DNA from: Streptomyces sp. V3I7
GTDB lineage: Bacteria; Actinomycetota; Actinomycetes; Streptomycetales; Streptomycetaceae
Reading direction: 5' to 3'
Assembly: GCF_030817495.1 (NCBI RefSeq)
Contig: NZ_JAUSZK010000001.1
Span: 3,451,001 to 3,515,000, forward strand
DNA length: 64,000 nt
In this document: positions 1 through 64,000 of the stretch, in pieces
How the letters are laid out: each line of letters begins with the position of its first letter
Position numbering within the stretch: position 1 is the stretch's first letter
Notes under the pieces: model-generated
What the model was told of the DNA's origin: nothing
The model's database searches: none
Seen by the model: only the letters and a program-made list of their open reading frames with translations
Made by a program: the position numbers and the translations under genes

Positions 1-138
1 GTCGCGCACGGACCAGCCCGGGCAGGGGGTCCGCTGGTTCCACTCGCCCTCCACAAGCGGCTGCACCAGCTCGGATATCGCTTCGATGGAGTGCGTCCAG
101 GCATCGGCGTAGGGCTGGAGGGTGGGATGCAGACTCAC
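1..138 (-). CDS. Mycothiol-dependent maleylpyruvate isomerase family protein (partial)
   Basis: Only the first 46 codons are inside the window; the gene runs off the left edge. The GTG start at 138 opens a frame whose residues 37-46 read TPCPGWSVRD, the hallmark of the N-terminal four-helix DinB-like domain of mycothiol-dependent maleylpyruvate isomerase relatives, which in actinobacteria use mycothiol as a thiol cofactor. The specific substrate cannot be told from this fragment. The gene is divergent from the amidase gene at 356. Confidence 0.75.
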   Translation of the reverse strand, partial: MSLHPTLQPYADAWTHSIEAISELVQPLVEGEWNQRTPCPGWSVRD

Positions 139-217
139 GGAACGGGACCCCTCGGCGGTGGGAACTCGGGCAGGTTGTGGCGGCGGTGTCAGCGGGAGGC
201 GGCTGCAGGGCGGTGGC

Positions 218-266
218 TCGGGACGCCCCCACGCTCTCGGTTAGGCTCGAGCAAGGAGGACCCCCA
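218..266. repeat. Degenerate C/G-rich hairpin of a dispersed Streptomyces type
   Basis: A run of GCCCCCACGCTCTCGG, a short spacer, then CGAGCAAGGAGGACCCCCA resembles the hairpin seen inside the MITE-like element at 4172-4212 (GGGGGTCCCCCC and its partner). The two copies share the same layout: CCCCCA arms around a CTCGGCT/CGAGC core. The copy lies in the intergenic region between two divergent genes. Family membership is judged by eye. Confidence 0.4.
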
Positions 267-355
267 AGTTACGCCGCTGCGGGGCAGCCCGGCAGTGCTT
301 TCGTGTGACGATCGTAGGCCCGTGTGGACCGCTCGAATGCCAGGACGGTGGTAGT

Positions 356-1153
356 GTGCGCGCTTCGCTGATTCAGATCGCCGTAGACCCGGAGGAATCG
401 GTCGAATCCCGTCGAGCGCGGGTGGCCTCGCTGGTGCGGGATCAGGCCGGCGCGGCCGATCTCGTGGTGCTCCCCGAACTGTGGACGACGGGCGCCTTCG
501 CGTACGAGGAGTTCGGCCGGGAGGCCGAGCCGCTCGACGGTCCGACGTACGAGGCGATGGCGAAGGCCGCCGCGCACGCCGGGGTGTGGCTGCACGCCGG
601 TTCCATCCCGGAGCGAGCCCCCGAAGGCCCCCTCTACAACACGTCTCTCATCTTCTCCCCCTCCGGCGAACTGGCCGCCGCCTACCGCAAGATCCACCGC
701 TTCGGCTTCGACCAGGGCGAGGCCGTGCTGATGGGCGCCGGGCGTGACCTGGTGACGGTCCGGCTCCCCGAGACCACGCTCGGCGTGGCCACCTGCTACG
801 ACCTCCGTTTCCCCGAACTGTTCCGCTCCCTCGTCGACGCCGGCGCCGAGACCCTGGTGATCCCGGCGGGCTGGCCCGAACGCCGCCGCGCGCACTGGAC
901 GTTGCTGGCCCAGGCGCGGGCGGTCGAGAACCAGGCGTACGTCCTTGCTTGTGGAACGGCCGGGACGCATGCGGGAGTTCCACAGGCGGGTCACTCGATC
1001 GTGGTCGATCCCTGGGGCGAGGTGCTGGCCGAGGCGGGCCCCGGTGAGGAGATCCTCACCGTCGACTTCGATCCGGCGAAGGTCGCCGCGACCCGCGAGC
1101 AGTTCCCGGCGCTGAAGGACCGGATGCTCGGCCTGGCGCCCCCGAAGCGCTAG
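356..1153 (+). CDS. Carbon-nitrogen hydrolase (nitrilase superfamily)
   Basis: Cytosolic amidase of the nitrilase superfamily, 265 residues with the GTG start at 356. The frame stays open up to an ATG at 305, but the family N-terminus (RASLIQIAVD) begins right at the GTG, and a GGACGGTGG stretch precedes it. The catalytic triad is visible as Glu41 (VLPELW), Lys112 (YRKIHRFGF) and Cys147 (GVATCYDLRFPEL). The set matches the omega-amidase / deaminated-glutathione amidase type more than true nitrilases, but the substrate is inferred. It stands alone, divergent from the isomerase-family gene. Confidence 0.88.
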   Translation: MRASLIQIAVDPEESVESRRARVASLVRDQAGAADLVVLPELWTTGAFAYEEFGREAEPLDGPTYEAMAKAAAHAGVWLHAGSIPERAPEGPLYNTSLIFSPSGELAAAYRKIHRFGFDQGEAVLMGAGRDLVTVRLPETTLGVATCYDLRFPELFRSLVDAGAETLVIPAGWPERRRAHWTLLAQARAVENQAYVLACGTAGTHAGVPQAGHSIVVDPWGEVLAEAGPGEEILTVDFDPAKVAATREQFPALKDRMLGLAPPKR

Positions 1154-1201
1154 CGAGAGATCCGGCCCGGCCGTCCTCAGCCCCCGTCCCCCCCGGCCCT
1201 C

Positions 1202-1723
1202 TCAATCCCCGTCGCCCGCGTCCTCCCCGTGCTCCTTCTCCCGCTCCTTCTCGGCGAGATGGATCACGCACACCGTCACCGCGATCAGCAGCGCCGCGTC
1301 GGCGTCGTCCCGGACGACATCGAGCTCGTACGTCTCCCGGACGTGCAGCCGGCGCCGCGAGATCACGGCGAGCAGCTCACCGTCGTACTCGACGGCGAAC
1401 TCGCGGTCGAGGATCTTGCCGCTGACGTCCAGCTCGCTGCCGTCCGCCAGGAACACCCGGTAGTGGTTGCGCAGCAGGGACAGCCGCTTGCGCCGGACGG
1501 TCGCCAGGGGGCCGCCGTCCCGCTCGATCACCATCGTGTCCCGCACGGCGATCATCTTCTGGTGGATGTCGATCAGGACCCGCCCGCGCGTGTCCTTCAG
1601 CTCGAAGGTGTCCCGCAGCCGCATGGCCTTGCCGTCGACGAGGAACACCTTGGTGCCGTGCTCGTCCTCGATCCAGTAGTCGTCACCGAAGCCGAGGAGC
1701 CGGTCGCGTACGAGGAATCTCAT
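1202..1723 (-). CDS. LURP-one-related family protein
   Basis: A 173-residue protein starting MRFLVRDRLLGFGDDYWIEDEHG. It shows the alternating strand pattern of the LURP-one / Tubby-like C-terminal fold: repeated phrases such as VFLVDGKAMRLRDTFELKD, RGRVLIDIHQKMIAVRDTMVIERDG and KILDREFAVEYDGELLAVISRR. Family function is unknown; a lipid-scramblase-like fold is known for relatives. The acidic, Glu/Lys-rich C-terminus (EKEREKEHGEDAGDGD) is typical of Streptomyces members. An open frame continues upstream to 3925 but overlaps the well-supported NHL gene, so the ATG at 1723 is chosen. Confidence 0.8.
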   Translation of the reverse strand: MRFLVRDRLLGFGDDYWIEDEHGTKVFLVDGKAMRLRDTFELKDTRGRVLIDIHQKMIAVRDTMVIERDGGPLATVRRKRLSLLRNHYRVFLADGSELDVSGKILDREFAVEYDGELLAVISRRRLHVRETYELDVVRDDADAALLIAVTVCVIHLAEKEREKEHGEDAGDGD

Positions 1724-1849
1724 ACCGTTACCGCTTCCCCGGGGACCGCCACGAAACGCGGCCGGTAGGCCGACGGGTCTACGAAAGGCCGCGGCGGCCC
1801 GGCCCCGGCCCCAGCGCTCCGCGCCGGCGTCAAGTGGCACCCTTGATCC

Positions 1850-3691
1850 ATGAGCGACATATCCCCTGCCCCGGCTCCCCGACGCGCCCGGGTCCGTGCC
1901 CCCGAGCTGATCGGCAAGGGCGGCTGGCTGAACACCGGTGGTACCGAGTACAGCCTCGCCGACCTGCGTGGACGCATCGTCATCCTCGACTTCTGGACGT
2001 TCTGCTGCATCAACTGCCTGCACGTCCTCGACGAGCTGCGCGAGCTGGAGGAGAAGCACCGGGACACGGTCGTCGTGATCGGTGTGCACTCGCCGAAGTT
2101 CGTGCACGAGGCCGATCATCAGGCGGTCGTCGACGCGGTCGAGCGGTACGGCGTCGAGCACCCCGTGCTGGACGACCCCGAGTTGGCCACCTGGAAGCAG
2201 TACGCGGTGCGGGCGTGGCCGACGCTGGTCGTGATCGACCCCGAGGGGTACATCGTCGCCCAGCACGGCGGTGAGGGGCATGCTCACGCCATCGAGCGCC
2301 TCGTGGCGGAGCTGGAGGCCGAGCACGAGGCCAAGGGCACCCTGCGCCGGGGCGACGGGCCGTACGTGGCGCCGGAGCCCGAGCCGACCGCCCTGCGCTT
2401 TCCCGGCAAGGCCCTCGTTCTGCCCGGCGGGAACTTCCTGGTCAGCGACACCACCCGGCACCAGCTCGTCGAGCTCGCCGAGGACGGCGAGACCGTCGTG
2501 CGGCGTATCGGCTCCGGCGGTCGCGGGCTCGCCGACGGCGGCCCCGAGCAGGCGTCCTTCAACGAGCCGCAGGGACTCGCCCTCCTCGACGACACCTCCG
2601 TGGTCGTCGCCGACACCGTCAACCACGCCCTGCGCCGCCTCGATCTCGCCACCGGCGAGGTGACGACCCTCGCGGGCACCGGCCGGCAGTGGTGGCAGGG
2701 CTCGGCGACCGACGGCCCGGCCCGCGAGATCGACCTGTCCTCGCCGTGGGACGTGACCGTCTTCGGCGGCAAGGTCTGGATCGCCATGGCGGGCGTGCAC
2801 CAGCTGTGGGCGTACGACCCCCAGGCGGGCATCGTCGGTGTCGCGGCCGGCACGACCAACGAGGGTCTCGTCGACGGACCCGGCGCCGAGGCCTGGTTCG
2901 CCCAGCCGTCCGGGCTCGCCGCCACCGCCGACCGGCTCTGGCTCGCCGACTCCGAGACGTCCGCGCTGCGCTGGGTGGACCTCGACGGTCACGTCCACAC
3001 CGCCGTCGGCACCGGCCTGTTCGACTTCGGCCACCGTGACGGCGCCGCTGAACAGGCCCTGTTCCAGCACCCGTTGGGCGTCACCGCGCTCCCCGACGGC
3101 TCGGTCGCGGTCAGCGACACGTACAACCACGCGCTGCGCCGCTACGACCCCGCGACCGGCGAAGTCACCACACTGGCCACCGACTTGCGTGAGCCCAGCG
3201 ACGCCGTACTCGTCGGCGACGACATCGTGGTCGTCGAGTCCGCTGGCCACCGCCTGACCCGGCTGCGCCTGCCCGAGGAGGCCGTGCGCGTCGAGTCCGT
3301 CGCCCACCGCACGCAGCGGGCGGCCACGGAAGTGGCCCCCGGCACGCTGCGGTTGGACGTCATCTTCCAGGCGCCGCCCGGCCAGAAGCTGGACCTGCGC
3401 TACGGCCCCTCCACCCGGCTGCTGGTCTCCTCGACCCCGCCCGAGCTGCTGTGCTCCGGCGAGGGCGCGGACACGGACCTCTCCCGCACCCTGGAGCTCA
3501 ACCCGGAGCTGACCGAGGGCGTGCTGCACGTCTCCGCGATGGCCGCGTCCTGTGACGACGATCCGGCCAACGAGTACCCCGCCTGCCACGTCCACCAGCA
3601 GGACTGGGGCGTGCCGGTGCGGATCACCGAGGGCGGGGCCGCCCGGCTGCCGCTGGTCCTCGCGGGCATGGACGCCGCTCAGACGCCGTAA
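1850..3691 (+). CDS. Thioredoxin-like / NHL repeat protein (NHLRC2-like)
   Basis: 613 residues. Residues about 15-165 form a thioredoxin/TlpA-like domain with a CxxC at Cys53-Ile-Asn-Cys56, preceded by ILDFWTF. Residues about 185-480 hold NHL beta-propeller repeats, seen as recurring phrases like EPQGLALLDDTSVVVADTVN and HPLGVTALPDGSVAVSDTYN. A C-terminal beta-rich domain follows (about 500-610). The architecture equals that of NHLRC2 homologues, which are conserved from bacteria to humans; a redox or protein-interaction role is inferred. No signal peptide is seen. The 3' end overlaps the convergent DUF6458 gene by 13 bp. Confidence 0.87.
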   Translation: MSDISPAPAPRRARVRAPELIGKGGWLNTGGTEYSLADLRGRIVILDFWTFCCINCLHVLDELRELEEKHRDTVVVIGVHSPKFVHEADHQAVVDAVERYGVEHPVLDDPELATWKQYAVRAWPTLVVIDPEGYIVAQHGGEGHAHAIERLVAELEAEHEAKGTLRRGDGPYVAPEPEPTALRFPGKALVLPGGNFLVSDTTRHQLVELAEDGETVVRRIGSGGRGLADGGPEQASFNEPQGLALLDDTSVVVADTVNHALRRLDLATGEVTTLAGTGRQWWQGSATDGPAREIDLSSPWDVTVFGGKVWIAMAGVHQLWAYDPQAGIVGVAAGTTNEGLVDGPGAEAWFAQPSGLAATADRLWLADSETSALRWVDLDGHVHTAVGTGLFDFGHRDGAAEQALFQHPLGVTALPDGSVAVSDTYNHALRRYDPATGEVTTLATDLREPSDAVLVGDDIVVVESAGHRLTRLRLPEEAVRVESVAHRTQRAATEVAPGTLRLDVIFQAPPGQKLDLRYGPSTRLLVSSTPPELLCSGEGADTDLSRTLELNPELTEGVLHVSAMAASCDDDPANEYPACHVHQQDWGVPVRITEGGAARLPLVLAGMDAAQTP

Positions 3692-3939
3692 CCGTCGCTG
3701 TATCCGTCGCCGCTGCGGTGGTGATGGTGGTGCCGTTCGTCCTCGACCACGGTCGTGGGCGGCGGCACCACCACGCGCCGGCGCCGGGCGATGCCGCTGA
3801 AGGTGGCGACACCGATCAGGCCGACGATCATCAGGATGACGCCCACCAGGTGGACGTTCACCCCTGGCATGTCCCAGTCGGTTGCGAACGCCAGAATGGC
3901 GCCTACGGCCATGAGCAGGATGCACCCGCCGAGCCCCAT
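3679..3939 (-). CDS. DUF6458 family small membrane protein
   Basis: An 86-residue protein beginning MGLGGCILLMAVGAILAFA, with two predicted membrane segments (about residues 4-20 and 30-48) and a basic loop ARRRRVVVPP. It ends in a hydrophilic tail containing five consecutive histidines. The frame is open 24 codons further upstream, but DUF6458 proteins begin MG(I/L)GG, which supports the ATG at 3939. Function unknown. Its last codons overlap the end of the NHL gene on the opposite strand. Confidence 0.75.
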   Translation of the reverse strand: MGLGGCILLMAVGAILAFATDWDMPGVNVHLVGVILMIVGLIGVATFSGIARRRRVVVPPPTTVVEDERHHHHHRSGDGYSDGYGV

Positions 3940-4066
3940 GAACTTCGCCTCCCCGTCCGGTAGTTCCGGTAGGTCCGGTGGTTCCGGTCGAGGTCGGGTA
4001 CCCCCGGTCACGCGGGCTATGCGGGTCGCCGCCCGGACGGGGCCGGTGACCGGGAGGGCGAACTAG

Positions 4067-4284
4067 GGTCTGTCGTTTGGATCAGGCCGGCTGTGAGGTG
4101 CGGTACTTCCCGACCGACCCGAGCGGGGTCTGGTGCGTGCAGCTGCAAGGCGGAGGAGGGCGTCAACGCGATGGGGGTCCCCCCGCGCGAGCGGAGCCGA
4201 GCGTGGGGGAGTTGGCAACCGACGACAACGCGGCAGATGTGCGTGCCAGGCCCCGCGACGCCGGGATGATCCAAACGACAGGCC
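4067..4284. mobile_element. MITE-like element with 18-bp terminal inverted repeats and CTAG flanks
   Basis: The left end GGTCTGTCGTTTGGATCA (4067-4084) and the right end at 4267-4284 are inverted copies with a single mismatch. The 218-bp element is flanked on both sides by CTAG (4063-4066 and 4285-4288), the 4-bp target duplication expected of many IS5-group elements. No transposase is encoded. The interior holds a strong C/G-rich hairpin at about 4172-4212. It is therefore a non-autonomous element that needs a transposase supplied elsewhere. Inference rests on the ends and the target duplication. Confidence 0.72.
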
Positions 4285-5583
4285 CTAGCCTTCCAGGAAG
4301 GCCACCAGGGCGTTCGCCAGCATGAACGGGTCCTGCGCGCCGCACAGTTCGCGTGCGCTGTGCATCGAGAGGATCGCGACGCCGATGTCCACCGTGCGGA
4401 TGCCGTGCCGGGCCGCCGTGATGGGGCCGATCGTGGTGCCGCACGGCATGGAGTTGTTGGAGACGAACGACTGGAAGGGCACGTCCGCCTTCTCGCAGGC
4501 GGCGGCGAACACCGCCCGGCCCGAACCGTCCGTTGCGTAGCGGTTGTTGACGTTGACCTTGAGGATCGGGCCGCCGTTGACGCGCGGGTGGTGCGTCGGG
4601 TCGTGCCGCTCCGCGTAGTTGGGATGCACGGCGTGGCCCGTGTCGGAGGACAGGCAGACGGTGCCCGCGAAGGCGCGCGCCCGGTCCTCGTACGAGCCGC
4701 CGCGCGCGAACACCGAGCGCTCCAGGACCGAGCCGAGCAGCGGGCCGTCGGCGCCGGTGTCCGACTGGGAGCCGTTCTCCTCGTGGTCGAAGGCGGCGAA
4801 CACCGGGATGTAGGGCAGGGCGGTACCGGAGGTCGCCACCGCCGCCAGGGCCACCGTACCGGCGTGCACGGACAGCAGGTTGTCCATGCGCGGGCCGGCC
4901 ACCAGCTCGCGGTCGCGGCCCAGGTAGGCCGGGGGCTCCACGGAGTGCGTCATCAGGTCCCAGCCGGCCACCTCGCCCGCCGGCAGCCCGCTCTCCTCCT
5001 CCAGGAAGGCGATGAGGTCGCCGTCGCGCACGTCGTCGCCCATGCCCCAGATCGGCTGCATGTGCCGCTGCTTGTCGAGCTTCAGGCCCTCCGCGGTCAC
5101 CGACCGGTCCAGGTGGATGGCGAGCTGCGGCACGCGCAGCAGCGGCCGGTCGATGTTCACCAGCCGGGTGGAGCCGTCGCGCAGGGTCAGCCGGCCCGCG
5201 AGACCGAGGTCGCGGTCGAGCCAGGAGTTCAGCAGCGGTCCGCCGTAGATCTCGACGGCGATCTGGCGCCAGCCGTGCGCCCCGCTGTCGGGCAGCGGCT
5301 TGACCCGCAGGTTGGGGGAGTCGGTGTGCGCGCCGACGATCCGGAACGGCGTGTGGGGCGCGGCGCCCTCGGGGACGTACCAGGCCACGATGGCACCGCC
5401 GCGCAGCACGTACTTGCCGCCGCTGGTCCCGTCCCAGGCGTCCGTCTCGGCGACCTGGCGGAATCCGGCCTTCTCCAGCCGCTCGGCGGCGTTCGCCACG
5501 GCGTGGTACGGCGACGGTCCGGCCGCCAGGAAGGACATCAGGTCGTCGGTGTGGCCGCGGTCGAACCGGGCTGGTGCGCTCAT
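4285..5583 (-). CDS. M18 family aminopeptidase (aspartyl aminopeptidase type)
   Basis: 432 residues, full length for the M18 family of dinuclear-zinc aminopeptidases that release N-terminal acidic or neutral residues from peptides. Visible signatures are VGAHTDSPNLRVKP (zinc ligand His86), FDHEENGSQSDTGADGPLL, SSDTGHAVHPNYAERHD and the C-terminal MPCGTTIGPITAARHGI plus GVAILSMHSARE with the last ligand. Cytosolic; no signal peptide. The TAG stop codon is part of the CTAG target copy of the adjacent MITE-like element, so the element inserted exactly at the end of this gene. Confidence 0.9.
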   Translation of the reverse strand: MSAPARFDRGHTDDLMSFLAAGPSPYHAVANAAERLEKAGFRQVAETDAWDGTSGGKYVLRGGAIVAWYVPEGAAPHTPFRIVGAHTDSPNLRVKPLPDSGAHGWRQIAVEIYGGPLLNSWLDRDLGLAGRLTLRDGSTRLVNIDRPLLRVPQLAIHLDRSVTAEGLKLDKQRHMQPIWGMGDDVRDGDLIAFLEEESGLPAGEVAGWDLMTHSVEPPAYLGRDRELVAGPRMDNLLSVHAGTVALAAVATSGTALPYIPVFAAFDHEENGSQSDTGADGPLLGSVLERSVFARGGSYEDRARAFAGTVCLSSDTGHAVHPNYAERHDPTHHPRVNGGPILKVNVNNRYATDGSGRAVFAAACEKADVPFQSFVSNNSMPCGTTIGPITAARHGIRTVDIGVAILSMHSARELCGAQDPFMLANALVAFLEG

Positions 5584-5760
5584 GGGTTCACCTTAACGAC
5601 GTACGAGGGCTGGTCGACGGGGTACACGGGCCCCGCGGGCGAGGGCCATCGCAGTCCGGTCGGCGGCGTTACGCGGAGCCCCGCGGGCGAGAGCGATCGG
5701 CCTGGACGAGGGCGTACGAGGGCCCCGCGGGCGGTGTGTGGCGGGGCGGGTCCACGACGG

Positions 5761-5798
5761 GCGCGGGCCCGCTCCCGGTGAGGGGAGCGGGCCCGCGC
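5761..5798 (-). terminator. Strong hairpin terminator of the acyl-CoA dehydrogenase gene
   Basis: A perfect 16-bp stem (5761-5776 pairing with 5783-5798) with a 6-nt loop lies 31 bases past the stop codon of the minus-strand acyl-CoA dehydrogenase gene. There is no T tract, as usual in Streptomyces. Confidence 0.75.
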
Positions 5799-5828
5799 TG
5801 GTCGTCGGTCGGACGAGCGGGACGCCGG

Positions 5829-7655
5829 TCAGAACGCGGCCTCGTCCAGCTCCATCAGGTCCAGCTCGACGTTCTCCGAGATCTTGCGGGCGAGGGTGAC
5901 GCCCGGCAGGACGTTGGCCGCGAAGAACTTCGCCGCCGCGATCTTGCCGGTGTAGAAGGCCTTGTCCTTCGCCGACGCCGTCTGCAGCTTCTCGGCGGCG
6001 ATGGCCGCGCCCTTGAGGAGCAGGTAGCCGACGATCACGTCACCGGAGGCCAGCAGCAGGCGGGTGCTGTTGAGGCCCACCTTGTAGATGTTCTTGACGT
6101 CCTGCTCGGTGGCCGCGAGGTCGGTCAGCATCAGGCCGACGATCGCCTCCAGCTCGACGGCGGCCTTGGCGAGCTGCTCGCGGGCGCCCGCCAGCTCCTC
6201 GCCGCCGGTGCCGAGCGCCAGGAACTTCTTGATGTCCTCGGCGATGCCGTTCAGCGCGGCGCCCTGGTTGCGGACGATCTTCCGGAAGAAGAAGTCCTGG
6301 CCCTGGATCGCGGTCGTGCCCTCGTAGAGGGTGTCGATCTTGGCGTCGCGGATGTACTGCTCGATCGGGTACTCCTGCAGGAAGCCGGAGCCGCCGAAGG
6401 TCTGCAGCGACTGGGCGAGCTGCTCGTAGCCCTTCTCGGAGCCGTAGCCCTTGACGATCGGCAGGAGCAGGTCGTTCAGCGCGTGCTCGGTCTTGGCGTC
6501 CTCGCCGTTCGCCTCCTTGACCGCGATCGCGTCCTGGATCGAGGCGGTGTAGAGGACGAGGGCGCGCATGCCCTCCGCGTACGCCTTCTGCGTCATCAGC
6601 GAGCGGCGTACGTCGGGGTGGTGCGTGATGGTGACCTTGGGCGCGGTCTTGTCCATGAACTGCGCGAGGTCCGGGCCCTGGACGCGCTCCTTGGCGTACT
6701 CCAGCGCGTTGAGGTAGCCGGTCGACAGCGTCGAGATCGCCTTCGTGCCGACCATCATGCGGGCGAACTCGATGATGCGGAACATCTGGCGGATGCCGTC
6801 GTGCTTGTCGCCGATCAGCCAGCCCTTGGCGGGGTGACGGTCGCCGAAGGTCATCTCGCAGGTGTTGGAGGCCTTCAGGCCCATCTTGTGCTCGACGTTG
6901 GTGGCGTAGACGCCGTTGCGCTCACCCAGCTCGCCGGTCTCGAAGTCGAAGAGGTACTTCGGGACGAGGAAGAGGGACAGGCCCTTGGTGCCGGGGCCGG
7001 CGCCCTCGGGGCGGGCGAGGACGTAGTGGAGGATGTTCTCCTCCATGTCGTGCTCACCGGACGTGATGAAGCGCTTGACGCCCTCGATGTGCCAGGAGCC
7101 GTCCTCCTGCTGGATCGCCTTGGTGCGGCCGGCGCCGACGTCCGAGCCCGCGTCGGGCTCGGTGAGCACCATGGTGGAGCCCCAGGTCCTGTCGACCGCG
7201 ATCTGGGCCCACTTCTTCTGCTCCTCGGTGCCCTCCTCGAAGAGGATGCGCGCGAACGCGGGGCCGGAGGCGTACATCCAGATCGCCGGGTTCGAGCCGA
7301 GGATCAGCTCCGCGTACGACCAGATCAGCGACGGGGGAGCGGTGGTGCCGCCGATCTCCTCCGGAATGCCGAGGCGCCAGTACTCGGAGTCCATGAAGGC
7401 CTTGTAGCTCTTCTTGAAGGCCGCCGGGACGGGCGCGGTGTTCGTCTCCGGGTCGAAGACCGGCGGGTTGCGGTCGGCGTCGGCGAAGGAGGCGGCCAGC
7501 TCGTTCTCCGCGAGGCGCGTCAGCTCCTCGAGGACGCTCTTCGCGGTGTCCGTGTCCATCTCGGCGAACGGGCCGGTGCCGTACAGCTTGTCGCGTCCGA
7601 GCACCTCGAAGAGGTTGAACTCGATGTCGCGGAGATTCGGCTTGTAGTGCCCCAT
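5829..7655 (-). CDS. Acyl-CoA dehydrogenase (C-terminal-extended type)
   Basis: 608 residues. FAD-dependent alpha,beta-oxidation of an acyl-CoA, first step of beta-oxidation. The N-terminal domain, the FAD/substrate loop ([19 protein letters not shown]), the beta-domain ending in [12 protein letters not shown] and the C-terminal helical domain ([32 protein letters not shown]) are all present. An extra C-terminal domain of about 120 residues puts it in the long, roughly 600-residue subclass. The ATG at 7655 has GGAG seven bases upstream; the frame extends further but without family similarity. Divergent from sseB-like gene; a possible operator lies between. Confidence 0.92.
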
Positions 7656-7737
7656 GTGACGGCTCCGTATCGGACTCGGCGAGGCACTGACTCCTCGCGA
7701 CTGGTTCACGTACCAACAAGTAGCTACTGGGATGATG

Positions 7738-7751
7738 CTACCCGCCAGTAA
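7738..7751. promoter_or_regulatory. Candidate TetR-type operator (TTACTGGCGGGTAG)
   Basis: The 14-bp sequence reads TTACTGGCGGGTAG on the minus strand, an imperfect palindrome with TTAC/GTAG outer halves. It resembles boxes I recall in front of actinobacterial fatty-acid degradation genes controlled by TetR proteins. It lies 83 bases upstream of the acyl-CoA dehydrogenase start. A wider repeat TACTGG-N14-CCAGTA (7725-7750) overlaps it. The regulator itself is not in the window. Confidence 0.35.
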
Positions 7752-7872
7752 TAAAGCGCAACCCGGTCGGGCCAAGTGTGATCCGGGTCTACGGACGGCG
7801 GTGCGAGCGGTACCGCGGGTAGCTCCGCATACGGGCATCGCGGGCCCGGCGCCTCTCGGTACGCTTGCGCGC

Positions 7873-8340
7873 ATGTACGGCTACGACCAGAGCGCTCAGC
7901 AGCAGTACGCCCAGCCGCAGCAGAACATGTCCGGCGGCGCCGGCGGGTACGGGCAGCAGTCGCCGCTCTACCCGGAGCCGTCCGCGCCGTCGCTCGCGGA
8001 TGCGGTGCGCGCCTTCACCACCGGGCAGATGTCCGTCGAGGACTTCCAGCAGGTGTTCGCCACGTCCAAGGTCTACTGCCCCCGCGGCGACAACCCCGGC
8101 TTTCTTGCCTTGCACAACACCCAGCAGCCGGTGATCCCGATGTTCACCACGCTCAAGGAGCTGCGCCGGTACGCGGGCAAGGAGTCCAAGTACTTCGTGA
8201 TCACCGGAGCCGAGGTGATCGACCTGCTGCCGACCGGCTACGGCTTCGTCCTGGACATGGAGGGCGAGCACCGCATGGTCTTCGACGCCAAGGCCGTCGA
8301 GCAGATGGTGGAGTTCGCGATGCGGCGGATGTACGGCTGA
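7873..8340 (+). CDS. SseB family protein
   Basis: 155 residues. The first 40 are Gln/Tyr/Gly-rich ([19 protein letters not shown]). From about residue 45 the SseB N-terminal domain follows: [22 protein letters not shown], then [31 protein letters not shown] and ending [11 protein letters not shown]. In enteric bacteria SseB is linked to serine sensitivity; in Streptomyces the role is unknown. The ATG at 7873 is chosen because the family region starts there; the open frame upstream runs through promoter DNA. Followed by a clear hairpin terminator. Confidence 0.82.
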
Positions 8341-8361
8341 CCAGCGCCGACGCTGCCTTGA

Positions 8362-8387
8362 GGCCCGGAGGGAATTCCCTCCGGGCC
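8362..8387 (+). terminator. Rho-independent terminator after the SseB-like gene
   Basis: An 11-bp perfect stem (8362-8372 with 8377-8387) and an AATT loop, followed by a T-rich stretch TTCTCTGTT. It starts 21 bases after the stop codon. Confidence 0.85.
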
Positions 8388-8409
8388 TTCTCTGTTATGA
8401 CTGGCGAAA

Positions 8410-8425
8410 AGTTCAACGCTCAACT
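8410..8425. promoter_or_regulatory. Weak inverted repeat upstream of the pirin gene, possible MarR-type operator
   Basis: AGTTCAACGCTCAACT has AGTT/AACT outer arms and sits 28 bases before the pirin start, where a promoter is expected. Pirin genes are often governed by redox-sensing MarR proteins; assignment is tentative. Confidence 0.25.
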
Positions 8426-8453
8426 AAAGTGGGCGCACTAAGGAGGTACTGAC

Positions 8454-9431
8454 ATGCCTGCAGTGACTGTCGAGAACCCGCTGGCGCTTCCCCGCGTGAC
8501 TGCACCGGCCGACGCGGTGGCCCGCCCGGTGCTCGCCGTCCAGACCGCGCCGAGCGGTTTCGAGGGTGAGGGCTTCCCGGTGCGCCGCGCGTTCGCCGGA
8601 ATCAACTACCGCCACCTCGACCCGTTCATCATGATGGACCAGATGGGTGAGGTGGACTACGCGCCGGGCGAGCCCAAGGGCACCCCGTGGCACCCCCACC
8701 GTGGCTTCGAGACGGTCACGTACATCATCGACGGGACCTTCGACCACCAGGACAGCCACGGTGGTGGCGGCACCATCACCGACGGCGACACCCAGTGGAT
8801 GACCGCCGGCTCGGGCCTGCTGCACATCGAGGCCCCGCCGGAGGCGCTGGTGATGTCCGGCGGGCTCTTCCACGGCCTCCAGCTGTGGGTGAACCTCCCG
8901 GCCAAGGACAAGATGATGGCGCCGCGCTACCAGGACATCCGCGGCGGCAGCGTCCAGCTGCTCACCACCCCCGACGGCGGCGCGCTGCTGCGGGTCATCG
9001 CCGGTGAGCTGGACGGCCACGCCGGTCCCGGCATCACGCACACGCCGATCACGATGGTCCACGCGACGGTGGCGCCGGGTGCGGAACTCACCCTGCCCTG
9101 GCGCGAGGACTTCAACGGTCTCGCGTACGTCCTTGCGGGCCGCGGCTCCGTCGGCGCCGAGCGCCGCCCGGTCCACCTGGGCCAGACCGCCGTCTTCGGG
9201 GAAGGCTCCTCGCTCACCGTCCGCGCGGACGAGAAGCAGGACTCGAACACGCCGGCCATGGAGGTCGTGCTGCTCGGCGGACGTCCGATCCGCGAGCCCA
9301 TGGCGCACTACGGACCGTTCGTGATGAACACCCGCCAGGAGCTCCAGCAGGCCTTCGAGGACTTCCAGAAGGGCCGCTTCGGCAACATCCCGGCGGTGCA
9401 CGGCATGACCGAGGAAGGGCCGACGGCCTGA
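8454..9431 (+). CDS. Pirin family protein
   Basis: 325 residues, two cupin domains. The N-terminal domain carries the metal-binding histidines in WHPHRGFETVTYIIDGTF and the later His/Glu pair in GLLHIEAPPEALVMSGGLFHGLQLWVNLP. The C-terminal cupin spans about residues 175-290. Pirins bind one Fe ion and either act as quercetinase-like dioxygenases or redox-linked regulators; which applies here is not visible. A strong AAGGAGGT ribosome binding site lies 6 bases before the ATG. Monocistronic between two hairpin terminators. Confidence 0.9.
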   Translation: MPAVTVENPLALPRVTAPADAVARPVLAVQTAPSGFEGEGFPVRRAFAGINYRHLDPFIMMDQMGEVDYAPGEPKGTPWHPHRGFETVTYIIDGTFDHQDSHGGGGTITDGDTQWMTAGSGLLHIEAPPEALVMSGGLFHGLQLWVNLPAKDKMMAPRYQDIRGGSVQLLTTPDGGALLRVIAGELDGHAGPGITHTPITMVHATVAPGAELTLPWREDFNGLAYVLAGRGSVGAERRPVHLGQTAVFGEGSSLTVRADEKQDSNTPAMEVVLLGGRPIREPMAHYGPFVMNTRQELQQAFEDFQKGRFGNIPAVHGMTEEGPTA

Positions 9432-9450
9432 CCCCGAATCACCCGAGGGC

Positions 9451-9487
9451 CGAGCCAGGGCCGAGCTGGGGCACCGCCCCTGGCTCG
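9451..9487 (+). terminator. Hairpin terminator after the pirin gene
   Basis: Ten-bp inverted repeat CGAGCCAGGG (9451-9460) with CCCTGGCTCG (9478-9487), 20 bases after the pirin stop codon. Confidence 0.55.
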
Positions 9488-9509
9488 GCTCCGGCGGCTT
9501 CGGCGCTCC

Positions 9510-9705
9510 GGCGGCGCGGGCGTCGGTGGGCTGCTCATCGAGCGGCTGCGGTCGGTCGCCGCGCGGCTGCCCGGCGTACGGGAGGTGCGCGGGCTCGGGT
9601 TGATGATCGGCGTCGAGCTGGTGACGCCCGGCACCGACGAGGTCGACCCGCAGGCGGCTGCCGCCCTGATGGAGGCCGGAACGGGCGGCTTGAGCGGGCC
9701 GCCCT
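9510..9705 (+). pseudogene. Fragment of a class III aminotransferase (C-terminal part)
   Basis: From 9522 the plus strand reads VGGLLIERLRSVAARLPGVREV and then RGLGLMIGVELVTPGTDEVDP without interruption. This is the C-terminal small-domain segment of 4-aminobutyrate-type class III aminotransferases, where family members read VRGxGLMxGxELV. There is no start codon or N-terminal part, and similarity fades at about 9700 before the usual end (the KGGLYGNVLR-type segment is absent). The remnant lies between the pirin terminator and the permease gene, so most of the gene has been deleted. Confidence 0.68.
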
Positions 9706-9776
9706 GCCTGACGCCGTGTCACCCGGGCGGGCCGTCCGCGCAGGACAGCCCGCCCCGCCTGTGATCCGCTGGGAGC

Positions 9777-10823
9777 GTGCCGGATCCCAGCCGACTGCTC
9801 CCCGACCCCGTCCGCCGTCTCGCCGTCTGGTGCGTGGTGATCCTGCTGGTCGCCGGGGTCGTGTACGTCGGGATCCAGCTGATCGTGACGTTCCGTACGG
9901 CCGTCGTGCCGGTGATGCTCGCCCTGCTGGGGACCGCACTGCTCAGGCCGTTGTACGTGCGGCTCGCGCGGGCCGGGGTGAACCGGTCGCTGGCGGCCGG
10001 GCTCACCTGCGTCGCGGTCGTGGCGGTGGTCGGCGGCGCCGTCTACATCGTCGTCTCCGCGCTGGTCGACAGCGGGGACCAGATCATCTCCTCGCTGCGC
10101 GACGCCGCCAAGTCGCTCGCCGAGCGCTTCGGCGCGGCCGGCACCTCGCTCGACGACCTCGCCACCAACTCCGGGGACCTGCTCCGTAAGTTCGGCGGGA
10201 CGGCCGCCTCCAACGTCATCAGCGGGGTGAGCGTGGTCGGCGAGGGCATCGCCGAGGCCGTCCTGGCGCTGCTGCTCTCCTTCTTCTTCCTGCGCGACTC
10301 ACCGCGCGCCCTGCGGGCGCTGAGGACCGTCGCCCCGCACGGCACCGCCGGTCTGCTGGAGGCCATGGCGCGGCGGGCCTTCGAGCGGGTCGAGGGCTTC
10401 ATGCGCGGGACCACGCTCATCGCCCTCATCGACGCCATCTGCATCACCATCGGCCTGCTCGTCCTGCGGGTCCCCGGCGCGCCCGGCCTCGGCGCGCTCG
10501 TCTTCGTCACCGCGTACATCCCCTATCTCGGCGCCTTCCTCTCCGGTGCGGTGGCCGTGCTGGTCGCGCTGGCCGACCGGGGGTTCGTGATCGCGCTGTG
10601 GGCACTCGGGGTCGTCATCGCCGTGCAGATGCTGGAGGGGCACGTGCTCCAGCCGTTGATCCAGAGCCGCACCGTGCAGATGCATCCGGCGGTCGTCATG
10701 GTGGCGATCACTGCTGGGGCCTCCGTGGCCGGGATCCTCGGGATGCTGCTCGCGGTCCCGCTGACCGCGGCCGGCTTCGGGATCGTGCACGAGCTCAGGG
10801 TGCGGTACGGCGCCGGGGAGTGA
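9777..10823 (+). CDS. AI-2E family transporter
   Basis: 348 residues with a GTG start. It has about eight membrane segments: two near the N-terminus (residues 15-50), one at about 62-82, and a cluster at 155-335. Between them lies the extracytoplasmic segment with coiled features (SLRDAAKSLAERFG). The C-terminal part contains the family phrases VFVTAYIPYLGAFLSGAVAVLVAL and EGHVLQPLIQSRTVQMHP. AI-2E transporters were named for TqsA; in Streptomyces the substrate is unknown and may be an ion or small metabolite. Starts shortly after the aminotransferase remnant. Confidence 0.85.
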   Translation: MPDPSRLLPDPVRRLAVWCVVILLVAGVVYVGIQLIVTFRTAVVPVMLALLGTALLRPLYVRLARAGVNRSLAAGLTCVAVVAVVGGAVYIVVSALVDSGDQIISSLRDAAKSLAERFGAAGTSLDDLATNSGDLLRKFGGTAASNVISGVSVVGEGIAEAVLALLLSFFFLRDSPRALRALRTVAPHGTAGLLEAMARRAFERVEGFMRGTTLIALIDAICITIGLLVLRVPGAPGLGALVFVTAYIPYLGAFLSGAVAVLVALADRGFVIALWALGVVIAVQMLEGHVLQPLIQSRTVQMHPAVVMVAITAGASVAGILGMLLAVPLTAAGFGIVHELRVRYGAGE

Positions 10824-10850
10824 CGCCGTACGCCTGCCGTCGGTCGCGCC

Positions 10851-12950
10851 TCACTGCGCCTCGTACAGCTCGAACCAGATGCTCTTGCCCTCGCCCCGCG
10901 GGTCCACGCCCCAGGCGTCCGCGAGCAGTTCGATCAGCATCAGGCCGCGGCCGGAGGAGGCCAGCTCGCCCGGGCGCCGCTTGTGCGGCAGGTCGTCGCC
11001 GGCGTCCGTGACCTCGACCTTCAGCCGCCGCTCGCCCGGATCGCCGCTGACCTCGACGAGCAGCGCGGCGTCGGTGTCGGTGTGCACGAGGACGTTGGTG
11101 AGCAGCTCGGAGAGCAGCAGGACCGCGGAGTCGACCTGGTCGGGCGAGGCCCAGTCGTGCAGCAGCTCGCGCAGATGCCGGCGGGCCTCGGCGATCCGCT
11201 CGGGTTCGGCCTGGGCCACCCCCAGCAGCGTGCGCCGGACCGTCGGCCGCGGGACGAGGGTGCCGGTCTCCTCCCCCGGCCGGTGCAGCAGCAGGAGGGC
11301 GATGTCGTCCTCGCGCCGGTCGGCGAGCGGGCCGGTGGTGTGGTGGGAGGACGGCCCGTGCACGCCCTGCACCAGCCCCTCGGCGAGCGCCTCCAGGGTT
11401 CCCTCGTGGTTCTCCAGGATGGCGCGCAGGCGCCGCCAGCCGCTCTCCATGTCGTGGCCGCCGGTCTCGATCAGCCCGTCGGTGCAGATCATCATGGTCT
11501 CGCCGGGCTCCAGCGTGAACCGTGTCGTCGGGTAGTCGGCGTCCGGGTCGATGCCCAGCGGCAGCCCGCCCGAGGTCGGCCGGGTCACGACCGTGCCGTC
11601 CCCCAGGCGTATCACCGGCTCCGGGTGCCCGGCGCGGGCGATCTCCAGCACGCCGGACGCCGGGTCGGTCTCCAGATAGAGGCAGGTCGCGAAGCGCGGG
11701 TCGGCGGACTGGTCGCCGCCGGTGATCCCGTGCAGGAAACGGGAGGCGCGGGAGAGGACGGCGTCGGGGCGGTGGCCCTCGGCGGCGTAGGCCCGTAGCG
11801 CGATCCGCAGCTGGCCCATCAGCCCGGCGGCCCGTACGTCGTGCCCCTGCACGTCCCCGATGACGAGCGCGCGGCGCCCCGAGGGCAGCGGGATCACGTC
11901 GTACCAGTCGCCGCCGACCTGGAGACCGCCGCCCGTCGGGATGTAGCGGGCGGCGAGGCGCATGCCGGGGATGTCCGGGCCGAGGACGGGCAGCATGGAG
12001 CGCTGGAGCCCGTCGGTCAGCTCCCGTACCGACTCGGTGGCCTCGGCACGGGACAGGGCCTGGGCGAGCATGCGGGCCACGGTCGTCAGCACGGATCGCT
12101 CGTCGGGGGTGAAGGCGACCGGGTGGGTGAAGGCCGCGAGCCAGGCGCCCATCGTGCGGCCGCCCGCCGTCAGCGGCAGGAACGCCCAGGACTGGCGGCG
12201 GAAGGGCGCGGCGAGCGGCCAGGTCAGCGGGTAGCGGGACTCGTACTCCTCGGGCGAGGAGAGATAGACGGCGCGGCCGGTGCGGACGACCTCCGTGGCC
12301 GGGTAGTCGGTCTCCAGCGGCATGTGGAAGAAGGGCGCCTCGTCGCCGAGCTTCTGCCCGTGGTGGCCGATGATCGTCAGGTGGTCGCCCTCCACCCCGA
12401 ACACGGCGAGCCCGTCGGGTGTGAACCCCGGCATCGACAGCCCGGCCGCGACCCGCAGCACCTCCTGGGTGGACCGCGCCTCGGCCAACGCCCGGCCCGC
12501 GTCCAGCAGGAACGCCTCGCGTGAGCGCCGCCAGTCGCCGTGGACCGCGCGGCGGCCGGCCGGGGTGCCCGGGGTCGGCTCGGTGACCTCCTGGAGGGTG
12601 CCGATCAGTTCGTACGTCCTCCGGTCGGTGTCGAAGGACGGCTTGGACCGGCTGCGGACGACCCGCACGATGCGGCCGTGCCCGTCCATGACCCGGATCC
12701 GCACCTCGGCGAGGGTGTCCTCGGCGGCGGCGAGCTGGACCACGCCGGTGATCTCGTTCCAGTCGACGGGGTGGAGGCGGGACCGCACCTGGGCCTCGGT
12801 GAGGGTGGCCGGCGCGGCGGGCAGCCCGAGGAGCCGTGCCGCCTCCGCGTCCACGCTGACCAGGCCGGTGGCGGTGTCCCAGCGCCACACCCCGGTCGCG
12901 AGGACGGTGAGGACGTCCGCCACGGCGGGCAGCGGCTCGTCTGTTCGCAT
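10851..12950 (-). CDS. SpoIIE-type PP2C phosphatase with PAS, GAF and ATPase domains
   Basis: 699 residues. Domains in order: PAS (about 10-125), GAF (about 165-300), SpoIIE PP2C phosphatase (about 315-545; metal-binding phrases VGGDWYDVIPL and VIGDVQGHDVRAAGLM) and a C-terminal GHKL anti-sigma ATPase domain (about 570-695; ELLTNVLVHT and GRGLMLIELLADAWGV). Such proteins act as combined phosphatase and kinase in partner-switching control of sigma factors, with sensing by PAS/GAF. No membrane segment, so cytosolic. No sigma factor or anti-anti-sigma gene is adjacent; the partner is probably encoded elsewhere. Divergent from aspS with the parS site in between. Confidence 0.9.
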   Translation of the reverse strand: MRTDEPLPAVADVLTVLATGVWRWDTATGLVSVDAEAARLLGLPAAPATLTEAQVRSRLHPVDWNEITGVVQLAAAEDTLAEVRIRVMDGHGRIVRVVRSRSKPSFDTDRRTYELIGTLQEVTEPTPGTPAGRRAVHGDWRRSREAFLLDAGRALAEARSTQEVLRVAAGLSMPGFTPDGLAVFGVEGDHLTIIGHHGQKLGDEAPFFHMPLETDYPATEVVRTGRAVYLSSPEEYESRYPLTWPLAAPFRRQSWAFLPLTAGGRTMGAWLAAFTHPVAFTPDERSVLTTVARMLAQALSRAEATESVRELTDGLQRSMLPVLGPDIPGMRLAARYIPTGGGLQVGGDWYDVIPLPSGRRALVIGDVQGHDVRAAGLMGQLRIALRAYAAEGHRPDAVLSRASRFLHGITGGDQSADPRFATCLYLETDPASGVLEIARAGHPEPVIRLGDGTVVTRPTSGGLPLGIDPDADYPTTRFTLEPGETMMICTDGLIETGGHDMESGWRRLRAILENHEGTLEALAEGLVQGVHGPSSHHTTGPLADRREDDIALLLLHRPGEETGTLVPRPTVRRTLLGVAQAEPERIAEARRHLRELLHDWASPDQVDSAVLLLSELLTNVLVHTDTDAALLVEVSGDPGERRLKVEVTDAGDDLPHKRRPGELASSGRGLMLIELLADAWGVDPRGEGKSIWFELYEAQ

Positions 12951-13093
12951 TGCCCCACTTTAAGAAGACGGGATCGGAACGTGCCACACATGATCCGAGG
13001 TCATCCCGTCCGCCGCCCGTGCCGCGTCTGCCGCTGGTGGATGGCGTCAATGGTGGGGAGGCGACCTTGGGGTGCCCGGTACGCTGGGGGAGA

Positions 13094-13107
13094 GTTTCAC
13101 GTGAAAC
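13094..13107. other. parS centromere site (ParB binding)
   Basis: GTTTCACGTGAAAC is a perfect 14-bp palindrome and equals the consensus parS of Streptomyces ParB. Such sites cluster around oriC and nucleate the segregation complex during sporulation. This one lies 36 bases upstream of the aspS start, in a short intergenic region. I see only one exact copy in the window. Confidence 0.88.
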
Positions 13108-13142
13108 AAGCCACCCGATCCGCGAAGACTGGATGAACGACG

Positions 13143-14906
13143 ATGCATCGGTACAGGTCCCACACCTGCGGCGAGCTCCGCGCCTCTGACGTCGGCACCG
13201 ACGTCCGGCTGAGCGGCTGGCTGCACAATCGGCGCGACCTGGGCGGCATCCTCTTCATCGATCTGCGCGACCACCACGGCATCACGCAGCTCGTCGCCCG
13301 CCCGGGCACGCCCGCGTACGAGGCCCTGGACAAGCTGTCCAAGGAGACCGTCGTCCGCATCGACGGCACGGTCGTCTCCCGCGGCGCCGAGAACATCAAC
13401 ACCGAGCTGCCCACCGGTGAGATCGAGGTCGAGGTCGGCGAGGTCGAGGTGCTGGGCGCGGCCGCCCCCCTCCCCTTCACGATCAACACCGAGGACGGGG
13501 TCAACGAGGAGCGGCGTCTGGAGTACCGCTTCCTGGACCTGCGCCGCGAGCGCATGCACCGCAACATCATGCTGCGTACGGCGGTCATCTCCGCCATGCG
13601 CCAGAAGATGTCCGCGATGGGCTTCAACGAGATGGCGACGCCGATCCTGTCCGCCACCTCCCCCGAGGGTGCGCGCGACTACGTCGTCCCGTCCCGCGTC
13701 CACCCGGGCCGCTTCTACGCCCTGCCGCAGGCGCCGCAGCAGTTCAAGCAGCTGCTGATGATCTCGGGCTTCGACCGCTACTTCCAGATCGCGCCCTGCT
13801 TCCGCGACGAGGACGCCCGCGCCGACCGCTCGCCGGGCGAGTTCTACCAGCTCGACGTCGAGATGAGCTTCGTCGAGCAGGAGGACATCTTCCAGCCGAT
13901 CGAGAAGCTCATGACGGAGCTCTTCGAGGAGTTCGGCGGCGGACGCCACGTCACCTCCCCCTTCCCACGCATCCCGTTCCGCGAGGCGATGCTCAAGTAC
14001 GGCTCCGACAAGCCGGACCTGCGCGCCAAGCTGGAGCTGGTGGACATCACCGACGTCTTCGAGGGCTCGGCGTTCAAGGCCTTCGCGGGCAAGCACGTGC
14101 GTGCCCTGCCGGTGCCGGACGTCTCCGCCCAGCCGCGCAAGTTCTTCGACCAGCTCGGTGAGTTCGCGGTCGCGCAGGGCGCGCAGGGCCTGGCCTGGGT
14201 CCGCGTCGGTGAGGACGGTTCGCTGACCGGCCCGATCGCCAAGTTCCTCACCGAGGACAACGTCGCGGAGCTGACCAAGCGCCTTTCGCTGGCCCCGGGC
14301 CACGCGGTCTTCTTCGGCGCGGGCGAGTTCGACGACGTCTCGAAGATCATGGGCGCGGTCCGCGTCGAGGCGGCTCGCCGTGCCGGCCACTTCGAGGACG
14401 GCGTCTTCCGCTTCTGCTGGATCGTCGACTTCCCGATGTACGAGCGGGACGAGGAGACCGGCACGATCGACTTCTCGCACAACCCGTTCTCCATGCCGCA
14501 GGGCGGCCTGGAGGCCCTGGAGAACCAGGACCCGCTGGACATCCTGGGCTGGCAGTACGACATCGTCTGCAACGGCGTCGAGCTGTCCTCCGGCGCGATC
14601 CGGAACCACGACCCGGAGATCATGCTCAAGGCCTTCGAGATCGCGGGCTACGACCGCGAGACGGTCGAGGAGAAGTTCGCGGGCATGCTCCGCGCCTTCC
14701 GCTTCGGCGCCCCGCCGCACGGCGGCATCGCCCCGGGCGTCGACCGCATCGTCATGCTCCTCGCGGACGAGCCCAACATCCGCGAGACCATCGCCTTCCC
14801 GCTCAACGGCAACGCCCAGGACCTCATGATGGGCGCCCCGACGGAGCTGGACGCGTCGCGCCTGAAGGAACTGCACCTGTCGGTGAACAAGCCGCAGCCG
14901 AAGTAA
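13143..14906 (+). CDS. aspS: Aspartyl-tRNA synthetase
   Basis: 587 residues, standard bacterial length. An N-terminal OB-fold anticodon-binding domain ([26 protein letters not shown]) is followed by the class II core with motif 2 ([25 protein letters not shown]), the bacterial GAD insertion (about 290-420) and motif 3 ([14 protein letters not shown]). It charges tRNA-Asp in the cytosol. The ATG follows the ACGACG stretch at the end of the parS-containing leader. A near-perfect hairpin terminator follows the gene. Confidence 0.97.
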
Positions 14907-14924
14907 TCGACGGTTGTCGAGTGA

Positions 14925-14958
14925 GGGCCCGGATTCCCGAGGGCGGGATTCCGGGCCC
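14925..14958 (+). terminator. Terminator hairpin after aspS
   Basis: Fourteen-bp stem with one mismatch (14925-14938 with 14945-14958), 18 bases past the stop codon, followed by GTTCACTTTCC. Confidence 0.75.
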
Positions 14959-14986
14959 GTTCACTTTCCGGCATCGGAGCTGCGGT

Positions 14987-15427
14987 TCACTTCCTGCCCT
15001 CGCGGGCATCCCGTTCTTCGATGAACAGGTCCGCGGCTCTGTCGACCGTCATGGACCGCTTCAGCCAATGGGTGAGGGTGGCCAGGTCGGAGCAGGAGGT
15101 GACACGTTCCCACGTGGTGCCGGTGACGTGGATGCCTCGGCCTTGCAGGACCCTCAGGACCGCAGTCGCCCTTCCCTCGGCGAATCCATCGGCCCACCCT
15201 TGCGCGTGATCCTCGGTCCAGCCGCCTGCTTTGGCGCGCAGGTGCGTGACCTCCTCCAGGGAGAGTGAGTCTCTGCGGCTCAGCTCGTTCAGGTGCGCGT
15301 TCTGATCGGCGATCGCGTCCTTCGGGGGAAGTCCCATGGCCATGGACAACGCCGTGACCGTATAGCGGCCTGTCAGCTTTTCCTGTAGCTCTGGACTCAG
15401 GCGATCGAATCGGAGATCCCGCCTCAC
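14987..15427 (-). CDS. Rpn-like nuclease-family C-terminal paralogue (probably truncated)
   Basis: 146 residues starting at a GTG that overlaps the stop of the upstream gene (GTGA). The last 60 residues (GRATAVLRVLQGRGIHVTGT then VTSCSDLATLTHWLKRS) match the C-terminus of the neighbour (GEAKGILKVLEVRKLTVSDD then ITSCTDLDTLADWLDRS). The N-terminal nuclease part with its VEAQ-type active site is missing. It therefore looks like a 5'-truncated duplicate kept in translational coupling, or a partner subunit. Function unknown. Confidence 0.6.
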   Translation of the reverse strand: MRRDLRFDRLSPELQEKLTGRYTVTALSMAMGLPPKDAIADQNAHLNELSRRDSLSLEEVTHLRAKAGGWTEDHAQGWADGFAEGRATAVLRVLQGRGIHVTGTTWERVTSCSDLATLTHWLKRSMTVDRAADLFIEERDAREGRK

Positions 15428-16326
15428 GGCGCGGCGTCCGTCGGAGCGGCCGTGTCATCGGTGAACAGATCTTCCGCGCACTCGACCGTTCCGGAGCGGT
15501 CGAGCCAGTCGGCCAGCGTGTCGAGGTCGGTGCAGGAAGTGATGCGCTCGCGGACGTCGTCGGAGACGGTCAGTTTGCGAACCTCAAGGACCTTCAGGAT
15601 CCCCTTGGCCTCGCCGCGAGCCTCACCCTCGATGTAGGCCTTCTCCAGGACCGTGCCGCGGCCGGGGAAGTAATTGACGAAGGTCATGATGTGCCTCCAT
15701 TTTTCTCCGGCGGGGGTGCCCCCCAGGGCGGAGTCCAGGAACTGGTAGAAGTAGCTGGCCGCGCTCCAGTCCATGCCCGCGAGGGCACGGCCCAGTGCGT
15801 CCAGTATGGCGCCGTGTTCGGGGCTGTTGGCATGAGCCAGAGCGGAAAACGCCGCCATCGCGGGCTTCTCGGCCGCGGTTCTCTCGTCGGTGATCACCGG
15901 GAGGTTGTCCGGTCCGGCAACCAAGGGGTATGTCCGCTGGGCGGTCCAGCCACGTGCGCCGCATTCGAAGGGGCCGACAGCCCACTTGGTCGTGGCCCGG
16001 TCACGGCAGACGACGAGAAGCAGCACCGGCAGGCCGTACTTCGCCTGAAGATACGCGACGTAGTAGGCCCAGCTCGACTCCTTCTTCAAGTCCCGTCGCT
16101 CCTGCGCTTCGACGGCGAGGATGAAGTCATCTCCGTCGGATGGATCGATACGCAGGACTGTGTCGACGTGGCGTGCCATGGGCTTGGTCTCCGTCACGTC
16201 TGAGGGAATCGCGTACGCCGCTGCCTTGTCGGGTAACGCGATGCCCAGGGCATCGAAGACAGGACTCAGGATCTCGGGCCGCTCCTGGAAGATGCGGTGC
16301 ATGCCCTCGTGGGCTGATGTGACCAT
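15424..16326 (-). CDS. Rpn/PD-(D/E)XK nuclease-like protein
   Basis: 300 residues. Residues about 45-115 contain HVDTVLRIDPSDGDDFILAVEAQERRDL and YVAYLQAKYGLPVLLLVV. This pattern (Asp, then hydrophobic-Glu-x-Gln) is that of Rpn/YhgA-like members of the PD-(D/E)XK fold, which include recombination-promoting nucleases and transposase-associated proteins. The C-terminal helical repeat (GEARGEAKGILKVLEVRKL, ITSCTDLDTLADWL) is common in this family in Streptomyces. The start MVTSAHEG is a GTG or ATG at the end of a region free of other genes. Overlaps the downstream paralogue by four bases. Confidence 0.68.
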   Translation of the reverse strand: MVTSAHEGMHRIFQERPEILSPVFDALGIALPDKAAAYAIPSDVTETKPMARHVDTVLRIDPSDGDDFILAVEAQERRDLKKESSWAYYVAYLQAKYGLPVLLLVVCRDRATTKWAVGPFECGARGWTAQRTYPLVAGPDNLPVITDERTAAEKPAMAAFSALAHANSPEHGAILDALGRALAGMDWSAASYFYQFLDSALGGTPAGEKWRHIMTFVNYFPGRGTVLEKAYIEGEARGEAKGILKVLEVRKLTVSDDVRERITSCTDLDTLADWLDRSGTVECAEDLFTDDTAAPTDAAP

Positions 16327-16406
16327 GTGCGCAACCTAGGTTGATCAAGGGGCGAGTTGTCTGGGCGATCGGCGGTCGTTCACTCTTTCGGGGCGTGAGT
16401 AAACGT

Positions 16407-16838
16407 TCACGCGACAGTGGCGGTGACCGTGGTCAGTTCGCACCAGACGTACTTGCCGCGGTTGCCGAAGCGGGAGAGGGGTTGCCAGCCCCAGAGGTCG
16501 GAGCAGGCGCGGACCAGGGCGAGGCCGCGGCCTTCCTCCAGATCCGTGAGGTGCTCCAACGGGCTTGGTGGTTCCGGAGGTTCGGGATCGGTGTCCCAGG
16601 TCCCGATGCGGAGGACGCCGGGCCTGTAGCGGACGCGCAGGGCGGCCGGTCCCTTGGTGTGCCGTACGGCGTTGCCGATCAGCTCCGACGTGAGGAGTTC
16701 GGCGGTGTCGACGAGGGCGATCAGGCCGTGCATCGTGAGGATGAGGCGGAGCGTGCGGCGGGTGATCGTGACGGCCCTCGGGTCGTTGGGGATGTAGAGG
16801 GAGTACTCCCAGGGGGCGTCGGCTCTGCTTTCGGGCAT
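16407..16838 (-). CDS. ATP-binding protein, anti-sigma-factor kinase-like (GHKL)
   Basis: 143 residues from the ATG at 16838 (MPESRADAPWEYSL). Contains the GHKL N-box TSELIGNAVRHTKGP, the G1 region GTWDTDPEPP and the G2-like EGRGLALVRACSDLWGW. These small single-domain ATPases are RsbW/SpoIIAB relatives and in Streptomyces occur next to XRE-DUF5753 and DUF397 genes, as here. The frame is open upstream to 17045, but that part does not resemble the family. Divergent from the XRE regulator. Confidence 0.82.
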   Translation of the reverse strand: MPESRADAPWEYSLYIPNDPRAVTITRRTLRLILTMHGLIALVDTAELLTSELIGNAVRHTKGPAALRVRYRPGVLRIGTWDTDPEPPEPPSPLEHLTDLEEGRGLALVRACSDLWGWQPLSRFGNRGKYVWCELTTVTATVA

Positions 16839-16993
16839 GGGGCAACTCCGGATGGCGGTGGGGCGGTTGATGGCGAGCTGCGCACGACGGGCGGTGGCTC
16901 TGTCGCCGCCGTCATGGCATGACGGGGCGGTGCGCTTCCGGGTCCCCGGGTTTCGCAGTGTGTGCGTCGTGTCACGGACGGTAGGGGGAAATA

Positions 16994-17023
16994 TTGCTCC
17001 CCTGCAAGCCGCTCGCGTAATCT
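16994..17023 (+). promoter_or_regulatory. Possible promoter of the XRE regulator
   Basis: TTGCTC and TAATCT separated by 18 bases lie about 60 bases upstream of the XRE gene start. Two GTAGAGA copies (17053 and 17070 region) lie between promoter and gene and could be operator half sites. Assigned by eye. Confidence 0.3.
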
Positions 17024-17085
17024 CCCACTCGATCGAGGTCACCAACCTCTCGTAGAGAAAGCGCTGTTGTAGAGACGAGGACCCT

Positions 17086-17937
17086 ATGCCTGCCAGGACT
17101 CAGCCGACTGCCCGCCAGATGCGCCTCGGCGCCGAGCTGCGGAAACTGCGCGAGGCTGCCGGCCTGTCGTCACGTGACGCTGCGGGGCTACTGGGGGTGA
17201 CCCCGGCCCAGATGAGTCAGTTCGAGGCGGGCAACGCAGGGATCAACGAGGAGCGCGTGCGCCGACTGGCAGGTCACTACGCCTGTGTGGATGGCGAGTT
17301 GATCGACGCGTTGGTGGAAATGGCGGCGGACCAGACCCGAGGATGGTGGGAGAAGTTCCGGGGCGTGCTACCGATGTCGTTCCTCGACCTGGCTGAGCTG
17401 GAGCACCATGCGACGTTCGTTCACGAGATCGGGACCACACATGTGACCGGTCCTCTGCAGACCGAGGACTATGCGCGCGCCGTCTTCGAGTACTGGCGCC
17501 CGGAGCTTCCGACGAGTGAACTGGATGCGCGTGTCGCTCATCGCATGCACCGCAAGGCGGTTCTCGCCAGGGAGGGCGATGCGCCGTACACGGCGATCCT
17601 GCACGAGTCCGTACTGCGTACCCGTGTGGCCGATCGGCGTGTGGCGCGTGCTCAACTGCGCGAGATCATCAACCAGGCCGAGCGGCCTGGTGTCACCGTG
17701 CGGGTGATTCCGTATGACATCGACGGGTTTGCCGGTGCGAGTGCGGCTCTCCTCTATGCCGGGGGACGCGTACCCGCTCTCGACACCGTGCAGAAGGACA
17801 CGCCGTCGGGGTCGGGATTTGTGGATGCGGCTGCACAACTCGGAGCGATGCGAACACTTTTCCGTAAAGTGGAGTCGGCGTCCTTCGACCCCGGCCGGTC
17901 GCGGGATTTCATCCACCAACTCGCGATGGAGTTGTAA
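17086..17937 (+). CDS. XRE-family regulator with DUF5753 domain (WhiJ-like)
   Basis: 283 residues. An N-terminal XRE helix-turn-helix (about 13-68: LGAELRKLREAAGLSSRDAAGLLGVTPAQMSQFEAG, split here by its two helices) is followed by DUF5753 (about 90-275: LGPLQTEDYARAV type motif appears as VTGPLQTEDYARAVFEYW, and VRVIPYDIDGFAG). Such proteins pair with a small acidic DUF397 protein. The WhiJ/AbaA-type loci influence development and antibiotic production in S. coelicolor. Here the DUF397 gene follows after three bases and an ATPase gene is divergent. Confidence 0.88.
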   Translation: MPARTQPTARQMRLGAELRKLREAAGLSSRDAAGLLGVTPAQMSQFEAGNAGINEERVRRLAGHYACVDGELIDALVEMAADQTRGWWEKFRGVLPMSFLDLAELEHHATFVHEIGTTHVTGPLQTEDYARAVFEYWRPELPTSELDARVAHRMHRKAVLAREGDAPYTAILHESVLRTRVADRRVARAQLREIINQAERPGVTVRVIPYDIDGFAGASAALLYAGGRVPALDTVQKDTPSGSGFVDAAAQLGAMRTLFRKVESASFDPGRSRDFIHQLAMEL

Positions 17938-17940
17938 GCC

Positions 17941-18147
17941 GTGATCCAGTGGCAGAAGTCGACCTTCTCCAGCGGTTCGGACGGAGCCTCCTGCATCGAA
18001 CTTGCCGAAGACAGCTCGTTGTTCCTCCGTGAGAGCGACGACCCCGACCGGATGATCATCGTCGCCCCCGTCGCCCTCGCCGCTCTCCTCCGTCAGGTGT
18101 CGTACGAGCCGTTCCATGGGGCGGTGAAGCCGAGGCGGTCCGGGTAG
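17941..18147 (+). CDS. DUF397 family protein
   Basis: 68 residues with a GTG start, four bases after the stop of the XRE gene, so co-translated. It begins IQWQKSTFSSGSDGASCIELA, the DUF397 signature (W-K-S-S-S-G-x-C-V/I-E). The usual C-terminal F-x-x-V-K segment is replaced by a longer tail. Known members are partners or antagonists of the adjacent XRE protein. Its 3' end overlaps the convergent hypothetical gene by 55 bp, which is unusual. Confidence 0.85.
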   Translation: MIQWQKSTFSSGSDGASCIELAEDSSLFLRESDDPDRMIIVAPVALAALLRQVSYEPFHGAVKPRRSG

Positions 18148-18569
18148 AGCTCGGCCCAGCCGCCGTCCTCGTCGGTGCCGGTCAGGAGGCCGAACCGTAC
18201 GCCGTCCACGGTGAGTTGGAAGGGGCGTATGGCGATGTCCGTGTAGGAGCGGCGGGGGAGACTGCGCAGCAGTTTCGCCAGGTGGGCGCGGGCGAGGGCG
18301 AGGACCGAGTCGGCGCCGTGCGGGTTGCGCTGCTGCTCGGCCCAGGTGCCGGCGCACCAGATGTCCGAGTCGCGGTAGCGGCCCTCGGCGTCGAAGAGGT
18401 GAAGCACCGTGTAGAGGCACTTGTGGTCTTCCCAGCCGTCGTCGGGACGGTATCCCTCACGGAACGCGTACGTGATCGACGCCAGGAACTGACCACCGGC
18501 GTACCGGCCTATGGTCTCGGTGCGGTGCTTCGGCTCGTAGGCGATCGGAATCACCTCGGGAACTGCCAT
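18093..18569 (-). CDS. Hypothetical protein (Streptomyces-type, 158 residues)
   Basis: Begins MAVPEVIPIAYEPKHRTETI and ends ELYPDRLGFTAPWNGSYDT. It has a balanced alpha/beta composition with no membrane segment or known motif that I recognise. The AAGGTGAG stretch just before the ATG at 18569 decides the start over longer frames. Coding is supported by codon bias. It is convergent with, and overlaps, the DUF397 gene. Confidence 0.6.
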   Translation of the reverse strand: MAVPEVIPIAYEPKHRTETIGRYAGGQFLASITYAFREGYRPDDGWEDHKCLYTVLHLFDAEGRYRDSDIWCAGTWAEQQRNPHGADSVLALARAHLAKLLRSLPRRSYTDIAIRPFQLTVDGVRFGLLTGTDEDGGWAELYPDRLGFTAPWNGSYDT

Positions 18570-18637
18570 GACGCTCACCTTACGGAGGGGCATGGACGTA
18601 CCCGCACTCGGACCCGGATTCTCCACCATCAACCCTC

Positions 18638-19312
18638 TTAACCCCCGCAGTCGTCCGGAGACGCCCCCTCCTCCAGCAGGCGCTCCGCGATGTCCGTCGC
18701 CCAGGACTGGGCCCAGGCCCGTAGGGCGGTGATCTCCTCGTCGGTGAGGGCGTACGTCGTGAAGGCCGCGTCCGCGTAGGAGTCCGTGCCCTCCAGGCGA
18801 GTCTGGAGGGTGGGGAGGTCGAAGTCGTCCCTGGCGTGGCGGCGGGCCAGTTCCTCCAGGCCGGGGTGAGTGAAGCGGGCGGATGCCGCTCTCGCGTCGA
18901 TCAGGTCGACCGGCAGGCCTCGGTCGTACAGGGCGCGGATCTTCGTGCCTACCGCGTCCTCCAACGCGAGCGTCGGGCCGTACGGGGTCAGGACGGGTGG
19001 GCTCCAGAGGGTTTCCTTGTGGAGGCCGAGGAGGGACCGCGTGCCGGATTCCGGGTCCGTGACCGTCAGATGGGCCGAGAGGGGGTCCGCGTCCTGGAGG
19101 GTCACCTCGCGGCCCCGGGAGGTCAGCGCGTCGCGGAGGCCGGCCGCGATATCCGGCATCGGCTCGGCGCTCTCCGTCGCGAAGTCCACGTTCGCGTGCG
19201 GGCGTTCGAGCAGGCCGTGGGCCTGGAGGGCGTAGCCGCCGGCCAGGGCCAGGGGGGCGGCCACGGCGAGGACGTCGGTGAGGAGGCGGCGGTGGGGTTC
19301 GGGGAGGTTCAC
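18638..19312 (-). CDS. AbiEii/AbiGii-type nucleotidyltransferase family protein
   Basis: 224 residues from a GTG at 19312 (NLPEPHRRLLTDVL). Residues about 15-50 read LALAGGYALQAHGLLERPHANVDFAT, matching the GG...R.T.DLDL active-site region of MNT-type nucleotidyltransferases such as AbiEii toxins. The second Asp of the usual DxD motif is not conserved (NVDFAT). The later ALEDAVGTKIRALYDRGLPVDLID fits the family (D..A.K..AL..R...RD..D). No antitoxin gene (AbiEi type) is adjacent, so it is probably a solitary domain protein rather than a working toxin pair. Confidence 0.72.
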   Translation of the reverse strand: MNLPEPHRRLLTDVLAVAAPLALAGGYALQAHGLLERPHANVDFATESAEPMPDIAAGLRDALTSRGREVTLQDADPLSAHLTVTDPESGTRSLLGLHKETLWSPPVLTPYGPTLALEDAVGTKIRALYDRGLPVDLIDARAASARFTHPGLEELARRHARDDFDLPTLQTRLEGTDSYADAAFTTYALTDEEITALRAWAQSWATDIAERLLEEGASPDDCGG

Positions 19313-19448
19313 TCGACGAATTTTCCGGGCCTTCTGCCACCCGCGCCCGGTTTCAGGCGTCAGTGGTGTGTCCGGACCTGAAGCCGCCGCGCTCGCTCTT
19401 GGGGCCGAGGGCTGAGCATCGGTCCCCGGCCTCACCGCCCCGCCGGCG

Positions 19449-19494
19449 GACGAGGCCCGGAACCAGCCTGTCGTGGGCGGTTCCGGGCCTCGTC
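19449..19494 (-). terminator. Terminator hairpin of metG
   Basis: A perfect 16-bp stem (19449-19464 with 19479-19494) with a 14-nt loop, 21 bases past the metG stop codon on the minus strand. Confidence 0.8.
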
Positions 19495-19514
19495 CCGTGC
19501 GTGCGCGGGTGCGC

Positions 19515-21131
19515 TTACGCGGTCGGCTTCTCCTCCAGGCGCGGGAAGAGGACCGCGCCCTTCGTCACCGTCGAGCCGGCCGGGAGCTTGCCCCACTCGC
19601 TGACTTCCTGGACCTTCTGGTCGGCCAGGGCGCCGAGGGAGGCCTCCGCGCCCAGGGAGTCCCAGAGCTTCTGGGAGGTCTCCGGCATGACCGGGTTCAG
19701 CAGCACGGCCACCGCACGCAGCGACTCCGCCGCCGTGTAGAGGATCGTGGCCAGGCGGGCCTTGCCCTCGGGGCTGTCGTCCTTGGCCACCTTCCACGGC
19801 TCCTGCTCCGTGATGTAGCCGTTGACCTGCTTGACGAAGTCGAAGACGGCCAGGATGCCGCCCTGGAAGTCGAGCTCGTCACCGATGCGGCGGTCCGCCT
19901 CGGCCGCGGCCTTGGCCAGGCCGTCGTGGACCGCGCGCTCTGCCTCGCCGTCGGCCGACGCCTCGGGCAGCGCGCCGCCGAAGTACTTGCCGACCATCGC
20001 CGCGACGCGGGACGCCAGGTTGCCGTAGTCGTTCGCCAGCTCGCTCGTGTAGCGGGCGGAGAAGTCCTCCCAGGAGAACGAGCCGTCCTGGCCGAAGGCG
20101 ATGGCGCGCAGGAAGTACCAGCGGTACGCGTCCACACCGAAGTGGGAGGTGAGGTCCTGCGGCTTGATGCCGGTCAGGTTCGACTTCGACATCTTCTCGC
20201 CGCCGACCATCAGCCAGCCGTTCGCGGCGATCTTGCCGGGCAGGGGCAGGCCCTGCGCCATCAGCATCGCCGGCCAGATGACCGCGTGGAAGCGGAGGAT
20301 GTCCTTGCCGACCAGGTGGACGTCGGCCGGGAAGGTCGACTCGAACTTCTCCTGGTTCTCGTTGTAGCCGACCGCCGTGGCGTAGTTCAGGAGCGCGTCG
20401 ACCCACACGTAGATCACGTGCTTGTCGTCCCACGGGATCGGGATGCCCCAGTCGAACGTCGAGCGCGAGATGGAGAGGTCCTGCAGGCCCCGGCGGACGA
20501 AGTTCACGACCTCGTTGCGCGCGGACTCGGGCTGGATGAAGCCGGGGTTGGCCTCGTAGTGGGCGAGGAGCTTCTCGCCGTACTCGCTCAGCTTGAAGAA
20601 GTAGTTCTCCTCGCTGAGGATCTCCACCGGCTTCTTGTGGATCGGGCACAGCTTCTGACCGGCGTACTCGCCCTCGCCGTCGAGCAGCTCGCCCGGGAGC
20701 TTGTACTCCTCGCAGCCGACGCAGTACGGGCCCTCGTAGCCGCCCTTGTAGATCTCGCCCTTGTCGTACAGGTCCTGCACGAACTCCTGGACGCGGTCCG
20801 TGTGGCGCTTCTGCGTGGTGCGGATGAAGTCGTCGTTCGCGATCTCCAGGTGCTCCCAGAGGGGCTCCCAGGCCTCGCCGACGAGCTTGTCGCACCACTC
20901 CTGTGGGGACACTCCGTTGGCTTCGGCAGTGCGCATGATCTTCTGACCGTGCTCGTCCGTGCCGGTGAGGTACCACACCTTCTCGCCACGCTGGCGGTGC
21001 CAGCGGGAGAGCACGTCGCCTGCGACGGTCGTATAGGCGTGGCCCAGGTGAGGAGCGTCGTTGACGTAGTAAATGGGGGTGGAGACGTAGTACGCCTTCG
21101 CACCCTGCTTCTCGGATCCAGTGGCCGCCAT
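19515..21131 (-). CDS. metG: Methionyl-tRNA synthetase
   Basis: 538 residues, class I synthetase. It shows the HIGH motif as HLGH (28-31), a zinc-knuckle region with CVGCEEYKLP and CPIHKKP, the KMSKS motif (about 313-317) and the anticodon-binding helical domain. The C-terminal dimerisation domain of some MetG proteins is absent, as in other actinobacteria. It charges initiator and elongator tRNA-Met in the cytosol. Monocistronic, with terminators on both sides. Confidence 0.97.
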   Translation of the reverse strand: MAATGSEKQGAKAYYVSTPIYYVNDAPHLGHAYTTVAGDVLSRWHRQRGEKVWYLTGTDEHGQKIMRTAEANGVSPQEWCDKLVGEAWEPLWEHLEIANDDFIRTTQKRHTDRVQEFVQDLYDKGEIYKGGYEGPYCVGCEEYKLPGELLDGEGEYAGQKLCPIHKKPVEILSEENYFFKLSEYGEKLLAHYEANPGFIQPESARNEVVNFVRRGLQDLSISRSTFDWGIPIPWDDKHVIYVWVDALLNYATAVGYNENQEKFESTFPADVHLVGKDILRFHAVIWPAMLMAQGLPLPGKIAANGWLMVGGEKMSKSNLTGIKPQDLTSHFGVDAYRWYFLRAIAFGQDGSFSWEDFSARYTSELANDYGNLASRVAAMVGKYFGGALPEASADGEAERAVHDGLAKAAAEADRRIGDELDFQGGILAVFDFVKQVNGYITEQEPWKVAKDDSPEGKARLATILYTAAESLRAVAVLLNPVMPETSQKLWDSLGAEASLGALADQKVQEVSEWGKLPAGSTVTKGAVLFPRLEEKPTA

Positions 21132-21223
21132 AGGTCGAAATCCTACTGGGCTCGTGGAGATCGACTCACACGCGTTTCGGGGGGCGGACGGGTGGGTGGA
21201 CGGCTGGGTGGACGGAGCAGCGG

Positions 21224-21256
21224 ACGGGGGCGGGCGGAAGTTCCGCCCGCCCCCGT
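21224..21256 (-). terminator. Terminator hairpin of the VWA gene
   Basis: A 16-bp perfect inverted repeat (21224-21239 with 21241-21256) separated by one base; the innermost pairs would open to form the loop. It lies 31 bases after the stop codon of the minus-strand VWA gene. Confidence 0.75.
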
Positions 21257-21286
21257 GTGGTTGCGTCTCGCTACGCCGTGGCGTTG

Positions 21287-23437
21287 TTACGGACGCCAGG
21301 CCGCCAGTACGCCCTCGTAGAGCTCCGTGTCCGTGAGCTCGCGGGGGGTCGGGCCCGCGTGGAAGAAGGCCGTGTTGTTCGTCTTCAGTTTGCGGAGGTA
21401 GTCGAAGGCCTTGTTGTCGTGCTCGCCGAAGGCGACGAAGGAGAAGAACACGGAGGGGTGGTTCTTCGCGGCGTCGGTGAGGGACTGGGTGGCCGGGGTC
21501 TTGGCGTCGGGGGCGCCGTCGGTCTGGAAGACGACGAGGACCGGGGTGGCCGGGTCGTTGTGCTTCTCGTGGTGGGCGAGTACGGCCTCCACGGCGGCGT
21601 GGTAGCTCGTACGTCCCATGCGGCCGAGGCCGGCGTGGATCTCGTCGATCTTGTTCTCGTGGTCGGTGAGGGTGAGGTCGGCGGTGCCGTCCACCTCCGT
21701 GGAGAAGAAGACGACGTGCAGCTTGGCGTCCGGGGCCTCGGGGTCGAGGTGCGCGGCGAGGGCGAGGGTCTGCTCGGCGAGGGCCTGGGCGGAGCCGTCC
21801 TTGTAGTACGGGCGCATGCTCGCGGAGCGGTCCAGCACGAGGTAGAGCTTCGCTGTGGTGCCGGTGAGGTTGGTGTTGGTGAGGGTGGTTGCTGCGGCGT
21901 GGTGGGCTGTGGTGAGGGTGGTGGGGATGGTGGCGTCGGTGGGGGTGCCGGTGGTAGGGGTGGCCGGGGTCGCCTCGGCTTCGCCTTCGGTGGAGACGGT
22001 GTCCCCGCCCGCACCACCCGTGCTGCTTTCGTCGTCGAGTGCGGGTGACACCTGTGGGGCGTCCCCGCCGTCGGCGGCTGCGGGTTCGGGGGACTGGGGG
22101 GTGGGCTCCGGCTCGTCTGCCTGAGCGGCGGGCTCGGGGGTGGGGGCCTCGGCCACCTCGGGCTCGTGCTCGTGGGCCGGGGTGGCCTCCGAGGCGTGGG
22201 GCTCGTGGGCCGGAGTGGTCTCCGAGGCGTGGGGCTCGTCGGCCTTCGGCTCGGCGGCCTGGGCGGCTGCGGGTGCGTGGGGCTCGTCGGCCTTCGGCTC
22301 GTCTGCCGGGGTGGCTTCGGGTGCGTGGGCCTCGGCGACGGTGGGCTCGTCAGCCGGGGTGGTGGCCTCGACAGCCTCCGGTTGGTCAGCCTGAGTGGTG
22401 GCCGGCGCGTGTGCTTCGGCGGCGAGCGGGGCATCGGCCTCGGCGGCCTGCGGCTCGGGCTGGTCGTCGGGGGCGGCAGACGTCTCCGGCTCTGCCTCTG
22501 GGGTGAGGTCCAGTTCGGTGGCCGTCGGGTCCGGGTCGAGCGTGATGACCAGTTCGGGCTCGGCGGGGGCCGCGTCGGTCACGGGCGCCGAGGCAGCGAC
22601 GCGCTCGGCCTGGGCCGAGGTCTCGGCGGTCGGCTCGGCGTCCACGGTTTCAGTGGTGGCCTGCTCGGCCTCGGCCGGAGCCTCTGCGGTGGGCTCGATC
22701 TCCGGCTGCGCAGGTGCTTCCGGCGCGGTCTCGGCGACCGGCGCCGGCTCCTGCACGGAGGTCGGCTCAGCGTCGGCGACGTCCTGCGGCTCGGGTGCGG
22801 CGGAGCCGGTCACCGTCTCCTGCTCGACCTCGACCGAAGCTTCAGCCACCGACGTCGGCGTGGAGTCGTTCTCCTGCTCGGTCTCCGGCTCGGCCTCGGC
22901 AGTCGCCGCCTGCGACTCGGGCTCAGCGGCCGGCTCGGTCACCGCCTCCTGCTCGACCTCTGACGGGGGTTCGGCCACCGGCGTGGAGTCCGTCTCTCCC
23001 TCGGTCTGGACGACGGGCTTGGTCACCGTCTTCGATGCCGCCTCAGCGGCCCGCTCGGGCTGCGCCTCGTCGGACGTCGGCTCGGCAGACGGCTCCGCCG
23101 ACTCACCCGAGTCACCCGAGTCAACAGACTCCGTCGGCTCCACCCGCTCCACGGCATCCACCGGCTCCGTCGCCTGCTTGGGCACCGTGAGGTTGTCGAA
23201 GGCGGCCGAGACCAGGTCGTGGTCGTCGGGGGCGGACGGGCGGGGTTCCGGGACCTGGGCGGTTGGGGTCGGCCGGGGTTCCGGGGACTGGGTGGGGATC
23301 GTCGGTTCCCGTGTTGCCTCCGGTGTCTCTTCCTGTGCGGGGGCCGTCAAGGGCGCTTGTGTCGCACCCTCTGCTTCGGCGGTACGCCCCTTGCGTGACC
23401 GGCCGAATGCGTTCCGCAAGAGAGTGAGAATGCCCAT
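21287..23437 (-). CDS. VWA-domain protein with long low-complexity N-terminal region
   Basis: 716 residues. It starts [19 protein letters not shown], then has about 490 residues rich in Ala, Pro, Glu and Thr with many imperfect repeats (ADEPHA, TPAHEP, EPTAE types). A von Willebrand A domain occupies residues about 530-710, with an intact MIDAS: DRSAS (536-540), a Thr in GRTSYHA, and FQTDGAPD. The VWA part resembles proteins of the tellurium-resistance group (TerY-like) in Streptomyces. No signal peptide; metal-dependent protein binding in the cytosol is likely. The frame extends far upstream, but the family begins at this ATG. Confidence 0.82.
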
Positions 23438-23820
23438 GTGCGCAACCCCTTCGGGTGAGTTGATGCCCGTCAATCCCTGGCCAGGACGGACACGTAAGGT
23501 TAGCGGTCCTAAGTGGTGATCTTGGGAAGGGGCGACGGGGCAGCAGTGGCACGTCTCCGCGCCCGCGCCCCCTGGCGCTCTGCCCCCCGCGCCCCTGAGG
23601 CGAGGAAGCCGCGCGCCACACAGTCGGCCGACCTTACCGACCCCACGACCCCACGACCCCACTGCCCCCCACTGCCCCCCACGCCCCCCCCACGCCCCCC
23701 CACGCCCCCCCACGCCCCCCCCACGCCCCCACCGCAGCCCGCGCCCCCACGACCCCACCGCCCCCTGCGCGGCCCGCGCCCCCGCGCCCCAGAGCCAACC
23801 GTCCCCCGGCTCCCCGACCC
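23438..23820. other. Intergenic region with C-tract microsatellite
   Basis: No gene seen. From 23636 to about 23760 the plus strand consists of three CCCCACGA units, then runs of five to eight C separated by ACTG or ACG. On the minus strand these are G runs able to form G-quadruplexes. The tract lies 200-320 bases upstream of the VWA gene start and just downstream of the FUSC gene. Confidence 0.7.
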
Positions 23821-25797
23821 TCAGTGCGGCGAAGTCACCGCGCGGGCCGCTGCCACCTCCTGGCGGAGGGGTTCCAGGACGCTGTCCGACGGGCCCGTGA
23901 GGTCGGTGCGGAGGGCGGTGAGGGTGTCGGACTGGCGTAGACCGGCGGCCAGTTCGCGCAGTTGCATCGTCAGCTGGGAGATCTCCGACGACGTGGGGGG
24001 CGGGGCTCCGTGGCGTACGCGGACCCTTGCCGCCGTCGTCGCGTCGACGATGCGTTCCACGGCGACCACCAGCGGCCACCACGCCGCGGCCCGGCGGCCG
24101 GTGGGCGGGGGCTCGGTCAGGGCGCGCTGGAACTCGGTGCGGATGACGGAGAGATCGCGGTAGAGGCGGCGGCGCATGCGGGAGGTGGCCGCGCCCTCCG
24201 CCTCCGCGTCGGCGCCCGTGGCGCCCGTGCCGACCGTCGTGCCGAACGCCGTCTCCAGGTAGCGCGCCGTGTCCGCTACCGCGTCCGCGAGCCGGTCGCC
24301 CACGCGGCTGTGCCAGCTCTCCGGCCACAGCAGATAGCCCGCGACAAGCGCCACCGCGCAGCCGATGAGGGAGTCCACCAGCCGGGGGAGCAGCAGGGCG
24401 GTGCCCTGGTGGCTCAGGATGTCGGAGAGCAGCAGGATCACCGGGGTGATCGCGGCGGTCTGGAAGCCGTAGCCGCGCGGCGTCAACCCCGGGATCAGCG
24501 GGGCGAGGAGCAGCATCACGGGGACGTCCCACCAGCCGCGCGGCACCTCCGACAGGACCGCCGCCGCGATGCCCAGCCCGGCCACCGTGCCGAGCGCCCG
24601 CATCAGTGCGCGGGAGAAGACCGAGCCGAAGTCGGGCTTGAGGACGAAGGTGATGGTGAGGGCGACCCAGTAGGAACGCTGGACCGGGGCGATGGAGACC
24701 AGCACCTGGGCCAGGCCGATGCACAGGGCCAGACGCAGGCCGTACCGCCAGGAGTTGGCGGACATGACGACGTTGCGGGCGGCGTGGGCGGCGCGGATGC
24801 CCAGCGTGGCCGGGCTGCCGAGGCGGTCGACGATGCCGTGCGGGTCGACGTCCGGGGAGGTGACGACGGAGGCGGCGTGCCGTACCGCGTGGTCGATCGC
24901 GCGGCCCGTCTCGGTGGTGGGGAAGGGCAGGGCCGGCTCGGCCGCGCCGGTGCCGCCGGTCGCCACGGCGCGGGCGAGGGCGTCGACGGCCTGGGGGATC
25001 TCCCGGGGCAGGCGGTGGCCGGCGAGGTGGGCGGCGGGGGCCACCTCCACGACGTGCGTGATGGCGTTCAACTGGGCGAGCAGCCGGGTCAGTTCGGGGC
25101 TGCGGCCGTGGTGCCGGGTGCGCCGGCCGAGGATGAGGTCGTACGACTGGTTCAGCGACTGGGTGACGGCGCGGCGGGCGTTGTCGTACTTCTCCGGGCG
25201 GTCGGTGCCGACCGCCGCCAGCAGTCCGGCCACCGTGCGGTACGTCCGCGCGACCGCAGCCCGTTCCGGCACCCCGCCCCGCAACGGCCAGGCGAGCAGG
25301 GCGAGCAGGAGGACGAGCAGGCCGCCGCCGGTCATCAGCAGCGGGCCCAGCCACCATGGCCCTGGCAGCGGAAGTCCCGCGCCGATGACGCAGTTCATCA
25401 GCAGCACGAGTCCCGACACGGACGCCACCGCGCCGATCGACGAGATCATCCCGGAGACCAGCGCGACGCCGGTGACGACGGCGACCGCGACCCAGCCGCG
25501 GCCGTAGGCGAGGTAGCCGAGGATGATGCCGACGGAGCCGAGCAGTTGCGGGATGGCGATGTGCAGCAGCCGCAGCCGGTAGGCGTCGGCGGTGTCGCTG
25601 ATGACGCCGGACAGGGCGCCCATGGAGGCGAGTGCGCCGTACTCCGGCCGCCCGAGGGCGAGTCCGACGGCGAGGGGGAGGCTCATGGCGATGGCCGCGC
25701 GGGTCATGGCGGACCAGTTGAAGGGAGCCTGCTGTGGCTGGAGGTTCCGGATCAGCCAGTCGGGAGGGGTGAGGCCGATGGGGAACTGGCGGGGCAT
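23821..25797 (-). CDS. FUSC family integral membrane protein
   Basis: 658 residues. Two blocks of about five to six membrane segments each (about 28-165 and 345-480) are separated by a cytoplasmic helical region, and a C-terminal cytoplasmic domain follows. The second block has the FUSC signature: [34 protein letters not shown] appears there in pieces. FUSC proteins (fusaric acid resistance, AaeB-like) export aromatic acids, but the substrate here is unknown. It stands alone, without a membrane-fusion partner, as usual in actinobacteria. Confidence 0.85.
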
Positions 25798-26004
25798 ACG
25801 CCCATTATGGCCGCTCCCGGCCCTCGGCCGACGGCGTCGCTCCGGCCGCCCCTCGCGGCCCCTCGCCGCGCTTCTCCGCGGTGGAGCGTCAGGTCGACGA
25901 CAGCGTGGGGTGGTCGGTTCCGGCGAGACGCAGCAAACGGGCGTCGCTCACCGCGAAGTCACGGGCACGGGCCACGGGGGTACGAGGGCGGGCGGCGGGC
26001 GGCG

Positions 26005-26916
26005 TCACTTGTCCGGGGTGCTCGGCAGCCGGTCGCGGGAGCGCAGGCGGACGTACCGGGTGAGCCAGGTGACCAGGGCGACGGTCAGGCCCAGGCCCAG
26101 CAGCAGCCAGGAGGTGGTGCGCAGGGTGGCCGTGAGGGCGTCGTAGACGACGCCCGCGGCGGGATGGGGGACGTCGGCGGGCAGGTCGGCGAGGGTGAGG
26201 CGGCGGCCGACGGCGACGATGAGGCCGAGCAGGGCGCCGCCCAGGGCGGTGCCGAGGGCGGTCGCGGTGATCGCGCGGCGGCGGTGGACGGCGACGGCGA
26301 TCCCGGCGCCGGCGAGGACGACGGCCGCGACGGGCAGCCAGAACCCGGCGACTTCGAGGATGTCGAAGCCCTGTTTCAGCAGAGCCAGCTCGTGCGCCGG
26401 GAGGACGGCGACGTCGGTGTGCTCGACCGGGATGCGGCCCGCCAGCGGCACGTGGTCCTCGGTGAGCTGGGCCTTGACCTGGGAGGTGAGGGTGGCGAGG
26501 TCGACGGTGACCGGGCGGCCGGGCGCACCGGCGATGCCGTCGTCGGCGCGCAGGGCGCGCAGCACGGCGTCGTGGGTGATCCGGTTGCCCGCGTCCCAGG
26601 CCAGGCGGAAGGTGCGGGTCTGGGTGAAGGAGTGCACGGCGTCGTGCACGAAGGGCCCCACGGTGGAGCGCAGCGGGCGGACGTCGGGCTGGTGGCCGAC
26701 CTCGCGCATGATGCCGTCCCCGACGGTGTCCGCGACGGCGTCCCGTACGGACGGGTCGGCGGCGAGCGGCGCCATCGTCGTGACGTACCGGCCGGTGTCG
26801 GCGAGCCCGTACGCCGCCCAGGCCGCCAGCGCGCCGAGCGGCACGAGGAGGCAGGACAGGGCGATGAGCGCCGCCGACAGGGCGCTCCTGAGGCGTGGGG
26901 GCACCCTTCCAGCCAA
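26005..26916 (-). CDS. Hypothetical membrane protein
   Basis: 303 residues. An N-terminal hydrophobic segment (about 10-38) is followed by a large outside domain (about 40-185; DPSVRDAVADTVGDGIMREVG, FRLAWDAGNRITHDAVLRAL). Three more membrane segments follow at about 192-212, 218-240 and 266-286. The periplasmic part resembles that of actinobacterial integral membrane proteins with no assigned function. A basic tail (TRYVRLRSRDRLPSTPDK) ends the protein. Confidence 0.7.
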   Translation of the reverse strand: MAGRVPPRLRSALSAALIALSCLLVPLGALAAWAAYGLADTGRYVTTMAPLAADPSVRDAVADTVGDGIMREVGHQPDVRPLRSTVGPFVHDAVHSFTQTRTFRLAWDAGNRITHDAVLRALRADDGIAGAPGRPVTVDLATLTSQVKAQLTEDHVPLAGRIPVEHTDVAVLPAHELALLKQGFDILEVAGFWLPVAAVVLAGAGIAVAVHRRRAITATALGTALGGALLGLIVAVGRRLTLADLPADVPHPAAGVVYDALTATLRTTSWLLLGLGLTVALVTWLTRYVRLRSRDRLPSTPDK

Positions 26917-27302
26917 GGGCCTGGGCCCGGCGCGGGCGAACCGTAGGCCTGCATTCGGGGGTACGGGTCACACCGAACGAGTGTCACTCCGCCGGGCCCC
27001 TCGGCGGCCGGCGGACCGGGCCGGTGGCCTTGGCGGAGCTGGGCCGTCCGCTCTCCGGTGGAGCGTTCACCCGAACGGGTGTTTCCTGGTTCTGGGGACT
27101 CTCACGACCATCCCGCGGCTTTTGGCCGCGGCCTTGGACGCCGTCGAGTCCGTGGAGCCGGCTCGGCGGCCGGTGAGGAGGGAACAGGGGAGCGCGTGGG
27201 CTCCGGCGTTTCGGCGCCGGGGCCCACGCGTGTGTTCCGTGCGGCCGTGTTCTGTGCGGCTGTGTGTCGCCTGCGGCGGGGGCGGGGGCGGGGGCGGGAC
27301 CG
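26917..27302. other. Intergenic region with terminator and GC repeats
   Basis: No gene seen. It holds a hairpin at 27193-27230 and a GGGGGC repeat at about 27275-27298. Confidence 0.5.
27193..27230 (-). terminator. Terminator hairpin for the small membrane protein gene
   Basis: CGCGTGGGC-CCGGCG arms pair with CGCCGG-GCCCACGCG (one bulge), 73 bases past the stop codon at 27303 on the minus strand. Confidence 0.6.
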
Positions 27303-27752
27303 TCAGCCGGTCCGGCGGCCCTCCGCGTCCTCGTGCGTGTAGTACCAGTAGAAGAGCACGAGGAAGAAGGCCACCGCGATGACCAGCGCGGTCCCCGAGA
27401 CGCGCAGCAAGGGCGCGCCGGTCTGGGCGAACAGGAAGCCGAACGCGATGCCCGCGAACGCCGACCACGCCACCGCGTGCACCTCCCGTCGCACATGCGG
27501 GCCGACCTCCAGCAGGGCCCAGCACACGAGGGCGAAGACGAACGCGGTCACGAAGCCGAGCAGCAGGTTCCAGCCGGTGATCGGGCCGCCGCTGCGCTGG
27601 TTGGCCGCGGCCCAGTACCCGTAGATCAGGCCGAGGCCGACGGGCACCGCCACCCGGGCCCGCGCGTGGGTGCGCGTATCGAAGACGTCGGGCGTACGGG
27701 CGCGCCGGTGTGTGCCGGGCGCAGCGCCGGACACGGGTGCAGCTTGGGCCAT
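27303..27752 (-). CDS. Small integral membrane protein, unknown function
   Basis: 149 residues from the ATG at 27752. Four hydrophobic segments are visible (about 36-50, 60-82, 92-110 and 115-135) and a charged C-terminus (HEDAEGRRTG). No family I can name with confidence. Divergent from the membrane-bound phosphatase gene, with only about 125 bases between them. Confidence 0.65.
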   Translation of the reverse strand: MAQAAPVSGAAPGTHRRARTPDVFDTRTHARARVAVPVGLGLIYGYWAAANQRSGGPITGWNLLLGFVTAFVFALVCWALLEVGPHVRREVHAVAWSAFAGIAFGFLFAQTGAPLLRVSGTALVIAVAFFLVLFYWYYTHEDAEGRRTG

Positions 27753-27878
27753 GGGAGCACTCCTCTCGCTCGCTCCGGGCCTGTCCCGGTCCCCGCATCC
27801 AGCGCACACCTGGGGCGGGGGCCCGGCAACTCGGGTGCCCGGATGCGGGCCGGGGCGGGGCGTGTTTCGCTGGGGGCC

Positions 27879-29051
27879 GTGACCGACGACGCATCCCCGC
27901 GGCGGGACGCTCAGCCGCTGCGGGTGCGGGGGCGCAGCATCGCCTGGCTCCTGCCGCTGTTGCTGCTCGCCGGCATCGTGCTGGTCGACCTCAACACGAG
28001 CGAGCGGTTCCGGATCGTCACCTGGATCGTCCTCGTGCCCGGGCTCGCCGCCTCGGTCTGCGCGGTGTGGACGACCGCCGCGTTCGGTGTGCTCTCGCTG
28101 GTGGTGTACGTCGCCGTGGACGGCGCGTTCCCCGACGAGTACCGGGCCGGCCTGGCCGACTTCATCCTGGTCGCCATGGGCGGCGCCCTGGCGGTGCTGG
28201 CCTGCGTGCTGCGGGTGCGCCACGAGCACCGCATGCTGCACATGCGCACCATCGCCGAGACCACCCGCCGCACCGTCCTGCGCCCGCTGCCGCGCTACGG
28301 CGCCGGCCTGGAGCAGGCGGCCGCCTTCCTGGCCGCCGACAGCGACGCCAACGTCGGTGGCGATTTCTACGACATCCAGCCGGGCCCGCACGGCACCCGG
28401 GTGCTCGTCGGCGACGTGCAGGGCAAGGGGCTGGGCGCGGTGGAGACGGCGGCCGCGCTGCTCGGCACCTTCCGGGAGGCGGCGTACCACGAGGCGGACC
28501 TGACGACGGTCGCGCGCCGTCTGGAGATCCGTATGCTGCGCCACCGCAACCTCGGCGCCCTGCTCGGTGACGAGGTATGCGACCGCTTCGCCACCGCCGT
28601 GCTGGTCGGCTTCCCCCTCCACGACGACGGCACGGTCGAGATCGTCAATTTCGGCCATGAGCCGCCGCTCGCGGTCGGCCCCGGCGGCGTCCGCCAGTTG
28701 CCGGCCGGCGACGGGCTCCCGCTCGGCCTCGGTGAGTTCACCGGCGAGAGCTGTCCGCCCGTGCACCGCACGCCGCTGGCCGCCACGGAGACCCTGCTGC
28801 TGGTGACCGACGGGGTGACCGAGGCCCGCGACGCGGCCGGGCAGTTCTATCCGCTGGTCCCGGAGGTGACGCGGGCGCTGGCGTCGGACGCGCGCACGGT
28901 CGAGCCCCGGCGCCTGGTGGCTCTCGTACGCGACGGTACGCTCCGGCACTCCGGCGGCCATCTCACCGACGACACCACGGTCTTCGCGGTACGGCGGACC
29001 GAGCGGCGGCCCGGCGCGCAGGCGGAAGCCCGGGCCGGCCGCAACCTGTGA
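27879..29051 (+). CDS. Membrane-bound SpoIIE-type PP2C phosphatase
   Basis: 390 residues from the GTG at 27879, which follows a GGGGG stretch. Residues about 18-105 contain three to four membrane segments (IAWLLPLLLLAGIVLVDL, VTWIVLVPGLAASVCAVW, FILVAMGGALAVLACVL). The PP2C/SpoIIE domain fills about 140-375: VGGDFYDIQPG, LVGDVQGKGLGAVETAA, and the C-terminal TLLLVTDGVTEARD and LTDDTTVFAVRR metal sites. Such phosphatases dephosphorylate anti-anti-sigma proteins. No sensor domain beyond the membrane part is present. The neighbouring genes do not name the partner. Confidence 0.88.
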   Translation: MTDDASPRRDAQPLRVRGRSIAWLLPLLLLAGIVLVDLNTSERFRIVTWIVLVPGLAASVCAVWTTAAFGVLSLVVYVAVDGAFPDEYRAGLADFILVAMGGALAVLACVLRVRHEHRMLHMRTIAETTRRTVLRPLPRYGAGLEQAAAFLAADSDANVGGDFYDIQPGPHGTRVLVGDVQGKGLGAVETAAALLGTFREAAYHEADLTTVARRLEIRMLRHRNLGALLGDEVCDRFATAVLVGFPLHDDGTVEIVNFGHEPPLAVGPGGVRQLPAGDGLPLGLGEFTGESCPPVHRTPLAATETLLLVTDGVTEARDAAGQFYPLVPEVTRALASDARTVEPRRLVALVRDGTLRHSGGHLTDDTTVFAVRRTERRPGAQAEARAGRNL

Positions 29052-29161
29052 ACCTCTCCCCAAGTCTTTGCCAAACCAATAGACTTCCGGGGCTTCGGCG
29101 CCCGTACTGATGTGTGGCCGAACCGTCTGCGGGCGGGATTGACGACCGGGCAGGAGGCACG

Positions 29162-29893
29162 GTGCGCTTTTCGCGGAACGCGATGGGGACCCTCTTCGTG
29201 GGGGGTGCCCTGAGCCTGACCCTCGCCGCGCTCGCCTACCCGAGCATGCTGGGCCTGTCCACCGTCTCCACCGACCAGTCGCGGATCATCGCCCAGACCC
29301 AGTGGGGTCCGCTGACGGAAGGGGAGCGGGACTTCGTCGTCAAGGTGCGGGCCGCCGGGCTGTGGGAGTACCCCCTGGGGCAGATGGCGCTGAGGAAGGG
29401 GACCACCAAGGAGGTCCGCACCGCGGGAGAGCACCTGATCCAGGGGCACGCGGGGCTGGACGCGAGCTGCCGCAGGATCGCCCCGATGCTCAACATCACC
29501 CTGCCCAACGTCGCGAGCCCGCAGCAGCAGGGCTTCGTCAGGACGCTGGCGGCGGAGAGCGGCGGGCAGTTCAACCGGGACTTCGCCAACATCCTGCGCA
29601 TGACGCACGGTTCGATCTTCAACACGATCGCGAAGGTCCGGTCCACCACCAAGAACACCCTGGTGCGGGCCCTGGCGGACCAGGCCAACGCGACGGTCCT
29701 GGACCACATCACGGTCATGGAGAAGACCGGTCTGGTCGACTTCGACCAGACCGTGTTCCAGCAGACGACGCCGCCGAAGCTGCCGACGTCGGACCTGACC
29801 CCGCCCCCGCCGCCCCCGGGCCAGCCCCAGGTGGTGCTGACCCCTCCGCCGGGCTCGGGGAACTCGCCCACGCCCAGTCCGACCGTGAGGTGA
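29162..29893 (+). CDS. DUF4142 family protein (ferritin-like, membrane-anchored)
   Basis: 243 residues from the GTG at 29162, which has AGGAGG six bases upstream; the earlier ATG at 29114 lacks such a site. An N-terminal hydrophobic segment (about 8-28) anchors or exports the protein. Residues about 55-200 are the DUF4142 helical bundle: LTEGERDFVVKVRAAGLWEYPLGQMALRKG and LIQGHAGLDASCRRIAPMLN. The C-terminal 40 residues are Pro-rich (PPPPPPGQPQVVLTPPPG). DUF4142 is a distant ferritin-like outer-surface domain; function unknown. Confidence 0.82.
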   Translation: MRFSRNAMGTLFVGGALSLTLAALAYPSMLGLSTVSTDQSRIIAQTQWGPLTEGERDFVVKVRAAGLWEYPLGQMALRKGTTKEVRTAGEHLIQGHAGLDASCRRIAPMLNITLPNVASPQQQGFVRTLAAESGGQFNRDFANILRMTHGSIFNTIAKVRSTTKNTLVRALADQANATVLDHITVMEKTGLVDFDQTVFQQTTPPKLPTSDLTPPPPPPGQPQVVLTPPPGSGNSPTPSPTVR

Positions 29894-29913
29894 CCTCGGG
29901 GCAGGGGCGCTGA

Positions 29914-31569
<1,656 letters not shown>

Positions 31570-31621
31570 GCGGACTCCTTCGCACGGACGCGGGGCACGG
31601 CATACCGGACGGATACCTACC

Positions 31622-31675
31622 CGCGCCGCCCGGTCATCCCGCGCCGTCCGGTCATCCCGCGCCGTCCGGTCATCC
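31622..31675. repeat. Tandem repeat, 3 x 18 bp
   Basis: CGCGCCGYCCGGTCATCC occurs three times head to tail; the first copy differs in one base. It lies about 55 bases upstream of the glucosidase start, within its probable leader or promoter. Confidence 0.85.
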
Positions 31676-31676
31676 C

Positions 31677-31730
31677 GCCACGGTCTCCAGATAGATCACG
31701 GGGACGGCCGTCCGGTCGCTCACTGCGGTC
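31677..31730 (-). CDS. Possible mini-ORF of 17 codons
   Basis: GTG start at 31730 preceded by GAGAAGGAGACC; the AAGGAG is well spaced. The peptide reads VSDRTAVPVIYLETVAG and then stops. It precedes the glucosidase gene on the same strand, separated from it by the 18-bp repeats. It could be a leader peptide or the remnant of a longer gene; nothing else supports it. Confidence 0.3.
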
Positions 31731-31983
31731 TCCTTCTCCCTCGGCCCCGCACGTCCGCGGGTCCCTCGGTCCCTCGCGCTCTTCCCCTCCCCGGGCCGGG
31801 TATACGTCCGTCCGGCAGCCGTCCTCACCCGGACGGGTCGCCGCGCTGGTGGGGCGGGGTGGGCGGTGGTGCGGTGAGAGGGGCACATGCCGGCGCCGGC
31901 GCGGCCGGCCTGTGCCCCACCCTCTGCTCGACCCACACCTCTGCTCGACCACCTCTGCTCGACCACCGCTCGGGAGCCCCGTC

Positions 31984-32754
31984 ATGCCCCTCCTCGCCCC
32001 GGCCCGCCGCCTGCTGCCCGTCTCCGCCGGCGCCCTCGCCGTGCTGCTCGCCGTCTCCGGCTGCCTGAGCCGGGAGCCGGTGCGCGCGGGCCAGGAGGGC
32101 GTCGACGCGTCCGCGGCCGCCCGGCGCTCCTCGGGCGCGCTCACCGACGCGCAGGCGCGGGACGCGCTGATCGGCCAGGCGGACCTGGGCGCGCCGTGGA
32201 AGCCGACCGAGGGGACCGCCGGCTGGCGGGACGGGCTGCTGAAGGCGACCACCCAGAACGCCGAATGCCAGCGGCTGATGGACGGGCTGTACGCGGATGA
32301 GCTGCTGGGCGAGCCGACGAAGACGTACGCCGTGACCGCGCTCGACGACGCCGACGACCAGGCCCAGCTCCGCTACCAGGTCGCCACCCGCCGCGCGGCC
32401 GACGTGGACCGCACGCTGGCCTGGCTGAAGAAGCTGCCGCAGACGTGCGCGCAGTTCACGGCGAACACCGTCGCCCAGGGCACGCAGTACGTCCAGGTCG
32501 CCCCCATCGCGCTGCCGGCGTACGGCGACGCCCGGCAGGGCCTGCGGATCACGGTGACCGGCACGAGCAGCTCCGAGGACACCGCGCCGACCACGCTCAC
32601 CCTCGACGTCGCGGCCGTCCGCGCCGGCGACGACGCGATCGTCCTCACCAACGGCGCCCTCGGCACGCTGCCCGCCGACGCCACCCGCCAGGCCCTCGAA
32701 CGCGGCACCCGGCGCCTGGCCGAGGTGCGCGAGCGGGGCCGGGTCCAGGCCTGA
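31984..32754 (+). CDS. Putative secreted lipoprotein
   Basis: 256 residues. A lipobox (LLAVSGC, Cys27) follows a hydrophobic signal segment. The mature part is soluble and mixed alpha/beta (ALTDAQARDALIGQADLGAPWKP, NAECQRLMDGLYAD, GLRITVTGTSS). It resembles Streptomyces sensor-like lipoproteins with the PknH-type or LpqN-like fold, but I cannot assign it. The ATG is preceded by GGGAGCCCCGTC. Located on the cell surface. Confidence 0.75.
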   Translation: MPLLAPARRLLPVSAGALAVLLAVSGCLSREPVRAGQEGVDASAAARRSSGALTDAQARDALIGQADLGAPWKPTEGTAGWRDGLLKATTQNAECQRLMDGLYADELLGEPTKTYAVTALDDADDQAQLRYQVATRRAADVDRTLAWLKKLPQTCAQFTANTVAQGTQYVQVAPIALPAYGDARQGLRITVTGTSSSEDTAPTTLTLDVAAVRAGDDAIVLTNGALGTLPADATRQALERGTRRLAEVRERGRVQA

Positions 32755-32873
32755 TCCGGCCCCGCCGCCGGTGGCCCGACTCCCCCGGGCCCCCTTGCCG
32801 TCGCGCTTCACCAGCCCCTAGGTTGAACGGCGCCCAGGCCTGCCGAATACGTCGCTGTCGTTGCGAGGTTGCC

Positions 32874-33164
32874 GTGCTCGGACGTTCCTCCGCACGCTAC
32901 GGACCACCCCTCACCGCACTCACCCGATCCCGGATCCGGGCGCTCGGGGCGACGCCCACGGCAAGAGGCGTGGCCGCGGCCGTGGTCGCCGCGGCCGCCC
33001 TGATCGCGGTGGCGAACGCCGGCCCGGCGCGGGCGGCCCAGAACGGCCAGAACCCGCGCTTCGTCCTGCACGTCCAGCGCTTCGAGGACGCCCGGCACGG
33101 CCAGCCGGGCGGTGCGCTCGGCAACGGCTGGCACCTACGCACAGTTGACAGACTGTTGACCTGA
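32874..33164 (+). CDS. Small hypothetical exported protein
   Basis: 96 residues, GTG start preceded by GCGAGGTTGCC. A hydrophobic segment at about 35-55 (VAAAVVAAAALIAVANAG) ends in an Ala-rich cleavage-like site (PARAAQ). The mature part is only about 40 residues (NPRFVLHVQRFEDARHGQPG). It may be a truncated secreted protein; no homologue recognised. A TTGAAC/GAATAC pair 46 bases upstream could be its promoter. Confidence 0.45.
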   Translation: MLGRSSARYGPPLTALTRSRIRALGATPTARGVAAAVVAAAALIAVANAGPARAAQNGQNPRFVLHVQRFEDARHGQPGGALGNGWHLRTVDRLLT

Positions 33165-33206
33165 TCGCGGTCGAGTCGGGGAGGGACCCACGCCTACCTT
33201 GGCCGC

Positions 33207-33893
33207 ATGCCCCCACACCCGGCCCCCCGGCCACCCTCCGCGCTGCCCGTTCTCCCTTACCGCAAGCCCACCAAGGGCCGCGACTACTGGGTGCTGGACG
33301 ACGTCCTGCCCGACGTGGACGCCGTGCGGGAGCGCTGTCTGGCCAAGGACGACTGGGCCGAGGGCTATCCGTACACTCAGGAGACCTGGCCGGGGCTGCG
33401 GGCCATGCCCGGGCTCGCCCCGGACGAACTCGCCCACGTGGAACGGCTGGTGAGGAAGGCCACCGGGGCCAGGGAGCTGTGGGTGCAGCAGACGCCGGGC
33501 GGCGGCACCCTCAACCACAACTGCGTGCAGGTCGTCGGCGAGGGCGAGAGCCGGCCGCGCCCGCACACCGACTCGCGCGCCCTGTGCCGGTACGCCGCCG
33601 TGCTCTATCTCAACCCCGGTGTGCCCAAGGACTGCGGGACCAGCTTCTTCCGGCAGTCGCTGCCCGGCGGGCGGCTCGGCGGCAACGTCGTCCAGGCCCC
33701 GCACACCAACCTCGTCGAGGCCCTCGGGACGCGCTTCGTGGCCCCGGACGCCTTCGAGGAGGACGTGCGGGTGCCGCACAAGTACAACCGGCTGCTGCTC
33801 TACCACGCCAACCTGGTGCACAGCGCGACCGGTTACTTCGGGACGGCCCTGGAGGAGAAGCGGATGACGGCCGTCTTCTTCTGGATGGCCTGA
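33207..33893 (+). CDS. DUF6445 family protein, 2OG-Fe(II) dioxygenase-like
   Basis: 228 residues. The jelly-roll iron site is visible as His120-Thr-Asp122 (RPHTDSRALCRYAAVLYLN) and a distal His205 (LYHANLVHSATGYFG), with GTSFFR between them. This HxD...H set and its spacing agree with non-haem iron, 2-oxoglutarate-dependent oxygenases of the prolyl-hydroxylase type; the family is known as DUF6445. Substrate unknown. The last 25 bases including the stop codon are tandemly duplicated directly behind the gene. Confidence 0.78.
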   Translation: MPPHPAPRPPSALPVLPYRKPTKGRDYWVLDDVLPDVDAVRERCLAKDDWAEGYPYTQETWPGLRAMPGLAPDELAHVERLVRKATGARELWVQQTPGGGTLNHNCVQVVGEGESRPRPHTDSRALCRYAAVLYLNPGVPKDCGTSFFRQSLPGGRLGGNVVQAPHTNLVEALGTRFVAPDAFEEDVRVPHKYNRLLLYHANLVHSATGYFGTALEEKRMTAVFFWMA

Positions 33894-33927
33894 GCCCGGG
33901 CATTCTTCCGGATGGCCTGAGCCCGGG
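33876..33927. repeat. 25-bp duplication over the stop codon
   Basis: 33876-33900 and 33903-33927 are identical except for one base and both contain ATGGCCTGAGCCCGGG. The first copy holds the true stop of the dioxygenase-like gene. Confidence 0.85.
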
Positions 33928-33943
33928 TGCGGGGGTGCCCGCG

Positions 33944-34447
33944 TCAGTAGCGCAGTGCCCGCGCCACCTCGGTCTTCACCTCGCCCGTCAGCTTGCGCGT
34001 GCTGCGGGCGGTGGCGTTGCCGGTCGCGCCCGCCCGGACGTCGCGGACCGTGGCGACGACCGTGTCGAGGAGATTGCCGTTCGCGTCGTTGAACTGGACC
34101 TGCACGGCGAAGGACTTGGTCTCGCTCGCCTTGTTGTCGGCGGTGACCTCGACGGTGACCCGGCCGTCCGGATCGGTGCCCGGGGTGCCGAGCTTCACCT
34201 CGTCCTTGGCGTTGACGCCGCCCTTCACCCCGTCGAGCCGCCGCTTCGCCTCCGCCGACGCCGAGGCCAGCCCCTCGGCGGCCTGAGAGGCGAGGGAGGA
34301 GGCGGCCGACGCCGCCGACGCGGCCTTGCTGGCCGGGTTCGACGGTGTGCCGTCGCCGTCCGAGCAGCCGCCCAGTCCCACGAGCGCCGCGAGGACGGCC
34401 GTCACCGCGGTCACGCCGCCTGCCCACCAATGCCGCTGACCGGCCAT
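33944..34447 (-). CDS. Lipoprotein with FxLYD-like domain
   Basis: 167 residues from the ATG at 34447. A lipobox LVGLGGC places the lipid anchor on Cys28. An Ala/Ser-rich linker (about 38-68) leads to a beta-sandwich region (about 85-150: VTVEVTADNKASETKSFAVQVQFNDANGN in pieces), resembling FxLYD/DUF-type domains of secreted actinobacterial proteins. Function unknown. Convergent with the dioxygenase-like gene. Confidence 0.72.
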   Translation of the reverse strand: MAGQRHWWAGGVTAVTAVLAALVGLGGCSDGDGTPSNPASKAASAASAASSLASQAAEGLASASAEAKRRLDGVKGGVNAKDEVKLGTPGTDPDGRVTVEVTADNKASETKSFAVQVQFNDANGNLLDTVVATVRDVRAGATGNATARSTRKLTGEVKTEVARALRY

Positions 34448-34628
34448 CGTGTGTCTCCCTGTTCCTGGCCCGCGGCACCACGGATCGGCCACGGCTCCGC
34501 CCTCCAGTCAAGAGCCCGAGTCACACGGCGGCACGCCGGGTTCGCCCGTACGGCCGACCCGAAGTCTTGGCCAGACCTTTTCCCGGGCTCCGCGCCGACG
34601 CGCGCGGCCGCTCGGGCAAGATGCCCGC

Positions 34629-35369
34629 GTGAACGAGCACATAGCGAAGCACCCCGGCCTGCGGTCCGTGCACCGTGCGGACCGGTGGGCCGTGGGTGCC
34701 CTGCTGCTCGCCGGAGCCGCCTGGGCGGCCAAGACCGTGATGGAGGTCCGGCTGTACGCGGCCGGGGAGCCGCACTCCGGACCGCCGGCGCGGGGCGGCG
34801 AGCACCGCCCGCTGACCGCGCTGGAGAACGCGTACCACCTGGTCCACTCGGTCTGCGGGGGAACGGCGCTGGTCTGCGCCTTCGTGTTCATCGCGTGGCT
34901 GTGGCGGGTGCGGGACAACGGGATGGTCCTGTCGGGCGAGCGGCCGCGGTACGCCGGGTTCTGGGTCTACGCGGGCTGGGTCGTGCCGCTCGTGAACCTG
35001 TGGGTGCCGCGCGGTCTCATCGCCGACGTGTACCGGTCGAGCGTGCCCGGCAGGCGGCCGCCGTGGGTGCTGAACGTGTGGTGGGGGCTGTGCCTGGTCG
35101 GTTCGTTCGGCGGGGTCGGTCTGTTCGGTGATGAGCCCGTCGAGAAAACCATCGAGCGCGCCTACTCGGACATCGGGCCGCTGGTGGCGTACGACGCGGC
35201 CGTCGTGGGGGCGGCCGTGGCCGGTGCCTTCCTCGTCCGTGCCGTCACCGCGGCCCAGCTGGAGCGCCTGGAGACCTGGACGCCGCCGGGCGCCGAAGCC
35301 CCGGCCGTGGATCTGGAGAAGCCGCGGACATCGACAGGGTGTGACGCTCCGACAGAAAAGGCCCCCTGA
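34629..35369 (+). CDS. DUF4328 domain membrane protein
   Basis: 246 residues, GTG start. Membrane segments at about 18-36, 72-95, 115-130, 152-170 and 183-205. The DUF4328 signature is present: FIAWLWRVRDNGMVLSGE, YAGFWVYAGWVVPLVNLWVPRGLIADVYRSS. The family is common in actinobacteria and its function is unknown. The cytoplasmic tail is acidic and proline-containing. Confidence 0.83.
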   Translation: MNEHIAKHPGLRSVHRADRWAVGALLLAGAAWAAKTVMEVRLYAAGEPHSGPPARGGEHRPLTALENAYHLVHSVCGGTALVCAFVFIAWLWRVRDNGMVLSGERPRYAGFWVYAGWVVPLVNLWVPRGLIADVYRSSVPGRRPPWVLNVWWGLCLVGSFGGVGLFGDEPVEKTIERAYSDIGPLVAYDAAVVGAAVAGAFLVRAVTAAQLERLETWTPPGAEAPAVDLEKPRTSTGCDAPTEKAP

Positions 35370-35485
35370 GGTTCACCGTGCGTGAGTAACGGCGGCTCGT
35401 TTTTCCCGGATTGAGGTGGCGGAACCCCATTTGCGCCCCCCACGATGGTGCGAGTCGACCGGCGCGCACCCTCAAGGGGGTCTAG

Positions 35486-36430
35486 ATGGCTGTGGAAATC
35501 CCCGCTCTGATCTCGCCTTCCCGGCTGAGAAGCCGAGGGGGCCTGCTGGGCGAGTGCCTCGCGGAGTTCCTCGGAACGTTCGTCCTGACGATGTTCGGCT
35601 GCGGCGTGGTCGCGACGGCGGTCGTGGCCCTGCCGGGCTCGGGCCGTACCGAGGGGCCCACCACGTTCTTCCTCGCCGCGGGCGACTGGCTGCTGATCAC
35701 CTGGGGCTGGGCCCTGGCCGTGGTCTTCGCCGTGTACGTCGCCGGCGGCGTCAGCGGCGCCCACATCAACCCGGCGGTGACCCTGGCGTTCGCGGTGCGG
35801 CGCAGGTTCCCCTGGGCCAAGGTCCTGCCGTACTGGTTTTCGCAGCTCGTGGGCGCCTTCACCGGGGCGGCGCTGGTGTACGCCGTCTACCACGACGCGA
35901 TCAGCGCGTTCGACCTGGTCGTGAAGGCACCGAAGACGAACGGCCACACGGTCGCCTCGTTCTCGATCTTCGCCACCTTCCCGGCGCCGTACTTCCACGG
36001 CGGCATCTGGGGTCCGCTGCTCGACCAGATCGTCGGCACCGGGCTGCTGGTCATGCTGGTCGTGGCGCTCATCGACCTGCGCAACCTGCCGGTGCAGTCG
36101 AACCTCGGCCCGCTGCTGACCGGTTTCGCGGTCGCGGCGATCGGCATGTCCTTCGGCGCGAACGCCGGATACGCCATCAACCCGGCCCGCGACTTCGGTC
36201 CGCGCCTGTTCACCTGGGTGGCGGGCTGGGGGGCGCTGGCCTTCCCGGGCACCGAAGCCGGGGCGTTCAGCGACTACTGGTGGATCCCCGTCGTCGGCCC
36301 GCTCATCGGCGGTGTGCTCGGGGTGCTGGTGTACGACCTGTTCATCGGCGACGTCCTCAACATCCGCGCCCGCGCGGGCGAACTCCCGCAGCCCGGCCGC
36401 ACCCGTCCGGTGACGGGCACCGACGAGTGA
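35486..36430 (+). CDS. MIP family channel (aquaglyceroporin-like)
   Basis: 314 residues, about six membrane segments. Both pore NPA boxes are intact: GAHINPAVTLAF and GYAINPARDFGPR. The Asp after the second NPA box (NPARD) and the length between the half-repeats favour a glycerol facilitator over a pure water channel. No glpK or glpD is adjacent, so its metabolic link is not given by context. AAGGGGG precedes the ATG. An extended cytoplasmic C-terminus (about 285-314) is present. Confidence 0.9.
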   Translation: MAVEIPALISPSRLRSRGGLLGECLAEFLGTFVLTMFGCGVVATAVVALPGSGRTEGPTTFFLAAGDWLLITWGWALAVVFAVYVAGGVSGAHINPAVTLAFAVRRRFPWAKVLPYWFSQLVGAFTGAALVYAVYHDAISAFDLVVKAPKTNGHTVASFSIFATFPAPYFHGGIWGPLLDQIVGTGLLVMLVVALIDLRNLPVQSNLGPLLTGFAVAAIGMSFGANAGYAINPARDFGPRLFTWVAGWGALAFPGTEAGAFSDYWWIPVVGPLIGGVLGVLVYDLFIGDVLNIRARAGELPQPGRTRPVTGTDE

Positions 36431-36530
36431 CGTGCTCGAGTGACGCGGCGTGAGACGACGCCGGACGGCGCGCCCTCACTCTGACGGACCAACGGGTCCG
36501 ACCGGACAACCACCAACGCTCCGCAACAAC

Positions 36531-36561
36531 GGGCGCCCCCGCCGAACCGGCGGGGGCGCCC
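36531..36561. terminator. Bidirectional terminator between channel and amidase genes
   Basis: A 14-bp perfect stem (36531-36544 with 36548-36561), loop AAC, 12 bases before the end of the convergent amidase gene. Confidence 0.8.
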
Positions 36562-36572
36562 GACGTCGTGGC

Positions 36573-38597
36573 TCAGTTCCCGGCCTCGGGTCCCGCCGCC
36601 CCGGCGTAGCCCGCCACCACGTCCACGTCCCCGGCCCGGACGTACCCGATCCGCTGGCCGAGCTGGATCTCGTAGTACTCCTCGCTCCCCTGCACCACGG
36701 GGCGCGGCGCGGCGTCGAAGACCGACCGGTCGGCGTAGGTGCCGACGACGCTCGACTGCGTCACGTACCGCTGGCCCTCCAGCAGGGAGTACGGCAGCGG
36801 CGACTCGGACGGCGGTTCCATGTCCTCCGGGTAGGCGCTCTCCTCCGGCAGGGGCCGGCCGAACACCGGGATCTCCTCCAGGCCTTCCTTCGGCGTCACC
36901 ATCCGGCCGGTCGCGCCGACGGCGACCGGGCGGCCCTTGGGGTTCCGGAACCAGCCCTTCTCGCCCTGGTACCAGATGGCCGTCCAGTCCCCGCTGCGGT
37001 CGGCGACCGCGAAGGTCTGGCCCGCGGAGACCCGCGACCCCAGGTCGTGCACGTCCACCGTGGAGTCGTCGCCCTCGGGGCGCCGTCCCGGGTCCTGGAT
37101 CAGCGGGGCGTCGTCGGCGGGCTCGGTGTGCAGCCGCACCGCGCTGGAGCCGTGCGGCCTGCAGGGCACGTCGTCCTTGTCGCAGCCCGTGTACAGCGGC
37201 TTGTAGGTGCGGTAGTCCGGCAGGATCATCACGACGTCGCTGTCCGGGCCGGCCGTGGCCCGCAGGGGCGCGCCGAGCAGGTCGAAGTAGTGCCGCCAGT
37301 CCCAGAAGGGACCCGGGTCGTCGTGCATGTCGGGGATGGACGTGGCGGTCGGGGACGGCACGTTGTCGTGGCCGAGGATGTGCTGCCGGTCCAGCGGGAC
37401 GTCGTACTTCCTCGCCAGCCAGCGCACCAGACGGGCCGAGGTCCGGTACATCGTCTCCGTGTACCAGGCGTCGGGCTGCTTGAGGAAACCTTCATGCTCG
37501 ATGCCGATCGAGCGGGCGTTCACGAACTGGCTGCCCGAGTGCCAGGCCTCGTCCTTGGTGCGGACGTGCTGGGTGACCTGGCCGTCCTTGGAGCGGATCG
37601 AGTAGTGCCAGGACGGCTCGGTCGGGTTCTGCACCGTCTGGAGCATGGACTTCAGGGGCGCCTCGGTGTCGTGGATGACGATGTAGTCGATCTTCTCGTC
37701 CCGGGGCCGGTCGGCCGGGTCGTGGTTGCCGTAGGCCTCGTCGTCGATCTTGACGTGCGGCGCGCTGAGCCAGGAGCAGGACAGGTCGACCGGGCACTCG
37801 ACCTGCTTCGGCCGGTTCGTGTCCCTGAGCAGCACCCGGTGGGGGCGTACGCCGGGAGCGGCGGCGAGGCTGACGTGCTGGCCCGCGTCGGTGGTGCGGT
37901 TGGCGCCCCGGCGGATCAGCGCGAAGACGTCGTTGGCGTACGTCGCCGCCGCGATGGTGTCGCTCGCCCCCGGGAAGCGCGCCACCGCCTCCCACCAGTC
38001 GGCCGGGTCGGCGCTCAGCGGGTGGCCGAGCTGCCGTTGGGCCGCGGCGAGGAGGGCCGCGCCGCCGCGCACGTTGGCGGTGCTGTCGCTGCGCAGCCGG
38101 GCCGCCGGGGTGCCGATGAGCCGGGCGGCCCGGTGCAGGTCGGTCGGCTGCCCGGCGGGGGCGGCCGCGGGTTTGCCGCCGGAGGCCGCGGGCGCCCCCG
38201 CGAGCGCCTGCCCGCCGTCCTCGCCCGCCTGTCCCTGCCCCTGGCTCTGTCCCTGCCCCTGCCCCTGCGCCTGGCCCTGCGCCCAGGCGCGGCCCGCGGC
38301 GGCCTTCGTGTCCACCAGGTGCATCGGCCCGTAGCCGCCGGCGACGCTCGGGACGCCGGGGTGGGCGTCCCAGCGCGACTGCTGGTACGAGACGGCCATG
38401 AGCACGCTGCGCGGCACGTGGTACTCGTCCGCGGCCTGGGTGAAGTCGCGCTGCAGACGCTCGTCGGCCGCCACGTCGTCGTCGGCCGTCGGGCCGATGA
38501 GCAGCGGTGGAAGGAGCGCCGCCGACGCCGTCGCGCAGACCAGCCAGCGGTGCCGGAAGACGGTGCTGCGGACGCGGGAGGCGAGAGGTCTTCTCAT
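36573..38597 (-). CDS. N-acetylmuramoyl-L-alanine amidase (Amidase_2) with lysozyme-like N-region
   Basis: 674 residues from the ATG at 38597 (GGAG nine bases upstream). A signal-like segment (about 15-38) is followed by a transglycosylase-like stretch (VPRSVLMAVSYQQSRWDAHPGVPS at about 60-85) interrupted by a Gln/Gly repeat (QGQGQGQSQGQGQ). The zinc amidase domain is at about 300-460: DYIVIHDTEA, WHYSIRSKDG, IGIEHEG and HILGHDNVP supply the ligands. The C-terminal part has SH3-like repeats (WTAIWYQGEKGWF, YEIQLGQRIGYV). It cleaves the MurNAc-L-Ala bond in the cell wall. Confidence 0.86.
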   Translation of the reverse strand: MRRPLASRVRSTVFRHRWLVCATASAALLPPLLIGPTADDDVAADERLQRDFTQAADEYHVPRSVLMAVSYQQSRWDAHPGVPSVAGGYGPMHLVDTKAAAGRAWAQGQAQGQGQGQSQGQGQAGEDGGQALAGAPAASGGKPAAAPAGQPTDLHRAARLIGTPAARLRSDSTANVRGGAALLAAAQRQLGHPLSADPADWWEAVARFPGASDTIAAATYANDVFALIRRGANRTTDAGQHVSLAAAPGVRPHRVLLRDTNRPKQVECPVDLSCSWLSAPHVKIDDEAYGNHDPADRPRDEKIDYIVIHDTEAPLKSMLQTVQNPTEPSWHYSIRSKDGQVTQHVRTKDEAWHSGSQFVNARSIGIEHEGFLKQPDAWYTETMYRTSARLVRWLARKYDVPLDRQHILGHDNVPSPTATSIPDMHDDPGPFWDWRHYFDLLGAPLRATAGPDSDVVMILPDYRTYKPLYTGCDKDDVPCRPHGSSAVRLHTEPADDAPLIQDPGRRPEGDDSTVDVHDLGSRVSAGQTFAVADRSGDWTAIWYQGEKGWFRNPKGRPVAVGATGRMVTPKEGLEEIPVFGRPLPEESAYPEDMEPPSESPLPYSLLEGQRYVTQSSVVGTYADRSVFDAAPRPVVQGSEEYYEIQLGQRIGYVRAGDVDVVAGYAGAAGPEAGN

Positions 38598-38932
38598 CGG
38601 GGGCTTCTCCAACCATGCTCGGCGCAACCAGGATTCAGCCAGGGCTCGAACAGGGCGCGACCGGAACACCGGGGTTGCCCCGCACGCCCACCCCTCGTAC
38701 GTTTCCGTGCCCCGGCCGCCGCGTCGCGCCAACCGTCACCGGCGTGGACCAGTGGTCCGGCACAGGCCACCCGGTCGGCGGCAGTACGTTCGCCGTGGGT
38801 GGCGAGGTCGGAGAAAAGGGTGTCGGGCGTGGCGGAGGCGTCGTCCGCCGGAGTGTCAGATGTCGCCCGTCGGGGTGTCGCAAGCCGCCCGGCGGCGCGT
38901 CAGATGGCGTTTCTCACACCCGTCGTGACGGC
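38598..38932. other. Intergenic region, nothing recognised
   Basis: 335 bases between two minus-strand genes. Open frames here do not resemble known proteins. It probably contains the amidase promoter. Confidence 0.4.
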
Positions 38933-40456
38933 TCATTCCGCCACGACGGGATCGACCTGCCAGTCCGGATGTCCCGGCATCGGCGGGGTCCGCGGCCCGT
39001 ACAGCCATGCCTTCAGAAACTGCGTCAGGTCGCGTCCGGCGACCTCGGAGGCGAGGGCGATGAACTCCCGGGTTCCGGCCGCTCGCCCCTGATAGCGCGT
39101 CACCCAGGTCCGCTCGATCCGCCCGAAGGTCTCCTCACCGACCTCCTCGCGCAGGGCGTAGAGCACCAGCGCCGAGCCGTCGTAGCGCATCTGACGGAAC
39201 AGAGAGGAGGCGGACGGTTCGGCGGGGGCGCCGTCGTCGTGCCGCCACTGGTCGTGCTGCTCGTACGCCGCCCTCATGACGTCCTCGAGGGCGCGCCCGC
39301 CGTGCTCGGCCGAGTACAGCCGCTCGTAGTAGCGGGCGTGACCCTCACTCAGCCACAGGTCGGACCAGCGCGCGATGGCGACGCTGTTCCCGGTCCAGTG
39401 GTGGGCCAGTTCGTGCACGAGGTTGCGCTCGGCGTCGACCTGATCGCCCAGCAGATCGGCGCTCGGTACGACGGACAGCGACTGCGTCTCCAGCGCCACC
39501 GGCAGGTCGGCGTCGCCCACCAGGACGCCGTAGCGGCCGAACGGATAGGGCCCGAGCCGCTGTTCCAGCCAGCGCAGGTGCTCGGGGGTCAGCGCCCGGG
39601 ACTCCTCGGTGCCGGCCACCAGATCCCCTGTCGGCACCACGTCCCGCACCGGGAGCCCGCGTGGCCCGGTGCTGTCGACGAACGTGAACCGCCCGATCGC
39701 CAGCTGCACCAGTTGCGCGGCGATCGGCTGCTCGGAGTCGTACGTCCATGTGACGCGCCCGCCCGGCCGCCGCTTCCGCTCGACGAGCCGCCCGTTGGCC
39801 ACGGCACTGACGTCCGGCGGGGTGGTGACGTGGAAGGTGACCGGAGCGCGCAGGCTCGGGTGGTCGTCGACGGGGAAGACCATCTTGGCGCCGTCGGGCT
39901 GGGCCAGCAGCACGGTGCCGTCGGCCGTGGGCATCCACCCGTAGTCGCCGATGGCGTCGTCGCGATGGCGCTGCTGCGTCGGGTCGGCGGTGTAGGAGAC
40001 CCGCACGGTGAAGGCGCGGCCACGGGCGATGGGCCGCGGGGGCGTCAGGACGAGTTCGTCGCCCTCGCGCCGTACGTCCTTCGCCGGTACGCCGTCGACC
40101 GTGACCGAGTGCAGCGTGTTCCCCGCGAAGTCGAGGTCGAACCGGGACAGCGCCTGGGTGGCGACCGCGCTGACGGTGGCCCCGGCCCGGAAGGGCGTCC
40201 TCGGCGCCTGCCAGTCGAAGTCGAGCGTGTACCGGCGGACGGTGTAGCCGCCGTTGCCGTCGAGCGGGGCGAGCGGATCACCGATGCCGGCGGCGCCCGG
40301 GGCGGGGGCCTGGGCGGCGGGGCCGGGGTGTGCGGGACGGGAGGGCCGGTCCTCGTCGGCCGGGGCGAGGAGGAGCGCGATCCCGGCGACGCAGGCGAGC
40401 GTGAGGCCGAGGGTGAGGAGGACGGCGCGGGGCCGCCCGGCGAAGGGCGCCGTCAC
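38933..40456 (-). CDS. M1 family metallopeptidase
   Basis: 507 residues. A signal-like hydrophobic segment (about 11-31) followed by a Pro/Ala linker suggests export. The gluzincin site is complete: HELAHH (348-353) and the third ligand Glu371 (WLSEGHA). In place of the GAMEN motif there is ALETQ (321-325), as in many actinobacterial relatives. A zinc-dependent exopeptidase acting outside the membrane is likely. The start GTG overlaps the stop of a 24-codon upstream ORF (GTGA), and no good ribosome binding site of its own is visible. Confidence 0.87.
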   Translation of the reverse strand: MTAPFAGRPRAVLLTLGLTLACVAGIALLLAPADEDRPSRPAHPGPAAQAPAPGAAGIGDPLAPLDGNGGYTVRRYTLDFDWQAPRTPFRAGATVSAVATQALSRFDLDFAGNTLHSVTVDGVPAKDVRREGDELVLTPPRPIARGRAFTVRVSYTADPTQQRHRDDAIGDYGWMPTADGTVLLAQPDGAKMVFPVDDHPSLRAPVTFHVTTPPDVSAVANGRLVERKRRPGGRVTWTYDSEQPIAAQLVQLAIGRFTFVDSTGPRGLPVRDVVPTGDLVAGTEESRALTPEHLRWLEQRLGPYPFGRYGVLVGDADLPVALETQSLSVVPSADLLGDQVDAERNLVHELAHHWTGNSVAIARWSDLWLSEGHARYYERLYSAEHGGRALEDVMRAAYEQHDQWRHDDGAPAEPSASSLFRQMRYDGSALVLYALREEVGEETFGRIERTWVTRYQGRAAGTREFIALASEVAGRDLTQFLKAWLYGPRTPPMPGHPDWQVDPVVAE

Positions 40457-40527
40457 CGCGGGAACCCGTGACGCGTACGACTGATCCCGCTGACTCCGGC
40501 TCGGCTGCCGTCCGCCGTGATCTCCAT
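40453..40527 (-). CDS. Possible 24-codon upstream ORF coupled to the M1 peptidase gene
   Basis: ATG at 40527, product MEITADGSRAGVSGISRTRH followed by GFPR, then TGA overlapping the GTG of the peptidase. The four-base overlap suggests translational coupling. No homologue is known to me; it may be a chance ORF. Confidence 0.3.
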   Translation of the reverse strand: MEITADGSRAGVSGISRTRHGFPR

Positions 40528-40550
40528 GGCGGCACTATGACACCAAGAGA

Positions 40551-40581
40551 TGCCGATATGGATAAATGCCCGCATATGGCA
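40551..40581. promoter_or_regulatory. A/T-rich inverted repeat upstream of the M1 peptidase gene
   Basis: TGCCGATAT and ATATGGCA are near-perfect inverted arms around an A/T-rich core, in an otherwise GC-rich promoter region. Candidate operator. Confidence 0.3.
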
Positions 40582-40679
40582 CGCGGGGCTGGGCCGGGCG
40601 GGTGAGCGACCGCCCGTCCCTCCTTCGCGCCCTGGCCGACTGGACTGGTCACCAGATACTCCTGGTCAGCCCGTCCCGC

Positions 40680-41567
40680 TCACTCCGCCGCCCCCGGCCC
40701 CACCGGGACGTCGCCGCTCAGGGTGATGCGGTGCATGACGCGGTGCTGGTCCCCGTAGTCGCGGTTGGCGTAGTGGGCCGTGCCGCGGTTGTCCCACAGG
40801 GCGACGTCACCGGGGCGCCAGCGGTGGCGTACGACGTGCTCGGGCTTGGTGAGGTGGGCGTAGAGGATGTCGAGGATGCCGCGGCTCTCGTGCTCGGAGA
40901 CGCCGGTGATGTGCGAGGTGAAGCCGGGGTTCACGAACAGGCCCTTGCGTCCGCTCTCGGGGTGGACCCGCACCACCGGGTGCTCCACGGGGGCGAGTTC
41001 GGTGAACACCTCGCCCTCCCAGAGGTTGCCGCGGCCGCGCCGGCGCTGGGCGAGGTAGTAGCCGAACTCGCGGCTGCCGTCGTGGATGGCGGTGAGGGTG
41101 TCGACGTACGCGCGCAGGCCCGGCGACAGCGACTCGTAGGCGAGCTGGCTGTCGGCCCAGTTGGTGTCGCCGCCGGTGGGCGGCAGCGCGACGGCCCGCA
41201 GCACGGAGATCGCGGGCGGTCGCCGGACGAACGTGACGTCCGTGTGCCACACGTCGGCGAACCCGTTGTCCTGGCTGTCGAGCGCGTACACCTCGGGGGC
41301 CACGTCACCGGAGTCGTGGACCGGGTGGCCGACGGTGACCTCGCCGAGGCGGCGGCCGAACTCGATCTGCGCGGCGTCGTCGAGCCCGTCCTGTCCGCGC
41401 ACGAACAGCACCTTGTACGCCACGAGCGCCTCGCGCAGGGCGAGGATCTGGTCGTCGTCGAGGCGGCCGAGGTCGACGCCGTGGATCTCGGCGCCGAAGC
41501 GGGGGCCGAGCGGGGTGAGTGGGAGCCGGGTGGCGGTGGCGGTGGGGCGGTCGCTGAGGATGCTCAT
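40680..41567 (-). CDS. TauD/TfdA family dioxygenase
   Basis: 295 residues. 2-oxoglutarate- and Fe(II)-dependent dioxygenase that oxidises taurine, alkylsulfonates or alkyl sulfates and so frees sulfite or sulfate. Iron ligands His108 and Asp110 (VWHTDVTF) and His265 (RGTAHYAN) are present, with the 2-oxoglutarate-binding Arg280 (HRVMHRI). The gene is last in a minus-strand operon with a sulfonate-type ABC transporter, which supports a sulfur-scavenging role. The 5' leader contains a 20-bp tandem repeat. Whether taurine or another sulfonate is the true substrate cannot be read from sequence. Confidence 0.88.
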   Translation of the reverse strand: MSILSDRPTATATRLPLTPLGPRFGAEIHGVDLGRLDDDQILALREALVAYKVLFVRGQDGLDDAAQIEFGRRLGEVTVGHPVHDSGDVAPEVYALDSQDNGFADVWHTDVTFVRRPPAISVLRAVALPPTGGDTNWADSQLAYESLSPGLRAYVDTLTAIHDGSREFGYYLAQRRRGRGNLWEGEVFTELAPVEHPVVRVHPESGRKGLFVNPGFTSHITGVSEHESRGILDILYAHLTKPEHVVRHRWRPGDVALWDNRGTAHYANRDYGDQHRVMHRITLSGDVPVGPGAAE

Positions 41568-41580
41568 GGTGTCCTTCCCT

Positions 41581-41699
41581 GTGGGGTGAGCCGGTCTCTT
41601 GTGGGGTGAGCCGGTCTCTTGTGGGGTGGGCCGGTTTTCTTGTGGGGTGGGCCGGTTTCTCGTGGGGTGGGCCGGTTTCTTGTGGAGTGGGGCCGGTCA
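41581..41699. repeat. Tandem repeat, about six copies of 20-21 bp
   Basis: The unit GTGGGGTGRGCCGGTYTCTT begins at 41581, 41601, 41621, 41642, 41662 and 41682; the last copy is incomplete and runs into the stop codon of the ATPase gene. It fills nearly the whole spacer between ATPase and dioxygenase genes. Confidence 0.9.
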
Positions 41700-42497
41700 G
41701 GCCGCGGCCGTTTTCACGGCGTGCGCCACCTGGGCGCGCAGCTCCGCGAACTCCGGTGAGCGGCGCAGCTCTTCGGGGTCGCCTCCCTCGCGCGGCAGGC
41801 CGATGGGCAGGTCGAGGGCCACGGTCCCCGGGCCCCTGGTCAGCACGACGACGCGGGAGCCGAGGAACACCGCCTCGTCCGCCGAGTGCGTGACGAACAC
41901 GGTGGTCCGGCCGGTCCGTACGGTCATCCGGCGGATGTCCTCCTGGAGCCGCTCCCGGGTCAGCGCGTCGAGCGCGGCGAACGGCTCGTCGAGGAGGAAG
42001 AGCGGATGCTCGGCGGCCAGCGCCCGGGCGATGGCGACGCGCTGCCGCTGACCGCCGGAGATCTCCCAGGTACGCCGCCTCCCGGCGTCCTCCAAGCCGA
42101 CGCGCGCCAGCAACTCCGCGCGCCGGGCGGGCCATTGGGCGCGGTCGACACCGGCGTACCGCAGCGCCAGGTCGAGGTTGCCCCGTACGGTGCGCCACGG
42201 GAACAGCCGCGGCGTCTGGAACACCATGCCGGCCGTCTCGCCGGGCCGGGGCTCGGCGCCGGACACCCGCACCGAGCCGTCGGTGGGCCGCTCGAACCCG
42301 GCGATCAGCCGCAGCAACGTGCTCTTGCCGCAGCCGGAGGCGCCCACCAGGACGAGGAACTCCCCTGCGGGGACGGTCAGATCGACGGGGCCGACGGCGG
42401 TGACGGCGCCGTACCGGTGCGTGACCCGGTCGAGCCGTGCGGAGCCCGCACCGGTACGCGTGACGCTCGCGGGGGCGACGGTCTCACTGGAGGACAT
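41697..42497 (-). CDS. Sulfonate/taurine ABC transporter ATPase
   Basis: 266 residues. Walker A GASGCGKST (52-60), signature SGGQR (147-151), Walker B LFLLDE ending at 171, and an H-loop later (VTHSADEA). Highest likeness is to SsuB/TauB/nitrate-type importers. It powers import together with the permease and the lipoprotein. Its start overlaps the end of the binding-protein gene by 14 bases, so the genes are translationally linked. Confidence 0.9.
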   Translation of the reverse strand: MSSSETVAPASVTRTGAGSARLDRVTHRYGAVTAVGPVDLTVPAGEFLVLVGASGCGKSTLLRLIAGFERPTDGSVRVSGAEPRPGETAGMVFQTPRLFPWRTVRGNLDLALRYAGVDRAQWPARRAELLARVGLEDAGRRRTWEISGGQRQRVAIARALAAEHPLFLLDEPFAALDALTRERLQEDIRRMTVRTGRTTVFVTHSADEAVFLGSRVVVLTRGPGTVALDLPIGLPREGGDPEELRRSPEFAELRAQVAHAVKTAAA

Positions 42498-43536
42498 CGG
42501 GCAGCCCCTTCAGATAGAAGGCCTCGCGGATCGCGGCCTCGGACGGGGCCTTGTCGATCTGCTTCTGCTCGGCCAGGAAGCGGCCGGTGTCGCCGACGTA
42601 GGCCAGCAGCTTTCCCGGGCCGGCGGCGGTGCCCAGCCAGTCGGCGGACGCCACCTGCTCCGGGGAAAGGAACACGCCCTGGGCGAGCTGGGCCTCGGCG
42701 TCCGCGGTGCTGATGCCGAGCTCGGTGGCGACCGCCTTGGCCGAGCCGCCCGGATCGGACCGGAGCAGGCGCAGCCCCTGGGCCTGCGCCCGGCGCCAGA
42801 CGTCGATCACGCGGGGGCTGCGGGCGATCAGGTCGTCGGAGACGACGGCCAGGTCCAGGGTCGGTCTGCCCGCGCGCCCGATCTCCTGGCTGCTGGTCAA
42901 CTGGGTACCGGTCCGGCGCAGTTCGCCGAGGGTGGGCAGCCAGACGTAGGCGGCGTCGATGTCGCCGCGCTGCCAGGCGGCGAGGATCGCCTGCGGCTGC
43001 AGATCGACGAGCCGGACGTCCGAGGGCGTCAGACCGGCCGCCTTCAGCGCCGCGAGCAGGCTGTAGTGCGAGGTGGACGCGAACGGCGTGGCGATCGTCC
43101 TGCCGCGCAGCCCGGCGACCTCGCGTATTCCGGTCCGCCTGCGCGCCACGAGTGCCTCGTTCTCGCCCGCCACGTCGAGGATCCACGCGACCTTGTACGG
43201 GATCGGCGCCGGCCCGGACACGCCCCGGGCGAACGGGCTCGACCCCAGGGCGGCGATGTCCAGGGACCCGCCGAGGAAGGCCTGGTTGACCTCGGCACCG
43301 GAGTCGAACTTCACCCAGGTGATGTCGTGGTCCGGCAGGGCCTTCTCCAGCAGCCGCCGGTGTTTGACGATCAAGTCACCGCTGGGAAAGGCGAAATGAC
43401 CGATGCGCAGCCGCCGGCCGTTGCCGGACGAGGCGGCCTCGCTGGGCGCCGAGCAGCCGGAGAGCGCGGCCGGTACGGCGGCGAGGGCGCCGGTGAGCAG
43501 CAGCCGGCGGGACGGGCCGTGAGGGATACGGGGCAT
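42484..43536 (-). CDS. Sulfonate/taurine ABC transporter substrate-binding lipoprotein
   Basis: 350 residues from the ATG at 43536. A signal with RRLLLTG and lipobox AALSGC (Cys28) anchors it outside the membrane. The NMT1/SsuA-type fold is recognisable: LRIGHFAFPSGDLIVKHRRL, VNQAFLGGSLDIAALGSSPFARG, GRTIATPFASTSHYSLLAALKAAG and AILAAWQRGDIDAAYVWLP. It captures an organosulfur compound and delivers it to the permease encoded immediately upstream. Confidence 0.9.
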   Translation of the reverse strand: MPRIPHGPSRRLLLTGALAAVPAALSGCSAPSEAASSGNGRRLRIGHFAFPSGDLIVKHRRLLEKALPDHDITWVKFDSGAEVNQAFLGGSLDIAALGSSPFARGVSGPAPIPYKVAWILDVAGENEALVARRRTGIREVAGLRGRTIATPFASTSHYSLLAALKAAGLTPSDVRLVDLQPQAILAAWQRGDIDAAYVWLPTLGELRRTGTQLTSSQEIGRAGRPTLDLAVVSDDLIARSPRVIDVWRRAQAQGLRLLRSDPGGSAKAVATELGISTADAEAQLAQGVFLSPEQVASADWLGTAAGPGKLLAYVGDTGRFLAEQKQIDKAPSEAAIREAFYLKGLPDVLQ

Positions 43537-43613
43537 GAGGCGACCGTTTCTGTGCAGAGGGGCTTCTTCCGCGGGCGGCGCGGGTGGCACGGGCGGTGTG
43601 GGCCGCGCGGGGC

Positions 43614-44480
43614 TCACGCGCGCCCGCGCCAGGGCAGGGCGGCGCTTTCCAGGCGCCGCAGCAGACCGTCGATGAGCAGTCCGGAGACGCCGATGGCGGT
43701 GATGCCGACGATGACCACCGGGGTGTTGTTGTAGTTGGCGGCGTCCTTGACCATGCCGCCGATGCCGGGCAGCCCGTTGACCAACTCGGCTGCCACGAGG
43801 GAGGAGTAGGCCACCCCGACGGCCAGGCGGACTCCGGTCAGCGTCTCCGGCAGCGCGGAGGGGAGCACGACGTCCCGGACGACGTCCCACCGCGAGGCGC
43901 CGAGCGCCCGGGCCGCCTCGACCAGGCTCTCCGGCACGGCCGCCACGGCCGCCGTGGTGGACACCGCCACCGGCGGGAACGCGGCCACGGCCAGCAGCGT
44001 GACCTTCGGCTCCTCGTCGATACCCAGCCAGATGACCAGCAGCGAGAAGTACGCCAGCGGCGGCAGCGTCCGCAGGAAGGTGATCCAGGGCTCGAACAGC
44101 GAGCGCACCCAGCCGACGGTGCCCATGAGCAGCCCGAGGACCACGCCGGCGGCGATGCCGGCGCCGGCCCCGATCGCGATGCGCCGCAGGCTGATGCCGA
44201 GGTGCTCGACGAGATAGGTGCCGTTGTAGCCCCGTACGCCGTCATGCGTCGTGGACACGGTCACGAAGGCGTCCCAGACCCGCCCCGGCGGCGGCACCAG
44301 CGTCGGACTCCACGCCCCGCCTGCCGCCAGCAGCTGCCAGAGGACGAGGAACAGCAGGAGGGAGCCGAAGGGCAGAGCCATCTGCCGTACAGCGGCGAGG
44401 ACTTGAGGACGAGGGCGGCGCGACCGTTCGCCGGGCGGGGCGCCTGGACCGGCTTCGTCCAGGCGCGAGAGGGTGGACAC
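43614..44480 (-). CDS. Sulfonate/taurine ABC transporter permease
   Basis: 288 residues from the GTG at 44480, which has GGAGG in good distance; longer frames lack this. Six membrane segments begin at about residue 35. The permease loop EAARALGASRWDVVRDVVLPSALPETLTGVR (EAA motif) is conserved as in SsuC/TauC. It is the first structural gene of the operon, followed by binding protein, ATPase and dioxygenase. A leader peptide with four cysteines lies 183 bases upstream. Confidence 0.9.
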   Translation of the reverse strand: MSTLSRLDEAGPGAPPGERSRRPRPQVLAAVRQMALPFGSLLLFLVLWQLLAAGGAWSPTLVPPPGRVWDAFVTVSTTHDGVRGYNGTYLVEHLGISLRRIAIGAGAGIAAGVVLGLLMGTVGWVRSLFEPWITFLRTLPPLAYFSLLVIWLGIDEEPKVTLLAVAAFPPVAVSTTAAVAAVPESLVEAARALGASRWDVVRDVVLPSALPETLTGVRLAVGVAYSSLVAAELVNGLPGIGGMVKDAANYNNTPVVIVGITAIGVSGLLIDGLLRRLESAALPWRGRA

Positions 44481-44662
44481 GAGGCAGCCTCCAAAAGACG
44501 CCGGGGCAGCACGACAGGGCGCGGTCCGGCGGAGGTGAACGCACGGAACCGGACACGAAAAGGCGGCCCGGCGCCGTACCGAGGGAAGTGGAATCAGCCC
44601 GCTACGCGATGCGGGGAACATGCCTCACCGGCGCGCGGAACCCCGGCGGCCGGCGGGAAGCG

Positions 44663-44749
44663 TCAACGGACGCGGTGACAACGACAACACGCGGCCGGGC
44701 GTCGGCACAGGTCGATGACCAGGCGTCGCACCAAGGGCTCGTGAGTCAT
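44663..44749 (-). CDS. Cysteine-rich leader peptide of the sulfonate operon
   Basis: 28 residues: MTHEPLVRRLVIDLCRRPAA then CCRCHRVR. The pattern LV-R-(2)-(V/I)DL-R-(3)-A-C is that of the short 'putative leader peptide' family found in actinobacteria in front of sulfonate, sulfate and cysteine genes. Four cysteine codons, three of them clustered near the end, fit ribosome-mediated attenuation by low Cys-tRNA. GC-rich inverted repeats (CCGGCGGCCGGCGG region, 44642-44656) lie directly downstream. Too short to prove by coding bias; position and motif are the evidence. Confidence 0.7.
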   Translation of the reverse strand: MTHEPLVRRLVIDLCRRPAACCRCHRVR

Positions 44750-45001
44750 GGCGCTCTTTCTACAACAGGGCACGGCCGCCTACCAAGAGCCGTCCCACGT
44801 TGTGGACTTCGGACACGGGAGGCCGAAGATGTACTCCCTGAGGGCCGGGGCAGGACACCGCCCGTCGTGGCCGTACAGCCATCGGAGCCGTACAACCATC
44901 GGACGCCCGCGCATGTCGAAGATCGCGGTTCACGGCCCGCTTACAGCCCGCTCACAGCCCGTCTGTGCCCGGACAACACAACGTAGGAGCAACGGAGAAT
45001 C

Positions 45002-46456
45002 ATGCGCGCCACGGGTATCGCCCTCGCCGCCGCCGCGGCCGTCGCGGCGGCGGTCTGCACGCCGATCGTCCTCGCCCCCTCTGCGGTCGCCGCGGCCGCC
45101 AGGCCGGCCGACGACTTCGACGGTGACGGCTATCGCGACTTCGTCATGCTCGGCGGAGAGCACGGCAAGGACGGCCGGGTGACCGTCGTCTACGGCACGT
45201 CGACCGGCCCCGGCACCCGCGTCCAGACCCTCCACCAGGACTCGCCCGGCATCCCCGGCGCCGTGGAGGAGGGCGACCAGTGGGGCTTCGCCGCCACCAG
45301 CGCCGACCTCGACCGGGACGGTTACGCGGACCTGGTCGTCGCCTCTCCGGGCGAGCAGGTCGGCGACATCAAGAACCGCGGCGGCCTGACCGTCGTCTGG
45401 GGCGGCTCGAAGGGCCTCGGCTCGGGCACGGTCTTCTCGTCCCCGATCGCGCCGGAATACCCGGGATCGGGCGACAAGTTCGGACTGGACGTCGTCGCGG
45501 GCGACTTCGACGGCGACGGCGACCAGGACCTCACCGCGATCAGCGACAGCCAGGCCGGCGCCGTCCTGCTCAAGGGCCCCTTCACCCGGACCGGCGGACA
45601 CGGCGGCTGGCAGTCCCTCGGCGGCGACTACGGCCTGCCGAACATCTCCCAGCTGGCCGCGGGCCGGGTCACCGCCGACGGCGCCACCGACCTCTACCTC
45701 CTCGGCCGCGACCTCGAGCGCGACACCGACGTGTACCTGTGGGTCTACTTCCACCGGGGCGGCGCCGACTTCACCCGGCGCGCGTCCGCGACGCGCATCC
45801 CCGACGACGGCGGCCACCAGCTCGGCGGCGGCCCCCTCACCGCCATCGGCGACTTCGACAAGGACGGATACGGCGACCTCGCCCTCGGCCGCGGCTTCGA
45901 GAACCCGGACGGCGAACGCGGCTACGTCACCGTCCAGTACGGCGGCCCCACCGGCCCCGACACGGCTCGCACGCCGGTGAAGTTCACCCAGGACACGGCG
46001 GGAGTGCCCGGCGCCTCGGAGAACGAGGACCACTTCGGCGCCGTGGTGGCCGCCGGCGACGTGAACGGCGACGGTTACGCCGACCTCGCCGTCGGTGCCC
46101 CCGGCGAGGACCTGGAGGGCAAGCGCGACCCCGGCCTGGTGACGGTGCTGCTCGGCCGCGCGGGAGGCCTCTCGGGCACCGGCGCCAAGTCCTATGGCCA
46201 GAGCACCTCCGGCATCGCGGGCACGGCAGAGAACGACGACCGCTTCGGCCAGGACCTCAAGCTCACCGACTACACCCGCGACGGCCGCGCCGACCTCATG
46301 GTCGACGTGAACGAGCAGCTGGACAACACCCGTTGGGGCCTGGTGCACCTGCTGAAGGGCACGACGTCCGGCATCACGGCCACGGCCTCGAAGACGTACA
46401 ACGTCACCTCGCTGAACCTGCCGTACACCAAGGTGGGCGGGCCGTTCGCGCAGTGA
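45002..46456 (+). CDS. Secreted FG-GAP repeat protein
   Basis: 484 residues. A signal peptide (about 1-33, ending VAAAAR) leads to a seven-bladed integrin-alpha-type propeller. Calcium-binding loops DFDGDGYRD, DLDRDGYAD, DFDGDGDQD, DFDKDGYGD and DVNGDGYAD recur about every 60 residues, each near an FG or FGA motif (WGFAA, KFGLD, HFGAV, RFGQD). Secreted and probably involved in binding; function unknown. A homologous gene lies at 52349-53833 in the opposite orientation. Confidence 0.88.
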   Translation: MRATGIALAAAAAVAAAVCTPIVLAPSAVAAAARPADDFDGDGYRDFVMLGGEHGKDGRVTVVYGTSTGPGTRVQTLHQDSPGIPGAVEEGDQWGFAATSADLDRDGYADLVVASPGEQVGDIKNRGGLTVVWGGSKGLGSGTVFSSPIAPEYPGSGDKFGLDVVAGDFDGDGDQDLTAISDSQAGAVLLKGPFTRTGGHGGWQSLGGDYGLPNISQLAAGRVTADGATDLYLLGRDLERDTDVYLWVYFHRGGADFTRRASATRIPDDGGHQLGGGPLTAIGDFDKDGYGDLALGRGFENPDGERGYVTVQYGGPTGPDTARTPVKFTQDTAGVPGASENEDHFGAVVAAGDVNGDGYADLAVGAPGEDLEGKRDPGLVTVLLGRAGGLSGTGAKSYGQSTSGIAGTAENDDRFGQDLKLTDYTRDGRADLMVDVNEQLDNTRWGLVHLLKGTTSGITATASKTYNVTSLNLPYTKVGGPFAQ

Positions 46457-46636
46457 CGCGGGCGCCATGGACTGGGGCTGCGCAGATGAAAGCTGACCGG
46501 CCGGTGATCTTTCCGTCTTCGCGCGTCGGAAGTACCGTCGGGCTGCTCTTCATGCGAGAGGCAGCGACTTCGACCGGAAGGTGACGAGCGAAACCCGCCC
46601 CTGACCTATGGTCAAATCCAGAGAAGTGGCCGAGAA

Positions 46637-48055
46637 GTGAGACATATACAACCGCAGTTTCTGACGCTTCTTACGCGAATAAGCCGCAGGACTGCGTTCT
46701 CCGCATGGCGTCGACCACGGGCGAGACTCTGGGCCGTAGCGGGTGTCGTGGTTCTCGGGTTCCTCATTGCGCTGGAGATCGCCGCACGTCGTTACGGCCT
46801 GCCCGGGCCCATCACCAACCAGGTGCGAGAGGTGATATTCGCCCCCAAGTCGGGCGGCCTGCTGTACGCCTCCATGGCGTTGATGTCGGTGGTGCTCACC
46901 TGGCGGCAGAGGTTCATCGCGGTGGCTGCCGCGATCGGTATCGACGTCGCCGTCTTCGCGGTCCGGTGGGCGACCGACTCCCCGGTGACCGACGGCCACC
47001 CCTTCGGCAACGGCGCGCTGTGGGTGACGCTGGGCTGTGGGGTCATCGCCGTCACCCGCCGCACCGGCCGGGAACGTGTCCTGCTGCTGAAGGGTGTCGG
47101 ACTGGGCCTGCTGCTGATGGCCGGCCGCAAGACCGGTGACATCTGGTTGCTCATCACCGCGAAGACCCGTCCGGCGGTGCTCGACCAGTACGTGGCAACC
47201 GCCGACCACGCGCTGGGCGACCCGTCATGGCTGGCAGGCCGGATCGTCACGGCCACCGGCCCCCTCGGCTTCAATTTCCTCGACTTCGTCTACGGCCAGC
47301 TACCGGTGGCCGCGGTCGTCGTCGCGCTGTATCAACTGCGTGGCGTGGCCCGCGAACGCCGCTTCCCGCGCCACCACCTGGTGCGCACCTTTCTGGTGAT
47401 CGGTCTCCTCGGGCCGGCGATCTACATGATCTTTCCGGTGGTCGGACCGCTCTTCGCCTACGGCACCGGCACCGAGCACTGGGCGGCGGTCCGCCTGTGG
47501 GCGCCGGACATCACGTCCAGCGGTCCCTGGGCGGTGGCCGACCTGTGGCCGCAGACGCCGCCGCCGATCAACACCCCGCACCACATGGCGTTCGACGAGA
47601 TCACCCCGCGGAACTGCATGCCCAGCCTGCACACGGCGTGGGCGGTCGCGATCTTCATCCATTCCCGGACCGGCCCACGGATCCTGCGACTCGCAGGCAC
47701 GTTCTGGCTGATCGCCACGCTCTTCGCAACGCTGGGATTCGGCTACCACTACGGCGCGGACATCATCGCCGGCGTGGTCTTCACGCTCACGATCGAGGCA
47801 GCTCTGCGCTCGTTCGACCGCGGCTGGGACCGATCGGGGATCCAGCTGGTCGTTCACGGCGCCACGGTCTTCGCCGCGCTCCTGGTGTCCTATCGCTGTC
47901 TGCCGTTGGAGATGGCCAGGCATCCGTGGGTGGCCGGCCCCCTCCTCGTACTGGCCATGACCTCGGTGATCTACGGCTACGTACGGACCATCACGCCGTG
48001 GGAACCGAGGACCGCACCAGCTCGGCAACCGGAACCGCAACCCGAACCGATCTGA
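46637..48055 (+). CDS. PAP2-superfamily membrane enzyme
   Basis: 472 residues, GTG start. About ten membrane segments. The C-terminal half has the PAP2 motifs RNCMPSLHTAWAVAI (motif 2) and GFGYHYGADIIAGVV (motif 3), spaced as in inositol phosphorylceramide synthase / PAP2_3 relatives. It is likely a lipid phosphatase or a phosphatidyl or phosphoinositol transferase acting on the outer membrane face. The tail (PEPQPEPI) is cytosolic. Confidence 0.83.
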   Translation: MRHIQPQFLTLLTRISRRTAFSAWRRPRARLWAVAGVVVLGFLIALEIAARRYGLPGPITNQVREVIFAPKSGGLLYASMALMSVVLTWRQRFIAVAAAIGIDVAVFAVRWATDSPVTDGHPFGNGALWVTLGCGVIAVTRRTGRERVLLLKGVGLGLLLMAGRKTGDIWLLITAKTRPAVLDQYVATADHALGDPSWLAGRIVTATGPLGFNFLDFVYGQLPVAAVVVALYQLRGVARERRFPRHHLVRTFLVIGLLGPAIYMIFPVVGPLFAYGTGTEHWAAVRLWAPDITSSGPWAVADLWPQTPPPINTPHHMAFDEITPRNCMPSLHTAWAVAIFIHSRTGPRILRLAGTFWLIATLFATLGFGYHYGADIIAGVVFTLTIEAALRSFDRGWDRSGIQLVVHGATVFAALLVSYRCLPLEMARHPWVAGPLLVLAMTSVIYGYVRTITPWEPRTAPARQPEPQPEPI

Positions 48056-48165
48056 ATCGCGTCGCACCAGGCTCTCGGCTGAACACGGGCCCGGGCCGTG
48101 CGCGTCTTCACTCATGTGCGTCCCGGAGCCGTACGTGGGCGGGCGGCCCGCCCGCGCGTACGTGA

Positions 48166-48516
48166 TCAGCCCGAACCGGGATGGGGGCTGCCGGACGCTT
48201 CGTTCGCGGCACGGCGGTACTCGGCGTTGATGCGCTGAGCTTCCTCGAGCTGGTCCTCGAGGATGACGATGCGGCAAGCAGCCTCGATCGGGGTTCCCCT
48301 GTCGACGAGTTCGCGCGCGCGAGCGGCGATCCGCAGTTGGTAGCGGGAGTACCGGCGATGTCCGCCCTCCGAGCGCAGCGGAGTGATCAGACGTGCCTCA
48401 CCGATGGCTCGGAGGAACCCAGGGGTGGTGCCGAGCATTTCGGCGGCCCGGCCCATGGTGTACGCGGGGTAGTCGTCGTCTTCCAGACGATCGCTGAGTG
48501 GAGTATCTGCTGCCAT
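48166..48516 (-). CDS. MerR-type helix-turn-helix regulator
   Basis: 116 residues from the ATG at 48516, which has GAGGTGAC directly in front. Residues about 20-85 form the MerR winged HTH: YTMGRAAEMLGTTPGFLRAIGEARLITPLRSEGGHRRYSRYQL in pieces, followed by a dimerisation helix (DRGTPIEAACRIVILEDQLEEAQRINAEYRR). There is no effector domain, so it is of the short MerR type seen in Streptomyces stress and development loci. Target unknown. Confidence 0.83.
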   Translation of the reverse strand: MAADTPLSDRLEDDDYPAYTMGRAAEMLGTTPGFLRAIGEARLITPLRSEGGHRRYSRYQLRIAARARELVDRGTPIEAACRIVILEDQLEEAQRINAEYRRAANEASGSPHPGSG

Positions 48517-49262
48517 GTCACCTCGTTGTGCAACGCGTCGAGGGGCCCTGATGCCGTACGGCACCAGGGCCCCGAAGGGAATTCAACACCATCTGTCGGC
48601 CCTCATGCTGTGCCGACCTTCTGTTTCCGCTACCCGGCCCCGCGAGGGGAGGGGTGCGGGGATCGCGGCTGCGTGACCGGGGACCACCATCCAATCCGGG
48701 GTCTTGCGGTACCCGGGCCGAGAACTTCTCGGGCCGGGCGATCCTGATGGCGTCTGCTCCTCCGTCCTTCCTCTGAACCTGAACCAACCTCTTGGTGAAC
48801 GGGTACTGCGGTACTGCGGTACTGCACGGTGTTGCCGTTGGCAGCCCCTCGACCTGCGGGCTGCCCAGTGCGGCTCTCAGCCCCGTCACCGTTCTGCGAA
48901 CACCGTGGCTTCGGAGCTCCAGAGCCGCACTGACCTGCGAACTTCAGACACTGCTACCCGCCAGTTCGTGTCTGCCGGGTCTCGCTGACCGTGTCAACGA
49001 GAAAGAGATTAACCATGCCAGGATCCAATGTCTACTCCGACAAAGACAGATTTTGGAATGCAGGAGTCAGAGGCATCCGGCATCCTGTGGCTGCGATAAC
49101 GCCTTCGCAAACGCCTTCGCACGGACGGCGAGGCCGCGAGGGCAGCGGGGGGCGGCGCGGGGCGGCGAGGGCGGTCGAGGCCGCGATACGACGGTGAGGG
49201 CCCTGCCGACGCGCGTCGGCAGGGCCCTCACCGGGTCTCTGGTGGCGGTGTTCCGCCTGTCC
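48517..49262. other. Long intergenic region without a recognisable gene
   Basis: 746 bases. It contains a GC-rich hairpin at 48542-48573, three copies of GGTACTGC (48802-48825), a doubtful small ORF from 49015 (MPGSNVYSDKDRFW start, preceded by AAAGAG) and the terminator palindrome at 49192-49233. The stretch around 48990-49110 has lower GC content than its surroundings. Confidence 0.45.
49192..49233 (-). terminator. Perfect 42-bp palindrome, terminator of the SCO5918-type gene
   Basis: 21-bp arms (49192-49212 and 49213-49233) with no mismatch, 30 bases past the stop of the minus-strand gene at 49263. Confidence 0.8.
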
Positions 49263-49577
49263 TCACGCCTCGGGGGAGGCGGCGTACCCGAGCAGCGCCG
49301 ACGCGGTCTGGAGCGGCGTGGGGACACCAGCCGGCGCGGTCTCGGGCTGCTGGTGGCAGGTGAAGCCGAGGAGGGTCATGGCCCGGACGACTTCGCCGCT
49401 GGTGAAGTCGCGGCGGTCCTGCCGGGTGATGACCTGGCCTACTTGCTTGACCGGGTAGCGCCGGCGGCCGATGGTCACGGACTCACCCGTGACGAGCTCG
49501 GGCGTGACGCCCTTCATCGAGGCCAGCACCCCGCTCTTGGTCAGGTCGAACGGGTACCGGGCGATGACACAGCGCAT
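49263..49577 (-). CDS. SCO5918 family protein
   Basis: 104 residues. MRCVIARYPFDLTKSGVLAS, ESVTIGRRRYPVKQVGQVI and RQDRRDFTSGEVVRAMTLLGF are characteristic of a small family that in Streptomyces stands next to a DEAD-box helicase and a cold shock gene, exactly as here. Function unknown; probably part of the cold response. Last gene of the minus-strand series helicase - CBS protein - this gene. Confidence 0.82.
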   Translation of the reverse strand: MRCVIARYPFDLTKSGVLASMKGVTPELVTGESVTIGRRRYPVKQVGQVITRQDRRDFTSGEVVRAMTLLGFTCHQQPETAPAGVPTPLQTASALLGYAASPEA

Positions 49578-49630
49578 GATGCCTCACAGCGGAGAAGAAG
49601 AAGGCGGACGAGCTGACCGGGCGGGGTGGA

Positions 49631-49978
49631 TCAGCGGGCGAAGGTGAGGACGCCAGGGGTCCGGCCATGCTCACCGATGGCGGCGGCCCGAGCGCCGGAC
49701 GACGAGAACGGTCCGGCGGATACGTCACGCAGCCGGATCCGGTCCGTGTAGGCGGGGCTGTCGCGGAGAGCGGACAGCCGGGCCAGGGTGATCATGCCCG
49801 TGCGCTGGTCGTCCCCGTCGCAGACGACGAGGTGGTCGACACGAGCACCGGCCATGAGGGACAGGGCCACCTCGACCGTCATGTCGTCACAGACCCGAGG
49901 TCCGGACACGTCCCCCTGGTCGACCTCGGCCTGGGGGGAGGGATCCACTGCACGGTGCTGCGTCGGAGCCGGCGTCAT
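49631..49978 (-). CDS. CBS-domain-type small protein
   Basis: 115 residues with AGGAGG before the ATG at 49978. VCDDMTVEVALSLMAGARVDHLVVCDGDDQRTGMITLARLSAL is one CBS motif (in pieces: VxxAxxLM...HLxVxD). A second half is degenerate. Such proteins sense adenosyl ligands. It belongs to the cold-shock-linked cluster between helicase and SCO5918-type genes. Confidence 0.78.
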   Translation of the reverse strand: MTPAPTQHRAVDPSPQAEVDQGDVSGPRVCDDMTVEVALSLMAGARVDHLVVCDGDDQRTGMITLARLSALRDSPAYTDRIRLRDVSAGPFSSSGARAAAIGEHGRTPGVLTFAR

Positions 49979-50054
49979 AGGTGCCTCCTACAGGAAAGGG
50001 ATCGGCCAGGAAGGTGTCGGTCGGCTTGTGATCGCAGCGGCTCCATAGGGGGTG

Positions 50055-50089
50055 CTCGTCGGTCAGGCGAGCCCGGCCTGACCGACGAG
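50055..50089 (-). terminator. Terminator of the DEAD-box helicase gene
   Basis: A 14-bp perfect stem (50055-50068 with 50076-50089) with a 7-nt loop, 8 bases past the helicase stop codon. Confidence 0.78.
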
Positions 50090-50096
50090 ACACCCG

Positions 50097-51602
50097 CTAG
50101 GCAGCCGAGTCGAAGCCGGGCCGCCGCTGTGACCTGCGGCGCGCCGCTTCGCCGACGGACCGGCCCTGGCCGGCGGGGCCCCGGCGACCCCGACGTCCCT
50201 GGGACGGAGAGGACGCGCCGCGGGGACGTTCCATCGCCGGCGAGGTGATGACGACCGGGACACCGGAAGGGGCCTGGGCCCCGGTGATGCGGCTCAGCTC
50301 CGCCTCGCCCGAACGCACCTGGGCGACCTGGGGAGTGACGCCTGCCGAAGCCATCAGGCGGCTCATACCGCGACGCTGGCCAGGGGTCACCAGGGTGACG
50401 ACGCTGCCGGACTCGCCGGCGCGGGCCGTACGACCGCTGCGGTGCAGGTAGTCCTTGTGGTCGCTGGGCGGATCCACATTGACGACCAGGTCGAGGTTGT
50501 CGACGTGGATCCCGCGCGCCGCGACGTTGGTCGCCACCAGTACCGTCACATGCCCGCTCTTGAACTGGGCCAGGGTCCGCGTCCGCTGTGGCTGGGACTT
50601 GCCACCGTGCAGGGCCGCGGCGCGGACGCCGTTGCTCAGCAGGTGCTCGGTCAGCCGGTCCACCGCGTGCTTGGTGTCGAGGAACATGATCACCCGGCCG
50701 TCTCGCGCCGCGATCTCGGTGGTCGTCCGGTGCTTGTCCGCGTCGTGCACATGGAGGACGTGGTGCTCCATCGTGGTGACCGCGCCGGCCGACGGGTCGA
50801 CGGAGTGGACCACCGGGTCCGTCAGGTAGCGGCGGACCAGCAGGTCGACGTTGCGGTCCAGGGTGGCCGAGAAGAGCATCCGCTGCCCGTCGGGACGTAC
50901 CTGGTCGAGCAGGGCGGTGACCTGGGGCATGAAGCCCATGTCGGCCATCTGGTCGGCCTCGTCGAGGACCGTGATGGCGACATCGTCCAGCCGGCAGTCG
51001 CCCCGGTCGATGAGGTCCTTGAGCCGCCCGGGCGTCGCTACGACCACCTCGGCCCCGGCGCGCAGCGCACCGGCCTGCCTGCCGATGGACATCCCGCCGA
51101 CGACGGCGGCCAGCCGCAGGCTCACGGAGCGGGCGTACGGAGTGAGTGCGTCGGTGACCTGCTGGGCGAGCTCGCGGGTGGGGACGAGGATGAGGGCGAG
51201 CGGCTGCCGCGGCTCGGCGCGCTGCCCCGCCGTCCGGGCCAGTACGGCGAGGCCGAAGGCGAGGGTCTTGCCCGAGCCGGTGCGGCCACGACCGAGTACG
51301 TCACGACCGGCCAGAGAGTTCGGCAGGGTCGCCGCCTGGATCGGGAACGGTACGGTCACGCCCTCGCGGCCGAGCGTGGCCAACAGCCGCGCGGGCATGG
51401 CGAGATCGGCGAACGCCTCGACGACGGGCAGCGCGGGCGTGACCGTCTTCGGCAGGGCGAACTCGCCCTGTACGGCCCGTCCGGCCTGTCGATTTCCGTA
51501 TCCGTTGCCGTATCCCTTGGAACGGCGCGGCCCTCCTGAGCGGTTCGCGCCGGCGCTTCCTCCGAAGCGGTCATAGGTACGAGATGTGCGGGCACTATTC
51601 AT
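50097..51602 (-). CDS. DEAD-box RNA helicase (RhlE-like)
   Basis: 501 residues. An N-terminal Gly/Arg/Tyr-rich tail (about 1-45), then the helicase core: Q motif (VPFPIQAATLP), Walker A GRTGSGKT (106-113), PTREL, TPGR, DEAD, SAT, and HRSGRTARAG. The C-terminal tail is basic (GRRGRRGPAGQGR). ATP-dependent unwinding of RNA secondary structure, typical of cold adaptation. It lies downstream of a cold shock protein gene and upstream of two small cold-cluster genes. Cytosolic. Confidence 0.92.
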   Translation of the reverse strand: MNSARTSRTYDRFGGSAGANRSGGPRRSKGYGNGYGNRQAGRAVQGEFALPKTVTPALPVVEAFADLAMPARLLATLGREGVTVPFPIQAATLPNSLAGRDVLGRGRTGSGKTLAFGLAVLARTAGQRAEPRQPLALILVPTRELAQQVTDALTPYARSVSLRLAAVVGGMSIGRQAGALRAGAEVVVATPGRLKDLIDRGDCRLDDVAITVLDEADQMADMGFMPQVTALLDQVRPDGQRMLFSATLDRNVDLLVRRYLTDPVVHSVDPSAGAVTTMEHHVLHVHDADKHRTTTEIAARDGRVIMFLDTKHAVDRLTEHLLSNGVRAAALHGGKSQPQRTRTLAQFKSGHVTVLVATNVAARGIHVDNLDLVVNVDPPSDHKDYLHRSGRTARAGESGSVVTLVTPGQRRGMSRLMASAGVTPQVAQVRSGEAELSRITGAQAPSGVPVVITSPAMERPRGASSPSQGRRGRRGPAGQGRSVGEAARRRSQRRPGFDSAA

Positions 51603-51778
51603 GCGGAGCCTTCCTTGATGAGGCGCGTAGCAAGGAATTCCCGCAGCAGATGAGCGGCGCAGAGAATCTCGGGACGAGCCAAAGTCGATGCGGGCCGAGT
51701 CGGAACCGACGGGGAATGTGTCACCGGTCGGTGAGGAGGCGGAGCTCTCCGGTCACGTGCCCTGAAATGCAGCGAGCC

Positions 51779-51807
51779 GGGGCCCGCACCCCAGAGGTGC
51801 GGGCCCC
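51779..51807 (-). terminator. Terminator after the cold shock gene
   Basis: A 12-bp perfect stem (51779-51790 with 51796-51807) and a 5-nt loop CCAGA, 29 bases past the stop codon. Confidence 0.8.
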
Positions 51808-51836
51808 AGCTACGAAGTACGCGTCAGCGCTTTGCG

Positions 51837-52040
51837 TCAGGCGGGAACGATGTTCTCGGCCGTCGGGCCCTTCTGGCCCTGCGCGATGTCGAACGACACC
51901 TTCTGGCCTTCCAGCAGCTCGCGGAAGCCCTGGGTGGCGATGTTCGAGTAGTGGGCGAAGACGTCGGCGCCGCCGCCGTCCTGCTCGATGAAGCCGAAGC
52001 CCTTTTCCGCGTTGAACCACTTCACGGTGCCAGTAGCCAT
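51837..52040 (-). CDS. Cold shock protein (CspA family)
   Basis: 67 residues: [20 protein letters not shown] with RNP1 (KGFGFI) and RNP2 (DVFAHYSNI as VFAHY). An RNA chaperone that melts structures at low temperature. The ribosome binding site GAAGGGGA is six bases before the ATG. A 308-base upstream region, free of genes, may form the long regulated leader common in csp genes. It precedes the DEAD-box helicase in the same orientation. Confidence 0.95.
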
Positions 52041-52348
52041 TTCATTTCCCCTTCGGAGACGGTGTCAAGAATTCACCCTGTGTGAATCCCGTGTCGCCGT
52101 GATGATTACCCCGTCGGAAATGAATCTTCTGGCAACCACACCTGCAACTGAGATCGACAGTAGCACGGTGCGATCGGCTCCGCACGGTCGATAATTCTCT
52201 CCGGATGGCGGCCCAAGAAAGACTCGCCGGGCCCCGCACCTATTTCTCACTTCACGGGAACAGATATTGCTCTCCGTGGCTGTGGTTTTCCTGCCGCGCA
52301 CGTCCACCCACAGCCGCGTGACCTCCGCTGATCGTACGTACGGCCTCC
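52041..52348. other. Long leader / promoter region of the cold shock gene
   Basis: 308 bases without a gene and with noticeably lower GC content (about 52060-52320) than the neighbours. Includes A/T-containing inverted bits such as TTCACCCTGTGTGAA (52064-52078). Probably promoter and 5' leader of csp. Confidence 0.5.
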
Positions 52349-53833
52349 CTAGTTGGAGACGTGAGGGCTCGGCAGGGCGGCTCCGAAGTAGCCCTTGGTG
52401 TTGCGAACGGTGATTCCGGCGCTCTTGCCGCACAGGTTGACCGAACCGCTCAGGACTGGGCCAGAGGCGGAGCCGCGGGCGGTCCACAGGCAGCCGTCGC
52501 TGTTCTCGGTGGGTACGCCGACGACCGTCTCGGCCTTGCCGTCCTTGTTGAGGTCGGCGAGGTGGACGGCCGCGCCGAACTGGTCGCCGGCCTCTGCGGC
52601 ACCGGGTACGTCAGCCGTGTTCTGGGTGTACCCGACCGCCTTGGCTGTGGTCAGGCCGGAGGCGGAGCCGCGCAGCAAAACGGCTGTGCCTGCAAATTTG
52701 AGCGTGCCGACCGCCTCACCGGGAGAGCCGACGAGGACGTCGGCGTACCCGTCGGCGTTGACGTCGCCGACGCTGAGCGACTGTCCGAACTGGTCGCCGT
52801 CCTCAGCGGTTCCCGGGACTCCGGCCGTGGCCTGGTGGAAGACCTGTGGCTGCTGGTCGACGGTGATGCCCTGCGCGCTGCCGTAGAGGACCTGGATCTC
52901 GCCACCGCGGTGCGCCGCGCCGGTCGCATTCATAGTGGAATCGTCATCCGCGATACCAGTGACGAGGTCGCCGTAGCCGTCACCGTTGATGTCACCGATC
53001 TGGCCGGCGTGGCCGTCGGCGTAGGGAAGTTCGGTGGGCCAATTGGCCGACTCGTCGGCGCCCGGGGGACCGTTGTCGACGTACACAGATCCACGAAGGT
53101 CGTCGTCCGAGGGCCCCGGCAGCCAGAAGCGCTCCGCTCTGCCGTCGCCGTTCACGTCACCCATCACCACGCCACGGGTCCCGCCGAAGCGGTCATCCAG
53201 GTAGTGGGATGCGGCCTTGCCGATGCGGGTGAAGGGGCCGGTGTAGGAGGTGCCCTCGCAGCGCGAGCCGATGCTCACCTCCGGGGCGCCGTCCCCGTTC
53301 ATGTCACCTGTGGCCAGGGAGTTCCCGAAGCCGCAGTACGTGCGGCCGTCCCCGTATCCGGCCGGCGGAGAGATGGTCGCACCGCCCGTCAGCCCGCTGG
53401 GCCCACCCCATACGACGGTCACAGAGCCCCGGAGTTCCTTGTCGCCGACCTGCTCCCTCGGAGTGCCGACGAGTAGATCCGCGTACCCGTCCCGATCGAG
53501 ATCGGCGCTGGCGACCGTCGCGCCGAAGGCGTCCCATTCCTCGGGCTCTCCAGGGATCCCGGAGGTCGCCTGCGTGATGACCGTCCGGCGCGTGGTGCTC
53601 ACCGATGAGGCCGACCCGTACAGGACGACGACGGCGCCGGCTTCCTCCACGGTGCCGTTGGCGGCGTGGGGCGCGCCGACGACCAGGTCACGGTAGCCGT
53701 CACCGTTGAAGTCGTCCTGGACGGCTGCGGTGTTGGCCCCCTTGTAAGGACTGATGGCGGAAGCGGTCGTCGGGGTGAGGGCAACGGCGAGAAGGGGGGC
53801 GAGCACGGCGGCGGCCGTGGCTGCTCTGCGCAA
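52349..53833 (-). CDS. Secreted FG-GAP repeat protein
   Basis: 494 residues, starting at TTG (53833) with AAGGAG six bases upstream. Signal peptide about 1-26 (ending ASA). Seven integrin-alpha-type blades with DFNGDGYRD, DLDRDGYAD, DMNGDGAPE, DVNGDGRAE, DINGDGYGD, DVNADGYAD and DLNKDGKAE calcium loops and FG motifs. Homologous over its length to the protein encoded at 45002-46456, for example in ADLDRDGYAD followed by REQVGD and VTVVWGG. The two genes point towards each other. Confidence 0.87.
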   Translation of the reverse strand: MRRAATAAAVLAPLLAVALTPTTASAISPYKGANTAAVQDDFNGDGYRDLVVGAPHAANGTVEEAGAVVVLYGSASSVSTTRRTVITQATSGIPGEPEEWDAFGATVASADLDRDGYADLLVGTPREQVGDKELRGSVTVVWGGPSGLTGGATISPPAGYGDGRTYCGFGNSLATGDMNGDGAPEVSIGSRCEGTSYTGPFTRIGKAASHYLDDRFGGTRGVVMGDVNGDGRAERFWLPGPSDDDLRGSVYVDNGPPGADESANWPTELPYADGHAGQIGDINGDGYGDLVTGIADDDSTMNATGAAHRGGEIQVLYGSAQGITVDQQPQVFHQATAGVPGTAEDGDQFGQSLSVGDVNADGYADVLVGSPGEAVGTLKFAGTAVLLRGSASGLTTAKAVGYTQNTADVPGAAEAGDQFGAAVHLADLNKDGKAETVVGVPTENSDGCLWTARGSASGPVLSGSVNLCGKSAGITVRNTKGYFGAALPSPHVSN

Positions 53834-54048
53834 CGGGACTCCTTGACGGAAGGACGGGGACTGCAGGGACAGCGGAACGACCAGAGCGACAGCACGTGAA
53901 GCTCAGTCGCCCCACTGGACACACGAGAAGCCCTCATGGTTGTGCGGGATCCCCCATCTCGCGACGTCCTAGCTGCGATCGTCGTGAGGTCGCCGACGGG
54001 ATCGATGAGATGGTGCGCGCTCAGCATGCGAAGCACAGACGACAAATG

Positions 54049-54074
54049 AGGCCCAGGTCAGCTGACCTGGGCCT
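54049..54074 (-). terminator. Terminator palindrome beside the left att copy
   Basis: AGGCCCAGGTCAG followed by its exact reverse complement (13-bp arms). It matches, with changes, the terminator beside the intact tRNA-Gly at 61331-61357. It is probably the original terminator of that tRNA. Confidence 0.75.
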
Positions 54075-54081
54075 GAAATAC

Positions 54082-54126
54082 GGAGCGGGTGACGAGAATC
54101 GAACTCGCGCTCTCAGCTTGGGAAGC
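54082..54126 (-). repeat. Left attachment site: 3' half of tRNA-Gly (att copy)
   Basis: 45 bases identical to 61364-61408, comprising the T arm, variable region and anticodon-loop 3' side of tRNA-Gly(CCC). The rest of the tRNA is missing here. This is the classic footprint of a tyrosine-recombinase element that integrated into the 3' end of a tRNA gene. Confidence 0.85.
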
Positions 54127-54410
54127 GATGGCGTTTGCTCGCTGAACAGCACGCTGACCTGCGGTAACACGGAACCAGAGTTCCATGGTCAGGCCGGGAG
54201 CGCACCTTTGGTGACCGCTGTTGTCCGCCCTGAAGGGCACGGATGGGGCACGCGATTGAAGCGAGGGCCGTGCGGGCGCCTTCAGCGCGACGTCGACTTC
54301 CGTTCCCGGGACGGGAGTCGAGCGACAGCTTGGGGCTTTACCTGGGCGACGTGTCAGGTATCCACAAGCCGGGAGCCCCTGGCAGGGGATCTTGATGGTG
54401 GAGAGATGTC

Positions 54411-54803
54411 TCAGGCGGGCATGTCGACGGTCAGTCCGGCTGCTTGGGCGGCATCGGCCAGTCGTTTGTCATACGTGACGAACGAGGTGAGCTGGGAGCG
54501 GATACGGAGAGCCGTTGCCAGGTGGATGGCGTCCAGACTCCGTACGGTCGCCGGTTTCACGGTCTGGGCCAAGATACGAATGCCGGCGTCCAGCTCCACC
54601 AACTCGATCAGGTCGAGGACCGGGTGGAGCCGGGCGACGGCTTCCGGGGCGTAGCGTGCCAGGGCCCGCGATGACTCGATCTCCACCAGAACCGAACTCG
54701 TCCAGCCAGTCTCCGCCCGTTCGTCGAGCCAGTCGCGCAATGCCTGCGACTCGGACTCGGCGTGGACGAGTTTCACGACGGCGGCCGAGTCGAGGTAGAT
54801 CAT
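54411..54803 (-). CDS. vapC: PIN-domain toxin of VapC type
   Basis: 130 residues. The PIN ribonuclease acid residues are in place: Asp5 (MIYLDSAAVVKL), Glu41 (VLVEIESSRAL), Asp91 (SLDAIHLATAL) and Asp112 (YDKRL). It cleaves RNA when released from its antitoxin. Its ATG overlaps the antitoxin stop (TGATG), so both are made together. It sits at the left end of the tRNA-Gly island. Confidence 0.9.
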   Translation of the reverse strand: MIYLDSAAVVKLVHAESESQALRDWLDERAETGWTSSVLVEIESSRALARYAPEAVARLHPVLDLIELVELDAGIRILAQTVKPATVRSLDAIHLATALRIRSQLTSFVTYDKRLADAAQAAGLTVDMPA

Positions 54804-55036
54804 CAGCGCTCGTCCTCGCGGCTGTGGGCGATCTCCGCGGCGATGTCGAGGCCGTCCGGTTCGCCGAGCGGCATACGCAGGACGGCGCGACGCATCGCGG
54901 CAGCCCGCTCTTTGCGGAGGGCGGCTTCGAGCACGGCTTGTCGGATGGCCGCCGAGCGTGAGCTGCCGTCATGGGTGAGAACGTCCAGAGCGTGCTCGGT
55001 CTCCGAGTCACTGCGGATCGTGATGGTGTCAGCCAT
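54803..55036 (-). CDS. vapB: Ribbon-helix-helix antitoxin of VapB type
   Basis: 77 residues. MADTITIRSDSETEHALDVL then SRSAAIRQAVLEAAL fits a ribbon-helix-helix DNA-binding N-terminus. The C-terminal half (MPLGEPDGLDIAAEIAHSREDER) is the usual disordered toxin-binding region. It is the first gene of the pair with vapC. A palindrome directly upstream (55044-55066) is the likely autoregulatory operator. Confidence 0.86.
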   Translation of the reverse strand: MADTITIRSDSETEHALDVLTHDGSSRSAAIRQAVLEAALRKERAAAMRRAVLRMPLGEPDGLDIAAEIAHSREDER

Positions 55037-55043
55037 GCAACCA

Positions 55044-55066
55044 ATGTAAGACGATGCGTCTTACAT
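55044..55066. promoter_or_regulatory. Palindromic operator of vapBC
   Basis: ATGTAAGACG and CGTCTTACAT are perfect 10-bp arms around ATG, starting 8 bases upstream of the vapB start. Position and symmetry suit RHH antitoxin binding. Confidence 0.75.
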
Positions 55067-55440
55067 GGCAAGCCCCTGCTTGCCGTCCCCTTCGCAGGTG
55101 CGGTAGAGGACGTTGGCGTCGTAGATGGCGACGAAAGCCATGTGCTGGACCATTCCCATTTCCTGGCCGAGCTGGGTGAGCTCGTCGGCGGCTTCGCGGC
55201 GACGCTGGTCGTCCTTGCGCTTGTACTCCAGGAGTGAGGACGCGGTGATCCGCCGGTGTGTGCCGACGGTTTGCCGGACCCCAGGTGGGCCAGCATGCCG
55301 GCGAGCAGTTCCACGGCCTCGCGGGGGAGGGCGAGGGGCTCGCGCTTTCCGTCCCCGACCGTCACGGTGATCTCTGCGAGGCCGTGGGGTGCCGCCAGGT
55401 AACTGCGGACCAGTGCGAGCGAAACAATCGAAGTAAACGC
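55067..55440 (-). pseudogene. Decayed HTH antitoxin fused to the start of a PIN toxin
   Basis: Two frames carry parts of one protein family: ITVTVGDGKREPLALPREAV then LLAGMLAHLGSGKP (about 55262-55386), and, in another frame, VGTHRRITASSLLEYKRKDD with QRRREAADELTQLGQEMG (about 55140-55262). Intact members have an HTH of about 35 residues between these two parts; it has been deleted, and the junction at about 55262 is out of frame. The second part runs directly into MAFVAIYDANVLY, the N-terminus of a PIN toxin, which ends after a further 13 codons. So a whole toxin-antitoxin pair is broken here. Confidence 0.72.
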
Positions 55441-55520
55441 AACAAATGAAACAAGGTGATGGTTCGGGAGGCTGTCGAGCCCGCGGCACTCCGAACGCGC
55501 AGGGGCTGACTCTGACCGGT

Positions 55521-55575
55521 CGCTCCCGAGCCGGGAGAATAGCTGGTCATGCGCACACTTTCGGGCTCGGGAGCG
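55521..55575. repeat. 12-bp inverted repeat upstream of DUF5994 gene
   Basis: CGCTCCCGAGCC (55521-55532) and GGCTCGGGAGCG (55564-55575) are perfect inverted arms with a 31-base loop. Possibly a terminator or an operator in the DUF5994 promoter region. Confidence 0.5.
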
Positions 55576-55687
55576 GAGTAGTGTGAAGACACCGGGAGTT
55601 CTTCGCACGCCGGTTCCCCTGTGGTGTCGTTCCCGGTGATCGACAACGCCGGGCTGTCGCAGACGAGCCCGGGGGCAGGTCCGCGCC

Positions 55688-56290
55688 ATGACCATCGACC
55701 GTACGACTACGAGTGAGCGCGCGCCCTCGCCGCCGGTTCGCCTGTCCCTGACGCCGGTGAGCCCGGTTCCAGGCCTGTTGGACGGCGCGTGGTGGCCTCG
55801 CTCCCGCGACCTCACCCGTGAGCTGCCGCCTCTGACAGCCGTACTGGACCCCCTCTGGGGTCGGATCACTCATGTCACGGTGAACCCCGCCCACTGGCCC
55901 GTCATCCCGCACAAGGTGCCCGTCGCCGGGCACACGGTGCACGTGGGATGGTTCACCGACGAGCAGGATCCGCACGAACTGCTTCTCCTCTCCTACACCG
56001 TCGGCCGCTGGGACCTTCTGGTGATTCCGCCGGAAACCGCTGCGGCTGCCGCCGCCCGGCTGATGGCTGCCGCGGCCATGGCGGGCGGTCTTCGTACCGC
56101 CAGCCAGCTGATGGCGGACGAGGTCGCGACCGGCGACGGCATCGACGCCGGAGGCCGGGAAGCAGTAGACGGTGTCGCTGCCCGGAGCCGGGAAGAGGCG
56201 TGGGAGACCGATGGCGGGGCAGCTCCGACGTCGCCTGTGCCTCGGCACACCGGCTCGCCAGGGCGTATGCCCTCCGGCCAAGGGATGTGA
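55688..56290 (+). CDS. DUF5994 family protein
   Basis: 200 residues. Contains LDGAWWPRSRDLTRELPPL, GRITHVTVNPAHWPVIPHKV, HVGWFTDEQDPHELLLLSY and RWDLLVIPPETAAAAAARLM, the full DUF5994 pattern. Members are common in Streptomyces in stress-linked clusters; function unknown. The C-terminal 60 residues are low complexity and vary. The next gene follows after 7 bases. Confidence 0.85.
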   Translation: MTIDRTTTSERAPSPPVRLSLTPVSPVPGLLDGAWWPRSRDLTRELPPLTAVLDPLWGRITHVTVNPAHWPVIPHKVPVAGHTVHVGWFTDEQDPHELLLLSYTVGRWDLLVIPPETAAAAAARLMAAAAMAGGLRTASQLMADEVATGDGIDAGGREAVDGVAARSREEAWETDGGAAPTSPVPRHTGSPGRMPSGQGM

Positions 56291-56297
56291 GAGTGCC

Positions 56298-56507
56298 ATG
56301 ACCGTCATCGCGGTGGCTGTGTTGCTGGTCGTGATCGTCGTCGGAGTCGTTCTCATCCACCGGCTCAACGTTCAGCACAGCGAACGGATCGCTGCCTTCC
56401 ACTACAGCAATGTCCTGCCGGGGATCGGCCGCCGGATCCGGAGGCGCCGCCGGTCCGCGGCGGACGGGACCGTCGAGGCGCCTCACCACGACAGAGACCG
56501 CGGATGA
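56298..56507 (+). CDS. Small single-pass membrane protein
   Basis: 69 residues from the ATG at 56298 (MTVIAVAVLLVVIVVGVVLI). One membrane segment (about 3-22), then a basic cluster (RRIRRRRR) and a hydrophilic tail. It starts 7 bases after the DUF5994 stop, so it is probably co-transcribed. Function unknown. Confidence 0.6.
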   Translation: MTVIAVAVLLVVIVVGVVLIHRLNVQHSERIAAFHYSNVLPGIGRRIRRRRRSAADGTVEAPHHDRDRG

Positions 56508-56658
56508 CATCGAGGAAGAGCGTGGCTGAGTCGGCCGCCGCGCATCGGCCTCCCGGACCGAAGTGAGCCTTCGCAAGGATTGCGCATGTCGGATTAATCC
56601 CTTTGGCGTAATGTGGAAAGCGGGTCGGCGCACGCTCACGTGCAATGACCCGGAAGGG

Positions 56659-56686
56659 CGGCTCCGGCGCGTATACGCCGGAGCCG
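56659..56686. terminator. Bidirectional terminator hairpin
   Basis: An 11-bp perfect stem (56659-56669 with 56676-56686), loop CGTATA, between the converging small membrane protein gene and HTTM gene. Confidence 0.75.
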
Positions 56687-56802
56687 TTGCCTGTCTCCGG
56701 ACCCCTGCGGTGAAGCGCTCGCGCGAGCGTCACCCAATGAGCTCACGTCACCCAGCTTCGGGCGGAATCCCGGCCGCCGTGCAGCGCTATGAAGTGTCGT
56801 CC

Positions 56803-57951
56803 TCAGCCGACCCGTCCGGACTGCGGAGGCAGCAGTGCAGCTTCTGCGGGCGTCGGAGTCCGCGCCTCTGTGACGTCTGCCCGCCGTGCGGTACGCCGGC
56901 ACAGCTGTCCCAGGCGCCGGTAGAAGCGGTCCGGGAGGAACACGGCGTCCGCGACGATCATCGCGCCGGAGAAGAGCGGCAGGCCCAGGAGCACCGCGAT
57001 CCCCACGTGCATGCCCAACAACGTCGCCAGAACGGGGTACTTGAGCCTGCCGAACAGGACGAACGGGAAGGCCACCTGCAACAGCACCGTCAGGTAGCAG
57101 GCGATGGCGATCAGTACGTCGTGTTCGTCCACCATGAGGGAGAGTCCGGGCCACGGCCGGAACACGTCGAGGTTCAGGGCGTAGTGGAGGGCGGTGCCGT
57201 TTCCCCAGGAGCCGCCCTGCACCTTGTACAGGCCTGCTGATCCGTAGAGGAAGCAGACCTGGGCGGCGATGACGAGCATGCCGCAGTTGTGCAGCACGGT
57301 GATCACTGTCTGGCGCGCGTCGCGCAGATGGAGTCGGAACTCGCCGGATGGCTGGTCCAGCCGGTGCCCGGCAGTCGTGTCGGCGGATGCCCGGATCCGG
57401 GTCCTGCGCGCGTCGAGGGACCAGCGTCGGCCGCATGCGGTGAACACGAGGTAGAGGGCCATGAGGAGGATGAGGTTGTCCCCTCCGTCCGTCATGAAGA
57501 TCGCCCTGGCGTGGAACGACGTCACCACGACCGCGAACAGCACGGACACGGCCCTGGTCCGCCAGCCCAGCAGGAACAGTGCGGAGGTGACGAGGGCTGC
57601 CGTGTAGCAGACCTCGAAGTAGGCCCGGCTGTCGGACAGGGTGAGGACGCTGAGCCACCCGGTCTGGTCGAAGAGCTGCCTGGCCAGTGCCGCCGTCCAC
57701 GGTGAGCCGGGGCCCCAGATCTCGTCGCGGTGGGGAAACTCGCGCAGCAGGAAGGCGAAGTAGAGGAATCCGTACCCGATACGCAGAACCGCCGCGGCGT
57801 ACAGGGAGATCGGCTGCTCCAGCAGGAGGGTGAGAAGCGCGCCGATACGGTCCGGCATTCGCTGCGGCGTGCGTGCGCCCGCGCGCTCGGGGCCGTGTCC
57901 CGGGCGTGACGGCATGGTTGCCGCGACCGATGCCTGCTCAGCCTGCTGCAT
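56803..57951 (-). CDS. HTTM domain membrane protein (SdpB / gamma-carboxylase-like)
   Basis: 382 residues. Membrane segments at about 48-70, 105-125, 132-150, 155-172, 220-245, 275-300 and 310-345. The HTTM pattern is visible: LYAAAVLRIGYGFLYFAFLL, LFLLGWRTRAVSVLFAVVVTSFHARAIFMTDGGDNLI and QVCFLYGSAGLYKVQGGSWGNGTALHYAL. This family includes the membrane part of vitamin K-dependent carboxylases and SdpB of Bacillus. The start overlaps the end of the DUF5819 gene by 14 bases, so the two are made as a pair. Confidence 0.85.
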   Translation of the reverse strand: MQQAEQASVAATMPSRPGHGPERAGARTPQRMPDRIGALLTLLLEQPISLYAAAVLRIGYGFLYFAFLLREFPHRDEIWGPGSPWTAALARQLFDQTGWLSVLTLSDSRAYFEVCYTAALVTSALFLLGWRTRAVSVLFAVVVTSFHARAIFMTDGGDNLILLMALYLVFTACGRRWSLDARRTRIRASADTTAGHRLDQPSGEFRLHLRDARQTVITVLHNCGMLVIAAQVCFLYGSAGLYKVQGGSWGNGTALHYALNLDVFRPWPGLSLMVDEHDVLIAIACYLTVLLQVAFPFVLFGRLKYPVLATLLGMHVGIAVLLGLPLFSGAMIVADAVFLPDRFYRRLGQLCRRTARRADVTEARTPTPAEAALLPPQSGRVG

Positions 57952-58708
57952 GAGGGGCCACCTTCCACCAGGGCAGGTAACGGGTGCCGGCGGGTTTCGG
58001 TGCGGCCGCGCCGGGACGGGGGCCGCCCGCTGTGGCGGGCGCGGCGATGGGCAGGCTGATCACCCGCAGCTGGATGAAGTCGAACGTGCCGTGGCGATGG
58101 GCGGCGACGCGATCCGCCGCGATGTTGCGCAGGTATTGCTGGATCATCCGAGCGCGCTGCGAGCGCGGTTGGTCGTCACCGCCGTGCGTTTCGAGGTAGG
58201 AAGTCCAGGCCCGGCGCAGCATGTTCTGTGCTGTATGGCTCGGGAAGGGGTTGTGTTTCACCGCGGCTGTGTCGACGGCGGTCAGGTCGAACCAGCCGCT
58301 CACCTGGGCGGTGCCGTCGGGGGCGGTGCGCATGGTCCTTGCCGAAATCTGCCGGTTGACCGACTCCGGGTCCGGGGCGAAGAGCCGCCAGTTCTGTTCG
58401 AACAACGGGAAGACCCAGGCGTTGACCTGTCGGCTGTACTGCCGGGAGACGGGATTCGGTGGTGCCACGTGCAGGAATACCAGGAGTACGTGTACCAGGG
58501 CAGTCGCCAGACACAGGATCACGGCGATTCGCACTCCGGCCTTCAGAGCGACGGGCGGATCTGAAGGCGCTGGGGACGCGGGCGGCCTCCCGCCCCTTTT
58601 CTGCGCGGTTGACCCAGTGCCGGCCGCCTGGTCCGAGCAGTCGGCATCCGCTGATGGAACGCCACTGTGCACGGCCCCGTCCGGCCTTTCCGTCCCGACT
58701 TCTCTCAC
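57938..58708 (-). CDS. DUF5819 family protein (HTTM partner)
   Basis: 256 residues from a GTG with AGGAG in good distance. After a hydrophilic N-terminal region (about 1-55) there is one membrane segment (about 58-82) and then the DUF5819 domain: NAWVFPLFEQNWRLFAPDP, VSGWFDLTAVD and YLRNIAADRVAAHRH. DUF5819 genes stand beside HTTM genes in many actinobacteria, comparable to SdpA next to SdpB. No toxin peptide like SdpC is recognised here. Second gene of the set, after the ice-binding-like gene. Confidence 0.82.
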   Translation of the reverse strand: MREVGTERPDGAVHSGVPSADADCSDQAAGTGSTAQKRGGRPPASPAPSDPPVALKAGVRIAVILCLATALVHVLLVFLHVAPPNPVSRQYSRQVNAWVFPLFEQNWRLFAPDPESVNRQISARTMRTAPDGTAQVSGWFDLTAVDTAAVKHNPFPSHTAQNMLRRAWTSYLETHGGDDQPRSQRARMIQQYLRNIAADRVAAHRHGTFDFIQLRVISLPIAAPATAGGPRPGAAAPKPAGTRYLPWWKVAPHAAG

Positions 58709-58733
58709 CTGGTTCTCCTGAGGTTCTGCCGGG

Positions 58734-58776
58734 CGGCGTGCGGCGGAATCGGTGACGATCCGCGCCGCACGCCGCT
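58734..58776 (-). terminator. Terminator of the ice-binding-like gene
   Basis: A 13-bp perfect stem (58734-58746 with 58764-58776), 65 bases past the stop codon on the minus strand. It may partly separate this gene from the DUF5819/HTTM pair. Confidence 0.7.
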
Positions 58777-58841
58777 CGTCCTACTCGCCCACGGGGGTGG
58801 CTGTCTCCGAGGACTCACCCCGGCGGAGTGGGCCCTGCATG

Positions 58842-60053
58842 CTAGGCGGCGTCACAGCCGTAGTCGTCGCCCTTGCCGGGCTTGTCGCCATACCCGTAGG
58901 AGCAGTCGTTGCCGTATCCACCGGTGGTGCCGGTGGTGGTGCTGCCCGTGCTGCCGGTGGTGGTGGCGCCGGTGCTGCCGGTGGTGCCGGTGGTGGTGCT
59001 GCCAGTGCTGCCGGTGGTGGTGGCGCCGGTGCTGCCGGTGGTGCCGGTGGTGGTGCTGCCAGTGCTGCCGGTGGTGCCGGTGGTGGTGCTGCCAGTGCTG
59101 CCGGTGGTGCCGGTGGTGGTGCTGCCAGTGCTGCCGGTGGTGCCGGTGGTGGTGGCGCCGGTGCTGCCGGTGGTGGTGGCGCCAGTGCTGCCGGTCGTTG
59201 TGGTGCCCGTGGTTCCGGTGGTGGTGGCGCCGGTGCTGCCAGTGCTGCCGGTGGTGCCGGTGGTCGTGGTGCCCGTGGTGCCGGTCGTCGTGGTCCCACC
59301 GGTGGTGCCGCCCGCGCACTCCGGCCGGGTGATCGTGTTCGTGTCCAGCGTCACGGCACCGTTACGGGCCAGCGCCCGACCTTCGATCGTCGCGCCCGTC
59401 GTGGCGGTGATCGAGGTCATGGCCAGGATGTTGCCCACGAAGGTCGAGCTGGTGCCGAGGGTGGCCGAACTGCCGATCTGCCAGAAGACATTGCACGGCG
59501 AGGCGCCGTTGATGAGGCGCACCTCGCTGAAGGACGCCGTCGTCAGACCCGAACCGACCTGGAACACCCAGACGGCGTTGGGGTTCGTCTGGGCGTCCAG
59601 GGTGAGGGTGCCGGTGAGCCCGAGAGTGGAGGAGGAGGTGTAGACGCCCGGAACCAGCGTCAGGCCGCCGGCGTCCGGGGGAAGGGCCCCGTTGGAGGCC
59701 TGTCCGGCGGCGTCGTCGTACGCCGCGACCAGGTCGGTCTGGGCGTCCTGGGCCTCACTGTCCGCAGAGTGCAGAGTCCCGTTGACCACGGCGGGCGGCC
59801 CGTATCCGGTGATGGACGATCCCGGAGACACTCCGACGTCTCCGGTGATCACCGAGGGGCCGGTGTTGGTGGTGGCCGAACCGGCCAGCACCGCGAAGCT
59901 GTCCGCCCTACCCAGAGGTACAGGTGTGGCGAGGGCATTTGCCTGTGTCTGCGTCACAGTGACTACGACAGCGGCGATCACCACGGCGAGTAGCGCCGCG
60001 ATCCAAACCGACAATGTGCGCCGTAGAGGCGCGACAGGGATATTCAGCGTCAT
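58842..60053 (-). CDS. DUF3494 ice-binding-like secreted protein with Thr/Ser/Gly repeat tail
   Basis: 403 residues. A signal or anchor segment (about 15-40), then the DUF3494 domain (about 45-245): [58 protein letters not shown] and [20 protein letters not shown]. This fold is the beta-solenoid of ice-binding proteins and adhesins. Residues about 250-375 are a Thr/Gly/Ser repeat ([10 protein letters not shown] units). The end is a Gly/Tyr/Asp-rich piece with two Cys ([19 protein letters not shown]). It lies in the tRNA-Gly island, near the cold shock cluster. Confidence 0.86.
58920..59305. repeat. Tandem repeat coding for Thr/Ser/Gly units
   Basis: About 385 bases of GTGCCGGTGGTGGT/GCTGCC units, mostly in 9-, 15- and 30-bp multiples, inside the ice-binding-like gene. 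Slippage-prone and likely to vary in length between strains. Confidence 0.9.
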
Positions 60054-60534
60054 GGAGGGGCCAGTCCTGTGAGGGGATGGTCGCGTTTGGCGGTTCCCGG
60101 TCGCATGGAATCGCCTGCTTCTGTCGCTGGCATATTACTCAGGAGAATGGGCCGGGGTTACGATGCATTCGAGTGATTTCTTCGAACCCGACAAGGAGAT
60201 CGCGGATGCACGGAAAATGATTAATGGGCCGAGTGGCCGTGTCAGTTTGGTTCAGATGGGCGACACGACGACGTTTCCGCCCAGGTCAGCGCAGGTGTCA
60301 ATCGGATTGGTGCATTCGTAGTCGGCCGTACCCGAGCGGAACATGCGGAAGCAGCATGGAATTCAGGGTGGTGCGCTCTCACGTGTAACCGCCCGGGTAA
60401 CGGTGACCCCGGCGTGTACGCGTAGGGGTCCTAGCGCCGACCGTCGGCGTCACGGCGCGAGGGAAATGCGGGAATACCCGCCCGGTCCGTGAACGGCGCA
60501 CCGAGCGGCACCCCGTTCGGCAGGGAGAGAGAGC
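60054..60534. other. Intergenic region with low GC and doubtful mini-ORFs
   Basis: 481 bases. Lower GC than the surroundings at 60120-60360. Contains a 52-codon plus-strand ORF (60163-60321, MHSSDFFEPDKEIADARKMI start) and a 30-codon minus-strand ORF (60252-60344, MFRSGTADYECTNPIDTCAD start) that overlap each other. Neither is convincing alone. Confidence 0.4.
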
Positions 60535-60900
60535 ATGATTCAGGCAGCCGACATCCGCGAGTGGCGCAACCACGACGTCGTCGACCCGAAGGGTCACAAG
60601 ACCGGTGTGCTCGAGGCGATCTACGTGGACACCACCACCGACCAACCGGCATGGCCACCGTCCGGACCGGCCTGCCCACCCGCCGGCACCTGGTCTTCGT
60701 CCCCCTCGACGAGACAATCCTCGGGCCCGCCTACGTCAAGGTCTCCTACGACAAGGCACTGGTGAGGAAGTCCCCTCCGATCGGCACGGACGACGTACTG
60801 CCCGCCGAGCAGGAAGAAATGATCTTCCACTACGGCATTGCCTGCCAGCCAGGCGCCGCCGGCGAACGGCAACTCGCGCGCCGGAACGTTCAGTCCGCAA
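60535..60900 (+). pseudogene. PRC-barrel domain protein, frameshifted
   Basis: The first frame from the ATG at 60535 (GAGAGAGAGC upstream) gives MIQAADIREWRNHDVVDPKG then VLEAIYVDTTTDQPA, a PRC-barrel start. From 60651 the protein continues in another frame: MATVRTGLPTRRHLVFVPLD, ILGPAYVKVSYDKALV, PPIGTDDVLPAEQEEMIFHY. One base is missing at about 60652. The second frame ends its family similarity at ERQLARR (about 60885) and then runs on without a stop. Related genes are common in Streptomyces stress clusters. Confidence 0.75.
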
Positions 60901-61330
60901 TCCGGGACTTCCTGCGTCGTAAGTTCCGGCTTCAACCGTTGAACGTGCCGCAACCTGCCTCTTTGCCCTTTGTCGGTTGCGCCGGTGCTGGAGTGTCGCC
61001 TGCGAGTGCCGCCCGCGGTGAGACTCGCCCTTACTGGCGGATGAGTGCGACTGAAACGAGAGCGTTGCCAACTCCTCTCGTCACTTGCGGCCGATGCTTC
61101 ATGGTGAGGATGGCGCTTGCCTGGTCTGGCGAACTAGCGCTTTGCGTATGCGACTTCACTCGCGAGGGCACTGGAAGTGGTGCGGGTCACAGGAAATGCG
61201 TCTCGCTATTCGAGGTGATTGGCTGACGCGTCGTCGGGAAGTGCACCTCCGGTGCCCTCTGATGGGCACATTCGTGCGACTTGGGGCACGTGGAGGGCGC
61301 GAAGCCCCCGAAATGGTCTAGACAACAAAT
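60901..61330. other. Right part of the island, no recognisable gene
   Basis: About 430 bases between the broken PRC-barrel gene and the tRNA terminator. Low-GC stretches and no recognisable frame; an integrase would be expected near here or at the left end but none is seen. Confidence 0.45.
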
Positions 61331-61357
61331 AAGCCCCAGGTCACTGACCTGGGGCTT
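61331..61357 (-). terminator. Terminator of tRNA-Gly
   Basis: A 13-bp perfect stem (61331-61343 with 61345-61357) following the tRNA on the minus strand. Diverged copy of the palindrome at 54049-54074. Confidence 0.8.
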
Positions 61358-61362
61358 CATCG

Positions 61363-61436
61363 TGGAGCGGGTGACGAGAATCGAACTCGCGCTCTCAGCT
61401 TGGGAAGCTGATGTTCTACCATTAAACTACACCCGC
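61363..61436 (-). tRNA. tRNA-Gly (anticodon CCC)
   Basis: 74 bases including an encoded CCA. The acceptor stem GCGGGTG pairs with CACCCGC, discriminator T. The anticodon stem-loop is TCAGC-TTCCCAA-GCTGA with anticodon CCC, and the T arm has GAGTTCGATTCTC. Its 3' 45 bases serve as the attachment site of the adjoining island; the intact gene is restored on this side. Confidence 0.95.
61364..61408 (-). repeat. Right attachment site (att copy inside tRNA-Gly)
   Basis: Exact 45-bp counterpart of 54082-54126, lying in the 3' half of the intact tRNA. Confidence 0.85.
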
Positions 61437-61706
61437 GTAAGACGCCGACCGGAGTCGGTGCCGAAATGCTCGCTCACTGTACCTCATCCTGGGTCCCCGG
61501 CGTCGATGCCGTGGGGCCTGAGTGCGCTTCAGGGGTGGATCGCGCTGCGGGGTGCGGGAGTTGGGGCGTACGGTGGGGGTGTGGGAGAGAGGCCGGGCAG
61601 GGCCGGAGTGCCGCCTGGAGAGTCGTCTCTTTGATCCCGTAACGTGGCTTTTGTCGTCAGGGCAGTTGGCCAGACGAGGCTCTTGGGGAAGGGACTCTGG
61701 GACTTG

Positions 61707-61865
61707 ATGGAACGCACCGTCGTCCGTTGTGCCGAAGGGCACGTGTTCAGCACCGCTTCGTTCCCGATGCAGAAGGCCGAGCGGCTCGGCCCCGGCCGGC
61801 TCGTCCGGTGTCCGCGGTGTGCCCGGCTCCGCAGTGCGGTGCCCGTCGCCGTCGAGAAGCGGTAG
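61707..61865 (+). CDS. Small zinc-ribbon-like protein
   Basis: 52 residues: MERTVVRCAEGHVFSTASFP, ending RCPRCARLRSAVPVAVEKR. Cys8 and His12 together with the CPRC pair give a possible zinc site. Small proteins of this type are conserved next to dcd in Streptomyces as far as I recall. A longer start upstream (61626) exists but does not look like coding sequence. Confidence 0.65.
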   Translation: MERTVVRCAEGHVFSTASFPMQKAERLGPGRLVRCPRCARLRSAVPVAVEKR

Positions 61866-62062
61866 GGGCGGCAGCGGGCAGCAGGGCGCAGGCCCTTGCG
61901 GGAAGGCCCGCAGCGGTAGTGGCAGCAGGGTCGTAGTAGGTAGTACGCCGTAGGCCGTAGACCGGTCTCGGCGGTAGGGCCGAGGCAGGCCCAAGGCAGC
62001 GAAGAGGCGCGCGGAGTCGTCACGATTGTCATGGCTCCGCGCGCCTTGCGTATCCTCGGGGC

Positions 62063-62638
62063 GTGCTTCTCTCAGACAAGGACATCCGGGCCGAGATCGA
62101 CGCCGGCCGGGTACGGATCGACCCCTACGACGAATCCATGGTGCAGCCGTCGAGCATCGACGTCCGGCTGGACCGCTACTTCCGGGTGTTCGAGAATCAC
62201 CGGTACCCCCACATCGACCCCTCCGTCGAGCAGACCGACCTGACCCGGCTCGTCGAGCCGGAGGGCGACGAGCCGTTCATCCTGCACCCCGGTGAGTTCG
62301 TGCTGGCCTCGACGTACGAGGTCATCACGCTGCCGGACGACCTCGCCTCGCGCCTGGAGGGCAAGAGCTCACTCGGGCGGCTGGGGCTCGTGACCCACTC
62401 CACCGCCGGGTTCATCGACCCCGGCTTCTCCGGGCACGTCACGCTGGAGCTCTCCAACCTCGCCACCCTGCCGATCAAGCTGTGGCCCGGCATGAAGATC
62501 GGGCAGCTGTGCATGTTCCGGCTCTCCTCGCCGACCGAGCACCCGTACGGCAGCGAGCGGTACGGATCGCGGTACCAGGGACAGCGCGGGCCGACCGCCT
62601 CCCGTTCCTACCTCAACTTCCACAGGACCCAGGTGTGA
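62063..62638 (+). CDS. dcd: dCTP deaminase
   Basis: 191 residues. [62 protein letters not shown] and [15 protein letters not shown] are the conserved dCTP deaminase / dUTPase-superfamily blocks. It converts dCTP to dUTP (or directly to dUMP in bifunctional members) on the way to dTMP. Trimer in the cytosol. The last base of its GTG-TGA end overlaps the start of the phosphoribosyltransferase gene. Confidence 0.96.
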
Positions 62639-63159
62639 GCAGCGTGACGGAGACGACGAGCATGGCGGACATACGCGAGAACCTCACCTACGAGCGGTTC
62701 GGCACCGCCGTGCGCGAGCTGGCCCAGACCATCGCCGACGACGGCTACGAGCCCGACGTCGTGCTCTCCATCGCCCGCGGTGGCGTCTTCGTGGCGGGCG
62801 GCCTCGCCTACGCGCTCGACTGCAAGAACATCCACCTGGTGAACGTCGAGTTCTACACCGGCGTCGGCACCACGCTCGAGATGCCGGTCATGCTCGCGCC
62901 GGTCCCCAACCTGATCGACTTCTCCGACAAGAAGGTCCTGATCACCGACGACGTCGCCGACACCGGCAAGACGCTCAAGCTGGTGCGCGACTTCTGCCTC
63001 GACACCGTCGCCGAGGTGCGCTCCGCCGTGGTCTACGAGAAGTCCCACTCCCTCGTGAAGTGCGAGTACGTGTGGAAGCGGACCGACGACTGGATCAACT
63101 TCCCGTGGAGCGTCGAACCGCCGGTGGTCAAGCGGGCCGGGCAGGTTCTGGACGCGTAG
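62635..63159 (+). CDS. Phosphoribosyltransferase
   Basis: 174 residues with the first GTG, which overlaps the dcd stop (GTGA); later starts at 62644 (GTG) and 62662 ([17 protein letters not shown]) are possible. The PRPP loop [18 protein letters not shown] and [18 protein letters not shown] are clear. The type resembles xanthine/hypoxanthine-guanine salvage enzymes; the base specificity is not certain. Coupled with dcd in one operon, it fits nucleotide salvage. Confidence 0.87.
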
Positions 63160-63166
63160 CGGAGGG

Positions 63167-64000
63167 CTACGAGTACACGACCGGCAGCTGAAATCCCTTC
63201 GTGCCGGGGCCGGCGATGCCGGGCCCCGGTGCGCCATGCTCCTTCACCGAGACGGACACCTGGTACTTCTCGCCGTGGTCCAGGGGCTTGCCGACCTTGA
63301 ATTCCCTCCACTGCTGCCCGGTGCCGGGGGTGGGTGAGGCTGTCACGTTGAGCGCCGCCATGCCGTTCTGGACCGACGCGCCCGGGTAGACGACGGTCGT
63401 GCCCGTGGCGTCCTCCAGCCACACATAGACGTCGACCATGGCCGAGCCCGACGTCGTGCGCCACTCGGCGATCATGTACAGCGCGCCGTCGTCGCCGATC
63501 CGCATGCACGGCTTGACCTGGACTCGGCTGAACCCTGCGTCGTGCCACGACGTACAGGACGTCGCCGGGTTGCGCAGGGGCCCGGACGGAGACGTGGACG
63601 GTGTCGTCGCCGCCGGAGCAGGCTGCTCACCGCGTGGTGCCGTCGGCGCCGGGCTCGGAGAGGCCTTGCTGGTCGGCTTGGCGGTGGTGCTCGGTGTCGG
63701 GGAGGGCGACAAGGAGCCCTGCGTCTTCGCGTCGCTCGCGGGCGCCGCGTCCGCCGCTGTGTGCCGTTCCCACAGGTCGGCTCCTGCGACCGCGCCGAGT
63801 GCCAGGATCGTTGCTCCGGCCAGCGACCAGGCGATGCCCGACCTGAGTGAGCGGCGCGGTGCGTAGTGGTGGTGCTCGTTGATCGTCTGGTCGCGGCCGG
63901 TCTGGTACGCCCGTGCCTGCTCCGTCGGGGTCGCGGAGAAGGACTGCCTGGAGGGCTCGGAGGCCGGGGCGGGCTTGGCGGTCTTGGCGGGCCGGTCCGG
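63167..64000 (-). CDS. Membrane-anchored extracytoplasmic protein (partial)
   Basis: At least 277 residues; the N-terminus lies beyond the right edge. The visible part has a cytosolic stretch with the YQTGRDQTINEHHHY segment, one membrane segment (SGIAWSLAGATILALGAVAGA), a Ser/Pro/Thr-rich linker and a C-terminal beta domain (CMRIGDDGALYMIAEWRTTS, VSVSVKEHGAPGPGI). A TTG at 63712 is inside the protein and not its start. Function unknown. Convergent with the phosphoribosyltransferase gene. Confidence 0.72.
   Translation of the reverse strand, partial: PDRPAKTAKPAPASEPSRQSFSATPTEQARAYQTGRDQTINEHHHYAPRRSLRSGIAWSLAGATILALGAVAGADLWERHTAADAAPASDAKTQGSLSPSPTPSTTAKPTSKASPSPAPTAPRGEQPAPAATTPSTSPSGPLRNPATSCTSWHDAGFSRVQVKPCMRIGDDGALYMIAEWRTTSGSAMVDVYVWLEDATGTTVVYPGASVQNGMAALNVTASPTPGTGQQWREFKVGKPLDHGEKYQVSVSVKEHGAPGPGIAGPGTKGFQLPVVYS

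Follow-up and report, generated by a model that had tools for sequence, protein, structure and literature searches.

We found that the segment at 54082-61408 of the window (the whole 64-kb stretch of DNA analysed here) is very probably an integrase-less, att-bounded CIME remnant of an AICE-type element in the anticodon loop of tRNA-Gly(CCC). This is the sole tRNA of the window, placed by ARAGORN at 61363-61436 on the minus strand (Rfam tRNA, 71.5 bits), and a 45-bp exact repeat joins it to the far end of the segment. The tRNA-proximal copy of this att core (61364-61408, minus strand) and the distal copy (54082-54126, minus strand) are identical at 45/45 positions, for a chance expectation of roughly 6e-16 in 64 kb, which confirms the original prediction that the 3′ half of the tRNA recurs exactly. 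The repeat spans tRNA positions 29-73, starting in the anticodon loop and reaching almost to the 3′ end. Of the tRNA, the 5′ portion is chromosomal, and the last element would have brought the 3′ portion as its att core. When the distal copy was used as a query against the whole genome, four rows were returned: both core copies, the terminator matching itself as a palindrome, and a weak 81% match at 3243943. An Rfam scan of 52000-64000 gave, besides the tRNA, a single miRNA match that fell below threshold. The G+C content dips to 0.60-0.63 near both borders of the segment, and likewise at 52000 and 60000, with no clear step.

A strong hairpin adjoins each core copy on the minus strand, at 54049-54081 (-23.2 kcal/mol) beside the distal copy and at 61331-61363 (-22.9 kcal/mol) beside the tRNA, and the two differ in sequence, each copy having its own diverged terminator. 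The original prediction further held that the left terminator is chromosomal and the right one was brought by the element. In Streptomyces sp. CB01635, the tRNA-side terminator has the stem GGCCCAGGTC, which is that of the window's left terminator and not of the right one. Over 50 bp, the CB01635 terminator matches the window's left terminator in 42/52 columns and the right one in 38/50, a small difference, and the S. antnestii terminator matches them in 41/52 and 40/51 columns. The CB01635 terminator is flanked by an arm-like GGTGCG...GCTGCG, as in elements at this site, and the window's left flank retains one GGTGCG; for this reason, the left terminator, which would pre-date the last integration, is probably not the ancestral one. 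The right hairpin would, as predicted, derive from the element, and the left one probably does not go back to the original chromosome.

To the left, the chromosomal anchor (50097-52332, delimited by homology in relatives) consists of a DEAD helicase gene (50097-51602) and a cold-shock gene (51837-52040), and left-side homology ends at 52167-52332 in 20/20 relatives. To the right lies dcd, encoding dCTP deaminase (62063-62638, plus strand, PF22769), a region matched in 199/199 genomes of the genus, with scoring limited to the top one or two candidate stretches of each genome, as in all our genome DNA searches. An FG-GAP repeat protein gene (52349-53833, minus strand, PF01839) lies outside the repeats. 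As the original prediction had anticipated for relatives without the island, CB01635 (locus L155) carries the FG-GAP gene (92.7% nucleotide identity), about 1.15 kb of non-island DNA, an intact tRNA-Gly and dcd, and the joined flanks of the window align across this site. In S. antnestii (L157), roughly 4.6 kb of different DNA separates the FG-GAP gene from one full tRNA-Gly. At the near-empty site of a wider relative (G162), there is just one tRNA copy, and the cold-shock gene is about 0.4 kb away from it. These sites agree with the footprint of an integration into the tRNA 3′ end. Both CB01635 and S. antnestii have a partial or truncated core copy beyond the FG-GAP gene (14 mismatches in S. 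antnestii), and since the gene sits between two tRNA copies in CB01635, it would belong to an older layer of insertions. The complete island was found in none of the relatives, so any order of losses and gains is tentative.

Element ends at this tRNA-Gly share a common architecture, in which the core is followed about 110 bp on by a GGCACG...GGCACG pair. In the window, this candidate integrase arm-type pair (P′ arm) lies at 54236-54252 on the plus strand, 110 bp after the distal core, and a candidate P-arm pair (GGCACG...GGCGCG) lies on the tRNA side at 61285-61301 on the plus strand. The P′ pair was present after 32/37 partial copies, at a spacing of 108-113 bp in 31 of the 37 and at 58 bp in the 32nd, vs 0/37 intact tRNAs and 31/3420 random windows; on later loci, some of them in genomes whose opposite flank of the site had been sampled before, the counts were 23/31 partial copies vs 0/39 intact tRNAs. 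It was thus absent from 5/37 and 8/31 partial copies. A P-type pair precedes 20/37 tRNA copies and is absent from the other 17, and it precedes 5/37 partial copies and occurs in 63/6840 random 85-bp windows. Before these counts, two duplicates (L078 and L082), a stretch with no tRNA (L092) and a 101-base stretch (L093) were left out. Since the window keeps the 45/45 core, the P′ pair and the tRNA-side pair, its attL and attR look complete; they would be functional sites, and the AICE integrase presumably uses the arm-like pairs.

Lying between the DEAD-helicase/cold-shock locus and dcd, this tRNA-Gly site is an AICE hotspot across the genus. One relative (L146) has a complete AICE at the same site, with GntR, an FtsK-type TraB, DUF2637, RepSA (861 bits), Xis and Int. 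Among the matches listed, an integrase of the site clade (58% identity or more, over 318 or more of 395 residues, on the same contig as dcd or the tRNA) lies downstream of the tRNA and within 45 kb of it in 38/38 genomes, and 11/11 comparable rows at 42-49% integrase identity sit more than 0.5 Mb away; as a point against, a fragment of the clade (152 aa, 74%) lies about 5 Mb from dcd in G104. The integrase clade is tied to the tRNA-Gly site. An AICE and integrase remnants were seen in relatives between the same kind of ends, and they connect the window segment to integrative elements of this site, from one of which it would descend directly. Nor is the window segment an exception: 24 of 47 att-bounded tRNA-proximal segments, the window included, had no match to the site integrase, in a non-random sample whose first 20 relatives were those most window-like at tRNA-dcd and whose others were picked by the length of their contigs.

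About 7.2-7.3 kb lie between the repeats, and the predicted toxin-antitoxin genes, decayed genes and ice-binding-like protein were all found there. Next to the distal att are a VapC-like PIN-domain toxin gene (54411-54803, minus strand; PF01850, E 1.3e-12) and a VapB-like RHH antitoxin gene (54803-55036, minus strand), which overlap at 54803 as in a type II VapBC pair, the small partner having a weak RHH match below the cut-off (PF01402, E 0.04). They are followed by a decayed gene (55099-55496, minus strand), from which two stretches, each about 120 bp long and present in G022, G122 and G079, are missing; in these three genomes its homologues sit about 250 bp from tRNA copies. Then come a DUF5994 protein gene (55688-56290, plus strand; PF19457, E 1.3e-39) and a cargo trio on the minus strand, consisting of an HTTM-domain membrane protein (56803-57951, PF05090), a DUF5819 protein (57938-58708; PF19136, E 6.3e-55) and an ice-binding-like protein with Thr/Gly-rich repeats (58842-60053; PF11999, E 1.3e-65, 221 bits). 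A broken gene at 60535-60883 (plus strand), which we take to be PRC-barrel-like, has a frame break near 60650 according to tblastn of its two parts, the first of which has no Pfam match. Gene decay inside the segment is real, as indicated by this frame break and the two missing stretches in 55099-55496.

The predicted absence of an integrase and of its remnants was upheld, as a PF00589 search of the whole genome gave eight matches, none inside the window, and tblastn with two integrases from the tRNA-Gly site of relatives against 52001-61500 gave a best E of 0.05. The segment ORFs scanned against Pfam, through which serine recombinases were covered, had no match to a replication initiator (RepSA), an FtsK-type TraB or other transfer families, and AICE descent is therefore argued from the att ends and the site. 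Of the features that define an AICE, the segment has the att core in a tRNA 3′ end, with neither a tyrosine integrase in the window nor RepSA and TraB among the scanned ORFs. This freedom from integration and transfer genes (by PF00589, the site integrases and the scanned ORFs) is that of a CIME.

The vapBC module recurs at tRNA-Gly copies in two other genomes. In G183, two att copies spaced 1.26 kb enclose this module and nothing else (98.5% amino acid identity for the toxin and 97.4% for the antitoxin), and in G347 it neighbours the tRNA-side P arm at a distance of about 70 bp. Its 88% identity to the G183 module equals the dcd identity between the two genomes, so nothing indicates recent transfer. 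A mosaic breakpoint follows the module at 55097/55099, and the stretch from 55098 to 61280 (6.2 kb), instead of being AICE cargo, could have been inserted into an att-vapBC-att unit that was by then reduced. Six of 74 segments were shorter than 1.5 kb, five of them holding only a toxin-antitoxin-like pair and one a secreted LPMO; two of the five (L044 and L046) represent one cassette that two genomes share, and in the AbiEii and Phd/YefM pairs one partner matches Pfam and the other was judged by position. Among the 89 ORFs within 2 kb downstream of 54 partial copies, AbiEii, PIN and PhdYefM occurred twice each, and they are absent from the 25 commonest families of a control (52 stretches with 74 distinct ORFs, 72 of them aligned after one with an invalid start coordinate and one long reading frame were set aside). 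As a list of 25 families may hide single toxin-antitoxin members in either set, our claim is confined to the six short segments and does not extend to a general enrichment of toxin-antitoxin genes.

These observations are consistent with the following course for a CIME remnant. An AICE tyrosine integrase would have joined the tRNA 5′ part to the element's own 3′ part and terminator at the right end, and the old 3′ part and terminator would have been displaced to the left end. The xis, int, rep and tra genes would then have been lost and other genes would have entered, and the interior would therefore be a mosaic, with both att ends keeping the core and the arm-like pair. Because both att ends keep a core and an arm-like pair, an incoming AICE with a tRNA-Gly integrase could excise the segment or carry it after landing in tandem, so that the segment is perhaps still mobilizable in cis or in trans. 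The vapBC genes, presumably active as a toxin-antitoxin pair, may make loss costly from their place beside the distal att, and the remnant may persist for this reason.

Several elements may have made the present borders: the left copy would stem from an older one, and deletions between att copies would have fused accreted elements into the present interior; we give this somewhat less than an even chance. It is suggested by a relative with up to five partial core copies in one stretch (L044), by the FG-GAP gene between two copies in CB01635 and by the mosaic breakpoint at 55097/55099, although a search of 50001-62000 of the window that allowed up to 16 mismatches gave no further copy, so the window itself offers no direct trace of such a history. 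Accretion is largely compatible with a CIME remnant, and its likelihood is not exclusive of the latter. It is rather unlikely that the segment arose as a non-autonomous att-flanked cassette (core, arm, vapBC, arm, core) moved in trans by an AICE integrase and later loaded. The lone vapBC of G183, the module near the P arm in G347 and the five small segments with only a toxin-antitoxin-like pair fit such a cassette, but decay of an AICE down to its addiction module gives the same picture, the right end in G183 has no clear P arm, G347 has no distal core (up to 16 mismatches) within 18 kb, the six small segments include the one with LPMO and the repeated cassette, and a circular form or transfer was not seen. 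We also consider it rather unlikely that the site hosts a family of miniature att-toxin-antitoxin-att cassettes that borrow the AICE integrase and form tandem arrays, the window holding a cargo-loaded one. Such a family may be likened to integron cassettes or to MITEs for AICEs, the integron being an analogy only. A leftover of a tandem tRNA-Gly duplication around ordinary chromosomal genes is highly improbable and fails against integration, since the 45/45 identity of the core would be expected of a recent duplication, but the distal copy, like those elsewhere, lacks the tRNA 5′ part and is followed at a fixed distance by the arm pair that most partial copies and no examined intact tRNA have, and CB01635 and G162 lack the segment.

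The CIME remnant resembles pSAM2-type AICEs in its tRNA 3′-end site and core repeat, and a relative at the site has the rep-xis-int order toward the tRNA, but none of traB, rep, xis and int was found in the window segment. Like other CIMEs, it keeps attL and attR with arm-like pairs and no recombination or transfer genes were found in it; here the host is Streptomyces, the site is tRNA-Gly(CCC), and mobilization would follow from the ends. The available text of PMC9513070 describes a single site that occurs empty, with an intact AICE, or with remnants that have direct repeats, as well as accretion at tRNA-Arg; its authors suggest that remnants may be mobilized in cis and that toxin-antitoxin genes are likely addiction systems. 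Compared with the decayed AICEs in that text, the present case differs in its site (tRNA-Gly beside dcd), its arm-like pairs and the segments with only a toxin-antitoxin-like pair. The HipAB islands of Shewanella, as far as the available text of PMC8978831 goes, are alike in having a toxin-antitoxin module on a tRNA-integrated island; here the module is vapBC, with a stabilising role only proposed. Taken together, an integrase-less island can be recognised as a mobile-element remnant through its attachment ends, at a genus-wide hotspot with its own integrase clade. As about half of the examined att-bounded, tRNA-proximal segments have no match to the site integrase, integrase-based island finders would probably overlook them. 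Should the toxin-antitoxin pattern also emerge from an unbiased sample, addiction modules would often be the last surviving genes of a decaying AICE.

The HTTM, DUF5819 and ice-binding genes were contiguous in 17/17 loci fetched for the trio. A PADLOC search of eight proteins (E up to 0.01) matched no family, and an SdpABC-like toxin system was rejected for the trio, as the HTTM protein falls below the cut-off of the SdpB family (TIGR04033, 52 bits) and the C-terminal tails vary, being mostly His-, Gly-, Lys- and Asp-rich in relatives. As a point against the remnant reading, the trio is oriented opposite to the att core in the window and in G083, and along it in G141, G189, G075, G004, G068 and G170.

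The tRNA-Gly(CCC) gene of the 6.55-Mb genome (G000), a Streptomyces judged by its top FG-GAP matches, lies on the minus strand near dcd (61363-61436). An exact second copy of its 3′ part, tRNA positions 29 to 73, is present at 54082-54126, as the original prediction had stated, and a hairpin terminator, a separate one in each case, was confirmed beside both copies. The 7.2 kb between the copies contain vapBC-like genes, a decayed gene, a DUF5994 gene, a gene for a small membrane protein, a trio of HTTM, DUF5819 and ice-binding-like genes, and a broken gene, which we take to be PRC-barrel-like. The claim that no integrase lies between the repeats also held: a PF00589 profile search of the whole genome gave 8 matches, none of them in the window, and a search with two integrases from the same site in relatives gave a best E-value of 0.05. 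For serine recombinases, the profile search covers the scanned ORFs of the segment. In G000, the closest relatives of the tRNA-Gly-site integrase are distant (best E-value 8.7e-30).

When partial copies (the tRNA-Gly 3′ part alone) were aligned, they shared an element-side sequence past the core, followed about 110 bp on by two GGCACG motifs spaced 11 bp apart. Of 37 partial copies, 32 are followed by this pair (at 108-113 bp in 31 cases and at 58 bp in one); none of 37 intact tRNAs is, and 31 of 3420 random windows contain it. Among 40 loci fetched later, 23 of 31 partial copies are followed by it at 105-116 bp, and none of 39 intact tRNAs has it in the next 170 bp. A similar pair on the opposite side, before the terminator, occurs at 20 tRNA copies and 5 partial copies, of 37 in each group, and in 63 of 6840 random 85-bp windows. 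From their position and repetition, that is, from motif evidence, we infer that the pairs are integrase arm sites. Since the window has both candidate pairs (54236-54252 and 61285-61301), the ends of its element look complete, though no integrase gene is left.

At the same site in a relative (locus L146), a 10.6-kb element bounded by a partial copy and the tRNA is a textbook AICE (actinomycete integrative and conjugative element), with genes for a GntR regulator, an FtsK-type TraB, a DUF2637 protein, RepSA (861 bits, above the cut-off), an excisionase and an integrase, the last ending next to the tRNA. This integrase clade is tied to the tRNA-Gly site. Among the matches listed, all 38 tabulated genomes (identity of at least 58% across 318 or more of 395 residues, on the same contig as dcd or the tRNA) have a match no more than 45 kb downstream of the tRNA; beyond these, ten genomes had no dcd among the matches listed and three have dcd on a different contig. 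Comparable integrases of 42-49% identity (11 of 11 among the matches listed) are separated from dcd by over 0.5 Mb. As a counter-example, a clade fragment in the relative G104 (152 aa, 74%) is about 5 Mb away. Forty tRNA-bearing stretches, one of them the window, contain 25 segments with the tRNA at one end and a partial copy at the other; 5 have an integrase match of 300 aa or more, 7 have pieces and 13 have none; a further 40 loci gave 22 such segments (8, 3 and 11, respectively). The loci examined are a non-random sample, and both sets together (47 segments) comprise 13 with a match of that length, 10 with pieces and 24 with none, the window among the 24, where the classes denote matches to the tRNA-Gly-site clade and one locus without a match (L041) has two other PF00589 genes.

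Comparison of the relatives suggests that an AICE integrase would integrate across the anticodon loop, so that the tRNA gains a new 3′ part and terminator, and that an att-bounded remnant would be left once int, xis, rep and tra had been lost. Williams reportedly treated anticodon-loop crossover in 2002 as one class of tRNA integration site, and the S. glaucescens element pIJ408 is said to be assigned to a tRNA-Gly. Among the matches listed in a literature search covering mainly open-access papers, we found no account of an AICE site at a Streptomyces tRNA-Gly and no arm description for this site. The remnant may be kept by vapBC, and an incoming tRNA-Gly AICE could land alongside it and then excise or carry it. 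PMC9513070 describes accretion, empty sites and decayed AICEs bordered by repeats in Streptomyces, and has remnants as possibly mobilized in cis and toxin-antitoxin systems as likely addiction systems; PMC5704250 defines CIMEs (att-bounded remnants without integration or transfer genes) and PMC3218068 reports the preference of AICEs for tRNA 3′ ends as well as tandem AICEs. Like the decayed AICEs in PMC9513070, the window's segment is bordered by repeats, and its site is island-free in a relative, Streptomyces sp. CB01635. Because decayed AICEs, CIMEs and accretion are already described, the segment belongs to a known type and is a further example of such remnants.

CB01635 (locus L155), which was found by an FG-GAP protein search, has the FG-GAP gene and an intact tRNA-Gly and lacks the island, as had been expected of some relatives. 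There, a partial tRNA copy precedes the FG-GAP gene (92.7% nucleotide identity); about 1.15 kb without a match to the island separate this gene from the intact tRNA-Gly, and dcd comes next. In S. antnestii (L157), the FG-GAP gene is followed by a different stretch of about 4.6 kb and then the tRNA, and a truncated tRNA copy (14 mismatches) lies past FG-GAP. The tRNA-side terminators of both relatives share the stem GGCCCAGGTC with the distal terminator of the window and not with its proximal terminator, which supports, at the sequence level, the predicted order of an old terminator on the left and a new one on the right. Over 50 bp the gap is small, with 42/52 columns matching the distal versus 38/50 the proximal terminator in CB01635, and 41/52 versus 40/51 in S. 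antnestii. The old terminator was probably itself inherited from an earlier element, since an arm-like GGTGCG...GCTGCG adjoins the tRNA-side terminator of CB01635, a single GGTGCG remains in the left flank of the window, and the FG-GAP gene of CB01635 has a tRNA copy on either side.

All 199 genus genomes gave a match to the tRNA-dcd region, and the left anchor of the hotspot is a DEAD helicase gene with a cold-shock gene. Homology ends at 52167-52332 in all 20 relatives fetched at this anchor. With relatives represented by one genome per species, the distance from the helicase match to dcd ranges among the matches listed from about 1.6 kb (G162, with a single tRNA copy about 0.4 kb after the cold-shock gene) to about 181 kb (G104), and is about 9 kb in the window; among the 20 relatives studied first, 14 have one to four further partial copies within about 18 kb. 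Several genes with FG-GAP repeats flank the tRNA-dcd locus on both sides, in G000 (52349-53833 in the window; 3496011 and 3517529-3520566 in the genome) and in other genomes. Conserved chromosome joins the FG-GAP region at 52327-52341. About 50 bp past the matching point, CB01635 has a partial tRNA copy; an outer att copy may therefore have been lost at this junction. In one relative (G004, loci L081 and L138), diverged tRNA copies flank the helicase match on both sides, and an HTTM piece lies in one place with the full trio further on.

The first kilobase past the distal core, including vapBC, shares 88% nucleotide identity with G183 and G347 (in G347 without the first 174 bases), the only two of 391 other genomes with a match to this end among the matches listed. 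In G183, the vapBC module stands alone with att copies 1259 bp apart on either side, and in G347 it is followed by about 70 bp, the P arm (a candidate arm-motif pair) and the tRNA. In the window, this vapBC-to-tRNA arrangement is broken at 55097, after which come 6.2 kb of other DNA. In G022, G079 and G122, homologues of the decayed gene beside vapBC are found at a distance of about 250 bp from a tRNA copy. Six of 74 segments are shorter than 1.5 kb; one holds a single LPMO gene and five a toxin-antitoxin-like pair alone, namely VapBC in G183, AbiEii with a partner (one cassette, present in both G057 and G082), Phd/YefM plus a partner in G057, and a second VapBC type in G190. No att segments with toxin-antitoxin genes only were found among the literature matches listed. 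The half copies of tRNA-Gly that bound the short segments are spaced 1.25-1.5 kb apart, in loci L044 (5288-8112), L229 (15733-16992) and, in reversed orientation, L046 (2866-4218) and L268 (6316-9020).

The trio (56803-60053) is a fixed unit, its genes being adjacent on the same strand in all 17 loci that were fetched for the trio, and we found no paper naming two of HTTM, DUF5819 and the ice-binding-like protein together in a literature search. The HTTM homologue is in the hotspot in at least 7 of 36 relatives with a homologue of at least 477 bits (G068, G141, G189, G075, G083, G170 and G004), and several others are on unplaceable contigs. Streptomyces sp. NBC_01431 has the best plasmid match, at 84%, on a plasmid of 737 kb. 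The HTTM protein has a distant likeness to SdpB, and within the ice-binding-like gene a tract of 9/15-bp repeats at 58921-59330 encodes Thr and Gly.
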